A stretch of 64,000 bases of DNA from Polyangiaceae bacterium (GTDB lineage Bacteria > Myxococcota_A > Polyangia > Polyangiales > Polyangiaceae): positions 223,501 to 287,500 of the forward strand of contig JAHBVX010000001.1 in NCBI GenBank assembly GCA_019637295.1, in the 5' to 3' direction. A program made the translations under genes and the position numbers. Positions 1 through 64,000 of the stretch are shown piece after piece. Position 1 is the first letter of the stretch; every line of letters starts with the position of its first letter. Below the pieces are notes generated by a model. That model worked only from the letters and a program-made list of their open reading frames with translations. It was not told the DNA's origin and did no database searches.

Positions 1-368
1 TGCTGCTCGCCCGCGGCGCGGACAAAGGCGAGATCGATGGTGTGTTCTGTCCCAACGAGTCGACCACCTTCGGCATGCTGCTAGCGCTCGAGAAGGCGAA
101 GCTCGCTGGCAAGCTGCGCTTCATCGGCTTCGATGCGTCGGACAAACTCGTGGCGGCGGTGCGTAGCGGCGACATCGACTCGCTGGTGCTGCAAGATCCG
201 TTCAAGATGGGTCATCTCGCGGTCAAGACGCTGGTCGACAAGCTGCGTGGGCAGGCCGTGGAGGCGCGCATCGACACCGGCGCGAGCCTGGCCGACAAGG
301 GCAACCTGGACGCTCCGGAGATCGCCGCGCTGCTGAAGCCGGACCTGGCCCCGTGGCTCGGCAAGTGA
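1..368 (+). CDS. Sugar ABC transporter substrate-binding protein, C-terminal part
   Basis: This is the last 121 codons of a periplasmic binding protein of the RbsB/type-1 periplasmic-binding-protein fold; the reading frame is open back to base 3 and the start lies left of the window. The visible part has the family's late beta-alpha units: a segment ending FIGFDASDKL, then VLQDPFKMGHLAVKTLVDKL, which is where RbsB-like proteins form the last hinge helix. Its TGA overlaps the GTG of the ATPase gene (GTGA at 365-368), so it is the first gene seen of an importer operon with the ATPase and permease that follow. The ligand cannot be told from this fragment; a pentose, hexose or autoinducer-2-like sugar would be usual for the family. 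Confidence 0.9.
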   Translation, partial: LLARGADKGEIDGVFCPNESTTFGMLLALEKAKLAGKLRFIGFDASDKLVAAVRSGDIDSLVLQDPFKMGHLAVKTLVDKLRGQAVEARIDTGASLADKGNLDAPEIAALLKPDLAPWLGK

Positions 369-1852
369 GTCGGCTCGAGCTCGCGGCCATCGCGAAGGCA
401 TTCGGCTCCACGCGAGCCCTCGAGGACGTGAGCCTCAGCGTCGCGCCCGGGCGCATCCACGCGCTGCTCGGCGAGAACGGCGCGGGCAAGAGCACGCTGA
501 TGCAGGTGATCGCCGGCGCCGAGCGGCCAGACCGGGGCAGCATGCGCCTCGAGGGACTGCCCTACGACCCCGTCTCGCCAGGGCAAGCGCGCGAGCGCGG
601 CGTTGCCATCGTCCATCAAGAGCTGTCCATCTGCCCGCAGCTGAACGTGCGTGAGAATGTCTTGCTCGGCGCGGAACCGACGCGTCTCGGCTTGGTCGAT
701 GCGCGGCGCGCGCGCCAGCGCACGGAGCGAGCGCTGCGGCTGCTTCGCGGAGCGGATCGCCCGCTCGACCCCGACACGCTGGTGTCCGAACTCTCACCGG
801 CGGAGCAGCAACTCGTCGAGATCGCGCGAGCGCTGGCCCACGAAGCGCCCAAGCTGCTCATCCTGGACGAGCCCACCAGCAGCCTCGGCGGCGACGACGT
901 CGAGCGGTTGTTCGCGTCGCTTCGCGCCCTGCGGGACGAGGGACTCGCCATCATCTACATCTCGCACTTCCTGGAGGAGGTGCGCCGACTGGCCGACGAC
1001 TTCACCGTGCTCCGGGACGGTCGCGCGGTGCTCTCCGGCGAGGTGCAGGCCAGCGAAGACGATGACTGGATCGCCGCCATGGTCGGGGAGAACGTCACGC
1101 AAGGCGCTGCGTCGGCGGTGCGCACGCCGGGTCGAGAGGCGCTCGGGTGTACCGGCCTCGTCTCTGCCAGCGGCCTGGCCGGCGTGGACCTGTCCCTCGC
1201 ACAAGGAGAGGTCCTGGGCATCGCGGGGCTCGTCGGCTCGGGTCGGACCGAGCTGCTCCGCGCCCTGTTCGGCCTCGAGCCCTTCAGCGCGGGGCAGGTG
1301 CGCGTACGCGGGCAGCGCGTCGTTCCCTCGCCGGCAGCTCAGCTCGCACGCGGGGTTGGCCTGCTCAGCGAAGACCGCAAGAGCGAAGGGCTCGCGCTCG
1401 CGCTCTCGGTCGCGGACAACCTCACGCTCTCGAAGCTCACTCCTTTCGGGCGCTGGGGGGTGGTGTCGCCGCGGCGGCAGCGCGGGGTCGCCGCGGCGTG
1501 GGTGGACCGTCTGCGCATTCGCTGTCGTGACGTGAGCCAACCCGCCCGCGAGCTCTCCGGCGGCAATCAGCAGAAGGTGGCGATCGCTCGCCTGCTTCAC
1601 CACGACGTGGAGGTGCTCTTGCTCGACGAGCCTACGCGCGGCGTGGACGTCTCCAGCCGCGCCGAGGTGCACGCGCTGATCGCAGACCTGGCGGCGCGCG
1701 GCAAGGCGGTGCTGATGGTCTCGAGCTCGATCTCGGAGCTGCTCGAGACCTGTGACCGCATCGCCGTCATGCGTCGGGGCGTGCTCGGGGCGCCCCGACC
1801 AGCGGGCGAGCTGAGTGAGCACGGGCTCCTGGCGGAGGCGAGCGGCGCGTGA
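365..1852 (+). CDS. Sugar ABC transporter ATP-binding protein, two ABC domains (RbsA/MglA family)
   Basis: A 495-residue tandem ATPase that powers sugar import together with the permease that follows. The N-terminal ABC domain has Walker A GENGAGKST (residues 36-44), a signature-like ELSPAEQQLVEIA and Walker B LLILDEPTSS. The C-terminal domain has the family's naturally altered P-loop (GLVGSGRTELLRALFG), a perfect LSGGNQQK signature and VLLLDEPTRGVDV. Length and domain order match RbsA/MglA. I chose the GTG at 365 because it overlaps the upstream stop as GTGA and begins right before the first strand; an in-frame GTG at 353 would add four residues. The downstream permease also starts on a GTGA overlap, so the three genes are translationally coupled. 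Confidence 0.95.
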   Translation: MSRLELAAIAKAFGSTRALEDVSLSVAPGRIHALLGENGAGKSTLMQVIAGAERPDRGSMRLEGLPYDPVSPGQARERGVAIVHQELSICPQLNVRENVLLGAEPTRLGLVDARRARQRTERALRLLRGADRPLDPDTLVSELSPAEQQLVEIARALAHEAPKLLILDEPTSSLGGDDVERLFASLRALRDEGLAIIYISHFLEEVRRLADDFTVLRDGRAVLSGEVQASEDDDWIAAMVGENVTQGAASAVRTPGREALGCTGLVSASGLAGVDLSLAQGEVLGIAGLVGSGRTELLRALFGLEPFSAGQVRVRGQRVVPSPAAQLARGVGLLSEDRKSEGLALALSVADNLTLSKLTPFGRWGVVSPRRQRGVAAAWVDRLRIRCRDVSQPARELSGGNQQKVAIARLLHHDVEVLLLDEPTRGVDVSSRAEVHALIADLAARGKAVLMVSSSISELLETCDRIAVMRRGVLGAPRPAGELSEHGLLAEASGA

Positions 1853-2793
1853 AAGCCTGGCTCGCGCGCCCCTGGTTCGGCCCCCTGGTCGCGCTCGTCG
1901 TGGTCTACCTGCTGTTCGTCTGGCTCAGCCCCGACACCTTCGCTCGCAGCGTGAACCTGTCCACCATGGCGCGGCAGACGGTGGTGGTGGCCATCGCCGC
2001 GGTGGGCATGACGTACGTGATCATCCACGGAGGCATCGACCTGTCGGTGGGTTCGGCGGTCGCGCTCACCACCGTCGTGATCGCGCGAGTGCTCGAGCGC
2101 GGCAGCGGGCCGCTCGTCGCGGTGCTGGCGGGCGTCGCCGTCGCGTCCCTCGCCGGCGCCATCAACGGGCTGCTCGTCGCCCGGCTGCGCATCACGCCCT
2201 TCATCGTGACGCTCGGCACCATGGGTGCCCTACGGGGCGCCGCCAAAGGCCTGGCCGACGAACAGAAGGTAGACGCCGATCCCTCGGGGCTCGACCAGCT
2301 CATGAGCGCGCTGTCGCCATCGAGCCCCTGGCTCTTGCCCGCGGGCGTGTGGATCGCGCTCGCGGTCGCGGGCCTCGCGGCACTCGCGCTGGGCTACACG
2401 GTCTTCGGTCGTCACGTCGTGGCCATCGGCTCGAACGTCCGCACCGCCGAGCTGTGTGGCGTACCCGTCGCGCGGGTGACCATCCTGGTGTACGCGCTCG
2501 CTGGCGCCCTCGCGGGGCTGGCCGGCGTGATGGAGTTCTCCACCTTGACCGTCGGCGATCCGACGGACTCCATCGGGCTCGAGCTGGCCGTCATCGCCGC
2601 CGTCGTGATCGGCGGCGGTTCCCTCGCCGGCGGTCAGGGCTCGATCGCCGGCGCCATGGTGGGCGCGGTCCTCATGACCGTGATCCGCACCGGCTGCACC
2701 CACGTGGGGGTTCCCAACTGGGTGCAAGAGATCCTGACCGGCGCCATCATCGTCGCCGCGGTCGGTCTCGAACGATTGAGGCGTCGCCGGTGA
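1849..2793 (+). CDS. Sugar ABC transporter permease (RbsC family)
   Basis: A 314-residue inner-membrane permease of the BPD_transp_2 family with about eight to ten hydrophobic segments. The family-typical GGIDLSVGSAVALTTVV stretch lies near residue 65, INGLLVARLRITPFIVTLG follows, and the late cytoplasmic loop has a VIGGGSLAGGQGSIAGA motif that contacts the ATPase. The GTG start overlaps the ATPase stop (1849-1852). It forms the translocation path of the importer with the two genes before it. The gene ends 6 bp from the stop of the convergent cytochrome gene; no terminator hairpin was seen in the gap. Confidence 0.95.
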   Translation: MKAWLARPWFGPLVALVVVYLLFVWLSPDTFARSVNLSTMARQTVVVAIAAVGMTYVIIHGGIDLSVGSAVALTTVVIARVLERGSGPLVAVLAGVAVASLAGAINGLLVARLRITPFIVTLGTMGALRGAAKGLADEQKVDADPSGLDQLMSALSPSSPWLLPAGVWIALAVAGLAALALGYTVFGRHVVAIGSNVRTAELCGVPVARVTILVYALAGALAGLAGVMEFSTLTVGDPTDSIGLELAVIAAVVIGGGSLAGGQGSIAGAMVGAVLMTVIRTGCTHVGVPNWVQEILTGAIIVAAVGLERLRRRR

Positions 2794-2799
2794 GCGGCC

Positions 2800-3903
2800 T
2801 CACGGAACGGCAGCCTTCGCCGGCGCGGCTGCGGTGGCCTTCATCGGATACCCCCGGTCTTCCCAGACCTTGATCCCCTCGTCGAGCACTGCGGAGCTCG
2901 CGAAGCCGCGCTCCCGCAGAGCATCCACCACCTTGCCGGAGGCGGCGTGGGGGCAGGCGCAGTAGGCCACGATGAACGTTCCATCACGAGGGAGTGCGTC
3001 GAGGATGGTGTCCACCTCGTCGTAGAAGGGCATGGGGTAAGCACCCGGGATGTGACCGCGATGCCAGTCGCTCAACGGGCGCGCGTCGAGGAGCACGATG
3101 CGCGAGCCCGCGCGCAGCGCTGCGGCCACGTCCGCTGCGGCCACGAAACGGTCGTCGCGCAGCGAAAACTTCGGCTTCGGTCCGCTCGGGTTCACGATCA
3201 GCTGAGCGAGGGATGGCAGCGCACCGGCGGTCGCTGCCCCGGGCTGCACGCTGCGCGCCCACCGGCGAATGGCGAGGGTGACGTCGTCGAGCTGCTCCGC
3301 CGTGAGCTTCTTGCCGAAAGCGGGCATCGGCGTGCCCGGTCGGCCGTGCTCGATGGCGTAGCGGATGAAGCCGTTGCTCGCGGTCGCGAGGAACGTCGGG
3401 TTGGCGAGGCTCAGCGCCGTCTTGCCCTCGCCGCTCTTGCCATGACACTCGGCGCAGTGCTCCTGATACGTCGCCGCGCCGCGCTCCGGATCGCCGTCCA
3501 GCCTCAGCTCGTGCACGTCGAGCAGCGGGCTAGGGTCGAACGAGCGCAGGTACGCGACGATGCGATCGATGTCGCCGTGGGCGAGCGGTCCGCTGTGGGC
3601 CTTTCCGAAGGCGGACATGGGCGTTCCCGGTCGCCCGCGGTCGATCGCGAGCTTCAGGAACTCGTCCGTCGCGGTGCGCAAGAACGTGGAGTTACGCAGC
3701 TGACTCGCGTTGTCCGCGGCGTAGCCGACGGCGTCCGCGCCGTGGCAGAGCGCGCAGTAGCGGTCGTAGAGCACCTTGCCGCGGCTCACCTCCTCTGGAC
3801 TCGCGGCCGCGCTCGGTGGCTTCTGGGTGCTCGCGCACGACGCAGCGCCCGCGCCGAGGCCGACGAGGAGCAGCGCGCAGGTCGTGCGGACGGCAGAGCG
3901 CAT
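2800..3903 (-). CDS. Lipoprotein: two cytochrome c domains fused to a rhodanese domain
   Basis: A 367-residue secreted protein. It has a signal peptide with a lipobox ending at Cys23, so it is probably anchored in a membrane facing the periplasm. Two class I cytochrome c modules follow: CALCH at 50-54 and CAECH near 155, each with a downstream PM(S/P)AFGK that supplies the likely Met axial ligand. After a linker comes a rhodanese-like domain (about 255-355) with a LLDARPLSDWHRGHIPGA segment and an active-site loop YCACPHAASG carrying the presumed catalytic Cys. Cytochromes move electrons and rhodanese domains carry persulfide sulfur, so a link to periplasmic sulfur-compound redox chemistry is a reasonable inference, not a demonstrated role. 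Monocistronic; faces away from the regulator at 4020. Confidence 0.88.
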   Translation of the reverse strand: MRSAVRTTCALLLVGLGAGAASCASTQKPPSAAASPEEVSRGKVLYDRYCALCHGADAVGYAADNASQLRNSTFLRTATDEFLKLAIDRGRPGTPMSAFGKAHSGPLAHGDIDRIVAYLRSFDPSPLLDVHELRLDGDPERGAATYQEHCAECHGKSGEGKTALSLANPTFLATASNGFIRYAIEHGRPGTPMPAFGKKLTAEQLDDVTLAIRRWARSVQPGAATAGALPSLAQLIVNPSGPKPKFSLRDDRFVAAADVAAALRAGSRIVLLDARPLSDWHRGHIPGAYPMPFYDEVDTILDALPRDGTFIVAYCACPHAASGKVVDALRERGFASSAVLDEGIKVWEDRGYPMKATAAAPAKAAVP

Positions 3904-3982
3904 GCCGACTGCCTACCCGACTCCCTGGGCGGCGTCAGTCGACCGCCCAACCTCTCATTCCGACTTTTCTCGCTCCACGGGG

Positions 3983-4020
3983 TTGACTCGTATCACGATG
4001 TGATACATTGTATCACGCTG
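3983..4020 (+). promoter_or_regulatory. Promoter region with two adjacent palindromic operator-like sites
   Basis: A -35-like TTGACT lies at 3983-3988 and a weak -10-like TACATT at 4004-4009. Two inverted repeats overlap this region: arms GTATCAC / GTGATAC separated by 3 bp (3990-4006), and a near copy TGTATCAC / GTGACACA separated by 3 bp (about 4010-4028) that runs across the GTG start. Such paired dyads are the usual target of ribbon-helix-helix repressors, and the gene that follows encodes one, so autoregulation is likely. Transcription starting inside the dyads would give a nearly leaderless mRNA. Confidence 0.6.
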
Positions 4021-4499
4021 TGACACAGCAAGACGAAGCACCCAAGAACCCCGAAACCGACGACCCCGAGCCCGAGAGCGACGCCGAACCCAAGAAGGAG
4101 CGAGTGCTGCACACCCGCATCCCGGCGGTGCTCGAGTCGGAGCTCAAGACGCTGGCCAAGTCCCTGCGGGTTCCCCTGTCGAACCTGGTTCGGACCATCC
4201 TCGAAGACGCGGTCAACATCGCCGACCGCGCCACGGGGCAGCTCGAAGATCGCCTCGAGCGCGCCGCCAAGAGCGTGCACGGCGAGCGGGAGCGGATGCG
4301 CGATCGGGTCAAGCGGCCCGATCCCCTCGCCGACGTGCTCGCGTTTCAAGACGTGACCGTCGCGCGCGCCACGCGCTGCGCCAAGTGTGAGACCGAGATC
4401 GCTGCGGGGGAGCGCGCGTCCCTCGCCGTGCCCGCGCATCCCGGGGATCCCCAACGGATCGTGTGTGCCGATTGCCTGACCAAGAGAGAAGGAGACTGA
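4020..4499 (+). CDS. Ribbon-helix-helix DNA-binding protein with C-terminal zinc ribbon
   Basis: A 159-residue protein in three parts. An acidic, disordered N-terminus comes first. Residues 29-65 form a ribbon-helix-helix unit (strand VLHTRIP, then two helices with LKTLAKSLRVPLSNLVRTIL). After a long charged helix come two Cys pairs (C120/C123 and C149/C152) spaced like a treble-clef or zinc-ribbon knuckle. The GTG at 4020 was chosen because a TTG at 4008 lies inside the promoter palindromes. No clear Shine-Dalgarno precedes it. Likely a DNA-binding repressor of its own operon with the 81-residue protein that follows one base after its stop. Helix-rich partners of this sort occur with polyester-granule (phasin) systems, but no polyhydroxyalkanoate gene is nearby. 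Confidence 0.7.
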   Translation: MTQQDEAPKNPETDDPEPESDAEPKKERVLHTRIPAVLESELKTLAKSLRVPLSNLVRTILEDAVNIADRATGQLEDRLERAAKSVHGERERMRDRVKRPDPLADVLAFQDVTVARATRCAKCETEIAAGERASLAVPAHPGDPQRIVCADCLTKREGD

Positions 4500-4500
4500 C

Positions 4501-4746
4501 ATGACCGCAAACCAAGTGAACGAAACCACCGAACCCAAGCTCTCCGAGCTGCTGACCTCGCTGTCCAACGTTGGCATCGCCTGGGCTCGCTACGGCTTGA
4601 CCGTTGGGCGGGTCGCGCTCGAGACCCACGCCAAGGCCCTCGACGCCACGGCCAAGGCCGTCGGCAACCTGGCAAACGCGTTGAACGAAGACGAGCCGAC
4701 CGCCAAGCCCGTCGTGAACACCGAAGGCTCCGAGCGCGCGGCCTAG
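4501..4746 (+). CDS. Small helical protein, phasin-like
   Basis: An 81-residue protein with no signal peptide. It starts one base after the regulator stop and has a strong ribosome-binding site (GAAGGAG, 7 bases before the ATG). The central part (residues 15-65) is a predicted long amphipathic helix rich in Ala, Leu, Val and Thr (SNVGIAWARYGLTVGRVALE, then HAKALDATAKAVGNLANAL), a composition seen in phasin-type granule-surface proteins and other lipid- or membrane-associated helices. Both ends are polar. It is almost certainly co-transcribed with the ribbon-helix-helix gene and under its control. The phasin likeness rests on helix pattern alone; an unrelated small envelope or stress protein is possible. 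Confidence 0.65.
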   Translation: MTANQVNETTEPKLSELLTSLSNVGIAWARYGLTVGRVALETHAKALDATAKAVGNLANALNEDEPTAKPVVNTEGSERAA

Positions 4747-4880
4747 GCTTCGCGTTCAGTGCGTGCTCGGATCTTCGGGATACGTCGGGAGTGCGAGCTC
4801 GCTGCCTGCAGCCGAGCCTTGTCTTGGATCCTCCGCGGATGACTCTGCGCACTCGGGCTCGATCGCGGGTCTAGCGCTAA

Positions 4881-5297
4881 GGCTGGCACCGGATCCACGC
4901 GATCGGCCCCGGAGTCTGGCGGCTCCCCAAGTACCCCTGGGGTTCCAACGAGCCAGGCGCGAACACGAACCTCGCAGTCTACGGCTGCCACTGGGGCCCG
5001 TCCGGCGGGTGCTGGGACACGCAAGACATCGCGCCCGTCGGCTCGGTCCCCGCGGGCAACGCGCGCTGGGGTCACGCGGACATGGCGGGCGGCATGTTCG
5101 AGTGGGCGCGAGATGCATACGGGCCCTACCCCTCGCCATGTATTGACTGCGCCCGGCTCTCCCCGCTGTCACTCGTCACGTACCGCGGAGGGTCCTTACG
5201 GGACGAACGACGTGGGCACGAGACCGCTACTCGCGTCGGCAACTCGCCTAGCGCGGCCGATGACCACCGCGGTGTGCGTTGCGCCCGCGTGCCGTGA
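4881..5297 (+). pseudogene. Remnant of a SUMF1/formylglycine-generating-enzyme-like gene, C-terminal half
   Basis: The frame is open from 4881 (just after an in-frame TAA) to a TGA at 5295 and has no plausible start. The translation carries the hallmarks of the last 130 or so residues of SUMF1-fold proteins: LPKYPWGSNEPGANTNLAVY, IAPVGSVPAGNARWGHAD, MAGGMFEWARDAYG, RGGSLRDE and the terminal GVRCARVP. The N-terminal half, signal peptide and promoter are missing, so it is a truncated remnant. The bases just before it (4747-4880) hold no gene; read on the minus strand they end in PEDPSTH, like the tail of the hydrolase at 8352, and may be another decayed end. Confidence 0.75.
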
Positions 5298-5390
5298 TGC
5301 CCGGCGCGCCGCGACGGCGCCGCGTCGGACCAACAAGCAGACGCCACCCCCGGGATTTTGCTGCCCGGACGATCCTGGTAGCTTCTCGGC

Positions 5391-6122
5391 ATGCCGAGAT
5401 GGTGGATGCTCGCGCCGGTGTGCGCGGCGTGCGCATCGACTCCGAGCACGCCTGCGCCTGCGCCTGCGCCCGCGCCCGCCGCGTCGTGCCCGAGTGCGGG
5501 GGCGAGCGTGGCCGGGCCGGCGTACGTGCCCCACCCTGCCGCGAGCATCTCGGTGGACCTGCCGCCCGTGCCCAGGCTGGCAGAGCGCCCCGCGCGCGCC
5601 GGCGAGGACTTCACGGTGTGGGGTGCGAGCAGCGCGCTGCGCAGTCGCTTCGAGCAAGCCAGCGTCAGCGGCGCGCGGATCTGGATCACCGGCTACATCG
5701 TGCGGACCAATCTTGCCGATGCGCCGCGCTGCGCCGTGCACCCGAGCGGCGTCGCCACACCGCCGCGTTGCACGGCACCGGTCCCCGCGTTCTGGATCGC
5801 CGACCGACCGGACGCGGCCATCGACGACTCCGTCAAAGTGATGGGCTGGGCGTCGAACTTCGCGCAGATCCACGACGCGATCCGGGCATACGCTCACCCC
5901 GGCGCAGCCGCTCACTTCGACGACCTCTGGGGCGTCGTACTGCCGAATCCGCTGCCAGCCAAGGGGGCGAAGGTGCGTGTGTTCGGCTCGTACGCCACGA
6001 CCTTCCGTCGAGCCGCGGCGGGTTTCGAGCACGATCCGGTGATGGGCATACTGAGCTACGAGCAGCTCGATGTCCTCGAGCGCGCTCCGGCGCCAGCCAC
6101 GCTGCCGGGGATGAAGCCGTGA
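5391..6122 (+). CDS. Lipoprotein of unknown function
   Basis: A 243-residue protein whose N-terminus has a short hydrophobic stretch with Cys residues (VCAACAS), consistent with a lipoprotein signal, followed by an Ala-Pro repeat linker (residues 17-32). The folded part contains GARIWITGYIVRTNLADAPR, then a Cys pair within a loop, then VKVMGWASNFAQIHDAI and a C-terminal VFGSYATTFRRAAAGFEHDP; this alternation of short strands suggests a small beta-barrel, OB-like. I do not recognise a named family. Its TGA overlaps the GTG of the following TPR lipoprotein (6119-6122), so the two are co-translated and may work together at the envelope. Confidence 0.75.
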   Translation: MPRWWMLAPVCAACASTPSTPAPAPAPAPAASCPSAGASVAGPAYVPHPAASISVDLPPVPRLAERPARAGEDFTVWGASSALRSRFEQASVSGARIWITGYIVRTNLADAPRCAVHPSGVATPPRCTAPVPAFWIADRPDAAIDDSVKVMGWASNFAQIHDAIRAYAHPGAAAHFDDLWGVVLPNPLPAKGAKVRVFGSYATTFRRAAAGFEHDPVMGILSYEQLDVLERAPAPATLPGMKP

Positions 6123-6997
6123 GAGCTGCCGCGCTGCTCGTGACGAGCGTCGCCCTCGGCTGCGCGCCCGGAGCTCCCGCAGCCGCACCCACCGCGAGCG
6201 CACCGCCGCGCGCTGCGACGCCTGCGGCGTGCCCGGAGCCGGAGGATGCGCGAAGTCACGACGAGCTCTGGGCAGAGGCGAGGTCGCTGGAGCCGAGGGG
6301 CGAGTGGGCGAAGATGGCGCAGACCCTGGCACGCGCCGAGTTGCTGGCGCCCGGATTCGCGACCTACCCCTTCAAGCGCGGAGTCGCGCTGCTCTTCCTC
6401 GCCGAGACGACCACGGATCACGCCGTTCGACTGCGCGCCAGCGAGCAAGCGGTGGCGGCGCTGCGACGCTGCGTCGCCATCGATCCGGCCTTCGCCGACT
6501 GCCATCACTTGCTCGCCGAGACCCTGCACGCGGGCAATCGGCTGCAGGCGGCGCTCGAGCACTACGACCGCGCGATCCGCGCCGATCCGACCGTCGCGCG
6601 CTTCTATCCTCCCTACGCCGACGCCCTCGTGGCGCTGAAGGAGTACGACGCGGCGCACCGCGTGGTGAGCGAAGGCCTACGAGTTCTACCGCTCACGGAC
6701 CAGAGTCGCCCGCACGTCTACTCGCTCCACGTGCTCGCAGCCCGCGTGCACCAGGCGCGCGGCGAGCGGACGAGCATGCTGCAGGCGCTGCAGACCGCCC
6801 TGGCCATGGAGGCGGAGGTTCGTCCCGAGCTGCTGTTCGAGCTCGGCACGACCTACGCGCGCGCGACCCCAGCGGATCCGCGCTGGCGCGAGCTTCTCGG
6901 CCGCTTCTGGGTCCTCGTCTGCCGCGGGTCGGCAGCGGCGAAGTACGCGGACCAGTGCGAGATCGTGCAGGCGCGGCTCATGAAGCCGTCCCGATGA
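6119..6997 (+). CDS. Tetratricopeptide-repeat lipoprotein
   Basis: A 292-residue protein with a signal peptide ending in a lipobox (VALGCAPG, Cys15) and an Ala/Pro linker. Helical TPR units follow: EWAKMAQTLARAELLAPGFA, the pair AVAALRRCVAIDPAFADCHH and LQAALEHYDRAIRADPTVAR with the typical A-x-x-x-Y/A-x-x-x-x-x-DP spacing, and further helices to the C-terminus. TPR lipoproteins act as scaffolds for envelope complexes. The GTG start overlaps the upstream stop (GTGA), which fixes both the start and the operon. Confidence 0.85.
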   Translation: MRAAALLVTSVALGCAPGAPAAAPTASAPPRAATPAACPEPEDARSHDELWAEARSLEPRGEWAKMAQTLARAELLAPGFATYPFKRGVALLFLAETTTDHAVRLRASEQAVAALRRCVAIDPAFADCHHLLAETLHAGNRLQAALEHYDRAIRADPTVARFYPPYADALVALKEYDAAHRVVSEGLRVLPLTDQSRPHVYSLHVLAARVHQARGERTSMLQALQTALAMEAEVRPELLFELGTTYARATPADPRWRELLGRFWVLVCRGSAAAKYADQCEIVQARLMKPSR

Positions 6998-7148
6998 CAG
7001 CGGCGGCGCGCCTCGCCTGTCGAAGGCGGAGGGAGCTCCGTCAAGGGCCCGATCGGCGGCGTAGCCGCGATCGATCGCGCAGCGACCTGACGCCGCGGGT
7101 GAAGAGCTGTTGGACCCCCATTCCAATGGGCTTGTCCTCCGCGCGAAG

Positions 7149-7735
7149 ATGGCGGCGACCACCACCCGGTTCGGGTTCGATCTTCGCGTGCTGCTCTGTG
7201 AGTGGTGCGGCGCACCGATCGACGCCGCGCCCGAGGGCGGCTCGGTGACGTGCAGGTACTGCGGCGCGGTGCTTCAGGTCGCGGCGCGCGTCGCGTTGCC
7301 CGAGTTCGCCTCGGTCGCCGCGGCGTCCATCGCGGAGCCCGAGCGCCTGGCCCGGCTCGCGGCCCAGGCGCGCGAGGCCGTGGTCGCGCCCGCGGGCCTC
7401 GCCGCCGTGCTCGCCAACGACGAGATCCCGCCGTGGCGCGCCGGTGAGGCGTTCGCCGTGTGGCAGTCCGTGCGCCGGCGCGCGGCCGAGGGAGATCTGG
7501 TCGCGTCCGAGGAGCTCTCCTATCTCACGAGCAAGCTCTGGATCAGGCTCGACGCGGAGCCCGAGCGACAGCGTGCGTTGCTCGAGACCACGCTCGAGAC
7601 CCTCGCGCTGCCCCGCCATCGTCAGCTCGTCCTCGGCGCGCTCGTGCAGGGCGCGGTGCACGTGGGCGATCGCGACGCGGCCGAGCGCTGGCTCTCGCGC
7701 TGCGACGCAAGCCTCGAGCCGGTGTCACGGTGGTC
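7149..7735 (+). pseudogene. Zinc-ribbon protein gene truncated at a deletion junction
   Basis: About 195 coding codons resemble the N-terminal part of a myxobacterial family with a zinc ribbon (CEWCG ... CRYCG, 4 Cys near residues 17-38) followed by an alpha-helical TPR-like region that ends around ERWLSRCDASLEP. From about 7710-7740 the frame continues but the composition turns to Arg/Pro/Ser-rich shadow sequence, while the opposite strand starts to look coding. The 3' half therefore appears lost and the open frame after 7735 (to 8291) is spurious. ATG 7149 is the most likely start; GTG 7188, only a few residues before the first Cys pair, is possible. Confidence 0.6.
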
Positions 7736-8180
7736 GAGACCGGCCTGTGAGTCGCGTCGAGCGACGTGCTGTCCGACGCGACCAGCTCGAACGCGCCGAA
7801 GACGCGCGCCTGTTCCGGTACGACGAGGCACCTGCCCGACGCGTCCTCGACGAAGAACGGGCGGTACGCGCGCTCGGCGTGGATCTCGACTACGCTCTGG
7901 GGACGGCGGTGACCTCGCACGAGCTCGAAGACCACGACCTCGATGGAGACGCCGCGGCGGTCACGGAACGGCGAGGCGACTCCTCCCCAGGCACGACGAC
8001 GCCTTCGATGTTCGCCGCCCCCTCGCCGAGCTCCGCGATCGGTCGGACGGGCGCGCCGAGCTGCCGCGCGAGCGCGCGCTCCGCGCTTCGCGCATGCCAT
8101 ACGCGCGCCGCGATGGCGACGAAAGAGACGCCCGCACCGAAGCAGGCGACTCCGGCGATCATCGTGAAGATGGTCATCAT
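7710..8180 (-). pseudogene. GIDE-like membrane protein gene, frameshifted and 3'-truncated
   Basis: The minus strand starts at ATG 8180 with a hydrophobic helix (MMTIFTMIAGVACFGAGVSF), then ARQLGAPVRPIAELGEGAAN and IEGVVVPGEES. The frame is then lost. In the next frame a clearly related sequence continues: VSIEVVVFELVRG, VVEIHAERAYRPFFVEDASG and FGAFELVASDST. This order (IEG, then an FxxEDxxG strand pair) is that of the GIDE domain found in E3-ligase-like membrane proteins and their bacterial relatives. The frame change coincides with a 5-bp tandem duplication (GGCGA GGCGA on the plus strand, 7970-7979). The gene then runs into the truncated zinc-ribbon gene near 7710-7740, so both 3' ends are missing. 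Confidence 0.6.
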
Positions 8181-8351
8181 TTGCAGATGGTGCGCGCGAC
8201 TGGCGCCTGCCGCAAGCGAGCAGGGATGGCGCGTACCACGGCTGTTCGCTCGCCAGCGAGCCGCGGTGCATCGAGACGTGTGACTCGTTGACGTGACCTT
8301 CGTCAGCGAGCGCAGGCGCGCAGTTCTCGAGCGATCACTCGCTGCTCGAGA

Positions 8352-10586
8352 TCAGTGGCTGTTCGGATCTTCGGGATCCGTGCCACTCTCGACTTCGACG
8401 TCGTCGGTCACTCCGTCGGCGTCGAAGTCTTGTCGGGCCGGCGCGGTGACGATCACGCGCGCCGGCCCCTGCGCGGCGGTGGTGAGGAAGGTCACGAGCT
8501 GAACGCAGTGCTCGCGCACCGGCAGCTCGAAGGTGAACGGCGCGGGCAGCAGTGGGAAGCGATCGTCGCCGGGCTGCGGCAGGTCTTTGATGAACTCCCG
8601 CAGGTCCCAGCGCGCGTAGCCGAGGGCGTGGTTGGCGGGACCGTACTCCACCGCTACGCCAGTTCGGCCTGCGATGTTCGCCGAGGCCGGCGCGGCCACG
8701 TCGAGCACGCCGGGCATGGGGATGAAGTGCGGCCCGGCGCGCTCGAGCCCGAGCGCGCGCACGAGCGCGATGGTGGCCGCGTTGGGGAGCACCTCGTCGT
8801 GCGCCGCGTAGGTCACGAGCACGTCCGGTGGCGCGTGGCCAGCGAAGGGCTCCAAGAGCACGTGCGGCGCGTAGGCGGCCGGATCGCCCGCTTCGGTGAT
8901 GGCGCCGAGCAGGAGCGCCACCGGGTGAAACTCGTCCAGGTCGTCGTCATCACCCACGATGCCAAACGTGCCCTTCGCGATGCTCGTGACCAGCGGCGCC
9001 ACCTTGGCGGACTGAGTCGTGATCAGCTGCACGAAGGCGGCGCCCGGGACGTGCAGCGCGAAGCCGCGAATGTGGGGCTCCACCGCCGCCGTCATGGTGC
9101 CCATGATCCCCCCGAGGGACCCGCCGCTCCAGTAGATGCGCGAAGGATCGAGCTTGGGAACCACCCCGCCGGTGTGCTCGGCCAAGAACGTCAGATCGAG
9201 CTTCGGGTTCTCGATCAAGCGCACGAGGCTGACCTGATCCAGGATGGTCTGGCGGAAGTTGTCGCGCACGATGACGAAGTCACCGAAGGCCGCGAAGAAC
9301 GCGACGGGCAGCGGCTTCTCGTCGGGGATGCCGTCCGGGCCTTGGAAGCTGCCCTTGTAGTTGTTCTTCGTGTCGACGATGCCGCCCCGCGCGCCGTGCA
9401 GGACGTCGTCGATGCCGATCACCGCGAAGCCCGCGCGGGCCAGCTCGTTGGCCGTGGACAGCATGCTGCCTCGATCGTTGGACAAGCCGTGGCCGTTGAT
9501 GACGACGGGGTAGCCCGACGGCGGCGGGGGCGCAGCGGGAAGCACCAGCGTCACCGGGATGGTCGCCGTTGGATTCGCGAGCAGGTACTTGTCGCCGCCG
9601 TCGCGCTCGAAGTGCTTCGACTGTGCGTCCAGGTAGCTGGGCGCGACGAACGCCGCCGAGAGCACGACGCCGATCTGGTCGTGCGCGATCCCACCAGGGT
9701 TGTCACCGCCGGGCCACTGCGCTGCGGCCTCGTCCGTCTCCGGCGTGCCCAGCCACTCGGTGAGGGTCGGGCTCTCGCTGCGCCCAAAGACAGCCACGGT
9801 GTAGGGCTTGGCCGCGTCCGGATCGACGATCAGCGAGGGCGCGGCGAGCTTGCGCAGTTCGTTGCGAAGCGCGGGTAGCTCGTAGACTCGGCGCGAGGTC
9901 GTGAACACCGCCAGGCTCGCGACCTCGCTCGCGCTCGTGACGCCGCCAGTCGCCACCAGCGCGTCGAGGGCGTCGCCGTACAGCTTCTCGACGCGGGTGC
10001 TGCGCTCCGCCGTCGTGAGCGTCGCGATGGCGCGCAGCGCGGGTGCCGCGCGCAGGCTGCGCCCGCTGGTCGTACGCACTCGCGATGTCAATACGGCGGC
10101 ATGCCTCACGCCGGGAGGCAGCACCACGCCGGGGACCGGGATCACCGCGACGGAGCCGAAGGTGGGTTGAGCCTTGGCGATGGCCGGGTAGCGCACCCCG
10201 CGCTTGGGCGAGTCCGGATCGACGTCGACGATCAGCACGGAGGGATGCTCGCCGACCGCGTCGTCCCAGGCCCTGGGCAGCGTGGCCGGGTCGACCGAGT
10301 CGCCCACGAAGAACACCGCGCCCGTCGAGCGTCCAAAGCCATCAAGCTCCGACAAGCCGCGCTGCAGCGTCGTCTCGTTGGACGCGACCCGCGCGATGCC
10401 CGGCACGCTGCCCACGGTGCCCGCTGCGCTGAGGTACAGATCGCTCGGCCACGGGATGTCGCCGAAGGGCGTCGCGGTCCCCTCGGCGGCAGGCTCGAAG
10501 GGCACCTCGTACTCCTCCGCCAAGCCTTCGTCCTGACCGCAGCCCACGAGCGCGAGCATGCCCAGGAGTACGAGTACATGGCGCAT
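8352..10586 (-). CDS. Alpha/beta-hydrolase (lipase/esterase-like) lipoprotein
   Basis: A 744-residue exported protein. The start ATG at 10586 gives a compact signal peptide with lipobox LALVGC; an upstream in-frame ATG at 10619 would only lengthen the n-region. The N-terminal third resembles the bacterial virulence-factor lipase N-terminal domain (FGDIPWPSDLYL and repeated beta strands). The hydrolase core has YPVVINGHGLSNDRGSML (oxyanion region), the nucleophile elbow SGGSLGG with Ser in G-x-S-x-G, an acid in TYAAHDEVLP and the catalytic His in GPANHALGY. The C-terminus is a single thrombospondin-3-like Ca-binding motif (DFDADGVTDDVEVESGTDPE). Probably a surface esterase or lipase; the substrate is unknown. 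Confidence 0.88.
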   Translation of the reverse strand: MRHVLVLLGMLALVGCGQDEGLAEEYEVPFEPAAEGTATPFGDIPWPSDLYLSAAGTVGSVPGIARVASNETTLQRGLSELDGFGRSTGAVFFVGDSVDPATLPRAWDDAVGEHPSVLIVDVDPDSPKRGVRYPAIAKAQPTFGSVAVIPVPGVVLPPGVRHAAVLTSRVRTTSGRSLRAAPALRAIATLTTAERSTRVEKLYGDALDALVATGGVTSASEVASLAVFTTSRRVYELPALRNELRKLAAPSLIVDPDAAKPYTVAVFGRSESPTLTEWLGTPETDEAAAQWPGGDNPGGIAHDQIGVVLSAAFVAPSYLDAQSKHFERDGGDKYLLANPTATIPVTLVLPAAPPPPSGYPVVINGHGLSNDRGSMLSTANELARAGFAVIGIDDVLHGARGGIVDTKNNYKGSFQGPDGIPDEKPLPVAFFAAFGDFVIVRDNFRQTILDQVSLVRLIENPKLDLTFLAEHTGGVVPKLDPSRIYWSGGSLGGIMGTMTAAVEPHIRGFALHVPGAAFVQLITTQSAKVAPLVTSIAKGTFGIVGDDDDLDEFHPVALLLGAITEAGDPAAYAPHVLLEPFAGHAPPDVLVTYAAHDEVLPNAATIALVRALGLERAGPHFIPMPGVLDVAAPASANIAGRTGVAVEYGPANHALGYARWDLREFIKDLPQPGDDRFPLLPAPFTFELPVREHCVQLVTFLTTAAQGPARVIVTAPARQDFDADGVTDDVEVESGTDPEDPNSH

Positions 10587-10620
10587 CGGGACAGTGTCGC
10601 ACCGGGGGTGGTGATTCACA

Positions 10621-10644
10621 ATCGTCGACCTCGGTATCGACGAT
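10621..10644. repeat. Perfect 8-bp inverted repeat upstream of the hydrolase gene
   Basis: ATCGTCGA (10621-10628) and TCGACGAT (10637-10644) form a perfect dyad around an 8-bp spacer, 35 bp upstream of the hydrolase start on the minus strand. The position suits an operator for that gene. The right arm overlaps the first copy of a 61-bp direct repeat. Confidence 0.45.
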
Positions 10645-10698
10645 CTGCTGCGTCCTTGCGCGTGACGTGCGCGTCTTCAGCATCGGTGCAGGGAGCAA
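10638..10698 (+). repeat. 61-bp direct repeat, copy 1
   Basis: This segment (from CGACGATCTGCTGCG to GTGCAGGGAGCAA) recurs 306 bp further on at 10944-11004 with two mismatches in 61 positions. Copy 1 is followed by no gene, whereas copy 2 leads straight into the DUF924 gene. The stretch between the copies (10699-10943) holds no gene I can recognise. Confidence 0.85.
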
Positions 10699-10943
10699 CG
10701 GAAGGAATGCCCTGTCGATGACGAGATGCCTGACCGGCCCGCATCTTGGACACACGGGCGGCTGGACCGCCTGGTCGAATCGGACACCGTGATCACCTAT
10801 GGAATCGTGCTTCCAGGGCCTGAGATAGTGGGAGGCGTGCCGTACGTCCGAGGTCAAACGTGTCCGGTGTCCCGCCGAAACAGCTTGCGGTGAGCGCTGA
10901 TTCTGGACCTCCCCCTCCTGGTCGACGAGGACCACGTCACCGG

Positions 10944-11004
10944 CGACGATTTGCTGCGTCCTTGCGCGCGACGTGCGCGTCTTCAGCATCGGTGCAGGGA
11001 GCAA
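10944..11004 (+). repeat. 61-bp direct repeat, copy 2, carrying the DUF924 ribosome-binding site
   Basis: Second copy of the repeat at 10638-10698, with two mismatches. Its last bases (GGGAG) form the Shine-Dalgarno of the DUF924 gene whose ATG lies at 11009, so this copy includes the 5' leader of that gene. Copy 1 looks like a duplicated, orphaned leader. Confidence 0.85.
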
Positions 11005-11008
11005 GACC

Positions 11009-11668
11009 ATGACCGACCCCGTGGAGCGCGACGCAGCCGCGATTCTTCGATACTGGTTCTCGTCCCTCGACGACGGCGCGTCGCTCGAGCCGGGCGCTGA
11101 GCCGTTTCGGACTCACTACGCTCGCTGGTACGGGAAAGAGCCCGAGATAGACGACCAGATCCGCGAGCGGTTCGAGCCCATGCTGAAGGCGACGCTCCAA
11201 GGCGGCGCTCAGTGGGCCAGCCGCCTCGACGCGTGGAGTCGCGCGCCCAAGGGGCTCTTGGCGCTGGTCATCCTGCTCGACCAGCTTCCTCGCAACATGT
11301 ACCGCGACTCACCGGCCATGTACGCCCACGATCCGCTCGCGCTCGTGGTGGCGGCGGAGGCGATTCGACAGTACGCGGACGCGGACCTCGCGCTCGTCCA
11401 GCGCATGTTCCTGTACGTTCCGCTCATGCACGCCGAGAGCGCGACGCTGCAGCAAATGATGGTCGGCCACTTCGAAGCCCTGGTCGGCATGGCTGCGGAG
11501 CGCAGCCCCCACAACCTGCGCTTCTTCGAGTTTGCGCTCGAGTATGCGCGTCGCCACTGCGACGTGGTCGAGCGCTTCGGACGCTTCCCCCATCGCAACG
11601 CGATCCTCGGGCGAAGCTCCACGGCAGAAGAGCTCGAGTTCCTCTCCCGCGACGGCTCGACGTTCTAG
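11009..11668 (+). CDS. DUF924 family protein
   Basis: A 219-residue cytoplasmic, mostly alpha-helical protein that matches the DUF924 family (TPR-like fold). Recognisable are ILRYWFSSLDDG at the N-terminus, RLDAWSRAPKGLLALVILLD with QLPRNMYRDSPAMYAHDPLA in the middle, and FLYVPLMHAESATLQ and FGRFPHRNAILGR towards the end, all in family order and at full length. The biochemical role of DUF924 is not established. ATG 11009 has a GGGAG ribosome-binding site six bases upstream, inside the second copy of the 61-bp repeat. A perfect 12-bp palindrome (CCGGCATGCCGG, 11671-11682) follows the stop. Confidence 0.9.
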   Translation: MTDPVERDAAAILRYWFSSLDDGASLEPGAEPFRTHYARWYGKEPEIDDQIRERFEPMLKATLQGGAQWASRLDAWSRAPKGLLALVILLDQLPRNMYRDSPAMYAHDPLALVVAAEAIRQYADADLALVQRMFLYVPLMHAESATLQQMMVGHFEALVGMAAERSPHNLRFFEFALEYARRHCDVVERFGRFPHRNAILGRSSTAEELEFLSRDGSTF

Positions 11669-11745
11669 CGCCGGCATGCCGGTCAGACGCGGAACCGGCG
11701 TGCAACCTGCTCTCCGATCCGAGCTCGATGGGCGAAGGCTCGACG

Positions 11746-12252
11746 ATGCCTGTCCAGCAATACAACGATCCATCGGAGCGGATCGCGCAGCTGAAGTTCC
11801 AAACCGCGGCGATTTGGACCGTGTCCGTGCCCAGGCTAGTGACTTGGGATCGGGGTACACTGGCGACCGTGAGGCGACTCGATTGGATCGGCGACACGGT
11901 GCAGGGCCAGGTCGCTAGAGGCAACATCGGCGCTGCAGCCGTCGCGGCCAGCGTCCTGTGGACCGCGGATCGCGTGCGCGCGCCCGGCGCACTGGTCGTG
12001 TTCTTGGCGTGTGTCTCGGCGCTCATCGTCGCGAGCCTGTACGAGCGCGTGGTGCTGTGTGCCGTCGCGCTGGGCTCGCTGGCGGTCAGCTGCGGCATGC
12101 CCTACATAGTATGGCACTTGGTGGAGCGCCGCGGGGTCTTCGAGCCGCGCCTGGGCGCGGTGGCGGGCGCCTGCGTGGGCGTGACCTTCGCGTACTTCAG
12201 CTACGGGGACCTGGTCCGCGAGCTGATCGAGCGACACCGAGCTCCACGGTGA
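11746..12252 (+). CDS. Small integral membrane protein, unknown function
   Basis: A protein of up to 168 residues with a polar N-terminus and three to four hydrophobic segments (AAAVAASVLWTADR; ALVVFLACVSALIVASLYER; VVLCAVALGSLAVSCGMPYI; LGAVAGACVGVTFAYFSYG). No family recognised. The start is uncertain: ATG 11746 has a weak GAAGG upstream, ATG 11728 is 6 codons earlier, and GTG 11869 would give a shorter 127-residue form that keeps all the membrane segments. The 190 bp after it, up to the convergent zinc-ribbon gene, contain nothing I can name. Confidence 0.55.
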   Translation: MPVQQYNDPSERIAQLKFQTAAIWTVSVPRLVTWDRGTLATVRRLDWIGDTVQGQVARGNIGAAAVAASVLWTADRVRAPGALVVFLACVSALIVASLYERVVLCAVALGSLAVSCGMPYIVWHLVERRGVFEPRLGAVAGACVGVTFAYFSYGDLVRELIERHRAPR

Positions 12253-12442
12253 GGGGCGCCGGTGGCCGGCGGCGAAACACGTCGCCGCTCCCGCCATTGA
12301 CGCCTACCGACCATGCATCCACGTGACCGCGTATGAGCTTCGGGGCGTCCAGCTGGTGTCTCCCCAGCAGGCGATGCCGGCGGTGCTACTCGAGACCGAG
12401 TTCGCTCGCGTCGTGGCGAACAGGGAAGCTCGACGAGGGTCG

Positions 12443-13813
12443 TCAGCGCTCGAGGGTTGGGCCTGAGCCGGCGGCGACGTCGGTGAGGCAGATCTCCTCG
12501 CCCGCGCCGAGGGGGTTCGGGAAGTAGATCTCGGTCCCACCCTCGACCCGTCCTCGATGCATCCCTAGGTGATTGAGCGGGCGGTACACCGAGACGATAC
12601 GGCCACGGGTTGTCTGTCTCCCCTCGAGGGCCGCGGCCGCGATGGGCGGTGCCGCCGTGTAGCGCGCGAGGTCTGCGCGCGAGAGGGACTGCTGCCGTTG
12701 ACTGCCCAGGAAGAGCTGGACCTTCTCGCCATCGACTTCCATCGCGGCCAGGCAAACCTCGGAGGGACCGGTGCGGGTCAGCGCGAAACGCTGGTCGGAG
12801 TCGGGCCAGATCTCGACCTCGTGCGCGATAGTGAAGACCACCGATCCCGACGCGGCGCCTCCCGCAAACCAGGCCAGAGCCACCACGGCGGGAAACGCTC
12901 GGAGCGCCGAAGCCGCCAGTTCGTCTCCGCGCTGCTTGCGCTCGGCCACCGCGAGCACGCGCTGCTCGGCTTGTTTGGCCGACACGGCGACCTTCTGCAT
13001 CACGCCCGCGCTCGCCAGATTGTTCGCGGCGCAGTAGTCGCAGCGCAACACGGGGGCGACCAGCACGGGCAACGGACCGCCGCACACGCGACAGCCGAGT
13101 CCGGCGTCACCCGGCAAACGAATGGCGCTCCAGTGCCCGACGACTCGCCGCACCGCCGGCGGCACGAGCAGCACCGCCACGAGCCCGAGCACGAGCGTCG
13201 AGGCGGAGGCCGTCGTGCCGAACGCGAAGTAGCCGTGCCACGAGTCGCTGGTCCTGCGGATGGCAAAGCCGACCATCCCCACCGTCAGGCTCGCGAGGAA
13301 GAGCCCGGCGACGACGATTGCCAGGCGTACCTTCCACGCGCGCTCGTGCTGCGCGAGCGCGGAGACGGTCGCTGCCACTTGGCGCTCGGCGGCGGTTTGG
13401 CGACTCAGCGCCGCGCTGCCCTCGGCGAGCAGTCGCGCGATCCGCGGAGGTAGCTGGAAGCGGACTCGGCAGTACGAGCACGTGCTGTGCGTGGGTTCCG
13501 CGAGGCGGAGGGGAGCGACGCCTCCACACGACGGGCAAGTCACACTCGCCGGTGGCCTCGGCGGTGCGGGACCGGTGGCAGCTTCGCTCGTAGCAGGGCC
13601 CGTGTGCGCCCAGCCCTTCCACAACGAGAACGCGGTCGGTACGGCGCCGATCAAGCCGAGCAGCGCGAGCCCTGCACCAAAGGGCAACGCTTCGCGCGTG
13701 GCTGGCGCGAGCCCAAGAGCGAACAGTACGACCCCGGCGCCCGTCGAAAGGACGGAAAAGAGACACCCGGTGCAGCCGCAACCCCGTGCCCGCTGACCCG
13801 TCGCGTCGCCCAC
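12443..13813 (-). CDS. Membrane protein with two zinc ribbons
   Basis: A 456-residue protein with two N-terminal membrane helices (LFSVLSTGAGVVLFALGLAP and FGAGLALLGLIGAVPTAF), then a zinc ribbon CPSCGG ... CSYC (near residue 95), a helical segment, two more membrane helices (VRLAIVVAGLFLASLTVGMV and TLVLGLVAVLLVPPAV), a second zinc ribbon CRVCGG ... CDYC, and a last hydrophobic helix before a C-terminal extracytoplasmic-looking domain. The first ribbon resembles that of the truncated gene at 7149. Function unknown; paired zinc ribbons flanking membrane segments recur in uncharacterised myxobacterial proteins. Confidence 0.75.
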   Translation of the reverse strand: MGDATGQRARGCGCTGCLFSVLSTGAGVVLFALGLAPATREALPFGAGLALLGLIGAVPTAFSLWKGWAHTGPATSEAATGPAPPRPPASVTCPSCGGVAPLRLAEPTHSTCSYCRVRFQLPPRIARLLAEGSAALSRQTAAERQVAATVSALAQHERAWKVRLAIVVAGLFLASLTVGMVGFAIRRTSDSWHGYFAFGTTASASTLVLGLVAVLLVPPAVRRVVGHWSAIRLPGDAGLGCRVCGGPLPVLVAPVLRCDYCAANNLASAGVMQKVAVSAKQAEQRVLAVAERKQRGDELAASALRAFPAVVALAWFAGGAASGSVVFTIAHEVEIWPDSDQRFALTRTGPSEVCLAAMEVDGEKVQLFLGSQRQQSLSRADLARYTAAPPIAAAALEGRQTTRGRIVSVYRPLNHLGMHRGRVEGGTEIYFPNPLGAGEEICLTDVAAGSGPTLER

Positions 13814-14273
13814 GCCAGCAGGCTACGCCGACCCACGGAGGGCGCAATCCCTCACGGGGCGGTGTTGATCGGAAGCGCACACGAGATCGCCCATGAGCGC
13901 CGGGAGTCGCGCGCCCGAGCTCGAGCGATCGGGACGGGGGCCCGAAGCGGCTGCCATCCAGGGTAGCGGCAAGCGCCGAGGCGATCGAAACGACTCCCGG
14001 CGCGCACGCCGGGCCCGGCGGAGCGGACGCGTCCTCCGACTCCGGTGGCGTCACGCGCTGCGGATTGCCGAAGGAACCCTGCAACTGTTGCCACGTCAGG
14101 GGCTACGCCACCGCGACATCCGGCGGCGTGATCGTGATCAGCCCGGACCCTCCCGCTTGTTCACCATCGCGTTCAGCATTGGCTCGCGGGAGGCGAGCAG
14201 GGCTGACGCAGGGCGTGCTCGTCGGGATCTTCCGGAATGGGTGGCCGCAGATTTGCCGGAACCGTCAGGCCAT
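13814..14273. other. Gene-poor stretch with a possible lipoprotein remnant
   Basis: No intact gene is supported here. On the plus strand, from about 13972 to 14163, one frame reads like part of a secreted Cys-rich protein (AIETTPGAHAGPGGADAS, then CGLPKEPCNCCHVRGYATA), but it has no start or ending I trust and merges into shadow sequence. It may be a decayed relative of the Cys-rich lipoprotein next to it. Confidence 0.3.
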
Positions 14274-14672
14274 TCAGGGCTCACAGGTGCAGCACGGGTC
14301 GGCTCCCGTCGCTTGCGTCCCGGGGGGACACGTCAAGTCGGCGCAGGGTGCTTGCCCGGGACAGAACGCTTTGTCCGAGAAGCACACGGGACAACACGAG
14401 CCCGCGCCGAGTTCGAGGAACGTGTGACTCGGGCAACTGGGCGCCTCCGCGCACTGCACCGACTCGCAGGTTGCCGGCCGGCAGCCGCAGCATCCTGGCG
14501 CGTACTCGAAGTTCGCTTGCCCGGTAGAGCAGCTCCCCGCTTGGGAGCACGAGTCGGTGGACCGCGCGCAGGTCTTCCCGCTCTCGGGTTCCCCCGACGA
14601 ACATCCGAGCGCAAGCAGCGCCACGGCGAAACACGAAGCCAGGGAGCGGAACCAGCACTGTGTCGTGGACAT
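14274..14672 (-). CDS. Cys-rich lipoprotein
   Basis: A 132-residue exported protein with a signal peptide and lipobox (ALLALGCSS, Cys24). The mature part has about 20 Cys in repeated units such as CCGCRPATCESVQCAEAPSC, CCPVCFSDKAFCPGQAPCAD and a terminal CCTCEP. Units of the form CCPVC and LTCPPGTQ resemble disulfide-rich repeats of small secreted myxobacterial proteins. No enzyme motif is present. Likely a disulfide-stabilised surface protein of unknown function. Confidence 0.75.
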   Translation of the reverse strand: MSTTQCWFRSLASCFAVALLALGCSSGEPESGKTCARSTDSCSQAGSCSTGQANFEYAPGCCGCRPATCESVQCAEAPSCPSHTFLELGAGSCCPVCFSDKAFCPGQAPCADLTCPPGTQATGADPCCTCEP

Positions 14673-14700
14673 GCGCTTGGTCGATTCTACCCGCTCACCC

Positions 14701-14920
14701 TCATTCGAGGAACCAGCAGCTGGCGTGCGGACGGGAGAAGTTCAGAGGCGCCCAAGCGACTCGACCGTTCGCTCGCACGTTGCCGGTGTTCAGCGTCGTC
14801 GCCGGCTCGAACAAGAGCGCGTGCGCCTCCCCCTCGGCGACCGGTCTCTCGCCGGGCAGTTCGCTCTTCGTACGCGCCGGAACAAGCTGAAACCCGAGTC
14901 TAACTACCCGCCTCGGTCGG
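14701..14920 (-). pseudogene. C-terminal fragment of an unidentified gene
   Basis: The minus-strand frame ending at 14701 reads as good protein sequence for about 65 residues (RLGFQLVPARTKSELPGERP, AHALLFEPATTLNTGNVRAN, WAPLNFSRPHASCWFLE) and then becomes shadow sequence where the SUMF1 5' fragment begins near 14921. It has no start. It looks like the 3' end of a gene whose front was replaced by the duplicated SUMF1 piece. Family not recognised. Confidence 0.5.
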
Positions 14921-15127
14921 TCAGACGCAGTCCAGGATGCGCCCATGGGGACAGTATCCTGCGCCGAGCAGAAATTGGCCACCGGAGATGAGCACCTCTT
15001 TGACCGTGCAGCGGCCGCCCACGCGCTCGTGACTGGGCGCGCATCCGCGGGTCGGATACGTCGGCTCCAGCTCCGTCTCGCCGCCGCAGGCGGAGAGCAG
15101 TGCGATCATGAGCGGCCAGGCTCGCAT
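14921..15127 (-). pseudogene. 5' fragment of a SUMF1-like lipoprotein gene (partial duplicate)
   Basis: A 68-codon open frame with its own signal peptide (MRAWPLMIALLSACGG) whose mature part is nearly identical to the start of the intact gene at 15131-16060: ETELEPTYPT, SHERVGGRCTVKEVLISGG and QFLLGAG. The homology stops at 14931 and the frame ends in unrelated residues. It starts 4 bp downstream of the intact gene's stop. The signal peptide differs from that of the intact copy, so this is a paralogue cut short after tandem duplication rather than a simple copy. Confidence 0.75.
14931..15089. repeat. 159-bp direct repeat, copy A
   Basis: About 96 percent identical (6 differences counted by eye) to 15855-16013, offset 924 bp in the same orientation. 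It covers the codons for the mature N-terminus of the SUMF1-like lipoprotein. Confidence 0.85.
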
Positions 15128-15130
15128 GGG

Positions 15131-16060
15131 TCACTCCGCGTCGCGGGCGCAGCGGACCTTCAAGTAGCCCTCGTCACCGCTGTGCGTGGTCGAGCGGTAG
15201 TCCGCGCGCACGTCTTCGAGCGCCGTGTTCCGGCTGGCGCCGCGCGCCGCCGTCACGGGCGCGCCAGGGATCCACTCGCACTGCCACGCGCCACCGCACT
15301 GCTCAGGCAAGTTCAACGGCAGGGGCGTGTAGGCGTCGTCGTAGGCCTCCGGCGCGGGCGCGAGCATCTCCCAGAACCCCCCGAACAAGTCGTAAATACC
15401 CTCGGGCGAGGGCGGATAGCTGGCCACGAGGGACACCTGCCGCTCGTCGGCGTTCTTGGCGCCGCAGCGCTCGGCGTCGACGTTGGCGTCGGCGCAGGTC
15501 GGGGGGCGGTCGCCCCAGGGGAACATGCGGGTGCCGCCGCCGGTGGCCAGGTACTCCCACTCCACCTCCGTGAGCCAGCGCTTGCCGTGGTGGGCGCAGA
15601 TCTTTTGGATCGCGGCGACGGCGGCGCTCTTCTCGTACACCGCGCCGAGGAACGAGTAGTTGACGGGCTCGTACAACAGTCCGGCGCAAGCGACGTCGCC
15701 GCTCTCGCAACCGGGGGGGGGCTTCACGCCAACATCGATGTGCCAGAGCAACAATTCGTAGCCTGTCTGAGGCGCCACATCGACCCAAAACGGCTTCACC
15801 GTCACCACGCGCGGCCCGTCCGCCAGCGGGCAGTCGTGGACCTCCGGCGGGATCTCCAGGATGCGCCCATGGGGACAGTGTCCTGCGCCGAGCAGAAACT
15901 GGCCACCGGAGATGAGCACCTCTTTGACCGTGCAGCGGCCGCCCACGCGCTCGTGACTGGGCGGACAGCCGCTGGTCGGATACGTCGGCTCCAGCTCCGT
16001 CTCGCCGCCGCAGCTCAGCAGCAGCGCGGCGGTGAGTAATGCGGTGGTGGGTCGCGTCAT
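15131..16060 (-). CDS. SUMF1-domain (formylglycine-generating-enzyme-like) lipoprotein
   Basis: A 309-residue protein with a signal peptide and lipobox (ALLLSCGG). The fold is that of SUMF1/FGE-sulfatase-domain proteins: KEVLISGGQFLLGAG, VVTVKPFWVDVAPQTGYEL, KRWLTEVEWEYLATGGGTRM then FPWGD, EGIYDLFGGFWEM, ARGASRNTALEDVRADYRST and a terminal LKVRCARD. The two Cys used by true FGE for oxidation are not evident, so a non-FGE role (ligand-binding or scaffold) is more likely. ATG 16060 overlaps the stop of the upstream HExxH gene (ATGA, 16057-16060), placing it second in an operon. Confidence 0.85.
   Translation of the reverse strand: MTRPTTALLTAALLLSCGGETELEPTYPTSGCPPSHERVGGRCTVKEVLISGGQFLLGAGHCPHGRILEIPPEVHDCPLADGPRVVTVKPFWVDVAPQTGYELLLWHIDVGVKPPPGCESGDVACAGLLYEPVNYSFLGAVYEKSAAVAAIQKICAHHGKRWLTEVEWEYLATGGGTRMFPWGDRPPTCADANVDAERCGAKNADERQVSLVASYPPSPEGIYDLFGGFWEMLAPAPEAYDDAYTPLPLNLPEQCGGAWQCEWIPGAPVTAARGASRNTALEDVRADYRSTTHSGDEGYLKVRCARDAE
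15855..16013. repeat. 159-bp direct repeat, copy B
   Basis: Partner of copy A at 14931-15089, inside the intact SUMF1-like gene. The flanks diverge sharply at both ends, which marks the limits of the duplication or conversion tract. Confidence 0.85.
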
Positions 16061-18858
16061 GGGCGTCGCCTCCGCCGCCGGCCGAGGCCGAGCGCGGCGA
16101 GCAGCAACGCGCCAGCCCACGGCGCCGCTCCACCGCCGGACACTCCCGCCGTGCGGCAGGTGCAGCCGGTGCCTGCGAGGTTGACCGTCGTGAACGCGGG
16201 TGAGGTCGCCGTGGTGCTGACGACGCAGTCGTTCGGATCGTCGACGTCCGCCCCGGCGAGGCATTGGCGTAGACGGTAGTACACGCGACCCTCGCCTCCG
16301 GCGGCAGCTCGCACCGCGTCGCGCCACTCCGCGTCGGGCGCCACGCGCCGCGCGAAGCCGGACGGGGCACAGTTGACGCGCTGAAACCAGTCGATGTTCA
16401 GCTCCACCCGCGCGAAGTAACCTGCCGTCGAGAACGTTGGTGCATCGCTCAGCTCGAGCCAGACGACCGCGTTCGCGCCGCTGCTCTGGTACGCCGTGCC
16501 GATCGGGGCAAACAAGTCGAAGGTGGGCAGCGGTGCGTCGACTGCGTCGGGGTCGTGATTCCAGCGGAGCGGTCCCGACGCGGTGAGCGTGAGGGCGCTC
16601 ACGGCTCTAGCCTTCGACGGAGCGCAGAAGTTGGGGTCGGTGCTCTGGGCACCGCACGAGAAGCGTTGCCGGGCGTCGATATCGGCCACCGCACCGCCCC
16701 CCACAGCGAGGACGGCGTGCGCGGAGAACACACCCTTCTCGGCGAACGCAGCGCGGGCCGTGTGCTCGTAGCGGCGCGTCAGGACGCTGGGCTGCGCTCT
16801 GAGATACTCGATCAGGTACTGAAGGTAGATGATCTCGTTGTCATCGAGCTTCTTCAGCGCGCGCTCGGCCTCGAGCATGTGCTGCCCGTGGACGGCGGGA
16901 CCTTTGCCGCCCTCGCGCAGCCGCTCCTGGTAGAGGTGCAGCGCTCCGCCGATGACGAGCCGCCGCAGGGGCGTGTACTGCTGCCCCGGTGCGCTGCAGG
17001 CGTCGTCCTCGGAGCTGGACCAGTAGCCGAACACGGCGTCGTTGCAGAGGCTGCGGACCTGGCCCGCGCCCCCGCCGTACCCCTCCCGGTCGTCGCAGCT
17101 CGACAGCAACGCAGGCAGCGCGCTCGCGGGCGCGGCCAGCGTGCCAATGACACCTCGCTCCACCTCCGCCGAAGCGAAGGCGTCCGCGAGCCCCTCCAAG
17201 ATCTCCACGCGCCGCGTACACGACGGTTTGGGGGTACACTGCGGCTCGCTGAACGGGAACAACACGTCGGTGCCCCCGAACCTCGTCCACTTGTCGTCCT
17301 TGGCCAGGGACTCTTGGATGTGATGGTGATACTCGTGGGCGAAGATGGACCGCTCGCCTGTGCCGTCCGCCACCGACGCGCTGCTTCCGGCACCGAAGTC
17401 GCCCATCCGGATCAGAGTCTGGCCCGCGCGGGCGGCGTTGTATTTCGACTGGTTCGGGATGTCGTCGAGGGTCGGATCCCAGTGCACGGTGAGCTCGGTG
17501 CGGAACCGGTCTTGCCCGTCGGGCGAGAAGCGGGCGTCGAGCAGGCGGTAGAACTGCTGCAGCTTTGCGGCGGTGTAGTAGGCCTGCAGCTCGGCGTGGT
17601 GGGCCGGCCCGTAGGGGCGCTGAGATGCCTGATCGGGAAACTGGCGCGCGTAGTCGCGGAGGGCGATCGGGTCCGTCGGCCTGCTCGTGACCTCCCAGAA
17701 GCTGCCGTGCACCGCCGACGCACCGGCGATGTCCGCGTTGAAGAACAGCTCCTGGGCGGTGGGCGCCTCGTAGTCGAGGCGCGCCGCGACCAGCGGCTGG
17801 GTGTACTGCCCGGTATCAGGCTCGCGCAGCGCGTCGTTCCAGCAGATGGCGAAGCCGCTCGGATACGCCGCGGCGGTGCTCGGTGGCTTGCAGCTCACCC
17901 GGCCCGGCTGGACGGGCGCGGTGTCGAGGATCGTCTGCCCGGCGCCGACCGGGATCGCCGCGTCGAGGGTTCTTGGCTCCGCCGTGTAGTCCGGCTCGTA
18001 ACCGCGGAACGAGAAGGGGCGGGTGTTGTCGCCGACCGTCAGCACGTTCGCGCTGCCGTCGAGGATCACGATGCGCTCGTGGACGCTGTTGGAGCGCACC
18101 ACGTAGAACCTGGCCTGCGCGAGCGAGGCGGTGGCGACGTAGCGCCGCTCCAGATCTGCGTACGGCGCGCGAAGCAGGCCGGACGCCGTGCGTGCGCGCG
18201 CGAGCGCCACGGCGTCGGGTCGCGGGAAGGGCTCGAAGCGCGTGACCGTCTGCTCCGGGATGCGACACGACAGCGTCGCGCAGGACGTCGAGCCGGACTC
18301 GACGCTCAGCAGGCAGCGCGCGGGGGACAGGTGCACGCCGCCTCGCGTGAAGCCGACCCGCCAGGTCCGGAGCGTCGCGCCCTCGTCGCGGAGCTGCCGG
18401 GTCACGGTCAGCTCCGGCGTCGCAGGCACGGAGTGTGCGCCGAGGCGGATGGCGGCGTCGGCGAGCGCCTCGATCTCGCGAGGGCTCGGGCTGGGGCTCG
18501 GCAGCTCGATGCCCGACCAGAACAGCATTCCCATGCCGGGTGTCTCTTGCAGCGTGGCCGCGCGAAACGCGCGCTCCTGGAGCGCGTCGAGTTGGTCGGG
18601 TCCGTAGCCCGGCGCCGCGTGCAAGCCGTGTGACACCGGCGCACCGAGCGGGTCGGCCCCGATGGGTCGCTGATGCTGCCAGCAGCTACCTTCTGGAAGA
18701 GGCGGGTCGGTCTCGCGAGCGCCGGGATCCGCAGGCTCGCCGGGCGCGGGCGCGAGCGGCTGCGCCCGCGCCCCCAGCTCCGAGCGCCCATCGGACGTAC
18801 AACCGACCGAGCCTACCACTGAGAGAGAGAGAGCGAGAGAGAGAGAGCCGCGTCGCAT
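16057..18858 (-). CDS. Large lipoprotein with HExxH zinc-protease motif and MYXO-CTERM-like tail
   Basis: A 933-residue secreted protein. ATG 18858 has a strong GGAGG Shine-Dalgarno and gives a signal peptide (LSLALSLSVVGSVGC) with a lipobox. The middle contains FAHEYHHHIQESL (H508-E-Y-H-H512), the zinc-binding and catalytic motif of gluzincin-type metalloproteases, inside a helical stretch. The last 40 residues are a Cys-containing TCRTAG, a Gly-rich spacer, a hydrophobic segment (WAGALLLAALGLG) and an Arg cluster, like the myxobacterial MYXO-CTERM sorting signal. Having both a lipobox and a MYXO-CTERM tail would be unusual. Upstream of the SUMF1-like gene in one operon. Confidence 0.8.
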   Translation of the reverse strand: MRRGSLSLALSLSVVGSVGCTSDGRSELGARAQPLAPAPGEPADPGARETDPPLPEGSCWQHQRPIGADPLGAPVSHGLHAAPGYGPDQLDALQERAFRAATLQETPGMGMLFWSGIELPSPSPSPREIEALADAAIRLGAHSVPATPELTVTRQLRDEGATLRTWRVGFTRGGVHLSPARCLLSVESGSTSCATLSCRIPEQTVTRFEPFPRPDAVALARARTASGLLRAPYADLERRYVATASLAQARFYVVRSNSVHERIVILDGSANVLTVGDNTRPFSFRGYEPDYTAEPRTLDAAIPVGAGQTILDTAPVQPGRVSCKPPSTAAAYPSGFAICWNDALREPDTGQYTQPLVAARLDYEAPTAQELFFNADIAGASAVHGSFWEVTSRPTDPIALRDYARQFPDQASQRPYGPAHHAELQAYYTAAKLQQFYRLLDARFSPDGQDRFRTELTVHWDPTLDDIPNQSKYNAARAGQTLIRMGDFGAGSSASVADGTGERSIFAHEYHHHIQESLAKDDKWTRFGGTDVLFPFSEPQCTPKPSCTRRVEILEGLADAFASAEVERGVIGTLAAPASALPALLSSCDDREGYGGGAGQVRSLCNDAVFGYWSSSEDDACSAPGQQYTPLRRLVIGGALHLYQERLREGGKGPAVHGQHMLEAERALKKLDDNEIIYLQYLIEYLRAQPSVLTRRYEHTARAAFAEKGVFSAHAVLAVGGGAVADIDARQRFSCGAQSTDPNFCAPSKARAVSALTLTASGPLRWNHDPDAVDAPLPTFDLFAPIGTAYQSSGANAVVWLELSDAPTFSTAGYFARVELNIDWFQRVNCAPSGFARRVAPDAEWRDAVRAAAGGEGRVYYRLRQCLAGADVDDPNDCVVSTTATSPAFTTVNLAGTGCTCRTAGVSGGGAAPWAGALLLAALGLGRRRRRRP
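18821..18845. repeat. GA dinucleotide microsatellite in a signal-peptide coding region
   Basis: (GA)6-GC-(GA)5-G, lying at codons 5-13 of the HExxH lipoprotein gene, where it encodes the alternating Leu/Ser of the signal peptide. Gain or loss of a dinucleotide would shift the frame immediately after the start. Confidence 0.85.
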
Positions 18859-19004
18859 TTCTAGACCTCCCCGCGGCCACCCCGCGTTGAGTTGAAGAAT
18901 GACGGCCTCGGCGTTGAAGCGCAACCGCCAGGAGACAGCGCAAACGACGTTTGGTGCGCGGGTGTGCGATGGCGTCGCACACCTTCGGCGCGACTAGTCT
19001 CACC

Positions 19005-19215
19005 TCATCCGTCCCCCCGTAGTCTCTTTCCGTGCATCCCCGTGGCGCCGACGCGACCCCGCCGAGCACCTGCTCGCTCTGGCAGCGCGTCCTGCACGTT
19101 CACCTCGTGGAACGAGAGGCGGCGATGCTCGCTGTCGCGCAGAAGAAGCTCGAAGCTCGGCGAGCTCGGAGCGAAGAACGTCACGTTGCACCTCGCCTTG
19201 CAGTCGCTTGAAAGG
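19005..19215 (-). pseudogene. Possible C-terminal gene remnant
   Basis: The interval 18859-19273 has no intact gene. On the minus strand a frame ending with TGA at 19005 reads like real protein at its beginning (SDCKARCNVTFFAPSSPSFE, LLLRDSEHRRLSFHEVN) and then drifts into low-quality sequence. There is no start. It may be the decayed end of a gene cut by the lactate permease region. Family not recognised. Confidence 0.3.
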
Positions 19216-19273
19216 TCAGCAGGTCGTGGGCACCTCGCCGTCCCCGCGCCGCCCCGTCAGCGAAGGCGTTCGG

Positions 19274-20794
19274 TCACTGCAGGGCGATGAGGAGCGCCGT
19301 CACGACGCCGCCCGCGCCGGCGTAGACGAGGCAGAGCAGCAGGGTGGCGCGCATCACCTGGCCTTCGCGTCCAGACGCGAGCCCGACGGTCGCGGCACCG
19401 GCGATGATGTTGTGCGGGCTGATGATGTTGCCGATGGCGGCCCCGAAGTTCTGCGCGCCCAGCAGCGGCGCCACCGGCATACTCAGTGTCAGCGCCGTGG
19501 CCTGCTGAAACTCGGCGAAGAGAATGTTCGACGACGTGGCGGAGCCGGTGATGAAGGCGCCCAGCACGCCGATGAAGGGCGCGACCAGCGGCCAACCCGA
19601 GCCGATCGCGGCGGCTGCTGCTGCGAGGGCGTCGGTCATGCCGGCGTGCACCAGGATGCGCGAGAGGCCCAGCATCGCGGCGAGGGCGACCAGCACGAGG
19701 GTCAGGCGTCTTGCCGCGCCCGCCATCGCGGCGATCAGCTCGGCCCGGGTGCGCCCCTGCAGCGCGCCTCCCAGCAAGAAACCCGCGAAGAGGAGCGTTC
19801 CGGGGTGATACAGCGGCTCGAGCTTGCCGGAGAAGGCGCCCATCAGGGTCCAGTGCCAGCTGGCCTCGCGCATTAGGCTTCGGAGCGGCGGTATCAAGCG
19901 CGACGCCAGGATGAGCAAGAGCAGGACGAGGTAGGGCAGGACGGCCTTGATGACGTCGCGGAGGAGAGTGCCCTCGCGCTGGCTGACGTCGCTGCGCCCG
20001 CGCCCACTCGGACGGCTCCGCAGGATCACTGCGAAGACCGTGCCGCCGATGAGTGCGGCGCCGAGGGCAGGGAGCTCGGGTCCCACGACGGTGGCGACGG
20101 CGAAGTAGGGGACGAAGAACGATACCGCAGCCAGGGCGGGCCAGCGCCAGTCAAGAAGGCGGGGCCGCTCGGGTGCGGACATCACGAACAGGACGGCGAC
20201 TAGCATCCAGCCCAGGACGGCGTGGGGGAGCGCCGACGCGCGCGCCAGAGCGACGCCGGACTCCGTGGCGGCCAGCAGGGGCAGGACCGGCGTGCCGATC
20301 GCGCCGAAGGAGACACCGGCGGCATGGCCGATCAGGGCGAGCGTCACTGCGCGCACCGGAGTGAAGCCAAGTCCGACGAGGATCGGCGCGGCCAGCGCGA
20401 CCGGCGTGCCGAAGCCCGCAACACCCTCCATGAACAATCCAAAGAACCAAGCTACCAGCAGCACCAAGATGCGGGGATCCTCCGACAGGCGCGACAGGGC
20501 GCGCTGGAGCACGTCGAAGGCGCCCGAGCGCTGCTGCAGCTCGTAGATGCAGAGCGCGGGGAAGATGATCCAGAGAATGCTCGCGGTGGTGAAGAGGGCC
20601 TCGGCCATCGCGCCACCCACGGCCAGCGCCGGACCGAGCTGCGGGTAGGTCTGGCTGCCGAGGCCGAAGACGCCGACACCGAGGACCAGCGCGGTCGCCA
20701 GGCCCAGGAGGCCCGCGCTGGCGGCGCGCCAGTGAAGGCCGGCCAGCGCGACGATGACCAGCGCGATGGGGATCGAGGCCAGGAGCGCGTGCAT
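19274..20794 (-). CDS. lctP: L-lactate permease family transporter
   Basis: A 506-residue polytopic membrane protein of the lactate permease (LctP/LldP) family with about 12-14 hydrophobic helices. Family-typical segments are ILWIIFPALCIYELQQRSGA, LFMEGVAGFGTPVALAAPIL, LALIGHAAGVSFGAIGTPVL and, near the end, FIGVLGAFITGSATSSNILF and GAAIGNIISPHNIIAGAATV, the last holding the conserved NxxSPHN loop. It takes up lactate (or glycolate) with protons. It starts 7 bp after the stop of a D-2-hydroxyacid dehydrogenase gene, so uptake and oxidation or formation of lactate are in one operon. Confidence 0.92.
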   Translation of the reverse strand: MHALLASIPIALVIVALAGLHWRAASAGLLGLATALVLGVGVFGLGSQTYPQLGPALAVGGAMAEALFTTASILWIIFPALCIYELQQRSGAFDVLQRALSRLSEDPRILVLLVAWFFGLFMEGVAGFGTPVALAAPILVGLGFTPVRAVTLALIGHAAGVSFGAIGTPVLPLLAATESGVALARASALPHAVLGWMLVAVLFVMSAPERPRLLDWRWPALAAVSFFVPYFAVATVVGPELPALGAALIGGTVFAVILRSRPSGRGRSDVSQREGTLLRDVIKAVLPYLVLLLLILASRLIPPLRSLMREASWHWTLMGAFSGKLEPLYHPGTLLFAGFLLGGALQGRTRAELIAAMAGAARRLTLVLVALAAMLGLSRILVHAGMTDALAAAAAAIGSGWPLVAPFIGVLGAFITGSATSSNILFAEFQQATALTLSMPVAPLLGAQNFGAAIGNIISPHNIIAGAATVGLASGREGQVMRATLLLCLVYAGAGGVVTALLIALQ

Positions 20795-20801
20795 GGTCGG
20801 C

Positions 20802-21815
20802 TCAGCGGTGGGGTGCGATCTTCTCGACTGAGATCTCGTGCACGGCCCGACCGGACTGGCCGTACGCGGTGATGTTCGCGAGGGTGGTGCGCGCGATCTG
20901 GGTCAGCGCTTCACGCGTGAAGAAGGCCTGGTGGCCGGTGATCAGCACGTTGGGGAAGGTCAGCAGGCGCGCGAAGACGTCGTCCTGGATGACCTTCGCG
21001 GAGAGGTCCTCGAAGAACAGGTCGGCCTCTTCCTCGTAGACATCGAGGCCCAGGCTGCCGATCACGCCCTCTTTCAGCCCCCGGATGACGGCGCGGGTGT
21101 CGATCACGGCGCCGCGGCTGGTGTTGATCAGCATCACGCCAGGCTTGAGTCTGCGCAGGGTGCTGGCGCCGATCAGGTGGTGGGTCTCGGGGGTCAGGGG
21201 GCAGTGCAGCGACAGGATGTCGGAGCGCGCGAAGATCTCGTCGCGTGAGACGTAGTCCATGCCGAGGTCCGTGCACACGGGATTGGGCGCGATGTCATGG
21301 CCGAGAAGCGTGCAGCCGAAACCGACGAGGATGCGCGCCAGCACCTCGCCAATCTTTCCAGTCCCGATGACGCCGACGGTCTTGCCCTGCAGATCGAAGC
21401 CGAGCAGCCCCTCGAGGGCAAAGTTGCCTTCCCGGACGCGGTTGTAGGCGCGGTGGATGTTGCGATTCAGCGCCAAGATCAGCGCGACGGTGTGTTCGGC
21501 GACGGCATGCGGGGAGTAAGCCGGCACGCGGGCGACGGTGAGCCCGAGCTCCCGGGCGGCGGCGAGATCGACGTGGTTGAACCCGGCGCTGCGCAGGGCG
21601 AGGAGGCGGACGCCGCTCGCGGCCAGGGCTTCGAGTACCGGGCGGCTGCAGTCGTCATTGACGAACGCACAGACGACCTTCGAGCCTTGGGCGAGCGCGG
21701 CGCTCTCGGGTGAGAGGCGCATTTCGAGGAATCGGAGGTCGTGGCCCCCGTCGGCGTTCGCAGCCTCTAGGAACTGGCGATCGTAGGGCTTGGTGCTGAA
21801 GACGCTCACTCTCAT
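20802..21815 (-). CDS. ldhA: D-2-hydroxyacid dehydrogenase, D-lactate dehydrogenase type
   Basis: A 337-residue NAD-dependent dehydrogenase that interconverts pyruvate and D-lactate (or a related 2-hydroxyacid). It begins [17 protein letters not shown], as LdhA proteins do. The NAD-binding domain shows [20 protein letters not shown]; the catalytic Arg lies in [19 protein letters not shown], the Glu in [16 protein letters not shown] and the His in TGHQAFFT. The length is normal. ATG 21815 was chosen over an in-frame start 46 codons upstream because it matches the family N-terminus. Followed after 7 bp by the lactate permease gene. Confidence 0.9.
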
Positions 21816-21846
21816 GGGTACACTCTGCGCAGACTCCTCGCGCGGC

Positions 21847-22962
21847 TCAACTCGGTGGAGTGCAGCGGAAGTCTTCGTCGATCGTGATGGCCTTTCCGTC
21901 ATCCGGCAGCCCCGCGTCGGGATCGACGGGAGTCCCCCTGGGCAGCCAGGCACTCAGCGCGGGCCAGGCGAGCTGCAGGTTTCGCCAACCTCCGCGACTG
22001 GCGGGCTCGATGTGGACCCACGACGTCCGGGAGCGCTTCAGCGCGCCGATCACGTCACCGCCGGGGGCGTCGTACAGGCAGCTGCCCGCGTCGAAGCGCA
22101 GGCGCTCGCGTGGCTCCGGAGCTCGCACCCCGAACCCGGCGCTGCCGAAACCGACGGGGTCGAGCGCGAGGAGCTGCTGCCGCGCGACGAACCCTCGAAC
22201 CCGGAGCACCGCCGACTCGTAGACGACCTCGTGAAACCAACCCACGGTCCCGAGTTGAGTCACGTAGCGCGGTGGGTGCGCGTCCCTGTCGAAGCTCGCG
22301 CTCCTGAATCCACCGGGTCGGACGCGCAGCGTCGCGCCCGGCGCTAGGTGCCAACCCCGAGAGGACGCCTTCGAACCCGGCAAGGAGGTCGGGACGTTCG
22401 TCGCCGGTGGGAGAGGCCCCGGCGCGTAGACGTGGCCCAGAGCGGCGGACTCCATGAAGCCAAACGCGCGGAGGTGGCCGTCGACCGCGACTACGTCGAC
22501 GTGATCGCCCCGTGCTTCGCGACGCTCGATGATGGCGCCGGGTGCGACCATGGCTCCGGTCGATGCGGAGGTCTCGCTGGGCTTCTGCCGAAGCTCGGCG
22601 ACGCGGACTGCCACTTCACGGAGCTCGGCGTACCCGAGCCACACCGCCACCCGAAAGTCGGGGCGATCGATGGCGAGACGTGCGCGAGAGTCACCCTCCT
22701 CGAGCACCACGTCGCTGCGTCGCTGCAGGTCCGCGGCGACGTAGGCCCGTCTCGTGAAGCGTGCCTCGAAGCCCTCGGCGAGGAGCGCAAACACGGGTGG
22801 TGCGGGGCTCGCGGGTCTGGTCGACGCGCTCGCGTCTTCGAGGCCATGCGTGACCATCGGCTCCAAGGCGGCGGGCGGCGGAGGCGGACTCGGGTTGTCG
22901 CGAGAGCGCGGCGCGGGGGCACAGGCGATGGTCAAGCAGACCGGGAGCACACGTCCGAGCAC
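21847..22962 (-). CDS. Lipoprotein of unknown function
   Basis: About 371 residues with a lipobox ([10 protein letters not shown]) followed by a Pro-rich linker ([12 protein letters not shown]). The mature part is beta-rich with short conserved-looking turns ([91 protein letters not shown]); the last resembles SH3b-like repeats that bind peptidoglycan, without certainty. GTG 22962 gives the most compact signal peptide; ATG 23001 is an alternative. Divergent from the EamA transporter. Confidence 0.65.
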
Positions 22963-23074
22963 GGCGGATACGCTACAGGCATCCGCTCCTGGCGCAAGCA
23001 TCGAAGCGGTCCATGTCTGCTTCCCACGCCTAGATGGTATGCGAAGCTCAGCGAGCCCCATTCACTCCAATGCC

Positions 23075-23923
23075 ATGACGCCGCGCACTGCGCTTCTCAC
23101 CGCCGTCGCGATGGTGGCGTTCGCCACCAACTCGCTGCTCTGCCGCGCGGCGCTCGGCGCCGAGCGGATCGATGCGGCGAGTTTCGCCAGTGTGCGGGTG
23201 ATCTCCGGCGCGGTCGCGTTGCTGGTCATCCTCGCGCTCCGCGATCGCCGCCCGGCACTGCCCAAGGCCGACTGGCGCATGGTGGCGGCGCTGTTCGCCT
23301 ACGTCGCGTTCTTCTCCTTCGCCTACATCTGGCTCAGCGCTGGCACCGGCGCGCTTCTGCTGTTCGGCGCCGTGCAGCTCACCATGTTCGCCGTCGCGCT
23401 TCATGGCGGCGAGCGCTTCACCGCTCTGTCGTGGGTCGGCTTCGCCGCAGCGCTCCTGGGGCTGGTCTGGTTGGTCGCGCCGGGCGTCACCGCGCCGGAT
23501 GCCATCGGTGCGGCGCTGATGGTCGTCGCCGGGATCGCCTGGGGCGCCTATTCGCTGCTCGGGCGGGGCGCAGCCGATCCGCTCGCAGCCACCGCCAGCA
23601 ATTTCGCCCACGCCGTGCCGCTGGTCGCCGTCGTCAGCCTGGTCTTCTGGCGGGACTTCGACATCTCGGCACGCGGGGTCGCGCTCGCCGTCGTCTCTGG
23701 GGCGCTGGCGTCGGGCTGCGGCTATGTCATCTGGTACGCAGCGCTCCGCGGCCTGACCGCCACCCGCGCCGCCACCGTGCAGCTGTCGGTGCCTGCGATT
23801 GCGGCGCTCGGCGGCGTCCTCTTGATATCCGAAGAGCTGACCCTTCGCCTCATGGTCGGTTCGGCGGCCACCATCGGCGGCGTCGCGATGGTGCTCTCCC
23901 AGCGGGCGGCGAAACGCGTGTAA
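23075..23923 (+). CDS. EamA/DMT-family transporter
   Basis: A 282-residue membrane protein with ten hydrophobic helices arranged as two EamA repeats: repeat one with MVAFATNSLLCRAALGAERI and AYIWLSAGTGALLLFGAVQL, repeat two with GIAWGAYSLLGRGAADPLAA and VIWYAALRGLTATRAATVQL, SVPAIAALGGVLLI. Members export metabolites or amino acids (drug/metabolite transporter superfamily). ATG 23075 begins right at the first helix. Substrate unknown. It may share a promoter region with the cysteine-rich peptide gene 69 bp downstream, but there is no overlap. Confidence 0.9.
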   Translation: MTPRTALLTAVAMVAFATNSLLCRAALGAERIDAASFASVRVISGAVALLVILALRDRRPALPKADWRMVAALFAYVAFFSFAYIWLSAGTGALLLFGAVQLTMFAVALHGGERFTALSWVGFAAALLGLVWLVAPGVTAPDAIGAALMVVAGIAWGAYSLLGRGAADPLAATASNFAHAVPLVAVVSLVFWRDFDISARGVALAVVSGALASGCGYVIWYAALRGLTATRAATVQLSVPAIAALGGVLLISEELTLRLMVGSAATIGGVAMVLSQRAAKRV

Positions 23924-23992
23924 GGCCATCGTCCGCCGTGCGTCTGCTGTTCATGACGCGGCAGAAGCCGCCCCAGAATCGGAGAATCCACC

Positions 23993-24148
23993 ATGAATCA
24001 CGCCAAAGACTGCCCTTGTAGCCCCCGCGCCAACACCGGTGCTTGCCCTTGCGGCCCGAGCTGCCCCTGTGGGCCCGACTGCGGCTGTCCGGGCGGCTGT
24101 GACGGTGCCCGTCGCCGCCACGACCGGGACCTGGCACACTGGGCATGA
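23993..24148 (+). CDS. 51-residue metallothionein-like Cys-rich peptide
   Basis: A short gene with a GGAG ribosome-binding site 8 bases before its ATG. The product has nine Cys at positions 7, 9, 18, 20, 24, 26, 30, 32 and 36, forming four C-x-C pairs (CPC, CPC, CPC, CGC) with Gly/Pro between, plus His3, His43 and His49 in a basic tail. It has no signal peptide. The spacing and composition are those of a metal-thiolate cluster peptide. Its stop is 3 bp before the start of an ECF sigma factor that itself ends in a Cys cluster, so the two form a metal-linked operon. Zn, Cu or Cd binding is inferred from the Cys pattern only. Confidence 0.75.
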   Translation: MNHAKDCPCSPRANTGACPCGPSCPCGPDCGCPGGCDGARRRHDRDLAHWA

Positions 24149-24151
24149 ACC

Positions 24152-24739
24152 ATGAGCGCGCTCGACGACCACTCTGAGTCGATGAGCTCGGGCCCTGCGC
24201 TCGATGCGACCGCCGTCCACACGTTGGTCGGGTCGCATCGAGCGTTGCTCGCGTTCATCGAGAGCCGGGTCGGTAGCCGTGCCCTGGCGGAGGACATCCT
24301 GCAGGATGCGTTCGTGCGCGGCTTGACCCGGAGCGACGACGTGGAGTCCACGGTCGCGTGGTTCTATCGCGTGCTCCGCAATGCGATCATCGACCGCGCG
24401 CGCCGGCAGGGAGCGGAACGACGTGCGCTCGATGCCTTCGCGCGCGAGCTCGGGGACGCGACCGTTGGGCCCGTCGAGGCACGACAAACGGCCTGCCAGT
24501 GCTTGCTCTCTCTTGCCCAGACGCTCGAGCCCAGCTACCGGAGCGCGATTCAGCGGGTGGACGTGGAGGGCCAGAGCGTCAAGGAGTTCGCCTTGGCCGA
24601 GGGCATCTCGGACAACAACGCCTCGGTGCGCCTGCACCGCGCGCGCCGCGCCTTGCGCAAACGCGTCATGCAGAGCTGCGGGACATGCGCCCAGCACGGC
24701 TGCCTGGATTGCCACTGCGGAGCAGCGGCCCCTCGCTGA
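24152..24739 (+). CDS. ECF-type RNA polymerase sigma factor with Cys-rich C-terminal tail
   Basis: A 195-residue sigma-70-family protein. Region 2 covers about residues 25-95 (FIESRVGSRALAEDILQDAF and VAWFYRVLRNAIIDRARR) and region 4 about 115-170 (LEPSYRSAIQRVDVEGQSVK, EGISDNNASVRLHRARRALR). The tail after region 4 is CGTCAQHGCLDCHC: five Cys and two His in 14 residues, with two further Cys between regions 2 and 4. Cys-rich C-termini let CorE-type ECF factors of myxobacteria sense copper, cadmium or zinc directly without an anti-sigma factor, and none is encoded here. With the metallothionein-like gene just upstream, metal-responsive control is the likely role. Confidence 0.85.
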   Translation: MSALDDHSESMSSGPALDATAVHTLVGSHRALLAFIESRVGSRALAEDILQDAFVRGLTRSDDVESTVAWFYRVLRNAIIDRARRQGAERRALDAFARELGDATVGPVEARQTACQCLLSLAQTLEPSYRSAIQRVDVEGQSVKEFALAEGISDNNASVRLHRARRALRKRVMQSCGTCAQHGCLDCHCGAAAPR

Positions 24740-24835
24740 GCAACCGAAGCCTGGCTACTTGACGGCTGCGCGAGGCGCGCACCCTGCGGTGGCTTCAGCG
24801 CCGCAGTGCGGTGCGCCCCGCGTTTCCGCGTCGCG

Positions 24836-25717
24836 CTAACAACCCTCCGGTCGCCAGCCCGCCTGGTAGTCACCGTAGTTCGAGACGTACTTGTTGATGA
24901 AGTTCGAGCAGGTGGGGTTCGAGCGATGAATGCAGTCGAAGTCGTGGTCGATCTCGAGCATGTGCGGGTCGCTCGGGAGATCGATGGGGCCGCGCTTGAC
25001 CGGGACCGCGGAGCCGTCTTGGAAGAAGTGGGCCTGCGCGGTGGGCGGCTTGGACCCGGAGGTCTCGATCAGCAGCGTGCAGCGCAGGCCCGTCTCGGTC
25101 TCGTTGCTGGCGTCGAAGGGCGAGTGGGGCCCGGCGATGTCAGCGGTCTTGGCCCAGAACGCTCCGCCGCCGTCGGTGACCGAGGTCGTGCCCTGCCAGG
25201 TAGTGACCATGTGCTGCCAGAGATAGGCGGACATGGACAGGAACAGGCGATTGTTCTCGCTGCCGCCGCAGGTGCTGCCGTCGTTGCCGCCGCCGCGGAT
25301 GAGCCACAGCTTCGTCATGTGCTCCAGCATGGACGCGCCGTCCGGCGTCTTGGAGAGGAACAGACGGTGGGTGAGCGTGAGGAACACTTCCCGCTCGCTC
25401 GCGTTCAGCCCGTCCCACGCCGCGCAGGTGTCACTGGAAGCGTACCCGGAGTAGAGCGCCTGGCGAAGGGACGACAACGTCGCGGGCACAGCGGCGTCTG
25501 CAGGCGCACCCGCCGCTGCTGCGCTGCCGCCACTGCCGCCGCTCGCTGCTGCGCTGCCGCCCGCTCCGCTGCTCGCGTCGGCTCCCCCATTGCCGCCGAG
25601 ACCGCCCGCGTCCGCAGCGCTGCCGCCCTTGCCGCCCGCAGCCGCTATCGGTTCGCTCGACTCGCCGCAAGCGGCGAACAGTAGGGACGACAACACCGCG
25701 GTCAGTGCAGCTCTCAC
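24836..25717 (-). CDS. Lipoprotein with Gly/Ala-rich linker, unknown function
   Basis: A 293-residue exported protein with a lipobox (LLFAACGES) and a long low-complexity Gly/Ser/Ala linker (residues 25-78). The globular part has six or more Cys and segments such as DTCAAWDGLNASEREVFLTL, LFLSMSAYLWQHMVTTWQGT, ETGLRCTLLIETSG and HFFQDGSAVPVKR, ending NYGDYQAGWRPEGC. Family not recognised; the linker-plus-domain layout is common among myxobacterial surface lipoproteins. Convergent with the sigma-factor gene. Confidence 0.75.
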   Translation of the reverse strand: MRAALTAVLSSLLFAACGESSEPIAAAGGKGGSAADAGGLGGNGGADASSGAGGSAAASGGSGGSAAAAGAPADAAVPATLSSLRQALYSGYASSDTCAAWDGLNASEREVFLTLTHRLFLSKTPDGASMLEHMTKLWLIRGGGNDGSTCGGSENNRLFLSMSAYLWQHMVTTWQGTTSVTDGGGAFWAKTADIAGPHSPFDASNETETGLRCTLLIETSGSKPPTAQAHFFQDGSAVPVKRGPIDLPSDPHMLEIDHDFDCIHRSNPTCSNFINKYVSNYGDYQAGWRPEGC

Positions 25718-25860
25718 GTGGGGAAGGTGTCACGGCCCCGCGGTCGCGGCAACCGAGCGGCGGGGCGCGTCGGATCACTCGAGCGGCGCCCGTCGCCTGC
25801 GGGTGAACGCACGCTCCCAGTCCGGCGAAGCCGAAGCGAGGGAGCATACCGCCGCGTCCA

Positions 25861-26556
25861 TCACTCGGTCGCGTGGACGCGCGAGCACACGGCCTTGTAG
25901 CCCATGTCGCAGGCGCGCTGCAGATACTTCGCGGCGCGCGTCGCGTCCTTCGGGAGCCCCTCGCTCCCGCTGCGATACATGAAGCCCAGGTTCGAACAGC
26001 CCTCGGCCACGCCGGCCTCGCAGTCGCGCTCGGACAGCGCCGCAGCCGCGCGGAACGCCTTCGCGGCCGCAGCGCGATCCGGCGAGGTGCCAACGCCGTC
26101 GCGATGACCGCGCCCCAGGTTGCGACACGCCAGCGCGTGCTTCGCGTCGCAGTTGCGACGATAGAGCTCGAGCGCGCGGGCCGCGTCCACCGGGCGGCCC
26201 TCTCCCTTCTCCAGCACGACAGCGAGGTTGTTGCAGCCGCGGAGCTCGCCCAGGTCGCAGGCGCGCTCGTACAGGTCCGCGGCGCGTACCGGGTCTTGCG
26301 GCAAGCCGTGGCTTCCGTTCGCGTAGCTGACCCCCACCGCGAGGCATCCGCTTCCGCTCCGCTGCTCGCACGCTTCCCAGGCCGCGCGCGCAGCCGGCGT
26401 CACGTTGTCTGACAGCTCTGTCGCCGCAGGTTCGGCGGGCGTGGCAGCTTCCGCTCCCGCCACCGGCGCCGCACCCGGCGGCGCATCCGGAGGGGAGGGC
26501 GCGCGCGGAACGCATCCAAGCCCGTTCGCAGCGAACCAGAGCAAGAGGAAGCGCAT
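25861..26556 (-). CDS. Sel1-repeat lipoprotein
   Basis: A 231-residue protein with a signal peptide and lipobox (FAANGLGCVP), a Pro/Ala linker and at least four Sel1-like repeats containing the A-x-x-Y/L-x-x-x-C pattern: AADLYERACDLGELRGCNNL, ALELYRRNCDAKHALACRNL, the AAALSERDCEAGVAEGCSNL unit and AAKYLQRACDMGYKAVCSRV. Two Cys per repeat probably form disulfides, as in periplasmic Hcp/Sel1 proteins. Likely a protein-protein scaffold at the envelope. ATG 26556 starts the signal peptide directly; an ATG 12 codons upstream is less likely. Confidence 0.82.
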   Translation of the reverse strand: MRFLLLWFAANGLGCVPRAPSPPDAPPGAAPVAGAEAATPAEPAATELSDNVTPAARAAWEACEQRSGSGCLAVGVSYANGSHGLPQDPVRAADLYERACDLGELRGCNNLAVVLEKGEGRPVDAARALELYRRNCDAKHALACRNLGRGHRDGVGTSPDRAAAAKAFRAAAALSERDCEAGVAEGCSNLGFMYRSGSEGLPKDATRAAKYLQRACDMGYKAVCSRVHATE

Positions 26557-26598
26557 GTGACTCGGTTTCTGGGGTTGGGATGCGGGGGTCATGTGAAG

Positions 26599-28224
26599 TC
26601 AGCTCATGAGCACGCGATACGCCATCTGGTCGTCGTACAGACGCTGAAACACGCGGTGCTTCTTGTCGTGGAAGGACGCGACGTCGCCGTCGCGCGGGTT
26701 CACCACGCTGCCTTCGTGGGTCATGGCGCTCATGGCCTGGGACACCGAGGCGCGGTCGCCGCTGGCGACGGCGCCGAGCAGCGCGGAGCCGAGCAGCACC
26801 GCCTCGGGCTCGCGGGGTTGGACGATGGGGCGGCCAGTGACGTCCGCGTGTTCGCGCAAGAACACCGGGTTCTTCGTGTCGCCGCCGCAGGCGACGAGGG
26901 TGTCGATGCGATAGCCGGCGGTGGTGAGCGCGTCGAGGATGTGGCGTGTGCCATGGGCGATGGCCTGGATGGTCGCCAAGTAGAGCAAGGCCAGCGACTC
27001 GACGGAGTCGGTCAGCTTCAGGCCGCTGATCATGCCGCGCAGCGTCGGATCCGCGCGCGGCGAGCGGTTGCCGTGGAAGTCAGGCATCACGTGCAGCTCC
27101 CGGGTGAGCTCGAAGCCGCGAGCCGAGGCGCCTTCGAGCCGAGCGAGTACGTCGTTCAGCAGCGCGTGCTCGCTCCGGCCTTCGCGGCGTGCCTGCTCCG
27201 ACAGCTCGGCGGCGCGGCTGTGCGTGAAGATGACGTGGTCGATCAGCGCGCCGGTCGCGGACTGGCCACCCTCCGTCAGCCACAGGCCCGGTACCATGGC
27301 GGAGTAGTACGGGCCCCACACGCCCGGGACGAAGCGTGGCTCCCTCGAGACGGCCATGTGGCAGCTCGAGGTGCCGCCGATGAGCGCGAGGCGCCGCTCC
27401 AGCTCGACGCTGCTCGGATCCTCTGTTCCGAGCGGGACGCCGAGCAGCCCCAGCCCGCCCGCGTGGGCGTCGATGATCGACACGCCGACGGCCGTGCCCG
27501 GCGCGAGGCCGAGCTGCTGCGCGGCGGTGTCCGTGAGTCCGCCGACGCGCTCGCCCATGGGGCGGACACGCTGGCCAATGCGCGCGTGGTCGTCGGCGCA
27601 CAGCTCACCGAGCCCGATTTGCTGAAGGAAGTCGTCCGACCAGCGCCCGTCGGCGTAGGTCCACTTGCAGGTCGTGGTGCACAGCGAGCGCACGTCCTGC
27701 CCCGTCGCGCGGTACGTCAAGAAGTCAGGCAAGTCCAGGAAGCGCGCGGCCCGGCGGAAGGTGTCCGGCCGCTGCTGCTTCAACCACAGCAGCTTGGGCA
27801 TCTGCATCTCTGGCGAGATGACGCCGCCCACGTAGCGCAGCACTTCGTGACCGGTCTGGTTGATGCGCGCGGCCTGCTCGATGGCGCGGTGGTCCATCCA
27901 GACGATCACGTTCTGCTCGTCGCGATCCGTGGGCGAGACGCTCACCGGACGATCGGCGGCGTCGAGGGCGACCAGCGAACAGGTCGCGTCGAAGCCGACG
28001 CCCACGACCTCGCTCGGCTCGAGCTGGGCCTCCTTCAGCGCGGCGCGCACCGCGACGCCGGCGGCGCGCCAGATGTCCTCCGACGATTGCTCGACGAAAT
28101 CTTCGGCGGGGCGAAAGAGCTGGATCTCGCACACACCGACCCCGAGACGCGCTCCGGACAGATCGAACAGCCCCGCGCGCACGCTGCCGGTGCCGACGTC
28201 GACGCCGAGCACGGCCCGGGTCAT
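26599..28224 (-). CDS. FGGY-family pentulose kinase (D-ribulokinase-like)
   Basis: A 541-residue ATP-dependent sugar kinase. The N-terminal FGGY domain starts [15 protein letters not shown] (phosphate-binding loop); DDHARIGQ and [15 protein letters not shown] sit mid-protein; the C-terminal domain has [33 protein letters not shown] and the adenosine motif [20 protein letters not shown]. Length and the DFHGNRSP segment fit the FGGY pentulose-kinase subgroup that phosphorylates D-ribulose and related ketopentoses. ATG 28224 overlaps the stop of the isomerase gene (ATGA), so the two are translationally coupled and probably act in sequence: isomerise, then phosphorylate. Confidence 0.88.
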
Positions 28225-29741
28225 CCCACGTTCCCCAGGATGCGCACGCGAAACCCGAGCTCCTGGCTGAGGGCGACCATCTCGCCGAAGACGTCGCCGT
28301 ACGCCACCGCGACGTGATTGGACAGGTAGTGCGCCATCAGCGTGTCGCGGTCGACGCGTAGATCCGCCGCCATGAAGGGCCACTGCCGCGTGGTGCCTTC
28401 CCACCAGGCGTCGCGCGTGGCCGGCGGCAGCTTCACGACCTCCCCGCGCCCCACGTCCATCCACAGCACGTCGTCTTTGAGATACGCACGCGCCCAGGTG
28501 ATCTCGCCCGGCAGACTCTCCCCCGCGAAGGTGCCGCCGGGCGTCGGGAAGTAGAGCGCAGGCTGGCGATAGCTGTGCGCGCCGCGCAGCGTGCTCGGGT
28601 CATGGTTGAAGGCGTAGGCGCCGCAGGAGCCCGAGTTGAGCAGCACCCACAAGAAGCGACCCTCGTGCAGCGCGCCCCAGCGCACGTCGTGGAACATCAC
28701 CGCCTGGTGCAGCCCCTTGTCCTTCAAGAGGCGCTTGAGCATCTCCATCGGCACGACGTTGCCCTGGTCCGCCTCGGTGGCGCAGGCGATGGTGTCGCCG
28801 CTGGACTCCGGGCGACACGCCGAGTTGAACAGGCCTTCGGCGAGGTCCGATGGCGGCCTGAGCGGGATGAGTCCGAGCTGATACTGCCAGCCGATGCAAT
28901 CGGCGCCGAACTCGCCCACCATGTCGAGCACCGCGAGGTAGTCCCGGAGCTGCTCCTTGGTGCTCTGCTCGGTGAAGTCCTCCACGCCTGGCTCGCCGTG
29001 GTGAAAGGTGACGCCCCGGTCGCGCACGAAGGCGTAGGCGTCGTCGATGCGCTGCTGCGAGATGCGCAGGCCGCGGTCGATGATCCACGCCTGATCGATC
29101 TTGTGCTCCGAGAAGCCGTGCGGCGCGAGCAAGCGAGGGCCGAAGTAGCCGTTGATCATGCCCATCGAAGTGTCGCCGAGCATCAGGATCAGCGGCCTAC
29201 GGCGCCGGATCGCCGCGGCCACGCGCCGGGCCCGCGCCGTGGCGTCCGTGCTGATGGGGGCGTGGTGGGCGAGGACGTCGCTCTCGTAGCGAATGGCGCC
29301 GGATGAGCACCACTCGTCGAGGCGCGCCATGAACAGCGGATCGGCGCTGAAGTCCGGCGCGTCGGTCCAGATGCGCGAGTGCTTGCGGCGCACCGTCTCG
29401 AGGCAGGCCCCGGTGTTGAGCAGGCCCACGAGCCCGGGCCACTGACCGCTGAAGTTCGACGCGAGCAGCAGGGGGTTGTCCTTGCCCACCACGCCTTCGG
29501 TGGTGTGCGGTCCGTACACCCAATGCACGAACACGCCGACGATGGGATCGTCCACGGGTCCGAGCTTCTCGATGGCTTCATGCGGCTTGCTCAGAAAGCC
29601 GGGCACTCGGTAGGGCTCCTTGCCGAGCTTCTTGAGCGCGCGCTCGAGCTGCTGTGTCGCGGCTTCGATGTTCGGCAGCGCCAGCTCGTTGGGCTTCTGC
29701 CGGGCGTCGCCCGGCCAGTACACGCAGACCTTCTTGCTCAT
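28221..29741 (-). CDS. L-fucose/L-arabinose isomerase-family sugar isomerase
   Basis: A 506-residue protein of the fucose/arabinose isomerase fold, which interconverts aldoses and ketoses using a divalent metal. Family-like segments are [77 protein letters not shown] (likely metal-binding Glu region), MFHDVRWG and [15 protein letters not shown]. The start is fixed by the ATGA overlap with the binding-protein gene at 29738-29741, and the stop overlaps the kinase start. The product would be the ketose used by the FGGY kinase. Confidence 0.85.
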
Positions 29742-30718
29742 TTCAGCTCCTCCCCGCCGCGCGCGACGTTCTCTTTCGTGTACAGCTTGGTGGGCAGCAC
29801 GATGGTCTTGGGTACCGCCTCCTTGCGTAGGATCTTCAGCGCGGCATCGATGGCTTCGGCCCCGCCCGTCGGATACAGGAACGTCGCGTCGAGGATGCCC
29901 TCCTTGACGTAGCGGATGCCCTCGTGGGGCAACGCGTCGATGCCGACGAACTTCATGCTCTTCTCGCGGCCGGCGGCCTTGGCGGCGAGGTAGGCGCCGT
30001 GCGCGCCAGGGTCGTTGTGGGCGTAGACCAGGTCGATCTGCTTGTGCCGCGCCAGCGCCGACTCCATCTCCTGCCGAGCGCGCGGTTCGAGCCAGGCCAT
30101 GTCCGCCGTGAACACGATCTCGAGCCCCGGGTTGTCGCTCGCCGCCAGGCCCTCCGCGAAGCCCTCGTGCCGGAACTTGCCCGGCGTGGAGGTCATGAGG
30201 CCTTGCAGCTCCACGAGCTTGCCCTTGCCGCCCAGCGCCTCGCGCGCCCACTTGCCCGCGGCCCGGCCGATCACGATGTTGTCGGCGCCGATGAAGACCG
30301 TGTAGTCGTCGCCCTGCACCGCGCGATCGAGCACCACCACCGGAATGCCCGCGCGATACACGTCGGCGATGGGCTTGGTCAGCGGCGCCGCCTCCTTGGG
30401 CGACACGATCAGCACGTCGATCTTCTGCGCCGCTAGCTCCTCCACCTGGGCGCGTTGCCGGAGCGAGTCGTTCTGCGCGTCCTTGAGCACGAGCTCCACC
30501 TGCGGGTGCGCCTTGGCGGCGGCCTCGATGTCCGCGTTCATCTGCACTCGCCAGGGCTCCCCCAGGTTGCACTGGCTCATGCCGATCACGACCTTCTTGG
30601 GCGCCGCTTCGGCGCTGCCGGACGCCGCCGGGGTCGGATCGCCTGCAGCTTTGTCTTTGCAAGCCGCGGTGACGGCCGGGAGCAGCAGGGCGAGGAGCAG
30701 CGCGCGTCGGTTGACCAT
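29738..30718 (-). CDS. Sugar ABC transporter substrate-binding lipoprotein (RbsB family)
   Basis: A 326-residue periplasmic binding protein with lipobox (LPAVTAACKD) and a short Ala/Ser linker. The type-1 binding fold is complete: VVIGMSQCNLGEPWRVQMNA, LAAQKIDVLIVSPKEAAPL, YRAGIPVVVLDRAVQGDDYT, FIGADNIVIGRAAGKWAREA, VYAHNDPGAHGAYLAAKAAG and VGIDALPHEGIRYVKEGILD. It heads the operon with the isomerase and kinase, but no ATPase or permease follows, so it must use an importer encoded elsewhere, possibly the ATPase/permease pair at 48321/47317 or the complete set at 1-2793. Confidence 0.92.
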   Translation of the reverse strand: MVNRRALLLALLLPAVTAACKDKAAGDPTPAASGSAEAAPKKVVIGMSQCNLGEPWRVQMNADIEAAAKAHPQVELVLKDAQNDSLRQRAQVEELAAQKIDVLIVSPKEAAPLTKPIADVYRAGIPVVVLDRAVQGDDYTVFIGADNIVIGRAAGKWAREALGGKGKLVELQGLMTSTPGKFRHEGFAEGLAASDNPGLEIVFTADMAWLEPRARQEMESALARHKQIDLVYAHNDPGAHGAYLAAKAAGREKSMKFVGIDALPHEGIRYVKEGILDATFLYPTGGAEAIDAALKILRKEAVPKTIVLPTKLYTKENVARGGEELK

Positions 30719-30814
30719 GTCGCCCGTGTCATCTCGCCGCCGAGGCGGGGATGCAAGGTCCGCGTCGGCAGTGGGCCTGTAGCGCCCAGCGCTGCCGCTG
30801 CGGCGACGGAAGGC

Positions 30815-31480
30815 TCAGCTCCCGGCGGCGCGGCTCACGTTCTGCAGCGCGCGAACGTTCTGGTCGTCCAGGCGCCCGAGACTCTCACTCCGATGACGGA
30901 TCACTCCGTCGCCATCCAGGATGGTGATCACCGACGAGTGGTTGATCATGCCGTTGTCGAGGGTCTTGTAGCGGATCCCGAGCACCGCCGCGAGCTCGCG
31001 CGTCTGCTCGGGGGTCGTCCGAGCGAAGCGCCACTCGGGTCGATCGACCTGGTGTGCCGCAGCCAGGGCGCGCATCGCCTCGGGGGAGTCACGCTCCGGA
31101 TCGAAGGTGACCAAGAGGACGCGAGTGCGCGCGCGGGTCTCCGGGTCGACGGCGGCCAGGAGCGCCTTGATGTCGGACAGGAGCGTGGGGCAGGCGTACG
31201 GGCAGGTGCCGTAGAACATGGTGACGATGACGGGGCCGCCGCGGAAGGTGTCCAAACCGTGAGAGCGCCCGGATTGGTCAACGAGCGCGACCTTCAGCTC
31301 GTAGATCGACTGGTCGCCGACGGCGTCCCCCGCCACGAGCGTGGCGTGCGCGCCCTCGGGTGCTCCAGCGGCGGGCAGCACGGGTGCGTCCGCCCCTGCA
31401 GGCACGTCGAGACCGGTGGGGGCGCGCTCGCAGCCGAGCGCCATGAGCAGGACGGGCAACAGCAATACACTTGGTCTCAT
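30815..31480 (-). CDS. SCO1/SenC-family copper chaperone lipoprotein
   Basis: A 221-residue thioredoxin-fold protein anchored by a lipobox (LLMALGCERA). It has the SCO copper-binding site: CPYACP (CxxxC) after VIVTMFYGT, and the distal His in NGMINHSSVITILDGDG. SCO proteins deliver copper or manage thiols during assembly of copper enzymes, most often cytochrome oxidase. Its ATG overlaps the stop of the SUMF1-like gene (31477-31480) in an operon headed by a copper nitrite reductase, so copper loading of NirK is the likely task. Confidence 0.9.
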   Translation of the reverse strand: MRPSVLLLPVLLMALGCERAPTGLDVPAGADAPVLPAAGAPEGAHATLVAGDAVGDQSIYELKVALVDQSGRSHGLDTFRGGPVIVTMFYGTCPYACPTLLSDIKALLAAVDPETRARTRVLLVTFDPERDSPEAMRALAAAHQVDRPEWRFARTTPEQTRELAAVLGIRYKTLDNGMINHSSVITILDGDGVIRHRSESLGRLDDQNVRALQNVSRAAGS

Positions 31481-32319
31481 GGGATACTCCTCGGTTGGAC
31501 GTCGTAGGCGCAGCGAAATCCGAGGTGGCCGAGCACTCGAGGCGCCTCGAGCGAGCTGCGCAGCGCGACGCGCATGAAGCTGGCGTAGTTCTCTGGCTCG
31601 TTCGCGGCGAGGGCGCCGGCCCCGCAGAAGGTGTTGCGGTCCGTGTCACCGCCCCGCCGGCTGTCGGACGTGACCAGCGACGAGTTGAAGTCGAGGACCC
31701 ACTCCCAGGTCAGCCCGTGGAGATCCCGCACCCCGTAGAAGTTCGGAGGGCCCTGGCCGACATCGCGCCGCGGGCCGGCGCTCGGCTTGGCGTACCAGGC
31801 GAGGATCTCGGCAGACCACTCCGGATCGCGGCGGCCGTCGGCGTGGCGTGGGCTCGCCGCCGCGGCGTACTCCCACTCCGCCTCGCTCGGCAGGCGGCCG
31901 TCGTTTGCCGCGCAGAACGCCTTGGCCGCGAACCAGCTCACGTGCGTGACGGGCGCTTCGGACCGCGCGTCGCCCAACGCGTCCGGAGCCGACCAATGGG
32001 CCAGGTAGCGCGTATCGGCAAACAAGCGTGACACGCGATCGCGACGCCACTCGGGTTGGGCGCGGACGAAGGCGAGGAACTCCGAGTTGGTCACCGGTCG
32101 CACATCGAGCTGAAAGGACGGGACCGCGCTGGCGGACGGCTCGTTGTCGCCGGTGAACAGCGGGCGGTACGTGCCCGCGGGCACCACGACCCGCTCCCCC
32201 GAAGACAGCCGGGCCACAGGTGGGTCGGCCGCGGGAGGCGCGGGCAGGTCGGCCGCGGGCGGACGGACTACTGGCAGGTAGAGCGCCAGCGCGAACAGTA
32301 AGGTCGAGGTCAGCTCCAT
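31477..32319 (-). CDS. nirV: SUMF1-domain protein of the nirV type, nitrite reductase partner
   Basis: A 280-residue exported protein with a short N-terminal hydrophobic segment and a complete SUMF1 fold: RVVVPAGTYRPLF, FQLDVRPVTNSEFLAFVRA, APVTHVSWFAAKAFCAANDG, RLPSEAEWEYAAA, GVRDLHGLTWEWVLDFNSSL and LGHLGFRCAYD. In denitrifiers such proteins (NirV) are encoded next to nirK; their exact job is unsettled. It lies 5 bp after the nirK stop and overlaps the SCO1 start. The symbol rests on context and fold. Confidence 0.82.
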   Translation of the reverse strand: MELTSTLLFALALYLPVVRPPAADLPAPPAADPPVARLSSGERVVVPAGTYRPLFTGDNEPSASAVPSFQLDVRPVTNSEFLAFVRAQPEWRRDRVSRLFADTRYLAHWSAPDALGDARSEAPVTHVSWFAAKAFCAANDGRLPSEAEWEYAAAASPRHADGRRDPEWSAEILAWYAKPSAGPRRDVGQGPPNFYGVRDLHGLTWEWVLDFNSSLVTSDSRRGGDTDRNTFCGAGALAANEPENYASFMRVALRSSLEAPRVLGHLGFRCAYDVQPRSIP

Positions 32320-32324
32320 CTCGA

Positions 32325-33407
32325 TCACTTGGTAGGGCGGTGCTCCGTGGCGGCCTGGTCCCCGAGGAAGATGGCGGGGTTCTCGGGTCCCTCCACCTCC
32401 AGCGAGCCGAGCGCTCCCTTGTGGAAGGTTCGGAAGATGGAGTGGTCGACCAAGTGGTAGTCGCCGGGCACCTCGACGCGGAACTCGACCATCACGGCGC
32501 CGCCCGCGGGCACCAGGGTCGTCTGCACGTTCTCTTGGTAGCGACTCCCGCCCTCGGAGTAGACCTTGTCGAAGATCTCGCCGATGACGTGGAAGCTGCT
32601 GATCAGGTTGGGCCCTCCGTTGCCGAAGTACAGGCGAACGGTCTCCCCGACCTTGGCCTTCAGCGCGTTTGGCCCGGTCAGCGCTCCCTCGCGGCCGTTG
32701 AACACCACGTAGGTGGGGCGCTCGTCGATGGCCTTGTCCTGATCGAACGTCTGCAGTCCCTTCTCGCGGTAGACGCCCTTCGTGTAGAATTCGCTCTGCA
32801 TGACGTAGTACTCGCGATCGACGCGAGGCATGCCCTCCGGCGGCTCCACCAAGATCAGGCCGTACATGCCGTTGGCGATGTGCATGCCAACCGGGGCGGT
32901 GGCGCAGTGGTACACGTACAGACCGCGGTTGAGCGCCTTGAACGTGAAGGTGGTCTGGTAGCCCGGCGACGTGAACGAGCTGACCGCGCCTCCACCCGGA
33001 CCGGTGGCTGCGTGCAGGTCGATGTTGTGCGGCAGCTTGCTGTCGGGGTGGTTCTTCAGTCGGAACTCGACGGTGTCTCCCTGACGGACGCGGATGAACT
33101 CGCCGGGAACGGTGCCGCCGAACGTCCACGCGGTGTAGGTGACGCCGTCACCCAGCGGCAGCTCGAGCTCGCGTACTTCCATGTCGACGACCACGTGGGC
33201 CGGGCGCTTACGCGTGATGGGCGCGGGGACCGCGGGGGCATGGGTGAGCTCGGCCGTGATGGGATCGCCCTCGGGCGGCCCGAGATCACCCTTGGCGGAG
33301 CCGCCGGTGTCCGCGAAGGGGTTGACCTCCTGAGACGCTCTGGAGCCCCGGTCGCAGCCCGGGGTGACGGCCAGCATCAGCGCAAGGAGTGGAGTCAGTT
33401 GCTTCAT
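32325..33407 (-). CDS. nirK: Copper-containing nitrite reductase
   Basis: A 360-residue lipoprotein-type NirK (lipobox LAVTPGCDR) that reduces nitrite to nitric oxide in the periplasm. Two cupredoxin domains carry all the expected copper ligands: [12 protein letters not shown] supplies the type-1 and type-2 His and the catalytic Asp, [18 protein letters not shown] supplies the type-1 Cys, His and Met, [11 protein letters not shown] the second-domain catalytic His, and [19 protein letters not shown] another His ligand. ATG 33407 has a GGGAG ribosome-binding site. Followed by nirV-like and SCO1 genes. No nitric oxide or nitrous oxide reductase is in the window. Confidence 0.95.
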
Positions 33408-33483
33408 CGCGATCTCCCAGAGGTGTGCGCTCGAGTCTTGCGAGCGCGTGGTCGCAGGGGTGCATTTCAACAAGCGTGCCTAC

Positions 33484-33545
33484 CGCGAAAATCACTGGAT
33501 AACTTTATCTATTGATGCGGGAGCGGTGCTGAATTTGCGAAAGGA
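33484..33545 (-). promoter_or_regulatory. AT-rich candidate promoter upstream of nirK
   Basis: The interval 33408-33648 has no gene. Within it, 33484-33545 is much richer in A/T than its surroundings and, read on the minus strand, contains a TTCAGC (-35-like) and TAAAGT/TATCCA (-10-like) elements at plausible distance from the nirK start. No FNR/NNR-type TTGAT-N4-ATCAA box was found. Confidence 0.35.
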
Positions 33546-33648
33546 TTGCGCGACGCGGGAAGGCAAACGAGTACGGTGCGCGGACCTCTACCGGCCGTCG
33601 CTGGCGAGCGAGCGAACTCGTGCCATGGAGGAGGCGGATGCGCTCAGC

Positions 33649-34350
33649 TCAGGGCAACGGGTAGCAGCGGGGTGAAGTATCGGCCTCCCGCTGCTCGCAG
33701 CGACGACCACTGCAGCAGTTGCCCTGCGAGTCGAACGCGTAGCACCCGCTGCCGTCGGGTAGACAGATCCTCACGCTGGTGCCACCCGACGCGACGTGGC
33801 CCGCGGAGTCCGTCACGGTGACCCCAACTTGAATGGTGCCCACGTCGTCGAACTGGTGCGTGACTGTCGCCCCCTGCTTCTCCGTGCCCCCCAGCGACCA
33901 GACGAACTGCACGATGGCTCCGTGGGGAGACGACGCCTCGGCCGACAGTTGCACCGGCGCGCCCACGGGCGCCTCCGACGGAGACGCGGAAGCCGAAACC
34001 GTCAGCGGCGCAGGTGGCGGCAACCCACACAGCCCGTCGTTACACTGGTACTCGGCGGGACAGAGGGCCGGAGAACACGTGGCGCGACACCGCCCTCCCA
34101 AGTACAAGGACGTGGCACTGCCCGCACACAGATACCCTGCGGGGCAATCCGTGGACGACGTGCCGGACGGGCTACACCCCGTGATGCCGCAGTCGCAAGA
34201 GTCCCCCGCGCACAGTCCACCTGCACACGCGCCACTCTCACACTCGTCACTCGCGCCGCAGCGCGCGCCGGCCTCGAGCTTCTCCTCCTCCGCCACGAAA
34301 CACGCCGTAAGCAGACAAAATAGCGGCGCGACCAGCCACTTCCGACGCAT
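33649..34350 (-). CDS. Lipoprotein with Cys-rich region and PKD/Ig-like domain
   Basis: A 233-residue protein with lipobox (FCLLTACFVA). A Cys-rich region (GARCGASDECESGACAGGLC, then CRATCSPALCPAEYQCNDGLC) resembles EGF- or TIL-like disulfide units, and a PKD/Ig-like beta domain follows (VTVSASASPSEAPVGAPVQL, AIVQFVWSLGG, VGVTVTDSAGHVASGG). It ends in another Cys-rich tail (CCSGRRCEQREADTSPRC). Such layout is typical of secreted adhesion-type proteins. ATG 34350 starts the signal peptide. Divergent from the RCC1 gene. Confidence 0.8.
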   Translation of the reverse strand: MRRKWLVAPLFCLLTACFVAEEEKLEAGARCGASDECESGACAGGLCAGDSCDCGITGCSPSGTSSTDCPAGYLCAGSATSLYLGGRCRATCSPALCPAEYQCNDGLCGLPPPAPLTVSASASPSEAPVGAPVQLSAEASSPHGAIVQFVWSLGGTEKQGATVTHQFDDVGTIQVGVTVTDSAGHVASGGTSVRICLPDGSGCYAFDSQGNCCSGRRCEQREADTSPRCYPLP

Positions 34351-34487
34351 ACGGCCAGTGTAGGCGCCAGGTGGAGGACGGGCTCGCGTTGTTTGCCGAC
34401 GGGGCTGTCGAGCTAGTGCTTCGGTTGAGCTTCTTCGCGCTGGGCTCGCCCGATCTCCTCTGCGCGCGCCGGCACGGTGCTTGGACG

Positions 34488-34517
34488 TTGGCACCCCGCG
34501 CTGCGATGGGGTACTCT
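34488..34517 (+). promoter_or_regulatory. Candidate promoter of the RCC1-repeat gene
   Basis: TTGGCA (34488-34493) and TACTCT (34512-34517) are separated by 18 bp and lie just upstream of the ATG at 34525, so the transcript would be nearly leaderless. Spacing is good, matches are moderate. Confidence 0.3.
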
Positions 34518-34524
34518 CGAACTC

Positions 34525-35895
34525 ATGGGTTGGCGACGGAGGGCGGCGACTGCCGCTGCTGCCATCGCGCTACCGGCTTGCCAGCTGGTGGGCGGGTCCG
34601 ACGAGCGCGGAAGCCCGGCGCCCGCGGTCGATGCGGGCGGCACGGGCGCGAGCGCGGGCGCCGCGGGGAACAACGGTGCGGGCGGGAGCGGTGGAGGGAG
34701 CAGTGGGGGCAGTGGTGCAGGTGGGAGCGGAGGTGAAGGCGGGAGCAGTGGTGCGGGCGGGAGCAGCGGCGGCGCGGGTGGAACCGGAGGGGTTCCGTCC
34801 GGCTGCGTGACGGCGCTCGCGAGCGGCTCGTCTCACGTCTGCGCGCGCCGAAGCGACGGCGCGCTGTACTGCTGGGGGGCGAACGATGACGCGCAAGCCA
34901 TCGCGACGGCGGGGTTCGCGCCAACGCCCAAGCTCGTCGCTGTGCCGGCGGTGAAGATCGTGGGCGCCGGCAATCAATTCACCTGCGCGATGCCCACGGT
35001 TGGGTACGCGCGTTGCTGGGGACACAGCGAGCTGGGTCAGCTCGGCGAGCAGACCAGTGCGGTGGCGCCGCCCAAAGAGATGCTCCAGCTCGGTCAGTCC
35101 GTCGACGAGATTCGCGGGGGCGAAGGGTTTGCCTGCGCGCGGGTGGGTGGCGAGCTGCTCTGCTGGGGCGCGAACAGCTCTGGACAGCTTGGCCGCGGCC
35201 ACACGACGGGAGCCGACTGCGGCGCGGGCATCTGCATCTTCCTGCCCGCGCCGCCCACGGGAGTGGGTCCCGGAGTGACCTCGTTTGGCGTGGGATGGGA
35301 CCATGCTTGCGCCGTTCAGGACGGAGGCCTGCTGTGTTGGGGGCGCAACTTGGAGGGGCAGGTCGGCAAGGGGAGCACTGGGGTCGGGCAGCCCACGCCC
35401 TACGCCGTCTTTGCCGCGGGCAGCGGCGTCGTGTCCATGGCAGGCGGCGCCTTCCACTCGTGCGCGCTGAAGGCGGACGGCAGCGTTTGGTGCTGGGGCA
35501 AGAACACGGACGGGCAGCTCGGACTGGGCACCACGTCGGCGACAGAGTCGTCGCCGCAGCAGGTCCTGGACTTGGGCACCGACAACGCGCAGATCAGCGC
35601 GGGTGGCTACCACACGTGCGTTCGCCGAACGGACGGCACGGTGTGGTGCTGGGGAGCCAACAGCTTCGGCCAGCTGGGGTACGGCGTGGCGGCGGCGCCC
35701 TTTCCGCACCCGACGCCGATCGCAACGGTGACTGGAGGAGTGACGCAGGTCGTCGCCGGCGAGCATCACACCTGCGTGCTGCTTGCCGACGCCACGGTGA
35801 GGTGCTGGGGTCGCGGGGAGCACGGACAGATGGGAGTCGGCGTGCCCGTCGCGGAGCAGGTCACAGCCGTGCAGCCCTTGGTGCCGTGTCTGTGA
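34525..35895 (+). CDS. RCC1-repeat lipoprotein
   Basis: A 456-residue surface protein. The signal peptide has a lipobox (AAIALPACQ), followed by a Gly/Ser/Ala linker (about residues 22-90). The rest is a seven-bladed RCC1-type beta-propeller: each blade has C-x-C or G-x-x-H-x-C-A-x-x-x-D-G-x-x-x-C-W-G, for example SHVCARRSDGALYCWGANDD, FHSCALKADGSVWCWGKNTD and HHTCVLLADATVRCWGRGEH. Such proteins are very common in Myxococcota and may bind proteins or glycans. A hairpin (35897-35912) follows the stop. Confidence 0.9.
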   Translation: MGWRRRAATAAAAIALPACQLVGGSDERGSPAPAVDAGGTGASAGAAGNNGAGGSGGGSSGGSGAGGSGGEGGSSGAGGSSGGAGGTGGVPSGCVTALASGSSHVCARRSDGALYCWGANDDAQAIATAGFAPTPKLVAVPAVKIVGAGNQFTCAMPTVGYARCWGHSELGQLGEQTSAVAPPKEMLQLGQSVDEIRGGEGFACARVGGELLCWGANSSGQLGRGHTTGADCGAGICIFLPAPPTGVGPGVTSFGVGWDHACAVQDGGLLCWGRNLEGQVGKGSTGVGQPTPYAVFAAGSGVVSMAGGAFHSCALKADGSVWCWGKNTDGQLGLGTTSATESSPQQVLDLGTDNAQISAGGYHTCVRRTDGTVWCWGANSFGQLGYGVAAAPFPHPTPIATVTGGVTQVVAGEHHTCVLLADATVRCWGRGEHGQMGVGVPVAEQVTAVQPLVPCL

Positions 35896-35896
35896 G

Positions 35897-35912
35897 GCGC
35901 CGGAAGCGGCGC
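35897..35912 (+). terminator. Hairpin after the RCC1 gene
   Basis: GCGCCG-GAAG-CGGCGC: a perfect 6-bp stem with a GAAG tetraloop immediately after the stop codon. No T-tract follows, so it is a weak terminator or a 3' stabiliser rather than a classic intrinsic terminator. Confidence 0.35.
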
Positions 35913-36057
35913 TGCACCTGGTCTGGGACGAATCCGCAGGTGCGTATGTCGACCCCCGATCCCTGAAGCGTCGAGCAGGTCGCAGGACGACCTGTGACGC
36001 CGGCGGCCGGCACGGTTCTTGGAAGTCGAGGCTCGTCTGACACGAAAGGCCCGACTG

Positions 36058-36723
36058 ATGCGACCGAGCTTTGATCCCGACCCTGTCTTCGACGTCCCAG
36101 CCGCTGCGATCACGGCACGCTTTGGCACAGCCCACCTCGTCGATGGCGAGCGGCCCACGGTCCCCGACGCGCCGCTCGCCGCGCTCGACGAGGCGTTCTT
36201 CGAGGCCGGTGAGCAGGGCGCTTACGAGGGAGGCCCGCGCGAGCTGACCGAGGATTTCGCCGAGGAGTGCGAGGCCGAGGTCGTGGTGCGGACCATCCCG
36301 CCGGAGCAGGCGCGCCGGCGTCGCAGCGCCACGCGAGTGGTCGCTGTCGCGATGGGTTTCTTCGGCGTGCTCAGCGTGGTCGCGCTCGGGCGCTTCGTCG
36401 TCACGGAGTTGGGCGCACGGGGTGCGGACCCAGAGGCGTCCGTCGCCGCGGCCCCGATGGCGCTGGCGATCCCGCGAGCGGCCGAGGACTCGGCGCCGGC
36501 TGCCATCGAGCTCGCCGCGCCGGCGCGCCCCGCCGCTCCCGCGGCTGCAGAGCAAGAGCCTGCGAGCTCGCCGCACGCGGTCGCCTCCAAGAGCGCGTCG
36601 CGTCTCGCGGCGCCCCGAGCCGCGCCAAACGCCGCGGCGGCGCCCGCCGAGCCCGAGCTCGCGCCACCGATCGCCGCGCCTGCTGGGCCGGTGCCCACCG
36701 CGCGCTTCGAACTCTTGCCGTGA
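36058..36723 (+). CDS. Single-pass membrane protein with Ala/Pro-rich extracytoplasmic tail
   Basis: A 221-residue protein with an acidic cytoplasmic N-terminus (EEAEVVV region, residues 60-85), an Arg cluster (RRRR near 86-90), one membrane helix (VVAVAMGFFGVLSVVALGRF) and a long Ala/Pro/Glu-rich tail ending PVPTARFELLP. Membrane proteins with this plan sit with kinases or sigma factors in myxobacteria, but no such partner is adjacent. Function unknown. The ATG at 36058 was preferred to a TTG 13 codons upstream. Confidence 0.6.
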   Translation: MRPSFDPDPVFDVPAAAITARFGTAHLVDGERPTVPDAPLAALDEAFFEAGEQGAYEGGPRELTEDFAEECEAEVVVRTIPPEQARRRRSATRVVAVAMGFFGVLSVVALGRFVVTELGARGADPEASVAAAPMALAIPRAAEDSAPAAIELAAPARPAAPAAAEQEPASSPHAVASKSASRLAAPRAAPNAAAAPAEPELAPPIAAPAGPVPTARFELLP

Positions 36724-36784
36724 AGTCTCGAGGCGGACGGTTCCCGGCGCCGCCAGCGGCGAGCGGCGTGCTAAAGTGCCCCGG

Positions 36785-37009
36785 ATGCTCGTTGCACGGC
36801 GAGACTACGATCACGCGCGCGCGTCCAAGCTCGCCTATTGGCGCGGTCTGACCCCCGCGGAGCGGGTCCGCCTGGCCGACGAGCTCCGCCGACACGCGCT
36901 CCTGTTGCACCCCGAGTGGCCGACAGACGAACAGCGCGCTCTCGACGTCGAGGCCCACATACGCTTGTCGGAGCGCCTTGAACGTGCAGCGGCCGCCGGC
37001 AAGCGTTGA
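36785..37009 (+). CDS. Small protein, putative antitoxin of a nucleotidyltransferase pair
   Basis: A 74-residue, highly charged helical protein (YWRGLTPAERVRLADELRRH, HPEWPTDEQRALDVEAHIRL, SERLERAAAAGKR) with no signal peptide. Its 3' end overlaps the start of a nucleotidyltransferase-fold gene by about 26 bp. Small helical proteins in this position accompany MNT/AbiEii-type nucleotidyltransferases as antitoxins or partners. Assignment rests on context and size, not on a family match. Confidence 0.55.
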   Translation: MLVARRDYDHARASKLAYWRGLTPAERVRLADELRRHALLLHPEWPTDEQRALDVEAHIRLSERLERAAAAGKR

Positions 37010-37562
37010 GCTGCTCATTGCGCTGAAGAAGGTCCTCGGTCCCCGCAGGATCCGCTGGTACCTGTTCGGTGCCCAAGCCGCCGTCGTCTACGGCAGCGCG
37101 CGCATGACGATGGATGTCGATGTGACCATCGCGCTGAGGCCAGAGCGAGTTCGCCCGCTCGTCGCCGCGCTGCTCGAACGAGGATTTGCCTCGCGGGCGC
37201 ACGACATCGCAGCGTTCTTCGAGCGATCGCGGGTCATTCCGCTGTTCCACGAGAGTACCCGGATGCCGCTAGACCTGGTCGTGGCGCGCGACTCGCTCGA
37301 AGCGACGTTCCTCGAGCGTGCCCGACCGATCGACATCGGTGGCGTCCGGGTTCCGGTCATCTCTCCCGAGGATCTCGTGGTTGCCAAGCTGTTCGCCGGT
37401 CGCCCGCGCGACATCGAGGACGTGCGCTCGGTGTTGGGGGCGATGGGCGATGCCTTGGACATGCGACACGTGCGCGTGCTCCTCGGACAGCTGGACGAGG
37501 CCGAGGACCGAGCGGACCTGCTCCCGACCCTCGAGCGCCTCCTGGGCGAAGCGGAGGATTGA
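36984..37562 (+). CDS. Nucleotidyltransferase-fold protein (AbiEii/DUF6036-like)
   Basis: A 192-residue protein with the pol-beta superfamily layout: helix IALKKVLGPRRIRWYLFGAQ, the degenerate G-S/DxD motif AAVVYGSARMTMDVDVTIAL, a third acidic strand near RMPLDLVVARD, then a helical C-terminal part (ISPEDLVVAKLFAGRPRDIE, DVRSVL). This matches the AbiEii/DUF6036 group used as toxins that modify tRNA or proteins. GTG 36984 was chosen; TTG 36978 is possible. It overlaps the 74-residue gene, forming a toxin/antitoxin-like pair. Confidence 0.75.
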   Translation: MQRPPASVELLIALKKVLGPRRIRWYLFGAQAAVVYGSARMTMDVDVTIALRPERVRPLVAALLERGFASRAHDIAAFFERSRVIPLFHESTRMPLDLVVARDSLEATFLERARPIDIGGVRVPVISPEDLVVAKLFAGRPRDIEDVRSVLGAMGDALDMRHVRVLLGQLDEAEDRADLLPTLERLLGEAED

Positions 37563-37569
37563 CAGACCT

Positions 37570-39261
37570 TCAGTCCGCGCGGTGCTCGATCTCCGGGGGC
37601 GCCTGGAAGAACTTGTTGTTGTCGGCGTGGTTGTAGCGCTGATAGTCGATTTCGATGGGCGTGATCGCCCCCTTGCCGTCCGCGAACTGAATGCTCAGCG
37701 CCTTGGGGGAGACGCTGCGGTAGCTGCTGTCGGCGGGCAGGTCGTCGTTGGTCGCGCCGCCGGCGGAGAACAGCGTGATCAAGAGCTGGCTCTCGTCGTC
37801 GTACACACGCTTGAAGCCCTCATCCACCTTCTCGTGTCCGCGGATTAGCGTGTGGCACCCGATGCGCTGCAAGAACGCTTGGCACTGCAGGCGCCCGAAG
37901 GGGAAGCGTGCGGACTGTTTCTGGAGCGACGCGGGAATGACGTCTGCCGTCGAGGGATCGCTCCACATCATCTGGAAGCGGATGTCCCACTCGTTCAAGC
38001 TGGAGAGATCCTGGTACAGCTCCTTGAGGGTGGCGTCTCGGGCGATGCCGCCGTGAACGAACAGGAAGCGCTCGAACAAGAGCATGTTGGGCAGCGAGTC
38101 GAAGAGCTGCATGTAATGCGCAAACACCTGGTGCGACAGGTGCGGCTTGAGGGTGTTCATCGCCTCGCTCGGGCGCACGGCGCCGTATACCTTGCCCTCG
38201 TGCTCCACGTAGTACTCGTGGTTGCCGCGCAAGAGGTACACGTGGTCCGGCGCGGTGACGAAGAGCTGCATGACCGAGCGGAGCACGCCCTGGTAGCTGA
38301 ACATCCCGCGGTCGATGTAGTCGCCGAGGAGCACCAGCTTGGGGTTCGGGTTGTTCGCCGGTTCCGCGCGGTACTTGCCCACCTTGTCGAAGAAGCTGGT
38401 CTGCATCAGCGTGGCCTTGAGGCAGCTGTAGCAGCCGTGCAGATCTCCGAGCACGATGAGCTCGTAGCGCTCGCCGGGCTTCGTCGGGTGCACGTACACG
38501 TGCCCGTCCAAGAACGGATCCTGGCCTGCGAAATCGCTCACCTTCTGCTTGCCCAGGAGCTTGCTCTTCGACGCCGCGCGTTGCTGCTCGAGCACGGCCA
38601 TGACCTTGTCCATGAGGGCTTGGTCCGCCTGCACCTGCTGCATCAGCCGCTCGGGGTCCGCGGTGTAGTTGTGCTCGAACTGATTGAAGAAGGGATGGTT
38701 CTCGACGCTCGGCGTCACTTGCGTCACCGCGCCGACGGCGACCGGTGGCCTGGCTACCTCGTCGTCGAGCAGCTCCACTCCGAGATCTTCCTCGAGTAGG
38801 TCGGCGAGCTCGCCCCGCAGCTTCGCTTCCGCAGGGTGGATCTGTCCATCGGCGCGGATCAGCTCGTCGATGGTGTCCATGAGCTGTTCCTGGTTGTCCT
38901 TGTCGAAGCTCTTGAAGATCTCGAAGCAGCGCAGCTTGAGCTTGGCGTGGACGAAGTCGTTCTGCTTCTCGCCGCTGGCCACGGCCTCGTCGAACAGGCC
39001 CTTGACCTGGCGGTCGATGCCCTCGAAGACTTCGTGGAAGTGGGTGGTGAACTTCTGGGTCAACTCTTGCTTGAGCGCGACGTCTTCGCTCCCGATCGCT
39101 CCTTCCACGCGGTGTGCGACCAGCTTGGCCACGTAGTCCCGGACGAAGCTCTTCTCGGAGTCATCGAAGTCTCCGTCGATGTACCCGAAGGTGGTCATGT
39201 AGAAGATCACCGCGCGCATCTGCTTGTCTGCGGTCGGCCCGTCGGTGCTGAAGGTGAGCAT
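37570..39261 (-). CDS. PPP-family metallophosphatase with TerB-like N-terminal domain
   Basis: A 563-residue cytoplasmic protein. Residues 1-170 are alpha-helical and resemble TerB/DjlA-like modules (AVIFYMTTFGYIDGDFDDSE, LMDTIDELIRADGQIHPAEA). The C-terminal half is a PPP phosphatase with the full signature: GDLHGC (near 275), GDYIDRG, RGNHEYY, HGG (FVHGGIARD) and RGHEKVDEGF for two metal ions. It should remove phosphate from Ser/Thr (or Tyr) residues of proteins, fitting a bacterium with many eukaryotic-type kinases. Monocistronic and convergent with the nucleotidyltransferase gene. Confidence 0.88.
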   Translation of the reverse strand: MLTFSTDGPTADKQMRAVIFYMTTFGYIDGDFDDSEKSFVRDYVAKLVAHRVEGAIGSEDVALKQELTQKFTTHFHEVFEGIDRQVKGLFDEAVASGEKQNDFVHAKLKLRCFEIFKSFDKDNQEQLMDTIDELIRADGQIHPAEAKLRGELADLLEEDLGVELLDDEVARPPVAVGAVTQVTPSVENHPFFNQFEHNYTADPERLMQQVQADQALMDKVMAVLEQQRAASKSKLLGKQKVSDFAGQDPFLDGHVYVHPTKPGERYELIVLGDLHGCYSCLKATLMQTSFFDKVGKYRAEPANNPNPKLVLLGDYIDRGMFSYQGVLRSVMQLFVTAPDHVYLLRGNHEYYVEHEGKVYGAVRPSEAMNTLKPHLSHQVFAHYMQLFDSLPNMLLFERFLFVHGGIARDATLKELYQDLSSLNEWDIRFQMMWSDPSTADVIPASLQKQSARFPFGRLQCQAFLQRIGCHTLIRGHEKVDEGFKRVYDDESQLLITLFSAGGATNDDLPADSSYRSVSPKALSIQFADGKGAITPIEIDYQRYNHADNNKFFQAPPEIEHRAD

Positions 39262-39339
39262 CGCGCGAAGGATACACGCGCCCTCGGGAGCTGGCGACTC
39301 GCAGCCGGATGGGTGCTGGCTCGCGGGCCCGGGGGTGGT

Positions 39340-41052
39340 CTACTCGAGCGACTTGCCGAGGCGCGCCAGGAGGTTGTCGAACAGCGGATTGTAGCCGTAT
39401 CCGACGTCGCGCGGGCTACCGCTCAGGGTCTTGGGGCACACCGAGCCGACCGCCGCGCGCGATCCGAGCGCCCGCAGCAGATCGAGCTGTCGGCGACCCG
39501 GGTAGGCTTTGGCGTAGCGCTGGACGCTCGAGTATTCGGCGCCGTCGAAGCACAGCGGGCTCTTGGCGTTGATGCCGTGGTTGGTGCACTCGCAACCACC
39601 AGCAACGAGCGTGCAGTCGCGCGGCTCGATGGGGAAGGTGCAGGCGTACTGCAGATCGCCTGGTCCGTTGACGGCGCCGGCCGTGACACCATCAGTCTCG
39701 TGACCATGGATCGGATCGGCGTGGGGGGTGAGCCAGGTGGGCAGCGAGCCGCGGGGGAAGGGAGACTCGAGCATGTGGGGGTCCGTCGGCGGCGCTTGGT
39801 AGCTACCGGTGATCGCCGGCCACACGCCGTCCGCCGCCAGCTCCGCTGCGGTCCGCAGCGCGAGCGGCGTGCCCGGGGCGTGGGTGCCGGGGCGCGCGAG
39901 CAAGTGCCAAGGCACGCCCACCAGACCCGCGACCACGATCTGATCCGGCGCTCGCTTCTTGCCGCTCTGCAGCGCGAACAGCGGATTGGGCACCTCATGA
40001 CCGTCACGATCGACCACCGTGGGGCTGGAGAACCCGCGCACGTAACGCTCGATGGGGTGTAGGAAGTCGACGCCGAAGCGGCGCTTCTGCTCCCAGCAGC
40101 GCAAGTTGACGTGGTCGTCCATCGCCGCGTGGTTCTCGCCTTCGCACCCCGAGCCCGGAACGCCGCAGGACTTACAGCCGGCCGCGTCAGGGTTGGTCTC
40201 GCACGCTGGGGTCGCCTTCGGCAGTCCGGAGTTCACCGTCGAGACCAGCCAGCCCTGTCCGCTCTCGGCGATCGAGCAGTCGTTCTCGTCCGTGAGCAGC
40301 AGCACGCCCAGCGTGCTTCCAGGACGCAGAAAGGCGCCGCGCTGCGTCAGCAGCGTCTCGTCCAGCCCCACCTGCACCGTGAACGCGCCGCTCTTGACCA
40401 CCTCCGCCGGCGGGTCCGGGGATACCAGGAACCGGTACATCGCTTCGAGGGGGGCCTCGTATCCGCACCCGATTTCGCCCGCCGCGATCACGTGAGACCT
40501 CACCAGCGAGATGAAGCCGTCCACGCTGGAGTCACCGCCCGGCCACTCGAGGTAGCCGTGAGCGTTCGAGCTCGTCACCGCGCGCACCGAGCCGAGCAGC
40601 CTGGCTCGGTCGTCCTGCCCTTCCTGCCCGCTCGAGCACGTCTCGCCGCCACGTCCGCCGAGCGCGGTCGTGACCACGCCGACGTTCAGGCTGGCGACCG
40701 GCGCGTGCTCGCGTTGGCTCCCCGCCGGACAGGCTAGGCTTGGCGTGCCCGGCTGCGCCACGGGCTTGCCCGCGCCGTCGACGCAGCGGGGATTGATCAG
40801 CCGCTGCACCAACTCTCCCAGGCTCGACGCGAGCGCCTTCTGCTTGTCGGCCATCGAGATCGAGTTGTCGATCACGAGCAGGAGATCCACGTCCGAGCTA
40901 CGTTGGGTGATGACCTCGTTTCCATTGGCCTGGCCACCCGAGCCTCCGGCGCCGTTGCCGCCTGCGCCGGGAGCGTCGCTCAGCGGCACCGTGTTGCTAC
41001 CGCACGCAGAGAGGAGACCGAGGAGCCACGGGATTGTCGAGTGTCGCATCAT
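39340..41052 (-). CDS. VWA-domain lipoprotein with Cys-rich C-terminus
   Basis: A 570-residue exported protein with a lipobox (LLGLLSACGS) and a Gly-rich linker. The von Willebrand A domain has a MIDAS motif DNSISM after DLLLVI, Thr in LLLTDENDCS and an Asp-rich loop. The second half has many Cys (CKSCGVPGSGCEGENHAAMD, CTLVAGGCECTNHGINAKSP, LCFDGAEYSS). Such VWA lipoproteins are abundant in Polyangia and bind ligands through a metal ion. It starts 33 bp after the stop of the membrane protein gene at 41085 on the same strand and may be the last gene of the sigma-factor operon. Confidence 0.85.
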   Translation of the reverse strand: MMRHSTIPWLLGLLSACGSNTVPLSDAPGAGGNGAGGSGGQANGNEVITQRSSDVDLLLVIDNSISMADKQKALASSLGELVQRLINPRCVDGAGKPVAQPGTPSLACPAGSQREHAPVASLNVGVVTTALGGRGGETCSSGQEGQDDRARLLGSVRAVTSSNAHGYLEWPGGDSSVDGFISLVRSHVIAAGEIGCGYEAPLEAMYRFLVSPDPPAEVVKSGAFTVQVGLDETLLTQRGAFLRPGSTLGVLLLTDENDCSIAESGQGWLVSTVNSGLPKATPACETNPDAAGCKSCGVPGSGCEGENHAAMDDHVNLRCWEQKRRFGVDFLHPIERYVRGFSSPTVVDRDGHEVPNPLFALQSGKKRAPDQIVVAGLVGVPWHLLARPGTHAPGTPLALRTAAELAADGVWPAITGSYQAPPTDPHMLESPFPRGSLPTWLTPHADPIHGHETDGVTAGAVNGPGDLQYACTFPIEPRDCTLVAGGCECTNHGINAKSPLCFDGAEYSSVQRYAKAYPGRRQLDLLRALGSRAAVGSVCPKTLSGSPRDVGYGYNPLFDNLLARLGKSLE

Positions 41053-41084
41053 GAACCGTCCATGGCCGCTCCCTCGACGAGCGA

Positions 41085-42005
41085 TCACGGAAGCGGAAAG
41101 CTCGCCGTTGATTGCTTTGGCTGCGGGGCGCCGTCAGTCGTAGCGGCGGCCTTGGGCGCCGCGGGCAGGCCCGCCTCCGAGCTCGCCGCGCGCTCGGCCT
41201 TCGCGAGCAGGCTGCGCACACGGGTGGCGTGCGGGCTCGCGGCGTGGGCCGACAAGAACTCGCGAGCCGCGCGCGTTGCACTGGCGTGACTGCCCGATGC
41301 GAACAGGGCCTCGATGCGCAGCACCAGCGACTCGGGCTCCAGAGAGCCTGCTCCCACGCGAGCGCGGCGCGCCTCGAGCGCCCGAAGCGCTTCGGGCCCG
41401 TCGCCCCGCGCGAGAGCCTTGCGCGCGTCGTCGAGCAGGGAGAGCTCGACGACGATGTCCGCGTCGCGCGCGGGCGCGCGGGGGGTCGCGCTGCCGGCGA
41501 TCGCGCTGCTGCGTGCGACGTTCGCCGCCGCCGGCGGTGGTGCCTCAACGTCGTCGCTGGGGAGGTCCGTGGGCGGACCTTCCTTGGCCAACGACGGCGT
41601 GACGGCGAGCTTGGCCTCCCGCGCGGGGGCTGGCGGCAGCGTCGCCGTGATCGGCGCCGCGCGCTTCGGCGCGGGGCCGGCGGAGAAGGTGGCGGTAGCT
41701 GCGGTGGAGGCGACCGAGCCGACGAGCAGTCCCGCTCCGAGCCACTTGCCTAGCGACAAGAGGCTCGCATTCGCGACGGACGCCGTGCCCGCGGAGACGG
41801 CTCCCGGTGACGCAGCGGCGGTCAACGAGCTGCTGCCGGCGGCCTCGGCGGCGCCCGCGGCCGCCGCGGTCGCGCCAGACGCGCCGAGCGCGAGCACGAG
41901 CTTGGCGCAGGCGCCCGGAGCGGGCCCATCGGACCGCGCCGAGCCGAGCAACGCTGCCTCGAGCTCGTCCGCAGACCCTTGGAGCAGAGGCCGAGGTTCA
42001 GTCAT
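41085..42005 (-). CDS. Membrane protein co-translated with an ECF sigma factor, putative anti-sigma
   Basis: A 306-residue protein: cytoplasmic N-terminus with a small helical region (LLQGSADELEAALLGSARSD), Ala-rich linker, one membrane helix (SLGKWLGAGLLVGSVASTAA), then a Pro/Ala-rich spacer and a C-terminal helical domain (ELSLLDDARKALARGDGPEA, SLVLRIEALFASGSHASATR, LSAHAASPHATRVRSLLAKA) of TPR type. Its ATG overlaps the sigma-factor stop (42002-42005). The topology and coupling fit an anti-sigma or sensor, but the N-terminus is not a recognisable zinc anti-sigma domain. Confidence 0.65.
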   Translation of the reverse strand: MTEPRPLLQGSADELEAALLGSARSDGPAPGACAKLVLALGASGATAAAAGAAEAAGSSSLTAAASPGAVSAGTASVANASLLSLGKWLGAGLLVGSVASTAATATFSAGPAPKRAAPITATLPPAPAREAKLAVTPSLAKEGPPTDLPSDDVEAPPPAAANVARSSAIAGSATPRAPARDADIVVELSLLDDARKALARGDGPEALRALEARRARVGAGSLEPESLVLRIEALFASGSHASATRAAREFLSAHAASPHATRVRSLLAKAERAASSEAGLPAAPKAAATTDGAPQPKQSTASFPLP

Positions 42006-42634
42006 GGTCGTCCTCCGTGCTTGCGCTCCCGGGCGCGCAGCCGCTTGACCGCCGCGTGAAACGTGGCTCGAGCACGGCGCAAGCGCGACGCGACGGTGCC
42101 CACCGGGATGTCGAGGTACTCGGCGATCCGAGGGGCGGGTAGCTCCTCGAGCTCGAAGAGCGCGAACACCACTCGTGCGTCGTCGTCCATCTCGTCCAGG
42201 ATCGTATCGAGCGCTTCTCGCGCACGCCGGCGAGCGAGTAGGTCCTCTGGGCCATCACGCTCTCCTGGGATGTGCTCGGGGTGCTCGAGGTTGACCTCCG
42301 AGCGGCGGCGCGTGGAGCGCCGTCTCGTCGACGCGACGCGCACCGCCGTCGCGATCAAGAACGCACGCTCCCGTCCCACTTCGATGTCGTCTAGTCGGCG
42401 CGAGGCGATCATGAACACGTCTTGGGTTGCGTCGTCCGTGTCGGCCTGCGGGACCCCGAAGCGGCGCACGCTGCGCCACACGAGGTCGAAGCAGTCCGAC
42501 ACCATCAGGGTGAGGCGGTCGCTGGAGGTCGAGCGGGTCACGTCGGGTCCCGAGTCCCGGGTCGCCGGTTCGGCTGAGGGGGAACTCTCGGCGATCACCC
42601 CCCGAGGATGGCCGGTATCCTCCGGAACGATCAC
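42002..42634 (-). CDS. ECF-type RNA polymerase sigma factor
   Basis: A 210-residue sigma factor. Region 2: MVSDCFDLVWRSVRRFGVPQ, DTDDATQDVFMIASRRLDD and ERAFLIATAVRVASTRRR. Region 4: ILDEMDDDARVVFALFELEE, IAEYLDIPVGTVASRLRRAR ATF. The GTG at 42634 gives an acidic, Ser/Thr-rich extension of about 45 residues before region 2; an internal GTG or ATG could be used instead. It starts 16 bp after the end of the outer-membrane-type gene and overlaps the putative anti-sigma gene, so the three are one operon. Confidence 0.88.
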   Translation of the reverse strand: MIVPEDTGHPRGVIAESSPSAEPATRDSGPDVTRSTSSDRLTLMVSDCFDLVWRSVRRFGVPQADTDDATQDVFMIASRRLDDIEVGRERAFLIATAVRVASTRRRSTRRRSEVNLEHPEHIPGERDGPEDLLARRRAREALDTILDEMDDDARVVFALFELEELPAPRIAEYLDIPVGTVASRLRRARATFHAAVKRLRARERKHGGRP

Positions 42635-42650
42635 GAAAAAGTGCGAAGCC

Positions 42651-43730
42651 TCAGGGGCCGAGCCGCAGACCCAGTCCCAGCTGGCCCACGAGGGCGACCG
42701 CGGGCGGGCGGTAGAGCAGCGTGTCTCGCCCCTCCGCGTCCCGCAGCACGAATTCGTCACGCCGCAGCGGGACCAACACGCCAGCGTCGGCGAGGGCGAA
42801 TAGGGGTAGCACGAGCTGCATCTCGAGGCCCACTCCGAGCGACGCCGCCCACCAGTCGACTCGCTCCTGCCGTGGCCGGGCGACGTTCCAGCCGGTGCCC
42901 ACCAGCGCGCCGGCCTCGAGCCCACCGCAGCCTCGGGCGACGCTGCTCGCGCCGGTGGGAACTCGCACACAGGCTCGAGCGTGACCACCCCACAGCACGA
43001 GGGTGGCGCGCCCCGCGTCGTCCGCGCTGGCGTCACCAACGCGGCGCACGACCCCGAGCTCCAGGTCCGCCCCGAGCGCATCGGGGCTCCCGAGCCCTGC
43101 GCGCGCGCCGGCGCGGCGGGCGATGAGCGGACGCGGCGCCGAACTCGAGCTACCGATCTCGCCGGCGAGCCACACACTCAGCCACCAGGTCGATGTGCTC
43201 GCCCTTGCGTCGCCGGGTGTGACGCCGTCGTCTTCGGAACTTGGCCCACCGGGGCGCGGGAGGTCGACGCCAGCCACCGGGGCGCGCGCGTCCGGCTCGG
43301 GCTCCACCTCCGGCGTCTCATCGACTCGGCTCGGCTCCGAAACCGCGTTGGGATCGATCGCGAGCGCGGCCACGAAGGCCAGCGCGTCAGTGACGCTCTC
43401 GCAGTTCGCGGCCACGACCTCGCGAGTCGAGACCTGTCCGTCGCGGAACGTCATGCGCAAGGCGCCGCGGGTTCGCGCGCCGTCGGCGCGGACCGTGAGC
43501 TCCAGCAGGAGATCGGGTTCGCTGGCGTGGCTGTGCTGCGCGAGGCTCGTTCGGCCGGCCACGGCTCTCGCGAAGGCGTCGCTGTCGGGACACCCCGCAG
43601 GCGCCGTGACGCGGGTCGCGAAGCGCACCGGACTCTGCTCGGGCTCCGCCGGGGCGCCCGACGCCCACAGCGTAGCCGCGAACGCGACTCCGGTTGCTGC
43701 CGCCCGCGGTGGAAGGGATGGCCAACCCAT
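42651..43730 (-). CDS. Secreted protein with beta-rich C-terminal half, unknown
   Basis: A 359-residue protein with a signal peptide (AATGVAFAATLWASGAPA). The N-terminal part (to about 135) has CPDSDAFARAVAGRTS and TREVVAANCESVTDALAFVA, a two-Cys module met in other myxobacterial envelope proteins upstream of sigma factors. A Pro/Asp-rich linker follows, then a strand-rich half (WWLSVWLAGEIGSSSS, GLEAGALVGTGWNVA, ASLGVGLEMQLVLPLFALAD, GLRLGP end) compatible with an outer-membrane beta-barrel. First gene of the operon with the sigma factor. Confidence 0.7.
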   Translation of the reverse strand: MGWPSLPPRAAATGVAFAATLWASGAPAEPEQSPVRFATRVTAPAGCPDSDAFARAVAGRTSLAQHSHASEPDLLLELTVRADGARTRGALRMTFRDGQVSTREVVAANCESVTDALAFVAALAIDPNAVSEPSRVDETPEVEPEPDARAPVAGVDLPRPGGPSSEDDGVTPGDARASTSTWWLSVWLAGEIGSSSSAPRPLIARRAGARAGLGSPDALGADLELGVVRRVGDASADDAGRATLVLWGGHARACVRVPTGASSVARGCGGLEAGALVGTGWNVARPRQERVDWWAASLGVGLEMQLVLPLFALADAGVLVPLRRDEFVLRDAEGRDTLLYRPPAVALVGQLGLGLRLGP

Positions 43731-43905
43731 GGCGAGCGGCAGTGTACACGGCCGGGATCCCGCGCGGGCTGCGCTCTCGAGGCGCCGAGGACGTCGCGTT
43801 GCAGCGCTGTCAGTAGTCCGAGCTCGGGTGCCACCTCGTCCTCCAATCCGTCGGACTGCGCTCCTCAGACGCCGAGGATCCCGTCCTCTTGGGGGTCGTG
43901 AAGTG

Positions 43906-44030
43906 TCACACGTCGATGTCGCGGGCCTCGCGCAGCATCTTGCCCAGGAGCCGGCGGCGATCCCAGTCGTCGGGGCCGTTGAGGAGTGCGCACCGCCCAC
44001 CGACGGGCGGGCGACCCGCGGCTCACCCGC
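43906..44030 (-). pseudogene. Possible C-terminal remnant of a lost gene
   Basis: The gap 43731-44022 contains a minus-strand frame ending at 43906 that reads GGRCALLNGPDDWDRRRLLG then KMLREARDIDV and stop; it looks like genuine protein but has no start and merges into the neighbouring Cys-rich lipoprotein gene. Family not recognised. The rest of the gap shows nothing. Confidence 0.3.
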
Positions 44031-44997
44031 CGTTCCACTCCAAACGAGGGCAGCCCGCCTCCAGCATCAGCATGGCACCCTTCACCTCGGCGCAGGAGCA
44101 GGCGGAGGGACAGACGAGCACGGTTGGCGGGTTGGTCGTCATGTCGTACGTCCACCCCTCTTCGACGTGATCGCAGTACTCGAGGGATGGCACCCAGGTG
44201 AGGTACCCATCCCAGGGCTCCTCCGGACCTGCCACTGCGCCGTGCTGCACGTACTTCAGATTGGTGTGAGCCGGATCCCAGTCGTACTGGAGCGGGAACG
44301 CGCATTTCACGACGCCGAACCCGAATCCCGCGGTCGCCTTCCCACAGCTATTCGGCCGATGTTCGGCACAGCGCGGGCAGGCAATCTCCGCGTCCATCAC
44401 GCCCGGGGCTGCGTTGGTCCAGCAGCCAAAGACGATGGAGAAGTGTCCGGGCTGCTTCTTGGCGCACTCGCACGCGCTGGGACAGATGTGGATGGCTGTG
44501 GGGCTCGAAGGATCGTCGAAGTACCAACCGTTGCCCGTCGAGGCACAGTCCTTTGGCCCCGCGACGCGAAGCATGCGACCGCCCCCGTCCCATCCGGCCC
44601 CAGAGGTGGGACCGAAGTGAACGTCCACATGGGCGAGCGCCTCAGGCTCCGTTGCCGGGCCGAAGTCCAACGGAAGCACGCACAGATACTCGCCGAAGAT
44701 CACCCCACCGTTCGGCCAGCCGCACATGGGCTCGAGCTCCATGGGACAGCCGGGAGCCGGCGTGCCCACCGGCAAGGAACAGGCACCGGACGGAGGCCAG
44801 GTCCGCGGCGGCGCACCCGCGTCAGGTCCGCTGGTGCCCGGGACAGGCGTTGGACCCGAGGCCGCCGCCCCACCCGTACCCTGCTGCCCAGACAGCCCGT
44901 GGTCGTCCCCATCCGAGCCCGAGATGGCGAGGCCTCCGCACCCTGTCGCGGCTGCGAGCATCCAGCTGCAGGCGGTTCGGGTGGTACACCTCGACAT
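44023..44997 (-). CDS. Lipoprotein with two repeated Cys modules
   Basis: A 324-residue protein with lipobox (MLAAATGCGG) and a Gly/Ser/Pro linker. The C-terminal two thirds hold two copies of one module: GWYFDDPSSPTAIHICPSAC (then ECAKKQPGHFSIVFGC) and GWTYDMTTNPPTVLVCPSAC (then SCAEVKGAMLMLEAGC). This W-Y/T-D ... P-T-x-I/V-x-x-C-P-x-x-C ... GC unit is also the usual C-terminal part of myxobacterial VWA lipoproteins; here it stands without a VWA domain. Function unknown. Confidence 0.78.
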   Translation of the reverse strand: MSRCTTRTACSWMLAAATGCGGLAISGSDGDDHGLSGQQGTGGAAASGPTPVPGTSGPDAGAPPRTWPPSGACSLPVGTPAPGCPMELEPMCGWPNGGVIFGEYLCVLPLDFGPATEPEALAHVDVHFGPTSGAGWDGGGRMLRVAGPKDCASTGNGWYFDDPSSPTAIHICPSACECAKKQPGHFSIVFGCWTNAAPGVMDAEIACPRCAEHRPNSCGKATAGFGFGVVKCAFPLQYDWDPAHTNLKYVQHGAVAGPEEPWDGYLTWVPSLEYCDHVEEGWTYDMTTNPPTVLVCPSACSCAEVKGAMLMLEAGCPRLEWNGG

Positions 44998-45028
44998 GGC
45001 ATTCACCCGGTGCCCGACGCGCCCCGAC

Positions 45029-46510
45029 TCACGGCGCGAGCAACGGGTGCCCGTCGAGTTTCTCCAGTAGCGTAGAGAGCGCCGCGTTCGCGCTGCCGTT
45101 GCCAATGGCCGCGGCGAGCTTGGCGCGCGCCGCGACCAGCGCGTCGCGGTCCAGCGTCTTGAGCGCTTCGGCGACGTCGTGCACCGCGCGAACGCGCGTC
45201 ACCTCGGTGTAGGGAGTCGGTGGGCTGAGCGTCTGCTTCACGTCGAGGGGCAGCTCCACCAGGTACTCGTTCTCGGCGTCCTGAAACGAGACGCCCACCT
45301 TCATGTCCGAGCCCGGGATGACCGCGATGCTGCACGCTTGCAGGCGGACCAGGAACGTGTGCACGCCGGCCGCGCCCACGTTCTTGGGCGGCGCGACGCC
45401 CGCGATGAACGGCTCCTCGGTCTTGGGCTTCACGATCTCGAAGTACCAGGGCAGGTCGAGACGGAGCCGCACGTCCCGCAGCGCCGTGACCAACATCTGC
45501 GGCAGGAGCGTCGTCTTCACTACCGAGAGCTCGGAGTCGGATCTGGCGTGAGCGTAGTGACCGGCTCCGAGGGTGTACACCGCGCGAAAGAAGCGAGCGG
45601 GGTGGTCATCCGCGGGCGCCACGCTGATGACGTTGAGGCTCGCGCCGAGCTGACGGAAGATCTCGAGGGATGAGGGCAGCGATTCGGGGTCGTCTTTGCC
45701 GTCGCTGATCAGGAAGTGCCGATCCTCGCCGGTGCGCGGCGAGGTCTCCGCGGCGCTCGCTACCTCGTGCAGCGCGACGGCGATGCTGCCCTCGCTGCCC
45801 GAGCCCACTATCTCATCGACGCTCGCGGGCTGTGCGCCGGAGACGGTGCGCAGCACGAAGTCGGTGGTGCCCGTCGCGTCACGGATGGCGCCGGCGAGCT
45901 CCTTCGCGCGCGCCAGGGGCGACTGGGGGTCGGCTGCGCTGCCCATCGAGTTGGTGTCGTCGATCAGCACGACGACGCGATTGTTCGTCGGTGGCTCGAG
46001 CTGGGACGCTCTGAGCACCACCAGCAGGTCGAAGGTGTTGCCCTCGACCTGCGCCAGCTGGACCGCGACCTCTCCGAGCCCGCCCTGTCCGTGCGGGGAG
46101 CCGGCGAGATCTTCCGGGACGAAGTAGTTCAGAAAATCCTGCGTGCGCACCAGCTGGGGGATGGGCGCCAGGCCGCCGTCGAGCAGCTCGAGGGCGAGCT
46201 GGGCGCTGGCGAAGCTGCCTGGCGAGGCGAGCGACAGGTCGAGGATGCGCGAGGTCGTCGCGACTCCGGGGCACTCGACCTGGGGTGGCGATGCCGGGCC
46301 GCCGGCGTTCACGTCGGGCAGCCCCTCCTGCTCGAGCCACTGCCCCGGCTCCTCTTGAGCGGTGACGGGGATCCCGCCCCCGGCGCCGTAGCCCCCGGCG
46401 CCCCCGGTGTTCTCCACGCGCAATCCGCCATAGGCGTCATCGTTGCTGCCGCACGCCAGGGCGGTCGAGAGCGAAACCAGTACGATCCACGCAGCGCTCG
46501 TTCGGTACAT
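45029..46510 (-). CDS. VWA-domain lipoprotein (YfbK-like)
   Basis: A 493-residue protein with lipobox (LVSLSTALACGS), a Gly-rich linker, then a YfbK-type N-terminal stretch (QDFLNYFVPEDLAGSPHGQG, FDLLVVLRASQLEPP). The VWA domain has MIDAS DDTNSM after RVVVLI, Thr/Ser in GSEGSIAVALHEVASAAETS and Asp in HFLISDGKDD. A beta-rich C-terminal domain follows. The usual role of YfbK-like proteins is unknown. Monocistronic. Confidence 0.85.
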   Translation of the reverse strand: MYRTSAAWIVLVSLSTALACGSNDDAYGGLRVENTGGAGGYGAGGGIPVTAQEEPGQWLEQEGLPDVNAGGPASPPQVECPGVATTSRILDLSLASPGSFASAQLALELLDGGLAPIPQLVRTQDFLNYFVPEDLAGSPHGQGGLGEVAVQLAQVEGNTFDLLVVLRASQLEPPTNNRVVVLIDDTNSMGSAADPQSPLARAKELAGAIRDATGTTDFVLRTVSGAQPASVDEIVGSGSEGSIAVALHEVASAAETSPRTGEDRHFLISDGKDDPESLPSSLEIFRQLGASLNVISVAPADDHPARFFRAVYTLGAGHYAHARSDSELSVVKTTLLPQMLVTALRDVRLRLDLPWYFEIVKPKTEEPFIAGVAPPKNVGAAGVHTFLVRLQACSIAVIPGSDMKVGVSFQDAENEYLVELPLDVKQTLSPPTPYTEVTRVRAVHDVAEALKTLDRDALVAARAKLAAAIGNGSANAALSTLLEKLDGHPLLAP

Positions 46511-46676
46511 GTTGGCCCACCCCAAGCTTTGCACAGAGCATGCCCGCGCGCATACGGCAGCGAATCCACTGGGTCGCACTTGCACCCACCGATCCCTCGG
46601 CCAGGGCCCTGGCACAGCTGTGCCTTGCCCCGCGCCCGTCGGGTTGATACCTCAGACGCCCTACGAAGAGCGTGCC

Positions 46677-47309
46677 ATGACCGATCGAGACCGCAGAATC
46701 GTGCTGGAGCGGCGCGCGTTGTTCGTCGGCGCCTCGCTGGCGGCGCTCGGCTGCGCGCCCAAGGGCGAGCCCCCGTCCACCCCGAACGAGGTCGTCGTAC
46801 CCGAGGGTCCCGGCCGGCCCGTCGCGGAGCGACCCGAGGTGGAGGTCGAGCCTCCGCCACGGAAGCCGAGCACAGCTCCGCTCGGGTATGAGGTGCCGGA
46901 GGGGATTTCGCAGGCCGCCAAGCAGAACTACGAGCAGCTGTTCTCCGCCATGAAAGACGGACACGAGCGCCTCGATCGGGCCGAGCGCGCGCTACCCGAC
47001 AAGTGCAGCGTGAAGGACAAGGTCTGCGAGCGCAGCCTGCGCGACATCGCCGACGAGCTCAACGAGATGGACACCAAGAGCCGCTTTCTCTACTTCTGTC
47101 CAGGAAGCTCGGAGGATGCCAAGCAGTTCGCGGTGGTGGAGCAACAGCATCGCACGAGCCTTGCCGACCGCCGCTCCAAGCTGGAGGCGAGGATCGCAGG
47201 CGCGCTTCAGGCTGGAGGCTCGCCCACGAGCGAGTGGCAGCGCATCTTCGACGAAGTGCGCTTCAGCAAGCCTCAGATCTGTCTCAGCTTCGGCTGCAGC
47301 GATTGGTGA
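46677..47309 (+). CDS. Lipoprotein with helical domain and conserved Cys
   Basis: A 210-residue protein with an Arg-rich n-region and lipobox (ERRALFVGASLAALGCAP), a Pro/Glu linker (residues 30-65) and a helical domain (ISQAAKQNYEQLFSAMKDGH, RDIADELNEMDTKSRFLYFC, PGSSEDAKQFAVVEQQHRTS, LADRRSKLEARIAGALQAGG). Four Cys in the mature part (KCSVKDKVC, YFCPG, CLSFGC). Family not recognised. Convergent with the permease gene, 7 bp apart. Confidence 0.75.
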   Translation: MTDRDRRIVLERRALFVGASLAALGCAPKGEPPSTPNEVVVPEGPGRPVAERPEVEVEPPPRKPSTAPLGYEVPEGISQAAKQNYEQLFSAMKDGHERLDRAERALPDKCSVKDKVCERSLRDIADELNEMDTKSRFLYFCPGSSEDAKQFAVVEQQHRTSLADRRSKLEARIAGALQAGGSPTSEWQRIFDEVRFSKPQICLSFGCSDW

Positions 47310-47316
47310 CGCGGCG

Positions 47317-48324
47317 TCACGCGGCGCGGCGGGCGAGCCGCCGTTGAAACAAGACGGCGGCGATCAAGATGGCGCCCGTCAGCATGAGTCGAGCCTCGGT
47401 GCTGTAGGCGTTCAGACTCAATGTCTTCTGCAGGTACCCGAGGGTGAGCGCGCCAATCAAGGTGAGACCAACGCCGCCTCGACCGCCGGCGAGGCTGGTC
47501 CCGCCGAGCACCACCATGGCGATGGCGTCGAGCTCGTAGCCCATGCCCGTCTCGGGATCGCCGTGGGTCTCCTGCGCCGCCTGACAGATGCCGGCGACGG
47601 CGGCCAGCAAGCCGCACAGCGCGTAGGCGAACACCAGGGTGGAGCGCACGGGCACGCCCGACAGACGTGCAGCCTCGAAATTGCCCCCCACGGCGTACAG
47701 GTAGCGCCCGATGCGCATGCGCGAGAGCACGAGCCAGCAGCCGAACGCGCAGCCCAGGAAGATCAGCGTGACCACCGAGACGTTGTCCCCCAGCACCCGG
47801 GTGTCGATGGCCTCGAACAGCCGGGGCGACGGGACGGTGACGAAGTCGCCGTCGGGTCCGCGGAAGCTCCGGGTGACCTTCTGGCCACCCGCGAGCCACT
47901 TGGCCAGGCCGCGGGCGAACACCATCATCGCGAGGGTGACGATGAAGGGCTGAAGCCGCGGGTACGCCACCAACGCGCCACAGGTCGCCCCCGCAGCGGC
48001 GCCGAGCGCGAGCACCGCCAGGACGCCCACGCCGTCGGGCAACCCCAGGGGCATGGTGAAGAGCGCGACGCACACCGCGCACAGCCCCACCAGGCTGCCG
48101 ACGGACAGGTCGATGCCCGCGGTCACGATGACGAGCGTCATTCCGCAGGCCAAGATCCCGACCACGCTGATCTCGCGCAGCATGGAGCGGTGCGCCTGCC
48201 AGTCGAAGAAGGCGCCATCGGCGTGAAACAGCGCGCCCAGCAGGAGCACACAAAGGAGCGGCACCAGCGCCCGCGCGGCCGAGTGCTCCAGCAGGCGGGC
48301 GGCTCGCCATCGAAGCGTCGTCAC
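47317..48324 (-). CDS. Sugar ABC transporter permease (RbsC family)
   Basis: A 335-residue membrane permease with the family core GMTLVIVTAGIDLSVGSLVG, YPRLQPFIVTLAMMVFARGL, GGNFEAARLSGVPVRSTLVF and VVLGGTSLAGGRGGVGLTLI. The GTG start at 48324 overlaps the stop of the ATPase gene (GTGA, 48321-48324). It forms an importer with that ATPase; no binding protein gene is adjacent. Confidence 0.92.
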   Translation of the reverse strand: MTTLRWRAARLLEHSAARALVPLLCVLLLGALFHADGAFFDWQAHRSMLREISVVGILACGMTLVIVTAGIDLSVGSLVGLCAVCVALFTMPLGLPDGVGVLAVLALGAAAGATCGALVAYPRLQPFIVTLAMMVFARGLAKWLAGGQKVTRSFRGPDGDFVTVPSPRLFEAIDTRVLGDNVSVVTLIFLGCAFGCWLVLSRMRIGRYLYAVGGNFEAARLSGVPVRSTLVFAYALCGLLAAVAGICQAAQETHGDPETGMGYELDAIAMVVLGGTSLAGGRGGVGLTLIGALTLGYLQKTLSLNAYSTEARLMLTGAILIAAVLFQRRLARRAA

Positions 48325-49820
48325 GCGCTCGTCCCCAACAGCGCGCGGAGGAGCCGCTCGCGATCGAAGTCCCCTCGCCTCGATTCGAACACGACGCTCC
48401 CGCGTCGCAAGCACAATACTCGATCACAGAGCTCGCACAGTTCGTCCAGATCCGAGCTGAACAGCAGCACCGAGGCGCCCTGCTGCGCCAGCTCGCGGAC
48501 TCGTTCGTGGACCTCCGCCCTGGCGCCGACATCCACGCCGCGAGTGGGATCGTCGAGCAACAGGACACGAGGACGCGTGAGCAGGCAGCGAACGAGCGCG
48601 AGCTTCTGCTGATTGCCGCCCGAGAGGGTGCCCGCGTCGGCGGCCAGAGACGGCGCGCCGAGCGCGATGCGGGCGCCGTGGAGCTGCACGTCTGCCCGCT
48701 CCCGCGCGCCGCTGACGAAGCCGAGTCGAGTGTAGGCGCGCAGGCTCGACAGGGTCGCGTTCGCGAGCACGCTCAGCGAGGCGATCACGCTCTCGCTTCG
48801 GTCGCTGGCCAACAGCGCGACCCCGTGGGCCAGCGCCTCCCCCGGGGAGCGCGGCGCGAAGGGCCTTCCCTCCAGCTGCACGCGCTCGGCTCTCGCGGCC
48901 GCTCCCGCACCGAACAGCTCGAGCAAGAGCGCAGCCGCGAAGGACCCCATCAACCCCGCGAGCCCGAGGATCTCGCCTTCGTGCAGCTCGAACGAGACGC
49001 GACCGTCGCCCAGCGGCAACTCTCGGACCGTGAGCCGAGGGCGACCGACGTGCGCCGGTCCCGAGCGCACCTGGTCGCTGGGGTCGTGCCCGAGCATGGC
49101 GCGAACGAGCTCCCCGTCGTCGAGCTCGTCCCGAGTTCGAGTCAGCACGACCTGCCCGTCGCGCAGCACGGTGATGCGGTCCGCCAGGCGCCGGATCTCG
49201 TGCATGCGATGGGTGATGTACACGACCGCGCAGCCCGACGCCCGCAGCTGCTCCACGCGATCGAGCAAGCGTCGGGACTCCACGTCCGAGAGCGCGCTGG
49301 TGGGCTCGTCGAAGATCACCAGGCGCGCTCCGCCCATGTGCAGCGCGCGAGCGATCTCGACCAGCTGTCGGTCGCTGATGCTCAGCGCTTCCACCAGGGT
49401 CTCCGCTGAGACGTCGAGTCCAACCCCCAGGCACGCCTGCGCTGCCTGCTGCGAGGCGCGACGCCGAGAGACGAACGACCACCCGCGCCCGCCCTGCGCG
49501 AGCAGCACGTTGTCGGTGATCGACAGCGTGGGCACGAGCGACAGCTCTTGGTGGATGGTGAGCACGCCGTGTCGGCGTGCCGCGCCGGGATCGGCGAAGC
49601 GCAGCGGGAGGCCCCGTGCGCACAGCTCGCCCTGGTAGTCCGAGATGGCGCCGGACAGGATCTTGATCAACGTGCTCTTGCCCGCGCCGTTGCCGCCGGC
49701 GAGCACGTGTACTTCGCCGGCATGCAGCTCGAGGTTCACGCTGTCGAGCGCGCGCGTGGCGCCGAAGGTCTTCGTCACCGAGCGGAGCTCGAACAGCGCT
49801 GGGGAGGCGTCGTGGCTCAT
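48321..49820 (-). CDS. Sugar ABC transporter ATP-binding protein, two ABC domains
   Basis: A 499-residue RbsA/MglA-type double ATPase. Domain 1: Walker A GGNGAGKST, signature-like ALSISDRQLVEIARAL, Walker B LVIFDEPTSALSD. Domain 2: the P-loop position reads GLMGSFAAALLLELFG, further from consensus than in the copy at 365 (GLVGSGRTELLRALFG), but LSGGNQQK and VLLLDDPTRGVDV are intact. In this family the second site is often degenerate. Its ATG shares one base with the PruA stop (TGATG at 49818-49822 region), and its own stop overlaps the permease start, so pruA, ATPase and permease are coupled. Confidence 0.92.
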   Translation of the reverse strand: MSHDASPALFELRSVTKTFGATRALDSVNLELHAGEVHVLAGGNGAGKSTLIKILSGAISDYQGELCARGLPLRFADPGAARRHGVLTIHQELSLVPTLSITDNVLLAQGGRGWSFVSRRRASQQAAQACLGVGLDVSAETLVEALSISDRQLVEIARALHMGGARLVIFDEPTSALSDVESRRLLDRVEQLRASGCAVVYITHRMHEIRRLADRITVLRDGQVVLTRTRDELDDGELVRAMLGHDPSDQVRSGPAHVGRPRLTVRELPLGDGRVSFELHEGEILGLAGLMGSFAAALLLELFGAGAAARAERVQLEGRPFAPRSPGEALAHGVALLASDRSESVIASLSVLANATLSSLRAYTRLGFVSGARERADVQLHGARIALGAPSLAADAGTLSGGNQQKLALVRCLLTRPRVLLLDDPTRGVDVGARAEVHERVRELAQQGASVLLFSSDLDELCELCDRVLCLRRGSVVFESRRGDFDRERLLRALLGTSA

Positions 49821-51433
49821 CAGCCCAGGAACGGATAGCGATAGTCCGTGGGCGGGGCGAGGTTCTCCTTGATCGAGCGCGGCGACGCCCAACGCATCAG
49901 GTTGAACGCGGCGCCGGCTTTGTCGTTCGTGCCCGACGCCCGACCGCCACCAAAGGGCTGTTGGCCCACGACGGCGCCGGTGGGCTTGTCGTTGATGTAG
50001 AAGTTGCCGGCTGCGAAGCGCAGCCCCCGGCTCGCGCGCTCGATCGCCGCGCGATCCCGCGCGAAGATGGCGCCGGTCAGCGCGTAGGGGCTGGTCTGGT
50101 CCACCAGCTCGAGGGTTTGTTCGAAGTGCGCGTCGTCGTACACGTAGGTAGTGAGCAACGGACCGAAGATCTCCTCCTGCATGAGGCGGTGCTTCGGATC
50201 CGTGGTCAGGACCCAGGTTGGCTCCACGAAGAACCCTTCGCGATCGTCGGCGTTGCCGCCGGCGATCACCCGGCAGTCCGCGCTGGTCCGGGCCAGGGCT
50301 TGGTACTCGGTGATGCGGTCGTAGGCATGCCGCCCGATCACGGCGCCCAGGAAGACACCAGGCTCGAGCGGGTCTCCCAGTCGCAGCTCGGCGATCAGCG
50401 CCTGCACGCGCTCTTCGAGCGCCGGCCAGAGCGAGCGAGGCGCGTACAGTCGCGACGCCGCCGAGCACTTCTGCCCCTGGAACTCGAACGCGCCGCGCAC
50501 GATCGCCGTCGCGAGCGCCTCGAGATCTGCGCTCGGATGCGCGACGATGAAGTCTTTGCCGCCGCTCTCGCCCACGATGCGCGGGTAGGTGCGATAGCGG
50601 TCCAGGTTGTTTGCCACCTCGCGGAACAGGCCGCGTAGGACCGCGGTCGAGCCGGTGAAGTGCAGTCCCGCGAAGTCCTCCCGGGCCAGGACTTGCCGGG
50701 TGATGGCCTGCGCGTCGCCGTACACGACGTTGATGACGCCCGGCGGCATGCCCGCTTCGACCAGCAGCTCGGACACGATGTGGGACGACAGCACCGAGTG
50801 GGGGGAAGGCTTCCAGATCACCGTGTTGCCGAGCAAGGCGGGGGCCGTCGGCAGGTTGGCGGCGATGCTGGTGAAATTGAACGGCGTCACCGCGTACACG
50901 AAGCCGTCCAGCGGCCGGAGCTCGCTACGGTTCCAGATACCGCGCTCGCATAGCGGCTGCTCGCTCGCCAGCCGCTCGGCGAAGTGCACATTGAAGCGGA
51001 AGAAGTCGACCAGCTCGCAGGCCGCGTCGATCTCCGCCTGGTGCGGGGTCTTGCTCTGATTGAGCGCCGTGGACGCGTTCAGGCGCTGTCGCCAGGGTCC
51101 GGCCGCGAGCTCGGCGACGCGCAGAAAGATGGCGGCGCGGGCGTGGAAGTCCAGCGCGGCCCACTCGCCGCGGGCCCGCCGGGCAGCGTCGATGGCGGCG
51201 GCGACGTCCGCCTCGCTGGCGAGCGCGTGCCGCGCGAGCACCTGGTCGTGACGGTGCGGGCAGACGACGCTCCCCTGCTGCCGGGTCTGCACCTCGCGCC
51301 CGTCGATGCGCAGCGCCACCTCGCTGGGACGCTCCGCGAGCCGCTGCGCCTCCGCGGCGAGCAGGCGGCGCTCGGGGCTGTCGGGCCGGTACGCCAGCGC
51401 GGGTTCGTTCACGGGCGGGGGAACACGAAACAT
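49820..51433 (-). CDS. pruA: L-glutamate gamma-semialdehyde (1-pyrroline-5-carboxylate) dehydrogenase
   Basis: A 537-residue NAD-dependent aldehyde dehydrogenase that turns glutamate semialdehyde into glutamate in proline breakdown. Key features: YAVTPFNFTSIAANLPTAPA (substrate and NAD region), GNTVIWKPSP, FTGSTAVLRGLFREVANNLD, the Glu region VGESGGKDFIVAHPSADLEA, the catalytic Cys in FEFQGQKCSAASRLY, EEIFGPLLTTYVYDD and GQQPFGGGRASGTNDKAG. Full length for stand-alone P5CDH. Heads a coupled operon with a sugar-type ABC ATPase and permease, an unusual pairing. Confidence 0.95.
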   Translation of the reverse strand: MFRVPPPVNEPALAYRPDSPERRLLAAEAQRLAERPSEVALRIDGREVQTRQQGSVVCPHRHDQVLARHALASEADVAAAIDAARRARGEWAALDFHARAAIFLRVAELAAGPWRQRLNASTALNQSKTPHQAEIDAACELVDFFRFNVHFAERLASEQPLCERGIWNRSELRPLDGFVYAVTPFNFTSIAANLPTAPALLGNTVIWKPSPHSVLSSHIVSELLVEAGMPPGVINVVYGDAQAITRQVLAREDFAGLHFTGSTAVLRGLFREVANNLDRYRTYPRIVGESGGKDFIVAHPSADLEALATAIVRGAFEFQGQKCSAASRLYAPRSLWPALEERVQALIAELRLGDPLEPGVFLGAVIGRHAYDRITEYQALARTSADCRVIAGGNADDREGFFVEPTWVLTTDPKHRLMQEEIFGPLLTTYVYDDAHFEQTLELVDQTSPYALTGAIFARDRAAIERASRGLRFAAGNFYINDKPTGAVVGQQPFGGGRASGTNDKAGAAFNLMRWASPRSIKENLAPPTDYRYPFLG

Positions 51434-51483
51434 TGGGGGCCTCCTCGGCAGCCACGCGCGACGCGAGCGCGAGACGACGGCAT

Positions 51484-51501
51484 CCTGCCGAAGGCGGCAG
51501 G
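51484..51501 (+). promoter_or_regulatory. Hairpin in the leader of the asparagine-synthase-like gene
   Basis: CCTGCCG-AAGG-CGGCAGG: a perfect 7-bp stem with a 4-base loop, 58 bp before the start of the asparagine-synthase-like gene and between it and the divergent pruA. It could be an operator dyad or a leader hairpin; no T-tract follows. Confidence 0.35.
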
Positions 51502-51558
51502 CGGTTTCAAGGCGCGGGTGCTTCCCTTCGCCCGGTCGCGGGCGTACGCCAGATCCGG

Positions 51559-53322
51559 ATGGCAGCCATCGCGGGCTTCGTCGGTGACGGCTCTCCCGAG
51601 TTGCTCTCGGGCATGAGTGAGGCGCTCGGTCATCGCGGCCGGGTGGGCGCAGCGCAGCACTGGGACCGCCGCTTCGCCGTGTGCCATCGTCAGGACGCCA
51701 CGAGCGGTCCTGGCCTCGCGCGACGCGCAGGGCTCACCTGCGTACTCGACGGCAGCCTGCTGAACCGCGACGAGCTGATCGAACGCGTGGGCGCCGCGGC
51801 GCAGCCCATGACGGACGCGGAGCTGTTGTGCGCACTGTACGAACGCGAAGGGGTGCGCGCGTTCGAGCGGCTCGACGGCCCCGCCGCGCTCGCGCTCGCG
51901 GACGGACGCACGCTGCACCTGGTGCGAGACGCGCTGGGCGAGCGCCCGCTGTACTTCGCCGAGGTCGACGGGCTCGTGCTGTTCGCCTGCGAGATCAAGG
52001 CGCTGCTCGCCCACCCCAGCTTCCGCGTCGTGCCCGAGCTCGAGTCGCTGCTGTGCATCCTGGTGTACTCCTTCATTCCAGGGACCGGCACGGCGTTTCG
52101 CGGCGTGCAGCAGCTCGAGCCGGGTACACGAGTCGAGCTGCCTCTCGCTGGCGGCCCGGTGCGGGTGGTGCGTTACTGGGACCTTCAGGAAGAGCTCCGC
52201 AGCGACGTGCCGGAGGCAGAGCAAGTCGCCGAGCTACGCGAGCTGCTGCGCTCCGCCGTGCGGCGACGACTGCCTCCCGCTGGGACGCCCATCGGCGCGT
52301 TCCTCTCGGGTGGAATCGACTCCAGCGCGGTGGTCGCGCTGTTGGCCGAACTCGGTCGCCCCCCCATCTGTTACTCCGCCGGATTCGGCTACGGACACCC
52401 CAACGAGCTGCTCTACGCGTCGCTGGTCGCCACGCGCTACGAGCTGGACCATCGCGTGATCGACGTCGAGCCGGAGGACTTCGTCTCGCTGTTGCCTCGG
52501 GTGATGTGGGGCCTGGACGACCCGCTGTGCGACTGCATCACCGTCCCGAATTTCGTGTTGGCGTCTGCGGCGGGGCGGGACGTGCCCGTCATCTTCAACG
52601 GTGAAGGCGGCGATCCCCTGTTCGGCGGCCCCAAGAACAAGTTCATGATCTTGGGGGAGTGGTACGGCTTCTTGGGAGGCTATGACCGCGCGCGGGCGTA
52701 CCTCTCGTCCTACCACAAGTTCTACGACTACCTGCCGGACCTGTGCACCGCCGAGTTCTTGCACGGCAGCGGAGGGCCGGCGGGGCTCGAGGAGCACGTG
52801 CGGGTCACGCTGGACGACGAGCGCTACCAGAGCTTCCTCAACCGCTTGATGCACGTGAACATTCGTCGCAAGGGCGGGCAGAACATCCTGGTCAAGGTGG
52901 ACAAGATGTTGACGCCCAATGGGGTCGTCGCGTGCTCTCCGCTCTTCGACAAGCGGCTCACGGAGCACTCTTTCACCCTGCCCGCCGAGCTCAAGCGCCG
53001 GGGTGACGCCGAGAAGTACGCGTTCAAGAAGGCGGTGGAGGACCTACTGCCTGCATCGGTCGTGTATCGGAAGAAGGCGGGGATGGGGGTGCCGCTCAAC
53101 CACTGGTTCAAGAAGACGGTGCTGCGCCGCTACACTCGAGACTTGCTCGGCTCCGAGCGCGCCCGCTCCCGAGGCTACTTCCGGCAGCCCTTCGTGGAGC
53201 GACTGCTCGCCGGCGAGCTGCCGGATGGACACCTAGGGAGGGATCGCAGCGGCGAGCTGCTCTGGATGCTCTTGGCCATCGAGCTGTGGCATCGCGTCTA
53301 CGTCGACGGAGAGCGCCCGTGA
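51559..53322 (+). CDS. Asparagine-synthase-like amide ligase lacking the glutaminase nucleophile
   Basis: A 587-residue two-domain protein of the asparagine synthetase B fold. The N-terminal Ntn-hydrolase domain starts MAAIAGF where active enzymes have MCGIAGF, so the catalytic Cys2 is Ala and glutamine cannot be used in the normal way. The synthetase domain is intact: PP-loop SGGIDSS (residues 250-256), CYSAGFGYGHPNELLYASLV, FNGEGGDPLFGGPKNKF, and KYAFKKAVEDLLPASVVYRK near the end. The pattern is like beta-lactam synthetase, lasso-peptide cyclase or ammonia-dependent relatives: ATP-activated acyl transfer to an amine. First gene of the cluster; overlaps the next gene (GTGA). Confidence 0.85.
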   Translation: MAAIAGFVGDGSPELLSGMSEALGHRGRVGAAQHWDRRFAVCHRQDATSGPGLARRAGLTCVLDGSLLNRDELIERVGAAAQPMTDAELLCALYEREGVRAFERLDGPAALALADGRTLHLVRDALGERPLYFAEVDGLVLFACEIKALLAHPSFRVVPELESLLCILVYSFIPGTGTAFRGVQQLEPGTRVELPLAGGPVRVVRYWDLQEELRSDVPEAEQVAELRELLRSAVRRRLPPAGTPIGAFLSGGIDSSAVVALLAELGRPPICYSAGFGYGHPNELLYASLVATRYELDHRVIDVEPEDFVSLLPRVMWGLDDPLCDCITVPNFVLASAAGRDVPVIFNGEGGDPLFGGPKNKFMILGEWYGFLGGYDRARAYLSSYHKFYDYLPDLCTAEFLHGSGGPAGLEEHVRVTLDDERYQSFLNRLMHVNIRRKGGQNILVKVDKMLTPNGVVACSPLFDKRLTEHSFTLPAELKRRGDAEKYAFKKAVEDLLPASVVYRKKAGMGVPLNHWFKKTVLRRYTRDLLGSERARSRGYFRQPFVERLLAGELPDGHLGRDRSGELLWMLLAIELWHRVYVDGERP

Positions 53323-54065
53323 GCGGCGAGCTGCCGCTGACCGCGGCGCAGATGGCTTCGGTCGTGGCGCAGCTCGGCACCGACGGTCGCTTTCGCTACA
53401 CCCGTGGGCAGCTCTTCTACGCGCTCGTGCGCGCAGGGTTCCTGCCGGCCCCCGGCGACGCGGCCGGCGCTCGCGCGGCGTTCGGTGTGGCGCTCGAGCG
53501 CTGGGAGTGCGACCATGCTCCGCTGCCGACCTTGATCCGTCCCGAGACACTGGCCGAGCGCGCCAGCGCGTCGACGCTGCCGGCCGACCTGGCCGACTAC
53601 GCCGCGCCGAGGGCCCTGGTGTTCGAGGATCGAGAGTCGCTCTTGGCCTTCGTTCTCAACGGCTTTCACCGCAAGATCGAGGTGGCCTGCGTCACGCTGG
53701 GGTTCCCCGAACACGTGTACTCTCGACTGCTGCGCCAAGTCGAGGAGGGGATCGCCACCAAGTTCTACGTCGTGCGCCACGCGACGCCTGCCGGCTACGG
53801 CTTTGCGGACACCGTCAGCAAGGCGCTGCCGAGCGGCGCCGCATCCTTGGAGGATCTGGGCCTGACCTTGCCTTGGGCGTTCCGCCTCAGACTCCCGCTC
53901 TCGGTCTCGGCGCCCGTGACGGTGCCGCCGGAGGTGCCGGAGCGTGATCGCCTGTTGCTCGAGCGGGGCCGCTACGCCGAGCTGTTTCAAGCCGCGCCTG
54001 CAGAGCTGCTCGGCTGGGTGTATGACCGTATCTCCGCCGACGCGGAGGAGGTTGGCTTCGGGTGA
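53319..54065 (+). CDS. Unknown protein, weak Toprim/Spo11-like pattern
   Basis: A 248-residue cytoplasmic protein, coupled to the amide-ligase gene (GTGA, 53319-53322). I do not recognise the family with confidence. The N-terminal stretch FRYTRGQLFYALVRAGF resembles the RQ-x-FY winged-helix start of Spo11/TopoVI-A-like proteins. The region ALVFEDRESLLAFVLNGF, VACVTLGFPEHVYSRLLRQV, FYVVRHATPAGYGFADTVSK has the E, G-x-P and turn-G-Y-G spacing of a Toprim fold, but the Asp pair is replaced (RHATP), so it would be catalytically dead. The C-terminal half is helical (ELFQAAPAELLGWVYDRISA). In this cluster a binding or adaptor role seems more likely than DNA cleavage. Confidence 0.7.
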   Translation: MSGELPLTAAQMASVVAQLGTDGRFRYTRGQLFYALVRAGFLPAPGDAAGARAAFGVALERWECDHAPLPTLIRPETLAERASASTLPADLADYAAPRALVFEDRESLLAFVLNGFHRKIEVACVTLGFPEHVYSRLLRQVEEGIATKFYVVRHATPAGYGFADTVSKALPSGAASLEDLGLTLPWAFRLRLPLSVSAPVTVPPEVPERDRLLLERGRYAELFQAAPAELLGWVYDRISADAEEVGFG

Positions 54066-54072
54066 CTGACTC

Positions 54073-54735
54073 ATGAAGACGATTCTCGAACCGAAACCCG
54101 GCGACGTGCTCGACGCCACCGACACCATGTACCCTTCACGACTCGAGCTCGTGTCGGGCCAGCAGCGCCGGGACTGTCCGACCAGCACGCACTACGGGGT
54201 GGTGCTCGATGGGACGGTGTCCCTGCGCACCGAGGCCTTCGACTGTCGCTGCGCGGTGGGCAGCTTCTTCTGCGTCGCCGGCGCGCTCGAGCTCGACGCG
54301 GACGGTCGGGTGGCGGTGATCGAGCGCCTGGGGTTCCTCGGTCTGACGGCGGTGGGTAGCATCGAGCGCAGCGGCAGGCTCGCCTACATCGATGGGTGCT
54401 CCGACACGTTGCTCGTCGCACCGCCGCGGCTCGGCGATCCGTGTCTCAACCACCTGCACTTCCCGAAGAGCGTTCGCCAGTCCCTGCACCGTCACCCCAG
54501 CATTCGACTGGGGGTCGTGACCGGCGGGCGCGGGATCGCGTTCGGTCCCGAGGGCTGGGAGCAGCCCCTGGCTCGAGGGGCCGTGTTTCTGCTCAGCGCC
54601 CACGAGACCCACGCGTTCCGGACCGACGCCGACGTCCTGGACGTGATCGCCTACCACCCGGACTCGGATTGGGGACCCACCGACGAGTCCCACCCCATGC
54701 TCAGCCGCACCTACCTCACGTCGCGTCCCATGTAG
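54073..54735 (+). CDS. Cupin-domain protein, two cupin halves
   Basis: A 220-residue protein with two beta-barrel halves. The second has metal-ligand-like HLHFPKSVRQSLHRHPSIRL, GVVTGGRGIAFGPEGWEQPL and FLLSAHETHAFRTDADVLDV, giving three to four His in cupin positions; the first half (THYGVVLDGTVSLRTEAFDC) lacks them. ATG 54073 is 7 bp after the preceding stop, same strand. Cupins of this kind act as small-molecule isomerases, dioxygenases or binding proteins, so it fits a biosynthetic cluster. Confidence 0.8.
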   Translation: MKTILEPKPGDVLDATDTMYPSRLELVSGQQRRDCPTSTHYGVVLDGTVSLRTEAFDCRCAVGSFFCVAGALELDADGRVAVIERLGFLGLTAVGSIERSGRLAYIDGCSDTLLVAPPRLGDPCLNHLHFPKSVRQSLHRHPSIRLGVVTGGRGIAFGPEGWEQPLARGAVFLLSAHETHAFRTDADVLDVIAYHPDSDWGPTDESHPMLSRTYLTSRPM

Positions 54736-54802
54736 GCGTCGGTGCGCAGGCGCGCCGCGCGTTTACCAACGGCGGCGTTCGGTGCATCCTTGGTGGACGA
54801 CG

Positions 54803-57340
54803 ATGAGCGCCCGCTACCTTCCCCCTCTCATTCGGCTCGGAGCGCTCGCCACCGCGGGCTTCGTGGTGATGACCGCGTGTGGTGGCTCCGAAGACGGCAC
54901 GAGTCCCGCCGGAGGCGGCGGAGTCGGCGCGCAAGACGGTGGGGGCACCGGGGGCATCAGCGCGGGCGGCTGGGCCGGGGACAGCTCGACCCCGTGCTGG
55001 GAAGGCGCGGAGGAGGCGTGCTACACGGGCCCGCCGTCGACGCAGGGGATCGGCGAGTGCAAGGACGGAACGACCACCTGCAGCAAGGGCGTGTTCGGTC
55101 CCTGCGTGGGGGACGTGGGACCAGCGACCGAGGTCTGCGACGACAAGGACAACAACTGCAACGGCATCGTGGACGAGGGCTGCGCCTGCCAGACGGGAGA
55201 GTCTCGGCCGTGTTACTCGGGCCCTTCGGGGACGGCCAACGAGGGTAAGTGCAAGGATGGCACTCAGTCCTGTCTGAACGGAACCTGGGCCAGCGCGTGT
55301 GTCGGCGAGATCGTGCCCGAGTCCGAGACGTGCAACGGCGTCGATGACGACTGCGACGGGCAAGTGGACGAGGGTAACCCCGGGGGCGGCAGCGCGTGTC
55401 CGACCGGTAACCCCGGCGTGTGCGCTGCGGGTACGATGACCTGCACCGGGGGCTCGCTACAGTGCGCGCAGAACCAGAGCGCCAGCACGGAGCTGTGTGA
55501 CAACGTCGACAACGACTGCGACGGGCAGGTAGACGAGGGTAACCCCGGGGGCGGCGGCCCGTGCAACACGGGGCAGCAGGGCGTGTGCGCGGCCGGGACG
55601 CTGCAGTGCGCCGGCGGCTCGCTCTCGTGCCAGGCGACCAACGCTCCGAGCGCCGAGATCTGTAACGCACTGGACGACGACTGCGACGGACAGACCGACG
55701 AGGGCAATCCTGGCGGCGGCGGCGCCTGCGTCGTTCCCGGCAAGTACGGCGAGTGCGCCAAGGGAACGTGGACGTGCCTGAACGGAAGCGTGCAGTGCCC
55801 CCAGTCGATCCAGCCCACCTTCGAGATCTGCTGGAACGGCCTGGATGACGACTGCAACGGCCTGACCGACGAGTGGTGCTGCCCGTACGTGTTCTCGGGC
55901 GCCGAGGACGGCTTCAGCTACGAGACGACCGTCGGCGGAGTCGCGCTGGTCGGACAGCCGAAGCACCTCGACCCCAGCGGGCCCGGCAAGGCCATCGACT
56001 TCATGCCGATGTGGGTACGGCTCGACCGCGCGCGCGTGACCGAGGGCCGCGTGCGCGCCAAGATCCTCGCCGCCGAGGACGAGATCGTCTATCTCGACGC
56101 CGCCAAGCTGACGGTGGTCGAACACGCCGCCGCGCACGAGGTCTTCACTTCGACGTCGGCCTCGCGCCGGAGCTTCGAGCCGGCCGAGGGCTGGGACTTC
56201 ATCGCGCTTCCGCGGGCGAACTTCCGCGTCGCCGAGCGCGCGTCCTGGCAGGGTCACACCGACGTGACCGCGGAGATCGGCACGTTGTCGGATCGCGCGG
56301 TCACCTGCGACCCGACTCGCGACAACCAGTACGAGCTCGACTTCGGCGCCGCGCAGGCGGGGCAGCCGGCGTGGCTCGTGATCGAGGGTTGGCGCCTGCG
56401 GTTCGACCGCAAGCTCGGCGCGAACGTGCCCTCGGCCAAGCCGCGACTCGAGGTGCGACAGCCTGACGGCAGCTATCGCGAGGTCTGCACGCTGCGCGCG
56501 CCGCGGGGTGATCGCAAGGCAGTGGTGTTCGACCTGTCGGGGGTGACGTTCCCCACCGGCCGCTATCAGGTGCGCGTCTCCACCGGCACGGATCAGGGCG
56601 GCACGGGGATGTGGTTCATCGACCGCGTGCGCTTGAACACGGGAGCCGCCGGCGAGCTCACGCGCTACGACCTGACCGCGAGCCAAGCGACCCTCGAGCA
56701 CAGCGGCGTGCCCACGGTGTACACCTTGGGAGACGTGACCCGCCCGCGCCTGGCGCGTGACGACGGCGGCGGGGAAGACTCGGACGCACACGCGACCTAT
56801 GGACGCTTCACGCGCTACGGCGACGTCTCGGAGCTGCTCGGACGCTCCGACGATCGTTTGGTGGTGATGCGTCGCGGTGACGGCGTCGTGCTGCAGTTCG
56901 ACGACGTTCGCGCGGCTCCCGAGGGTCGCGAGCGAGCTCTCTTCCTGTACACGGACTTGGTGTTCAAGCCTCGCCGGGTGCCCCTCGCTCCGGCCACCGA
57001 GCTGACCACCTGGGTGGAGCCGCTGCCGTTCCACGGCATGGCCAGCTATGGCGCGCACCTGCGGCACCGACAGCCCGATAGCGCCGAACGGCGCGCGTAC
57101 CTGGCGGCCTACAACACCCGCGAGCTCTTGCCGGCCCTCGAGGACGCCTCCGCGCGAGCGCTGCCGGCCGTGCGCCTTCGAGCTTCACGCCGCCGTGTGG
57201 TACGTTTCACGACGTCGTGCAGCCACCGCGCAGCGCCTTTGAGTCTCTCTCTGGCATCGAGTCGCAGTTTCACGGCTGCGGCTACGCGGTCCTTCCGGAC
57301 GCAACGTCGGCGGAGGACGTCGAGTCGCTCCGCGGCGTGA
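54803..57340 (+). CDS. MopE-repeat lipoprotein
   Basis: An 845-residue exported protein with lipobox (GFVVMTACGGS) and a Gly-rich linker. Five Cys/Asp repeats of the MopE metal-binding type follow, e.g. CDDKDNNCNGIVDEG, CNGVDDDCDGQVDEG and CWNGLDDDCNGLTDEW, spaced by about 45 residues with GxCxxGxxxC units between. From about residue 355 the protein is beta-rich with no repeat. The MopE motif binds Cu or Ca in secreted proteins. The frame runs 124 bp into the next gene, and its last 60 residues are Arg/Ser-rich and shadow-like, so the true end may have shifted by a frameshift near 57150-57200. Confidence 0.82.
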   Translation: MSARYLPPLIRLGALATAGFVVMTACGGSEDGTSPAGGGGVGAQDGGGTGGISAGGWAGDSSTPCWEGAEEACYTGPPSTQGIGECKDGTTTCSKGVFGPCVGDVGPATEVCDDKDNNCNGIVDEGCACQTGESRPCYSGPSGTANEGKCKDGTQSCLNGTWASACVGEIVPESETCNGVDDDCDGQVDEGNPGGGSACPTGNPGVCAAGTMTCTGGSLQCAQNQSASTELCDNVDNDCDGQVDEGNPGGGGPCNTGQQGVCAAGTLQCAGGSLSCQATNAPSAEICNALDDDCDGQTDEGNPGGGGACVVPGKYGECAKGTWTCLNGSVQCPQSIQPTFEICWNGLDDDCNGLTDEWCCPYVFSGAEDGFSYETTVGGVALVGQPKHLDPSGPGKAIDFMPMWVRLDRARVTEGRVRAKILAAEDEIVYLDAAKLTVVEHAAAHEVFTSTSASRRSFEPAEGWDFIALPRANFRVAERASWQGHTDVTAEIGTLSDRAVTCDPTRDNQYELDFGAAQAGQPAWLVIEGWRLRFDRKLGANVPSAKPRLEVRQPDGSYREVCTLRAPRGDRKAVVFDLSGVTFPTGRYQVRVSTGTDQGGTGMWFIDRVRLNTGAAGELTRYDLTASQATLEHSGVPTVYTLGDVTRPRLARDDGGGEDSDAHATYGRFTRYGDVSELLGRSDDRLVVMRRGDGVVLQFDDVRAAPEGRERALFLYTDLVFKPRRVPLAPATELTTWVEPLPFHGMASYGAHLRHRQPDSAERRAYLAAYNTRELLPALEDASARALPAVRLRASRRRVVRFTTSCSHRAAPLSLSLASSRSFTAAATRSFRTQRRRRTSSRSAA

Positions 57341-58029
57341 TCGCAGCCAAGCTCGCGGCGCTGGGGCCGGTCCCGCTGTTCGCTCCCGAGGTCACGCGTC
57401 TGGAGGAGACCACGTCGGTCACTCCCAATGGTTTGGCCTGGTTCGGGCTGTTGTACGAGGCGCCGGGAGCGGCGACACAGCACCTCGAACCTCTGCTGCT
57501 CGAGGTGCTGCATCGGTTGCTCGGGGCGGAGGTGCGACTGGAGCTGGCGGCGGCGTTGATCAGCGACAGCCAGCGCCCGTTTTTCCCGTGGCATAGCCAT
57601 GTCGGCGGCGTCGACACCGGGGTGTACTCACGGCACGGCGCGTGGCCCGCGGTGCAGGGGATAGAGCGCGTGGTCGCGCTGCGCTACCTCGATGAGCTCG
57701 ACGACGAGACGGGGCCGCTGTTGATCTACCCGCGCCGGCTGGGTGACGCGCCCGAGCCGCCGCACGACTTGCACGCCGAAGCATGGCCCGGGCAGGTCGA
57801 GCTGAAGGTGCGGCGAGGGAGTGTGGTGCTGCTCGATCAGTGCACCTGGCACGCGGCTCGCGCGCGGCGGGGAGCTGGTCACCGGACGCTCGTCGGCTCC
57901 TACTTTCGCTCGGCCTCGCAGCCGCCGCCCGAGTGGGTCGACCACGGACTGGGCAAGCTCGCGTCGCTCCACCCCGAGCTCGCGCCGCTCGTGTCGGACG
58001 CGGCTCCGGGCGGGGAGCGTGGGCGGTGA
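57217..58029 (+). CDS. PhyH-superfamily non-haem iron oxygenase, copy 1
   Basis: A 270-residue protein with the PhyH double-stranded beta-helix: GCGYAVLPDATSAEDVESLR start, FFPWHSHVGGVDTGVYSRHG, DELDDETGPLLIYPRR and GSVVLLDQCTWHAARARRGA. The metal site is not the usual H-x-D: it reads H126-S-H128, then D133, with distal His212. The GTG at 57217 lies 124 bp inside the end of the lipoprotein gene; no later start is convincing. Its stop overlaps the next PhyH gene (GTGA). The substrate is unknown; the 2-oxoglutarate Arg appears to be in RTLVGSYFR. Confidence 0.8.
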   Translation: MQPPRSAFESLSGIESQFHGCGYAVLPDATSAEDVESLRGVIAAKLAALGPVPLFAPEVTRLEETTSVTPNGLAWFGLLYEAPGAATQHLEPLLLEVLHRLLGAEVRLELAAALISDSQRPFFPWHSHVGGVDTGVYSRHGAWPAVQGIERVVALRYLDELDDETGPLLIYPRRLGDAPEPPHDLHAEAWPGQVELKVRRGSVVLLDQCTWHAARARRGAGHRTLVGSYFRSASQPPPEWVDHGLGKLASLHPELAPLVSDAAPGGERGR

Positions 58030-59114
58030 CGAACCCCAGCGACTACGCGCGGGCGGTGCGAGACCGCGGCTACGCGGTCCTCCCTGGGCTCTTCCCGGAG
58101 GAGGCCATCAGCCGGCTCGACCGCGCCGTCACCGAGCTCGTGCGGCAGGCGAGTCCACCGGTCATGGTCGCCCCGGAGGGGGCCTATGTGCCCGTGCGTG
58201 GGCGCGCCGCGGGGGTTCACCACGTGGGCTTCGGGCTCTTCCGCCTGCTCGACGACCGACCCGAGCTAGCAGGCGCGATCTTCCAACCCGCGCTCACGGA
58301 CGTCTTGCGCGCGCTGCTGGGCGACGACATGGAGCTCGAGCTGGTGGCCGCCATCGTGAGCGACGAGACCCGGCCGTTCCTTCGCTGGCACAGCCACATC
58401 GGCGGCAACGAGTCGGGGTTCGATCCCGAGCGAGACGGCTGGCCCCGCTTCAGCCAGGTTCAGCGCGTGAACACCCTGGTCTACTTGAACGACATCGACG
58501 ACGAGACCGGTCCGCTCCTGGTTCATCCCCGACGCGTGGACGAGCCGACGGCTCCACCAGGGGATGTCTTGGCGGAGTGGCGCGGACAAGTCGCGGTGCG
58601 CGTCCCCCGAGGCAGCGTCGTCATCTTGGATCAGGCCACGTGGCACGCTGCGCGGCCCAAGCGGAGCCCGGGCCTGCGCATGTTCGTGTCGTGCTGCTTC
58701 CGCGCAGCGGGTGTCCCCGGCCCGAAGGGCACTCGCGCGGTCGCGGATCCGACCCAGACCGAGGCGACGTTCGAGTCTTCGGCGACCAACCCATTCGACG
58801 ACGAACACTCGCGGGCCGCGTTCGAGCAAGCGCTCGCTGGCGTGGCGATTCGTCTCGTCGCCGTGCGCGGCGAGCCCTCGTCGGGTCTCACCTTCGAGCT
58901 GTGCGGGGCACGCCTCGGCACGAGCCTCACGGCGACCGCGATGCAGCCGGGCATGCGCTGCTTTCAGGAACGCGACGGCATCGCCTACGCGTACCGCGGC
59001 AGCCTCGACCCGACAGAACTCGTCGAACTGCGGGCGGCCATCGAGGCGGTCCATCCAATCTTGACCGCATGCCCCTCGATTTGGCGCGAGGGACGACAGT
59101 CACGCAGCCGGTAG
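58026..59114 (+). CDS. PhyH-superfamily non-haem iron oxygenase with extra C-terminal domain, copy 2
   Basis: A 362-residue paralogue of the gene before it, sharing RWHSHIGGNESGF (H122-S-H124, E129), DIDDETGPLLVHPRR, RGSVVILDQATWHAARPKR (distal His207). After the oxygenase domain, about residues 270-335 form an extra domain absent from copy 1, with VRGEPSSGLTFELCGARLG and RCFQERDGIAYAYRG. A closely similar stretch occurs at the C-terminus of the radical SAM protein at 62411. Coupled to copy 1 by a GTGA overlap. Confidence 0.82.
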   Translation: MTNPSDYARAVRDRGYAVLPGLFPEEAISRLDRAVTELVRQASPPVMVAPEGAYVPVRGRAAGVHHVGFGLFRLLDDRPELAGAIFQPALTDVLRALLGDDMELELVAAIVSDETRPFLRWHSHIGGNESGFDPERDGWPRFSQVQRVNTLVYLNDIDDETGPLLVHPRRVDEPTAPPGDVLAEWRGQVAVRVPRGSVVILDQATWHAARPKRSPGLRMFVSCCFRAAGVPGPKGTRAVADPTQTEATFESSATNPFDDEHSRAAFEQALAGVAIRLVAVRGEPSSGLTFELCGARLGTSLTATAMQPGMRCFQERDGIAYAYRGSLDPTELVELRAAIEAVHPILTACPSIWREGRQSRSR

Positions 59115-59119
59115 TGAGC

Positions 59120-59908
59120 TCAACGCGGTACGCCCCAGAAGTAGTAGCCCTTGCCGCCCAGCGCGTAGCGATACGTCCCGAACGCCCAGCGGTAGTCGGC
59201 GGCGAAGGGACGAACCATCTCGAGCAGCTCCGGGTGCTCGTACACGCGCAGCGTGCTGACGAAGCCGTCCCAGGCGCTGATCCCCAGCGTGAGGGGCAAC
59301 ACGCCCCAGGAGAGCACGGCCTTGCCTAGCGTGCGCTTGGGAGTGAGCACCGGGTTCGCGAGCAGCGCCGCCAAGCCAAACGGAGCGAACGAGAGGAACA
59401 TGAGCGGGTTGCGCTCGAACGGCTCGGACACCCAGATGGGCGAGCGTGCACGGATTGCGTCCGCCAGGACGCGCTCGGCGACGGCTCGCGGGAAGTGGTG
59501 AAACGCGTTGATGATGGCGCGCGCGCGTCCGGCGCCCACCTCGGCGGGGATGGCGGTGGCGTCGACCGCGCCGAAGTGCGCGCGGACGTTCGGCTCCTCT
59601 GCCGCCAGCCGCTGCCACGCGCCCGCGCGCGGGAACAGGTCCGTGAGCAGGAGCTCCGGCGGCTCGCGCCCCGCGCGCCGAAACTCCCGAGTGAGGATCT
59701 GCGCCGGCCCGCCCGCGCCCGCGCACAGGTCGAGCACCCTGTCCGTACCCGCGGCTTCCAGGAACTCAGCGAAAGGCTGCACCAGACCCGTGAGCGTGCG
59801 ACCCCAAGACAGCCCGCGGCTCAGCGACTCCACGACCGTGTCCCGCACGTCGGTGCCGACCCAATCGAGGTCGTTGAACTCGAATAGCTGCAAGCGCGGC
59901 AACGCCAT
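59120..59908 (-). CDS. SAM-dependent methyltransferase
   Basis: A 262-residue class I methyltransferase: motif I VLDLCAGAGGPAQILTREF, acidic motif II in LLLTDLFPRAGAW, HFGAVDATAIPAEVGAGRAR, then INAFHHFPRAVAERVLADAI. The C-terminal part has two hydrophobic segments (FAPFGLAALLANPVLTPKRT, VLSWGVLPLTLGISAWD), suggesting membrane association or a lipophilic substrate. Stop-to-stop with the PhyH gene, 5 bp apart. ATG 59908 was chosen as the first residue of a conserved-looking LPRLQLFEFNDLDWVG; an upstream ATG gives implausible sequence. Probably part of the same pathway, on the other strand. Confidence 0.8.
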   Translation of the reverse strand: MALPRLQLFEFNDLDWVGTDVRDTVVESLSRGLSWGRTLTGLVQPFAEFLEAAGTDRVLDLCAGAGGPAQILTREFRRAGREPPELLLTDLFPRAGAWQRLAAEEPNVRAHFGAVDATAIPAEVGAGRARAIINAFHHFPRAVAERVLADAIRARSPIWVSEPFERNPLMFLSFAPFGLAALLANPVLTPKRTLGKAVLSWGVLPLTLGISAWDGFVSTLRVYEHPELLEMVRPFAADYRWAFGTYRYALGGKGYYFWGVPR

Positions 59909-59995
59909 GCCCGAGGCTAGCCCACGTGCACTACCAGCACCAGACGCTCGGTCAGCCTCGCCTGCTGGCGAAGCTCGCGCTAGGCTGGCGCTGGC

Positions 59996-60454
59996 GTGAC
60001 GCTCGACATTTTGGAAGAGATGCGCAAGGTCGTATCGGCGCTCGACGAGGGCGCCGTCGACTACGCGCTGGTCGGCGCGTTCGCGCTGGCCATCCACGGG
60101 GCCCCGCGCGCCACGACCGACATCGACCTATTGATCCGTCCCGAGGACGTGGACCGGGCGCTCAGCCTCGTGGCTCCGCTCGGTTTCAGCCTGCCCGCGC
60201 AGCCGATGACGTTCCCGAGCGGCGTGACCGTCCAGCGCGTCTCGAAGGTGGACGCCGACGAGTTGCTCACTCTCGACTTGCTGCTTGCGACAGGTCCGCT
60301 GACCGAGGCATGGGAGTCGCGCATGTCAGTGGATGCGCTCGGCATCAGGCTTCGCGTCGTCGACCGAGCGCAGCTCGTGAGGATGAAGGCGCTGGCGGGG
60401 CGTCTGCGCGACCTCGCCGACATCGAGCGCCTGCGAGGCGACGACGATGCCTGA
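59996..60454 (+). CDS. Nucleotidyltransferase-fold protein (AbiEii/DUF6036-like)
   Basis: A 152-residue pol-beta-fold protein: AVDYALVGAFALAIHGAPRA, TTDIDLLIRPEDVDRALSLV (DxD-like), a third acidic strand in LTLDLLLATG, and the helical RVVDRAQLVRMKALAGRLRD LADIERL end, as in DUF6036/AbiEii toxins. The GTG at 59996 starts it. It overlaps the small partner gene by 8 bp (60447-60454), the reverse gene order from the pair at 36785. Probably a mobile toxin/antitoxin-like pair sitting inside the biosynthetic region. Confidence 0.8.
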   Translation: MTLDILEEMRKVVSALDEGAVDYALVGAFALAIHGAPRATTDIDLLIRPEDVDRALSLVAPLGFSLPAQPMTFPSGVTVQRVSKVDADELLTLDLLLATGPLTEAWESRMSVDALGIRLRVVDRAQLVRMKALAGRLRDLADIERLRGDDDA

Positions 60455-60677
60455 ACCCGCGATGAGCCCCGCCTCGGTGACCGCCCGCTTGCTGGAGCTG
60501 AACGAGTGCTCGCGTCGCCTGCGCGCCACGCGCTCGGTCGACATGTCGGCCCGGGCGATCGACACGCGGTTGCGTGCGCTCGGGTCTCTACACCGCGCGT
60601 GCCTGGCTCTGGTGGCGGCCGGTCGCCGCGCGGGCCTCGGGGTCGGTCAGCCCCCCTCCGTCAGAACTGGCCGCTGA
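60447..60677 (+). CDS. Small partner protein of the nucleotidyltransferase, putative antitoxin
   Basis: A 76-residue basic helical protein with the pattern SPASVTARLLELNECSRRLR and SARAIDTRLRALGSLHRACL, then a Gly/Arg tail. Such small helical proteins are found directly after AbiEii/DUF6036 nucleotidyltransferases. Its ATG lies inside the nucleotidyltransferase gene, 8 bp before that gene ends. Confidence 0.7.
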   Translation: MPEPAMSPASVTARLLELNECSRRLRATRSVDMSARAIDTRLRALGSLHRACLALVAAGRRAGLGVGQPPSVRTGR

Positions 60678-61027
60678 GCCCGAGCCAGCCGGCTGCTGCG
60701 CCGCCGCACCCTCACCCTGGGTCGTCCCCGTCGACACGCTGCCCTACCCCACCGTGCGAATTCGTGCGCGCGCCCTCCGTGCGCGCGTCGGACCGACAAA
60801 CGATCGATCCCCTTCGAGATTCTCGGCCCGCACTACCAATCAATAGTGAGCGCGCGGCCAGGGCCGGCGCATCCGGCCCTTGGCGCGGGGCACGCTCGAT
60901 CGAAGGTCCGCAGGGCGAGCGAGAGCGTCTCTCGGGCTCGGCGTGCGGGAGGCGGGGACGGTCGGCGGGGGCGCCGTATGTGCCTGCTGGTCCAACCGCG
61001 GGAGCGCATCGACAGGAATACGCTTGA

Positions 61028-61041
61028 CCCCCCCCCCCCCC
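61028..61041 (+). repeat. Poly-C tract, 14 bases
   Basis: Fourteen consecutive C, the longest homopolymer seen in the window. It lies 57 bp upstream of the start of the secreted protein gene and directly after a -35-like TTGACC. Confidence 0.9.
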
Positions 61042-61047
61042 GCGCTA

Positions 61048-61065
61048 CGCGTCTTCAAAGACGCG
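61048..61065 (+). promoter_or_regulatory. Hairpin upstream of the secreted protein gene
   Basis: CGCGTCT-TCAA-AGACGCG: a perfect 7-bp stem with a 4-base loop, 33 bp before the GTG at 61099. It may be an operator or leader hairpin; there is no following T-tract. Confidence 0.4.
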
Positions 61066-61098
61066 GCTAGGGAGCATCGCCGCGAGTTTGGAGGCAAG

Positions 61099-61689
61099 GT
61101 GAGACGAACCATCAACTCGACGGCCACGATGCTGGCCATGGGCGTGGCCCTGTCGGTGGCGAGCAGCGCGAAGAGTGCTGGCGCGGACGTACTGCGTTGG
61201 CGCATGAACGGAAACGACTGCCACTTCATCAATTTCGCCGGCAGCTCCCCGATCTACCAATACTCGGGCGGAGCAGACCACGCTGGCAAGACCTTCTGGG
61301 ACGATGCGGCCGGAAGTGGAAGCGGCGTATTCTTCACCTGCCCAGTTCCGACGGGGCGCGACCTGGTGGAACTGGTCACGACGAATGGGCGGCGTCTAAA
61401 GAGCGTGAACGTGCGCCTTCAGCAAGTATCGGTATCGCTCAACGAGTACACGACGGCAGAACTCATCACCAGCTCCTACACGGGAACGATGGTCTGCACC
61501 TGCGACGTCAAGGTGCGGTTTGGAGGACCGGGGAACTTCCCGCTCTTTCTGAGCTATGCACCCTGCGCCAATTCTTCTACCTGCGGCACGGACTGGGGAG
61601 TCGGTGTGGACTTCGATATGACCGACACCGGCGGAGGTGCGGATCCGAAGGGGCTGAAGATCCGGCTGCTCTCGGCCTACAGCGATTGA
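61099..61689 (+). CDS. Secreted protein of unknown function
   Basis: A 196-residue protein with an N-terminal signal peptide (MLAMGVALSVASSAKSAGA) and no lipobox Cys. The mature part has six Cys (NDCHFINFAGSS, FFTCPVPTGRDL, MVCTCDVKVRFGG, APCANSSTCGTDWGVGVDFD) and is strand-rich. Similar short Cys proteins recur in myxobacterial genomes, role unknown. GTG 61099 has a GGAGG ribosome-binding site. The following lipoprotein starts 14 bp after its stop, so they form a pair. Confidence 0.75.
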   Translation: MRRTINSTATMLAMGVALSVASSAKSAGADVLRWRMNGNDCHFINFAGSSPIYQYSGGADHAGKTFWDDAAGSGSGVFFTCPVPTGRDLVELVTTNGRRLKSVNVRLQQVSVSLNEYTTAELITSSYTGTMVCTCDVKVRFGGPGNFPLFLSYAPCANSSTCGTDWGVGVDFDMTDTGGGADPKGLKIRLLSAYSD

Positions 61690-61703
61690 CGAGGAGAACC
61701 GCC

Positions 61704-62225
61704 ATGCGACCCATCCTGCTCACTACCCTGCTATGCCTGACTGCGTGTCAGGCGCAGCGCGCTGACACGCAGCGGGCGGCGCCCGAGCCTCTCGTCCAGC
61801 CCGCAGCGGGTCCCGGGACCGTGCAACCTTCCGCAGAAGCGAACGAAGCCGAGGACGACGCGGACACGGCCGCACAGCGAGAACTCGAGCTGAGGGAGAA
61901 CTCGCTGGCGCGGTTTCGAGCCGAACCCGTCGACAGTGCATGGGCAACGCCGACGCGAAGCGCGCTCCAGTCCCTGCTGGACCAGGCGGGCGGCAGCTTC
62001 CCGACGACGGTCAAGGTGGGCACGGTGGAGTGCCGGCAGAAGACTTGCCTCCTCGAGATCGTCCACCCCGACGAGCACACCTTCTTGCCGACACGCAAAG
62101 TGCTCGCACGCCAGGTCTATCTTGTCGTGAAGCAGCAAGGCCACGACTGTGTGATGGCCCAACACGGGTGGCCGAACCCCGACGGCTCGATGACCGAACG
62201 CGTGTACTTCGAGTACCAGCGCTGA
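61704..62225 (+). CDS. Lipoprotein of unknown function
   Basis: A 173-residue protein with lipobox (LLCLTACQAQ), an acidic linker (EANEAEDDADTAAQRELELR) and a small folded part with two Cys, VKVGTVECRQKTCLLEIVHP, TRKVLARQVYLVVKQQGHDC and the end TERVYFEYQR. The V-x-C-x-x-x-x-C-x-x-E/Q-x-x pattern is common in short myxobacterial lipoproteins with no assigned function. GAGGAG ribosome-binding site before ATG 61704; co-transcribed with the preceding gene. Confidence 0.78.
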   Translation: MRPILLTTLLCLTACQAQRADTQRAAPEPLVQPAAGPGTVQPSAEANEAEDDADTAAQRELELRENSLARFRAEPVDSAWATPTRSALQSLLDQAGGSFPTTVKVGTVECRQKTCLLEIVHPDEHTFLPTRKVLARQVYLVVKQQGHDCVMAQHGWPNPDGSMTERVYFEYQR

Positions 62226-62410
62226 GCACCTCAGGGACGACCGTTCTTCTTCGACACGAGCTGCCCCCAAGTGACGGGGCCGTAGTGCGGTCGGCGGGTA
62301 GGGCGCGCCCTGCCGTTCCCGCGCCGGGCAAAACCTAGGCTCGAGACTCGCCCAAGCCAGCAACCGGGTCGTGCGGCAATGGCGGGTCTGTGGCAAGATC
62401 CGCGAGCCCA

Positions 62411-64000
62411 ATGACACGTTCCCCGCGGCTCGCGCTGCTCTCCATCGATCCGGCGACGAACGACCCGTCGGTGGCGCACCTCGCGTTCAGCTACGGCATC
62501 CGGCGTTTGGAGGCGTCCGTCCGCAGTTGCCCAACACTGCAGGACGTCGAGACGCAAGTGATCGACCTTCGTACGGCCGAGCCGGAAGCGTTCATGGCGG
62601 AGCTCGAGGCCTTCCGTCCCACGATGATCGGAGCCTCGCTGTACGTCTGGTCGATGAAGCCGTTCTGGGAGATCGCCGCCCGCGTCAAAGCGTGGGACGC
62701 CTCCATCCCGTTCATCGCCGGGGGCCCCAACGCTCGGCTCTCGGTCTTTCGTCTGCCGCACTATCGCCCGATGGCCTCGGTGCTGGACGCGATAGTGCAG
62801 GGCGAAGGTGAGGGCGTGATTCGCGAGCTCGTCCAAGCGCATCGAGACGGCGACTGGAAGACCGCGCCCGGTCTGTTCGTCTCGGACGGCAAGAACTTCC
62901 ACGGCACGGGGCCGGTCGAGCGTCCCGATCTGAACGCGTATCCGTCCCCCTACCACCTGTCGCTCGCGCCGCGAGGCACCACGGGTTACCTCGAGACCTT
63001 CCGCGGCTGTCCCATCAACTGCACCTTCTGCCAGTGGGGTGCCGAGCGCGCCGACCGCGTCTTCTCCGTGCCTTACCTCGTCCGTCAGCTCGAGGGGCTG
63101 CGGGATGCCGACGTGCCCCACGTCCTGTGCTGCGATGCGGGGTTGAACCTGAACCCGCGCGCCTTCCGCAACTTGCTCGCAGCCGAGGCGCAGGTCGGCT
63201 TCCTGCGGCAGGTTCCGTTCGACGGTCATCTGTATCCGACGTTCCTCACGGACGAACATCTCTCGCTGATCACGCAGTTCGGGCGCGCGGAGATGAAGAT
63301 CGGGATACAAAGCTTCAACGCCCAGGTGCTCCGCCGGCTCGGTCGTCCCTTCGACATCGAGCGGTTCGAGCGGGTTCTCCGCGTGCTGCGCGAACACATC
63401 CGCATCGATCTCGAGCTGATGATCGGGCTGCCCGGCGATACGCCGGAGTCGTTCCGAGAGACGTTCCACCGCGCCATCGAGCTAGGGGACACCGTGCGGG
63501 TCTTTCGCACGCTGGTGCTGCCGGACGCGCTGCTCGATCGCGCCGACCCCAGCATGCAGCTCGACTTCGACCCCGAGACCTTCCTGATGCGCTCGTGTGC
63601 GGGCTGGAGCGAGGAACAGCTCGCTCGCGAGCTCGATCACGTGGCCGAGGTAGCCCGCACCCACAGCAAGCCCTCGGTCACGGACACCTACGTCGAGTTC
63701 GCCACCTACCACAGCGACGTGCCGCACCGACCAGGCCAAGCGCGCATCGACCTTCCTGCGGAGCGTGGTGTGGTGCCCGTCGAGGTCGAGATCGTCGAGC
63801 GGCTACGGATGGCGGTGGATGCTGGGGTGCAGGGCTGGTCGCTGCGCGTCGTTCGCAACCAGGTGGATGGCGTCTATTTCGACCTCGACATGCCCGGCGG
63901 CCGCATCTCGCTGCACGCGTCCAGACGCCGAGATGGCGCACGGTACTTCGAAGATCGGGATGGGGTGGCCTACGTCCATCGTGGCCCGGTCGAGCGCGAG
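62411..64000 (+). CDS. B12-binding-domain radical SAM enzyme, 3' end off the window
   Basis: 530 codons are visible and the frame is open at the right edge. Residues 1-140 are a cobalamin-binding-like Rossmann domain (FSYGIRRLEASVRSC, TMIGASLYVWSMKPFWEIAA, FIAGGPNARLS, IVQGEGEGVIRELVQ). The radical SAM core follows with the cluster Cys in GCPINCTFCQWG (C200, C204, C207), IGIQSFNAQVLRRLGRP and ELMIGLPGDTPESFRETFHR. A distal DUF4080-like helical region is next, then the C-terminal stretch VRNQVDGVYFDLDMPGGRIS and RYFEDRDGVAYVHRG shared with the PhyH paralogue at 58026. B12-dependent radical SAM enzymes do methylations, ring contractions or C-C bond formation. Confidence 0.88.
   Translation, partial: MTRSPRLALLSIDPATNDPSVAHLAFSYGIRRLEASVRSCPTLQDVETQVIDLRTAEPEAFMAELEAFRPTMIGASLYVWSMKPFWEIAARVKAWDASIPFIAGGPNARLSVFRLPHYRPMASVLDAIVQGEGEGVIRELVQAHRDGDWKTAPGLFVSDGKNFHGTGPVERPDLNAYPSPYHLSLAPRGTTGYLETFRGCPINCTFCQWGAERADRVFSVPYLVRQLEGLRDADVPHVLCCDAGLNLNPRAFRNLLAAEAQVGFLRQVPFDGHLYPTFLTDEHLSLITQFGRAEMKIGIQSFNAQVLRRLGRPFDIERFERVLRVLREHIRIDLELMIGLPGDTPESFRETFHRAIELGDTVRVFRTLVLPDALLDRADPSMQLDFDPETFLMRSCAGWSEEQLARELDHVAEVARTHSKPSVTDTYVEFATYHSDVPHRPGQARIDLPAERGVVPVEVEIVERLRMAVDAGVQGWSLRVVRNQVDGVYFDLDMPGGRISLHASRRRDGARYFEDRDGVAYVHRGPVERE

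Follow-up and report, generated by a model that had tools for sequence, protein, structure and literature searches.

What is an open reading frame of only 51 codons, nine of them for cysteine, doing directly in front of a sigma factor gene, and does its product take part in the response that the sigma factor controls? The question arises from the window analysed here, a stretch of 64,000 nt from a member of the Polyangiaceae. An initial annotation had read the two genes as a compact metal module in which a thiolate peptide is made together with a CorE-type ECF sigma factor. The features of the pair and its surroundings are the following.

21847-23061: neighbouring open reading frame without a Pfam family
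ending at 23923, + strand: EamA transporter gene (Pfam), upstream of the pair
23919-23944, + strand: predicted CorE-type promoter (-35 TGTAA at 23919-23923, 17-nt spacer, -10 CGTC at 23941-23944)
23981-23985, + strand: ribosome-binding site GGAGA of the peptide gene, assigned by sequence
23993-24148, + strand: gene of a metallothionein-like peptide of 51 aa with nine Cys and the core CPCGPSCPCGPDCGC
24152-24739, + strand: CorE-like ECF sigma factor gene, 195 aa, with sigma-2, sigma-4, linker CxC and C-terminal Cys-rich domain
24494-24502, + strand: linker CxC, Cys115-Gln-Cys117, a CorE-like signature
24677-24718, + strand: core of the Cys-rich domain, C-x2-C-x4-C-x2-C-x-C, Cys176/179/184/187/189
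24836-25717, - strand: gene downstream of the pair, 293 aa, no Pfam family
25861-26592, - strand: gene of a Sel1-repeat protein (Pfam), downstream

The two genes and their products

The peptide with nine cysteines and four C-x-C pairs is encoded where it had been described: between the end of its stop codon, at 24148, and the start of the sigma gene, at 24152, lie 3 nt. Since the EamA gene lies upstream and the genes downstream are on the opposite strand, the pair looks like an isolated two-gene operon, and the peptide and sigma genes would presumably be transcribed together. Further away, a D-lactate-dehydrogenase-like gene and, after a gap of 7 nt, a lactate-permease-like gene were recognised by eye at 19274-21953 (-).

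The sigma factor matches Sigma70_r2 (PF04542, 3.5e-10) and Sigma70_r4_2 (PF08281, 7e-9), both above the cut-offs, and consists of sigma-70 regions 2 and 4 only, as ECF factors do. The group to compare it with is formed by CorE (MXAN_3426) and CorE2 of Myxococcus xanthus and the CorE-like factors (former ECF44, partly ECF238), for which excerpts of the literature were used. According to these, a CxC in the linker between sigma-2 and sigma-4 is a CorE-like signature (PMC8999054). The tail, CGTCAQHGCLDCHC, carries cysteines at positions 176, 179, 184, 187 and 189, spaced exactly as Cys181, Cys184, Cys189, Cys192 and Cys194 of CorE. Residues 181, 184, 192 and 194 are reported as invariant in the excerpted CorE study (PMC3107203); their equivalents in the window protein are Cys176, Cys179, Cys187 and Cys189, and its Cys184 corresponds to CorE Cys189. 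The sole tail cysteine of CorE without an equivalent, and thus the point where the window sigma factor differs from it, is Cys206, the mutation of which had little effect and left the response nearly normal (PMC3107203, same excerpt).

The initial annotation was right in calling this a CorE-type factor with a Cys-rich tail, as the five-Cys spacing and the linker CxC both indicate. Its view of the tail as an unusual, short version did not hold: the tail is the five-Cys core of CorE with only the Cys206 equivalent gone, and it is the norm of the family, since the pattern CxxC-x7-CxC occurs in 140 of 165 homologous loci, all 140 of which also have the Cys189 equivalent and the linker CxC. The idea that extra cysteines beyond the tail core replace the peptide was likewise dropped, such cysteines showing no association with the peptide (11 of the 35 loci that have it upstream or nearby versus 29 of 105, p 0.67). 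The homologue in a M. xanthus strain (L009) is 56% identical to the window sigma factor over the matched part, and was taken as CorE because its tail cysteines are spaced as all six CorE residues. A Pfam scan of the four neighbours in the window gave no linked anti-sigma gene. CorE and the window sigma factor, as far as CorE is covered by the excerpts, have in common the sigma-2 and sigma-4 regions, the lack of a linked anti-sigma gene, the linker CxC and the five-Cys tail spacing. Every feature of the CorE-like group (former ECF44) that was tested on the sequence is present; the window sigma factor is CorE-like, and metal-dependent activation is predicted for it.

The peptide has its cysteines at positions 7, 9, 18, 20, 24, 26, 30, 32 and 36. 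With 51 aa, 18% Cys and four CxC it has the small, Cys-rich character of metallothioneins. An alignment of 33 hand-chosen peptides, for which later starts were used where the upstream ATG was doubtful, gave the consensus CxCGxxCxCGxxCxCxxxCxC, and the aligned relatives are 22-60 aa long. The best Pfam match of the window peptide is PF01439 with an E of 6.2 and 8.3 bits (cut-off 23), NCBIfam gave nothing at E up to 1, and the relatives tested (nine against Pfam, ten against NCBIfam) matched no family at E up to 10. As the described metallothionein families are not matched, the peptide is called metallothionein-like and is not placed in a named family. A profile of the peptides matched two structures in the PDB, 2KAK (EC protein) at E 0.0017 and 6QK5 (cadmium-metallothionein) at E 0.084, which we take to be metallothioneins of wheat and snail. 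They share the CxC/CGxxCxC layout with the peptide; the matches are weak and partly explicable by Cys composition, and the likeness is probably convergent. From this layout the peptide would be expected to bind metal through its thiolates. Codon differences within four close pairs of peptides, counted over 24-26 codons as synonymous/non-synonymous, are 1/0, 5/4, 4/4 and 4/3, numbers too small to prove selection.

Recurrence of the pair

Conservation of the short frame upstream of homologous sigma genes had been set beforehand as the point on which the proposal could fail. Homologous loci came from a contig search, from 235, 347, 346 and 294 sampled genomes of four phylum-level groups, and from the window's own family, of which 108 genomes were searched; nearly all belong to collections that carry no annotation. 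Matches to the sigma factor were found, at the cut-offs used, in 12/235, 35/347, 11/346 and 9/294 of the sampled genomes and in 53/108 of the own family. The 187 loci hold 168 distinct sigma sequences, of which 165 with at least 400 nt upstream were counted and three dropped. A peptide was scored as an ORF of 18-70 aa starting with ATG, with at least six Cys, at least 15% Cys and at least two CxC. In 37 of the 165 loci, the window included, such an ORF ends just upstream of the sigma match, so the frame is kept. The pair occurs in three phylum-level groups: 14 of these loci belong to the window's own group, taken to be Myxococcota, 16 stem from one locus named Acidobacteria and the genomes sampled around it, and seven from loci named Gemmatimonadetes/Gemmatimonadales and the genomes sampled around one of these. 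The full tail motif is present in 27 of the 37. In eight loci (L026, L127, L134, L160, L168, L197, L200 and L202) the peptide start is probably set too far upstream.

High-GC DNA holds many spurious ORFs, and the tree resolves no peptide-bearing sister of the window sequence, which stands as one instance only; the sigma gene could thus be an ordinary CorE-like one and the ORF in front of it a product of chance or of annotation. The counts make this hardly credible. Among the first 97 loci, 26 have the peptide ORF, against a background of 0.0017 per locus (per 360 nt), which derives from the four ORFs that pass the criterion in the rest of these loci, 865,980 strand-bases beyond the test interval; three of these four (L011, L018 and L094) themselves resemble such peptide genes near a sigma gene. 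In upstream regions simulated with a first-order Markov model 4/9,700 pass. The control, 30 of 34 weakly matching loci with ECF factors that are not CorE-like (L051, L054, L055 and L080 were left out), gave 0/30. A promoter motif and a Shine-Dalgarno (SD) sequence at the right distance, described below, and a second such ORF beside a paralogous sigma gene in the same genome point the same way.

This second pair (L002/L213, on contig C7) encodes a peptide of 56 aa with 14 Cys, again with the promoter motif in front. In L213 (G000:C7:20000-38000) peptide and sigma genes lie at about 8538-9292, divergent from a MerC-family gene. The sigma factor is 34-36% identical to that of the window, and its tail has no equivalent of CorE Cys184; the same is true of other members of this second sigma clade. 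A profile search of the own genome at E up to 1 found these two peptide genes only, both beside a sigma gene and both rows of the profile.

The peptide need not be in this place. Directly upstream of the sigma gene it is absent in 128 of the 165 CorE-like loci, including the M. xanthus CorE homologue, and a relaxed criterion applied to the 128 gave six matches, none convincing by eye. Eight more loci have a displaced peptide ORF nearby, divergent in L156, L162 and L164, downstream in L011, L094, L174 and L186, and downstream on the other strand in L018. On a FastTree tree of 156 sigma sequences no fewer than 10 changes are required to explain the peptide label (32.6 in shuffles), and well-supported branches force at least four of them, so that the pair has been gained or lost repeatedly. 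The tree leaves out nine of the 165 rows: eight with broken, cut or run-on sigma frames, among them L046, which has a peptide, and the non-CorE row L051. Of the five rows nearest to the window sigma factor by path, three lack the peptide, one carries it displaced and one has it directly upstream; the factor's own placement is poorly supported. A profile search of the 108 same-family genomes gave 25 peptide matches, 14 of them beside a CorE-like gene. Eleven of these 14 are rows of the search profile, and a strict linkage of peptide and sigma factor was rejected, as among the 14 matches that are not profile rows only three adjoin a sigma gene.

Some further loci were noted in passing. In L160, from the window's genus, two Cys-rich peptide ORFs stand in tandem in front of a single CorE-like sigma gene. 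Five same-family ORFs (L252, L255, L262, L267 and L270) have, by eye, a signal-peptide-like start and CPCGxxCPCG-like repeats at the end; they have neither a CorE-type motif nor a sigma link and are possibly a family of exported thiolate peptides.

Metal-handling genes of another type seem to take the place of the peptide. In the examined flanks an HMA-type motif (chaperone or ATPase) was found at 0/37 peptide loci versus 22/128 others, and within 1.4 kb at 0/37 versus 15/128 (Fisher p 0.024, kinship ignored). The first of these comparisons suggests that peptide and HMA proteins are alternatives. The locus of the M. xanthus CorE homologue differs from the window in having an HMA-type gene and no such peptide. 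Three plasmid records of Candidatus Manganitrophus have a sigma factor with 37.9% identity, and in one of them the CDS before the sigma gene is annotated as 'cation transporter'.

A promoter motif shared with metal-handling genes

The initial annotation had looked to a promoter motif of the sigma factor as a check, and a model-free search for two-block motifs returned one: TGTAA-N17/18-CGTC precedes the peptide gene in 28 of the 37 loci, while the best two-block motif of one shuffled set reached 5/37. The consensus is gTGTAAtg ... gCGTCaGC. The strict motif is missing in nine loci, six of which (L107, L110, L114, L119, L122 and L123) have near-variants. In the window the -35 element overlaps the EamA stop codon, and 48 nt separate the -10 motif from the ATG; the range in the 28 motif-bearing loci is 4-79 nt, where the shortest distances probably come from ORFs that in truth begin at a later ATG. 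Among peptide-free loci, no more than 7/128 have the motif in front of the sigma gene, versus the 28/37 (Fisher p 1.5e-17, kinship ignored), so autoregulation appears as a feature of the peptide-bearing subset; in the peptide-free loci the motif is often found just past the end of the sigma gene. One of 30 control ECF loci has it. In front of seven of the eight displaced peptide ORFs it begins 33-72 nt upstream. In the window the sigma gene is thus second in the predicted operon, behind a peptide gene with a CorE-type promoter, which is a further difference from CorE as far as the excerpts describe it.

A Cys-rich uORF directly upstream of a regulated gene also brings to mind a leader, in which stalling of ribosomes on Cys codons at low cysteine would control whether the sigma gene is translated or transcribed. 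Regulatory Cys-rich sORFs are known as a class from mycobacteria, according to an excerpted source (PMC9094748), and the window RNA at 23950-24190 folds somewhat better than shuffles (z -1.93, 8/200 as good); this fold and a search of 23700-24900 against Rfam, without a match at the gathering threshold, lend attenuation no clear support. The polycysteine leaders, as described in that excerpt, resemble the window ORF in being short, Cys-rich and placed directly upstream of the regulated gene, but the window-type peptides have spaced CxCG units, a promoter motif and SD of their own, and copies away from the sigma start. Their residue pattern is conserved, with cysteines spaced and not in long runs. 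An SD-like word stands 18 to 4 nt before the peptide ATG in 28/37 loci, compared with 19% at random positions. Nor is the start leaderless in the window, where the ATG lies behind the -10 motif at the distance given and is preceded by GGAGA. The divergent and downstream copies, seven of eight motif-led, cannot lead a sigma gene, although they are relatives and not the window copy, and in the window a gap of 3 nt has no room for an intergenic terminator. A role as leader is therefore quite improbable.

What else stands behind the motif was asked of the same loci, the window excepted. Of the motif sites, 36 are followed within 130 nt by a peptide-like ORF, 68 by an ORF of 60 aa or more and three by a shorter one. 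Sixty of the 68 were scanned (seven sigma ORFs and one duplicate were taken out, one sigma-domain ORF stayed, and some are probably out of the true reading frame), and gave 23 HMBD, 21 E1-E2 ATPase, 13 YHS and 12 HMA domains. The ORFs behind the motif are largely those of metal ATPases and HMA proteins, and metal-handling genes thus stand behind the same motif as the peptide-sigma pair. In the own genome the motif precedes a gene with HMBD and E1-E2 ATPase domains. At this locus, L222, two divergent CorE-type motifs about 70 nt apart lie before the metal-ATPase gene and a gene of a 300-aa protein without a Pfam family, the two occupying 1736-2635 (-) and 2900-5107 (+).

In M. xanthus the predicted promoter type of the window is found before an HMA-type gene adjoining the CorE homologue. 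The gene encodes 74 aa with an HMA motif and, by position and type, would be MXAN_3427. MXAN_3427 has an HMA domain and loses its copper induction in a corE deletion, and the rapid induction of copA is lost in a corE mutant, as reported in the excerpted CorE paper (PMC3107203). The motif would in this way be tied to CorE by published experiments, through the position and type of the gene. Two more motif sites occur on the contig of the M. xanthus CorE gene. Behind the motif in this species there are also two genes that look by eye like those of an HMA-bearing ATPase and a cation-efflux protein.

The motif by itself does not predict a regulon. The bare motif occurs 19 times in the own genome versus 26 for the reversed control and 20 versus 45 times in M. 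xanthus, and a longer pattern with two mismatches 168 versus 238 times in the own genome. As there is no excess over the reversed control in either genome, single sites are weak, only the gene context speaks, and genome-wide prediction by motif alone was abandoned.

A possible function of the peptide

The reading we favour, with a probability of roughly 0.6, is that the two genes form an operon which regulates itself and responds to metal, most likely copper, and that the thionein encoded first drains metal from the sigma factor. Metal would bind to the C-terminal Cys-rich domain and render the sigma factor active, and the active factor would direct RNA polymerase to TGTAA-N17-CGTC promoters. 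Its own operon, with the peptide gene first, and the metal-ATPase efflux gene elsewhere in the genome would then be fired. The peptide, as a cytosolic thionein, would take up excess metal and so contribute to detoxification, and by draining the Cys-rich domain of the sigma factor it would close a negative feedback loop. As CorE depends on metal and the neighbours scanned include no anti-sigma gene, a thionein produced alongside should tend to switch the response off, and we infer that the peptide probably shuts off the sigma factor. The sequences themselves give the two genes, the CorE-type Cys layout, the recurrence of the pair in three phylum-level groups, the common motif and the metal-handling genes behind it; copper as the metal, as well as the feedback, is putative. 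The compact metal module of the initial annotation, with its thiolate peptide gene directly before the sigma gene, is supported.

It is also possible, and to our judgement less probable, that the peptide is only another detoxification product of the CorE regulon and leaves sigma activity untouched. The peptide gene has the promoter of the regulon just as the ATPase and HMA genes do, displaced copies exist, only three of the 14 non-profile-row matches from the 108 same-family genomes adjoin a CorE-like gene, and in L260 and L265 the peptide ORF has a motif-like site while the examined flank holds no sigma gene. On the other hand, the ORF is directly upstream of the sigma gene in 37 of the 165 loci, as are both copies in the own genome, though both are profile rows, and removal of free metal should lower the activity of a metal-activated sigma factor whether selected for or not.

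The opposite extreme is a peptide that serves as a dedicated off-switch and takes copper from the Cys-rich domain of the sigma factor by ligand exchange, which we regard as rather unlikely. If true, the peptide would do with thiolates what an anti-sigma factor does, and since one message would encode both products, shut-off would keep pace with synthesis of the sigma factor. The need for it would be greatest in the second sigma clade, where the tail reads CGTTSxRACxDCxC and the equivalent of CorE Cys184 is missing; Cys184 was clearly required for inactivation of CorE according to the excerpted study (PMC3107203). Six of the 11 sequences that match this tail pattern have the peptide directly upstream.

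The favoured operon of thionein and sigma factor resembles MymT, the copper metallothionein of Mycobacterium tuberculosis, in that MymT, too, is small and rich in Cys, is encoded by an ORF that had escaped annotation and belongs to a copper regulon (PMC7558416, PMC10141476). By the descriptions in excerpts of these sources, on which the comparison is based, MymT differs in being under RicR, a CsoR homologue, and not under a metal-activated sigma factor. CorE-like factors and metallothioneins are already known, and what would be new is a thionein-like family co-encoded with the sigma factor under a CorE-type promoter. Among the matches listed in a search of mainly open-access literature, none showed a CorE-like gene with a peptide or metallothionein gene next to it.

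In the excerpted CorE paper the factors acting upstream of CorE and the trafficking of metal to it are left as open questions (PMC3107203). The recurrent, co-encoded thionein is a concrete candidate for a metal-handling partner of CorE-like sigma factors. With it come a type of peptide to which the Pfam and NCBIfam scans assigned no family, and a promoter motif by which, if gene context is considered too, CorE-type regulons of uncultured bacteria become easier to predict.
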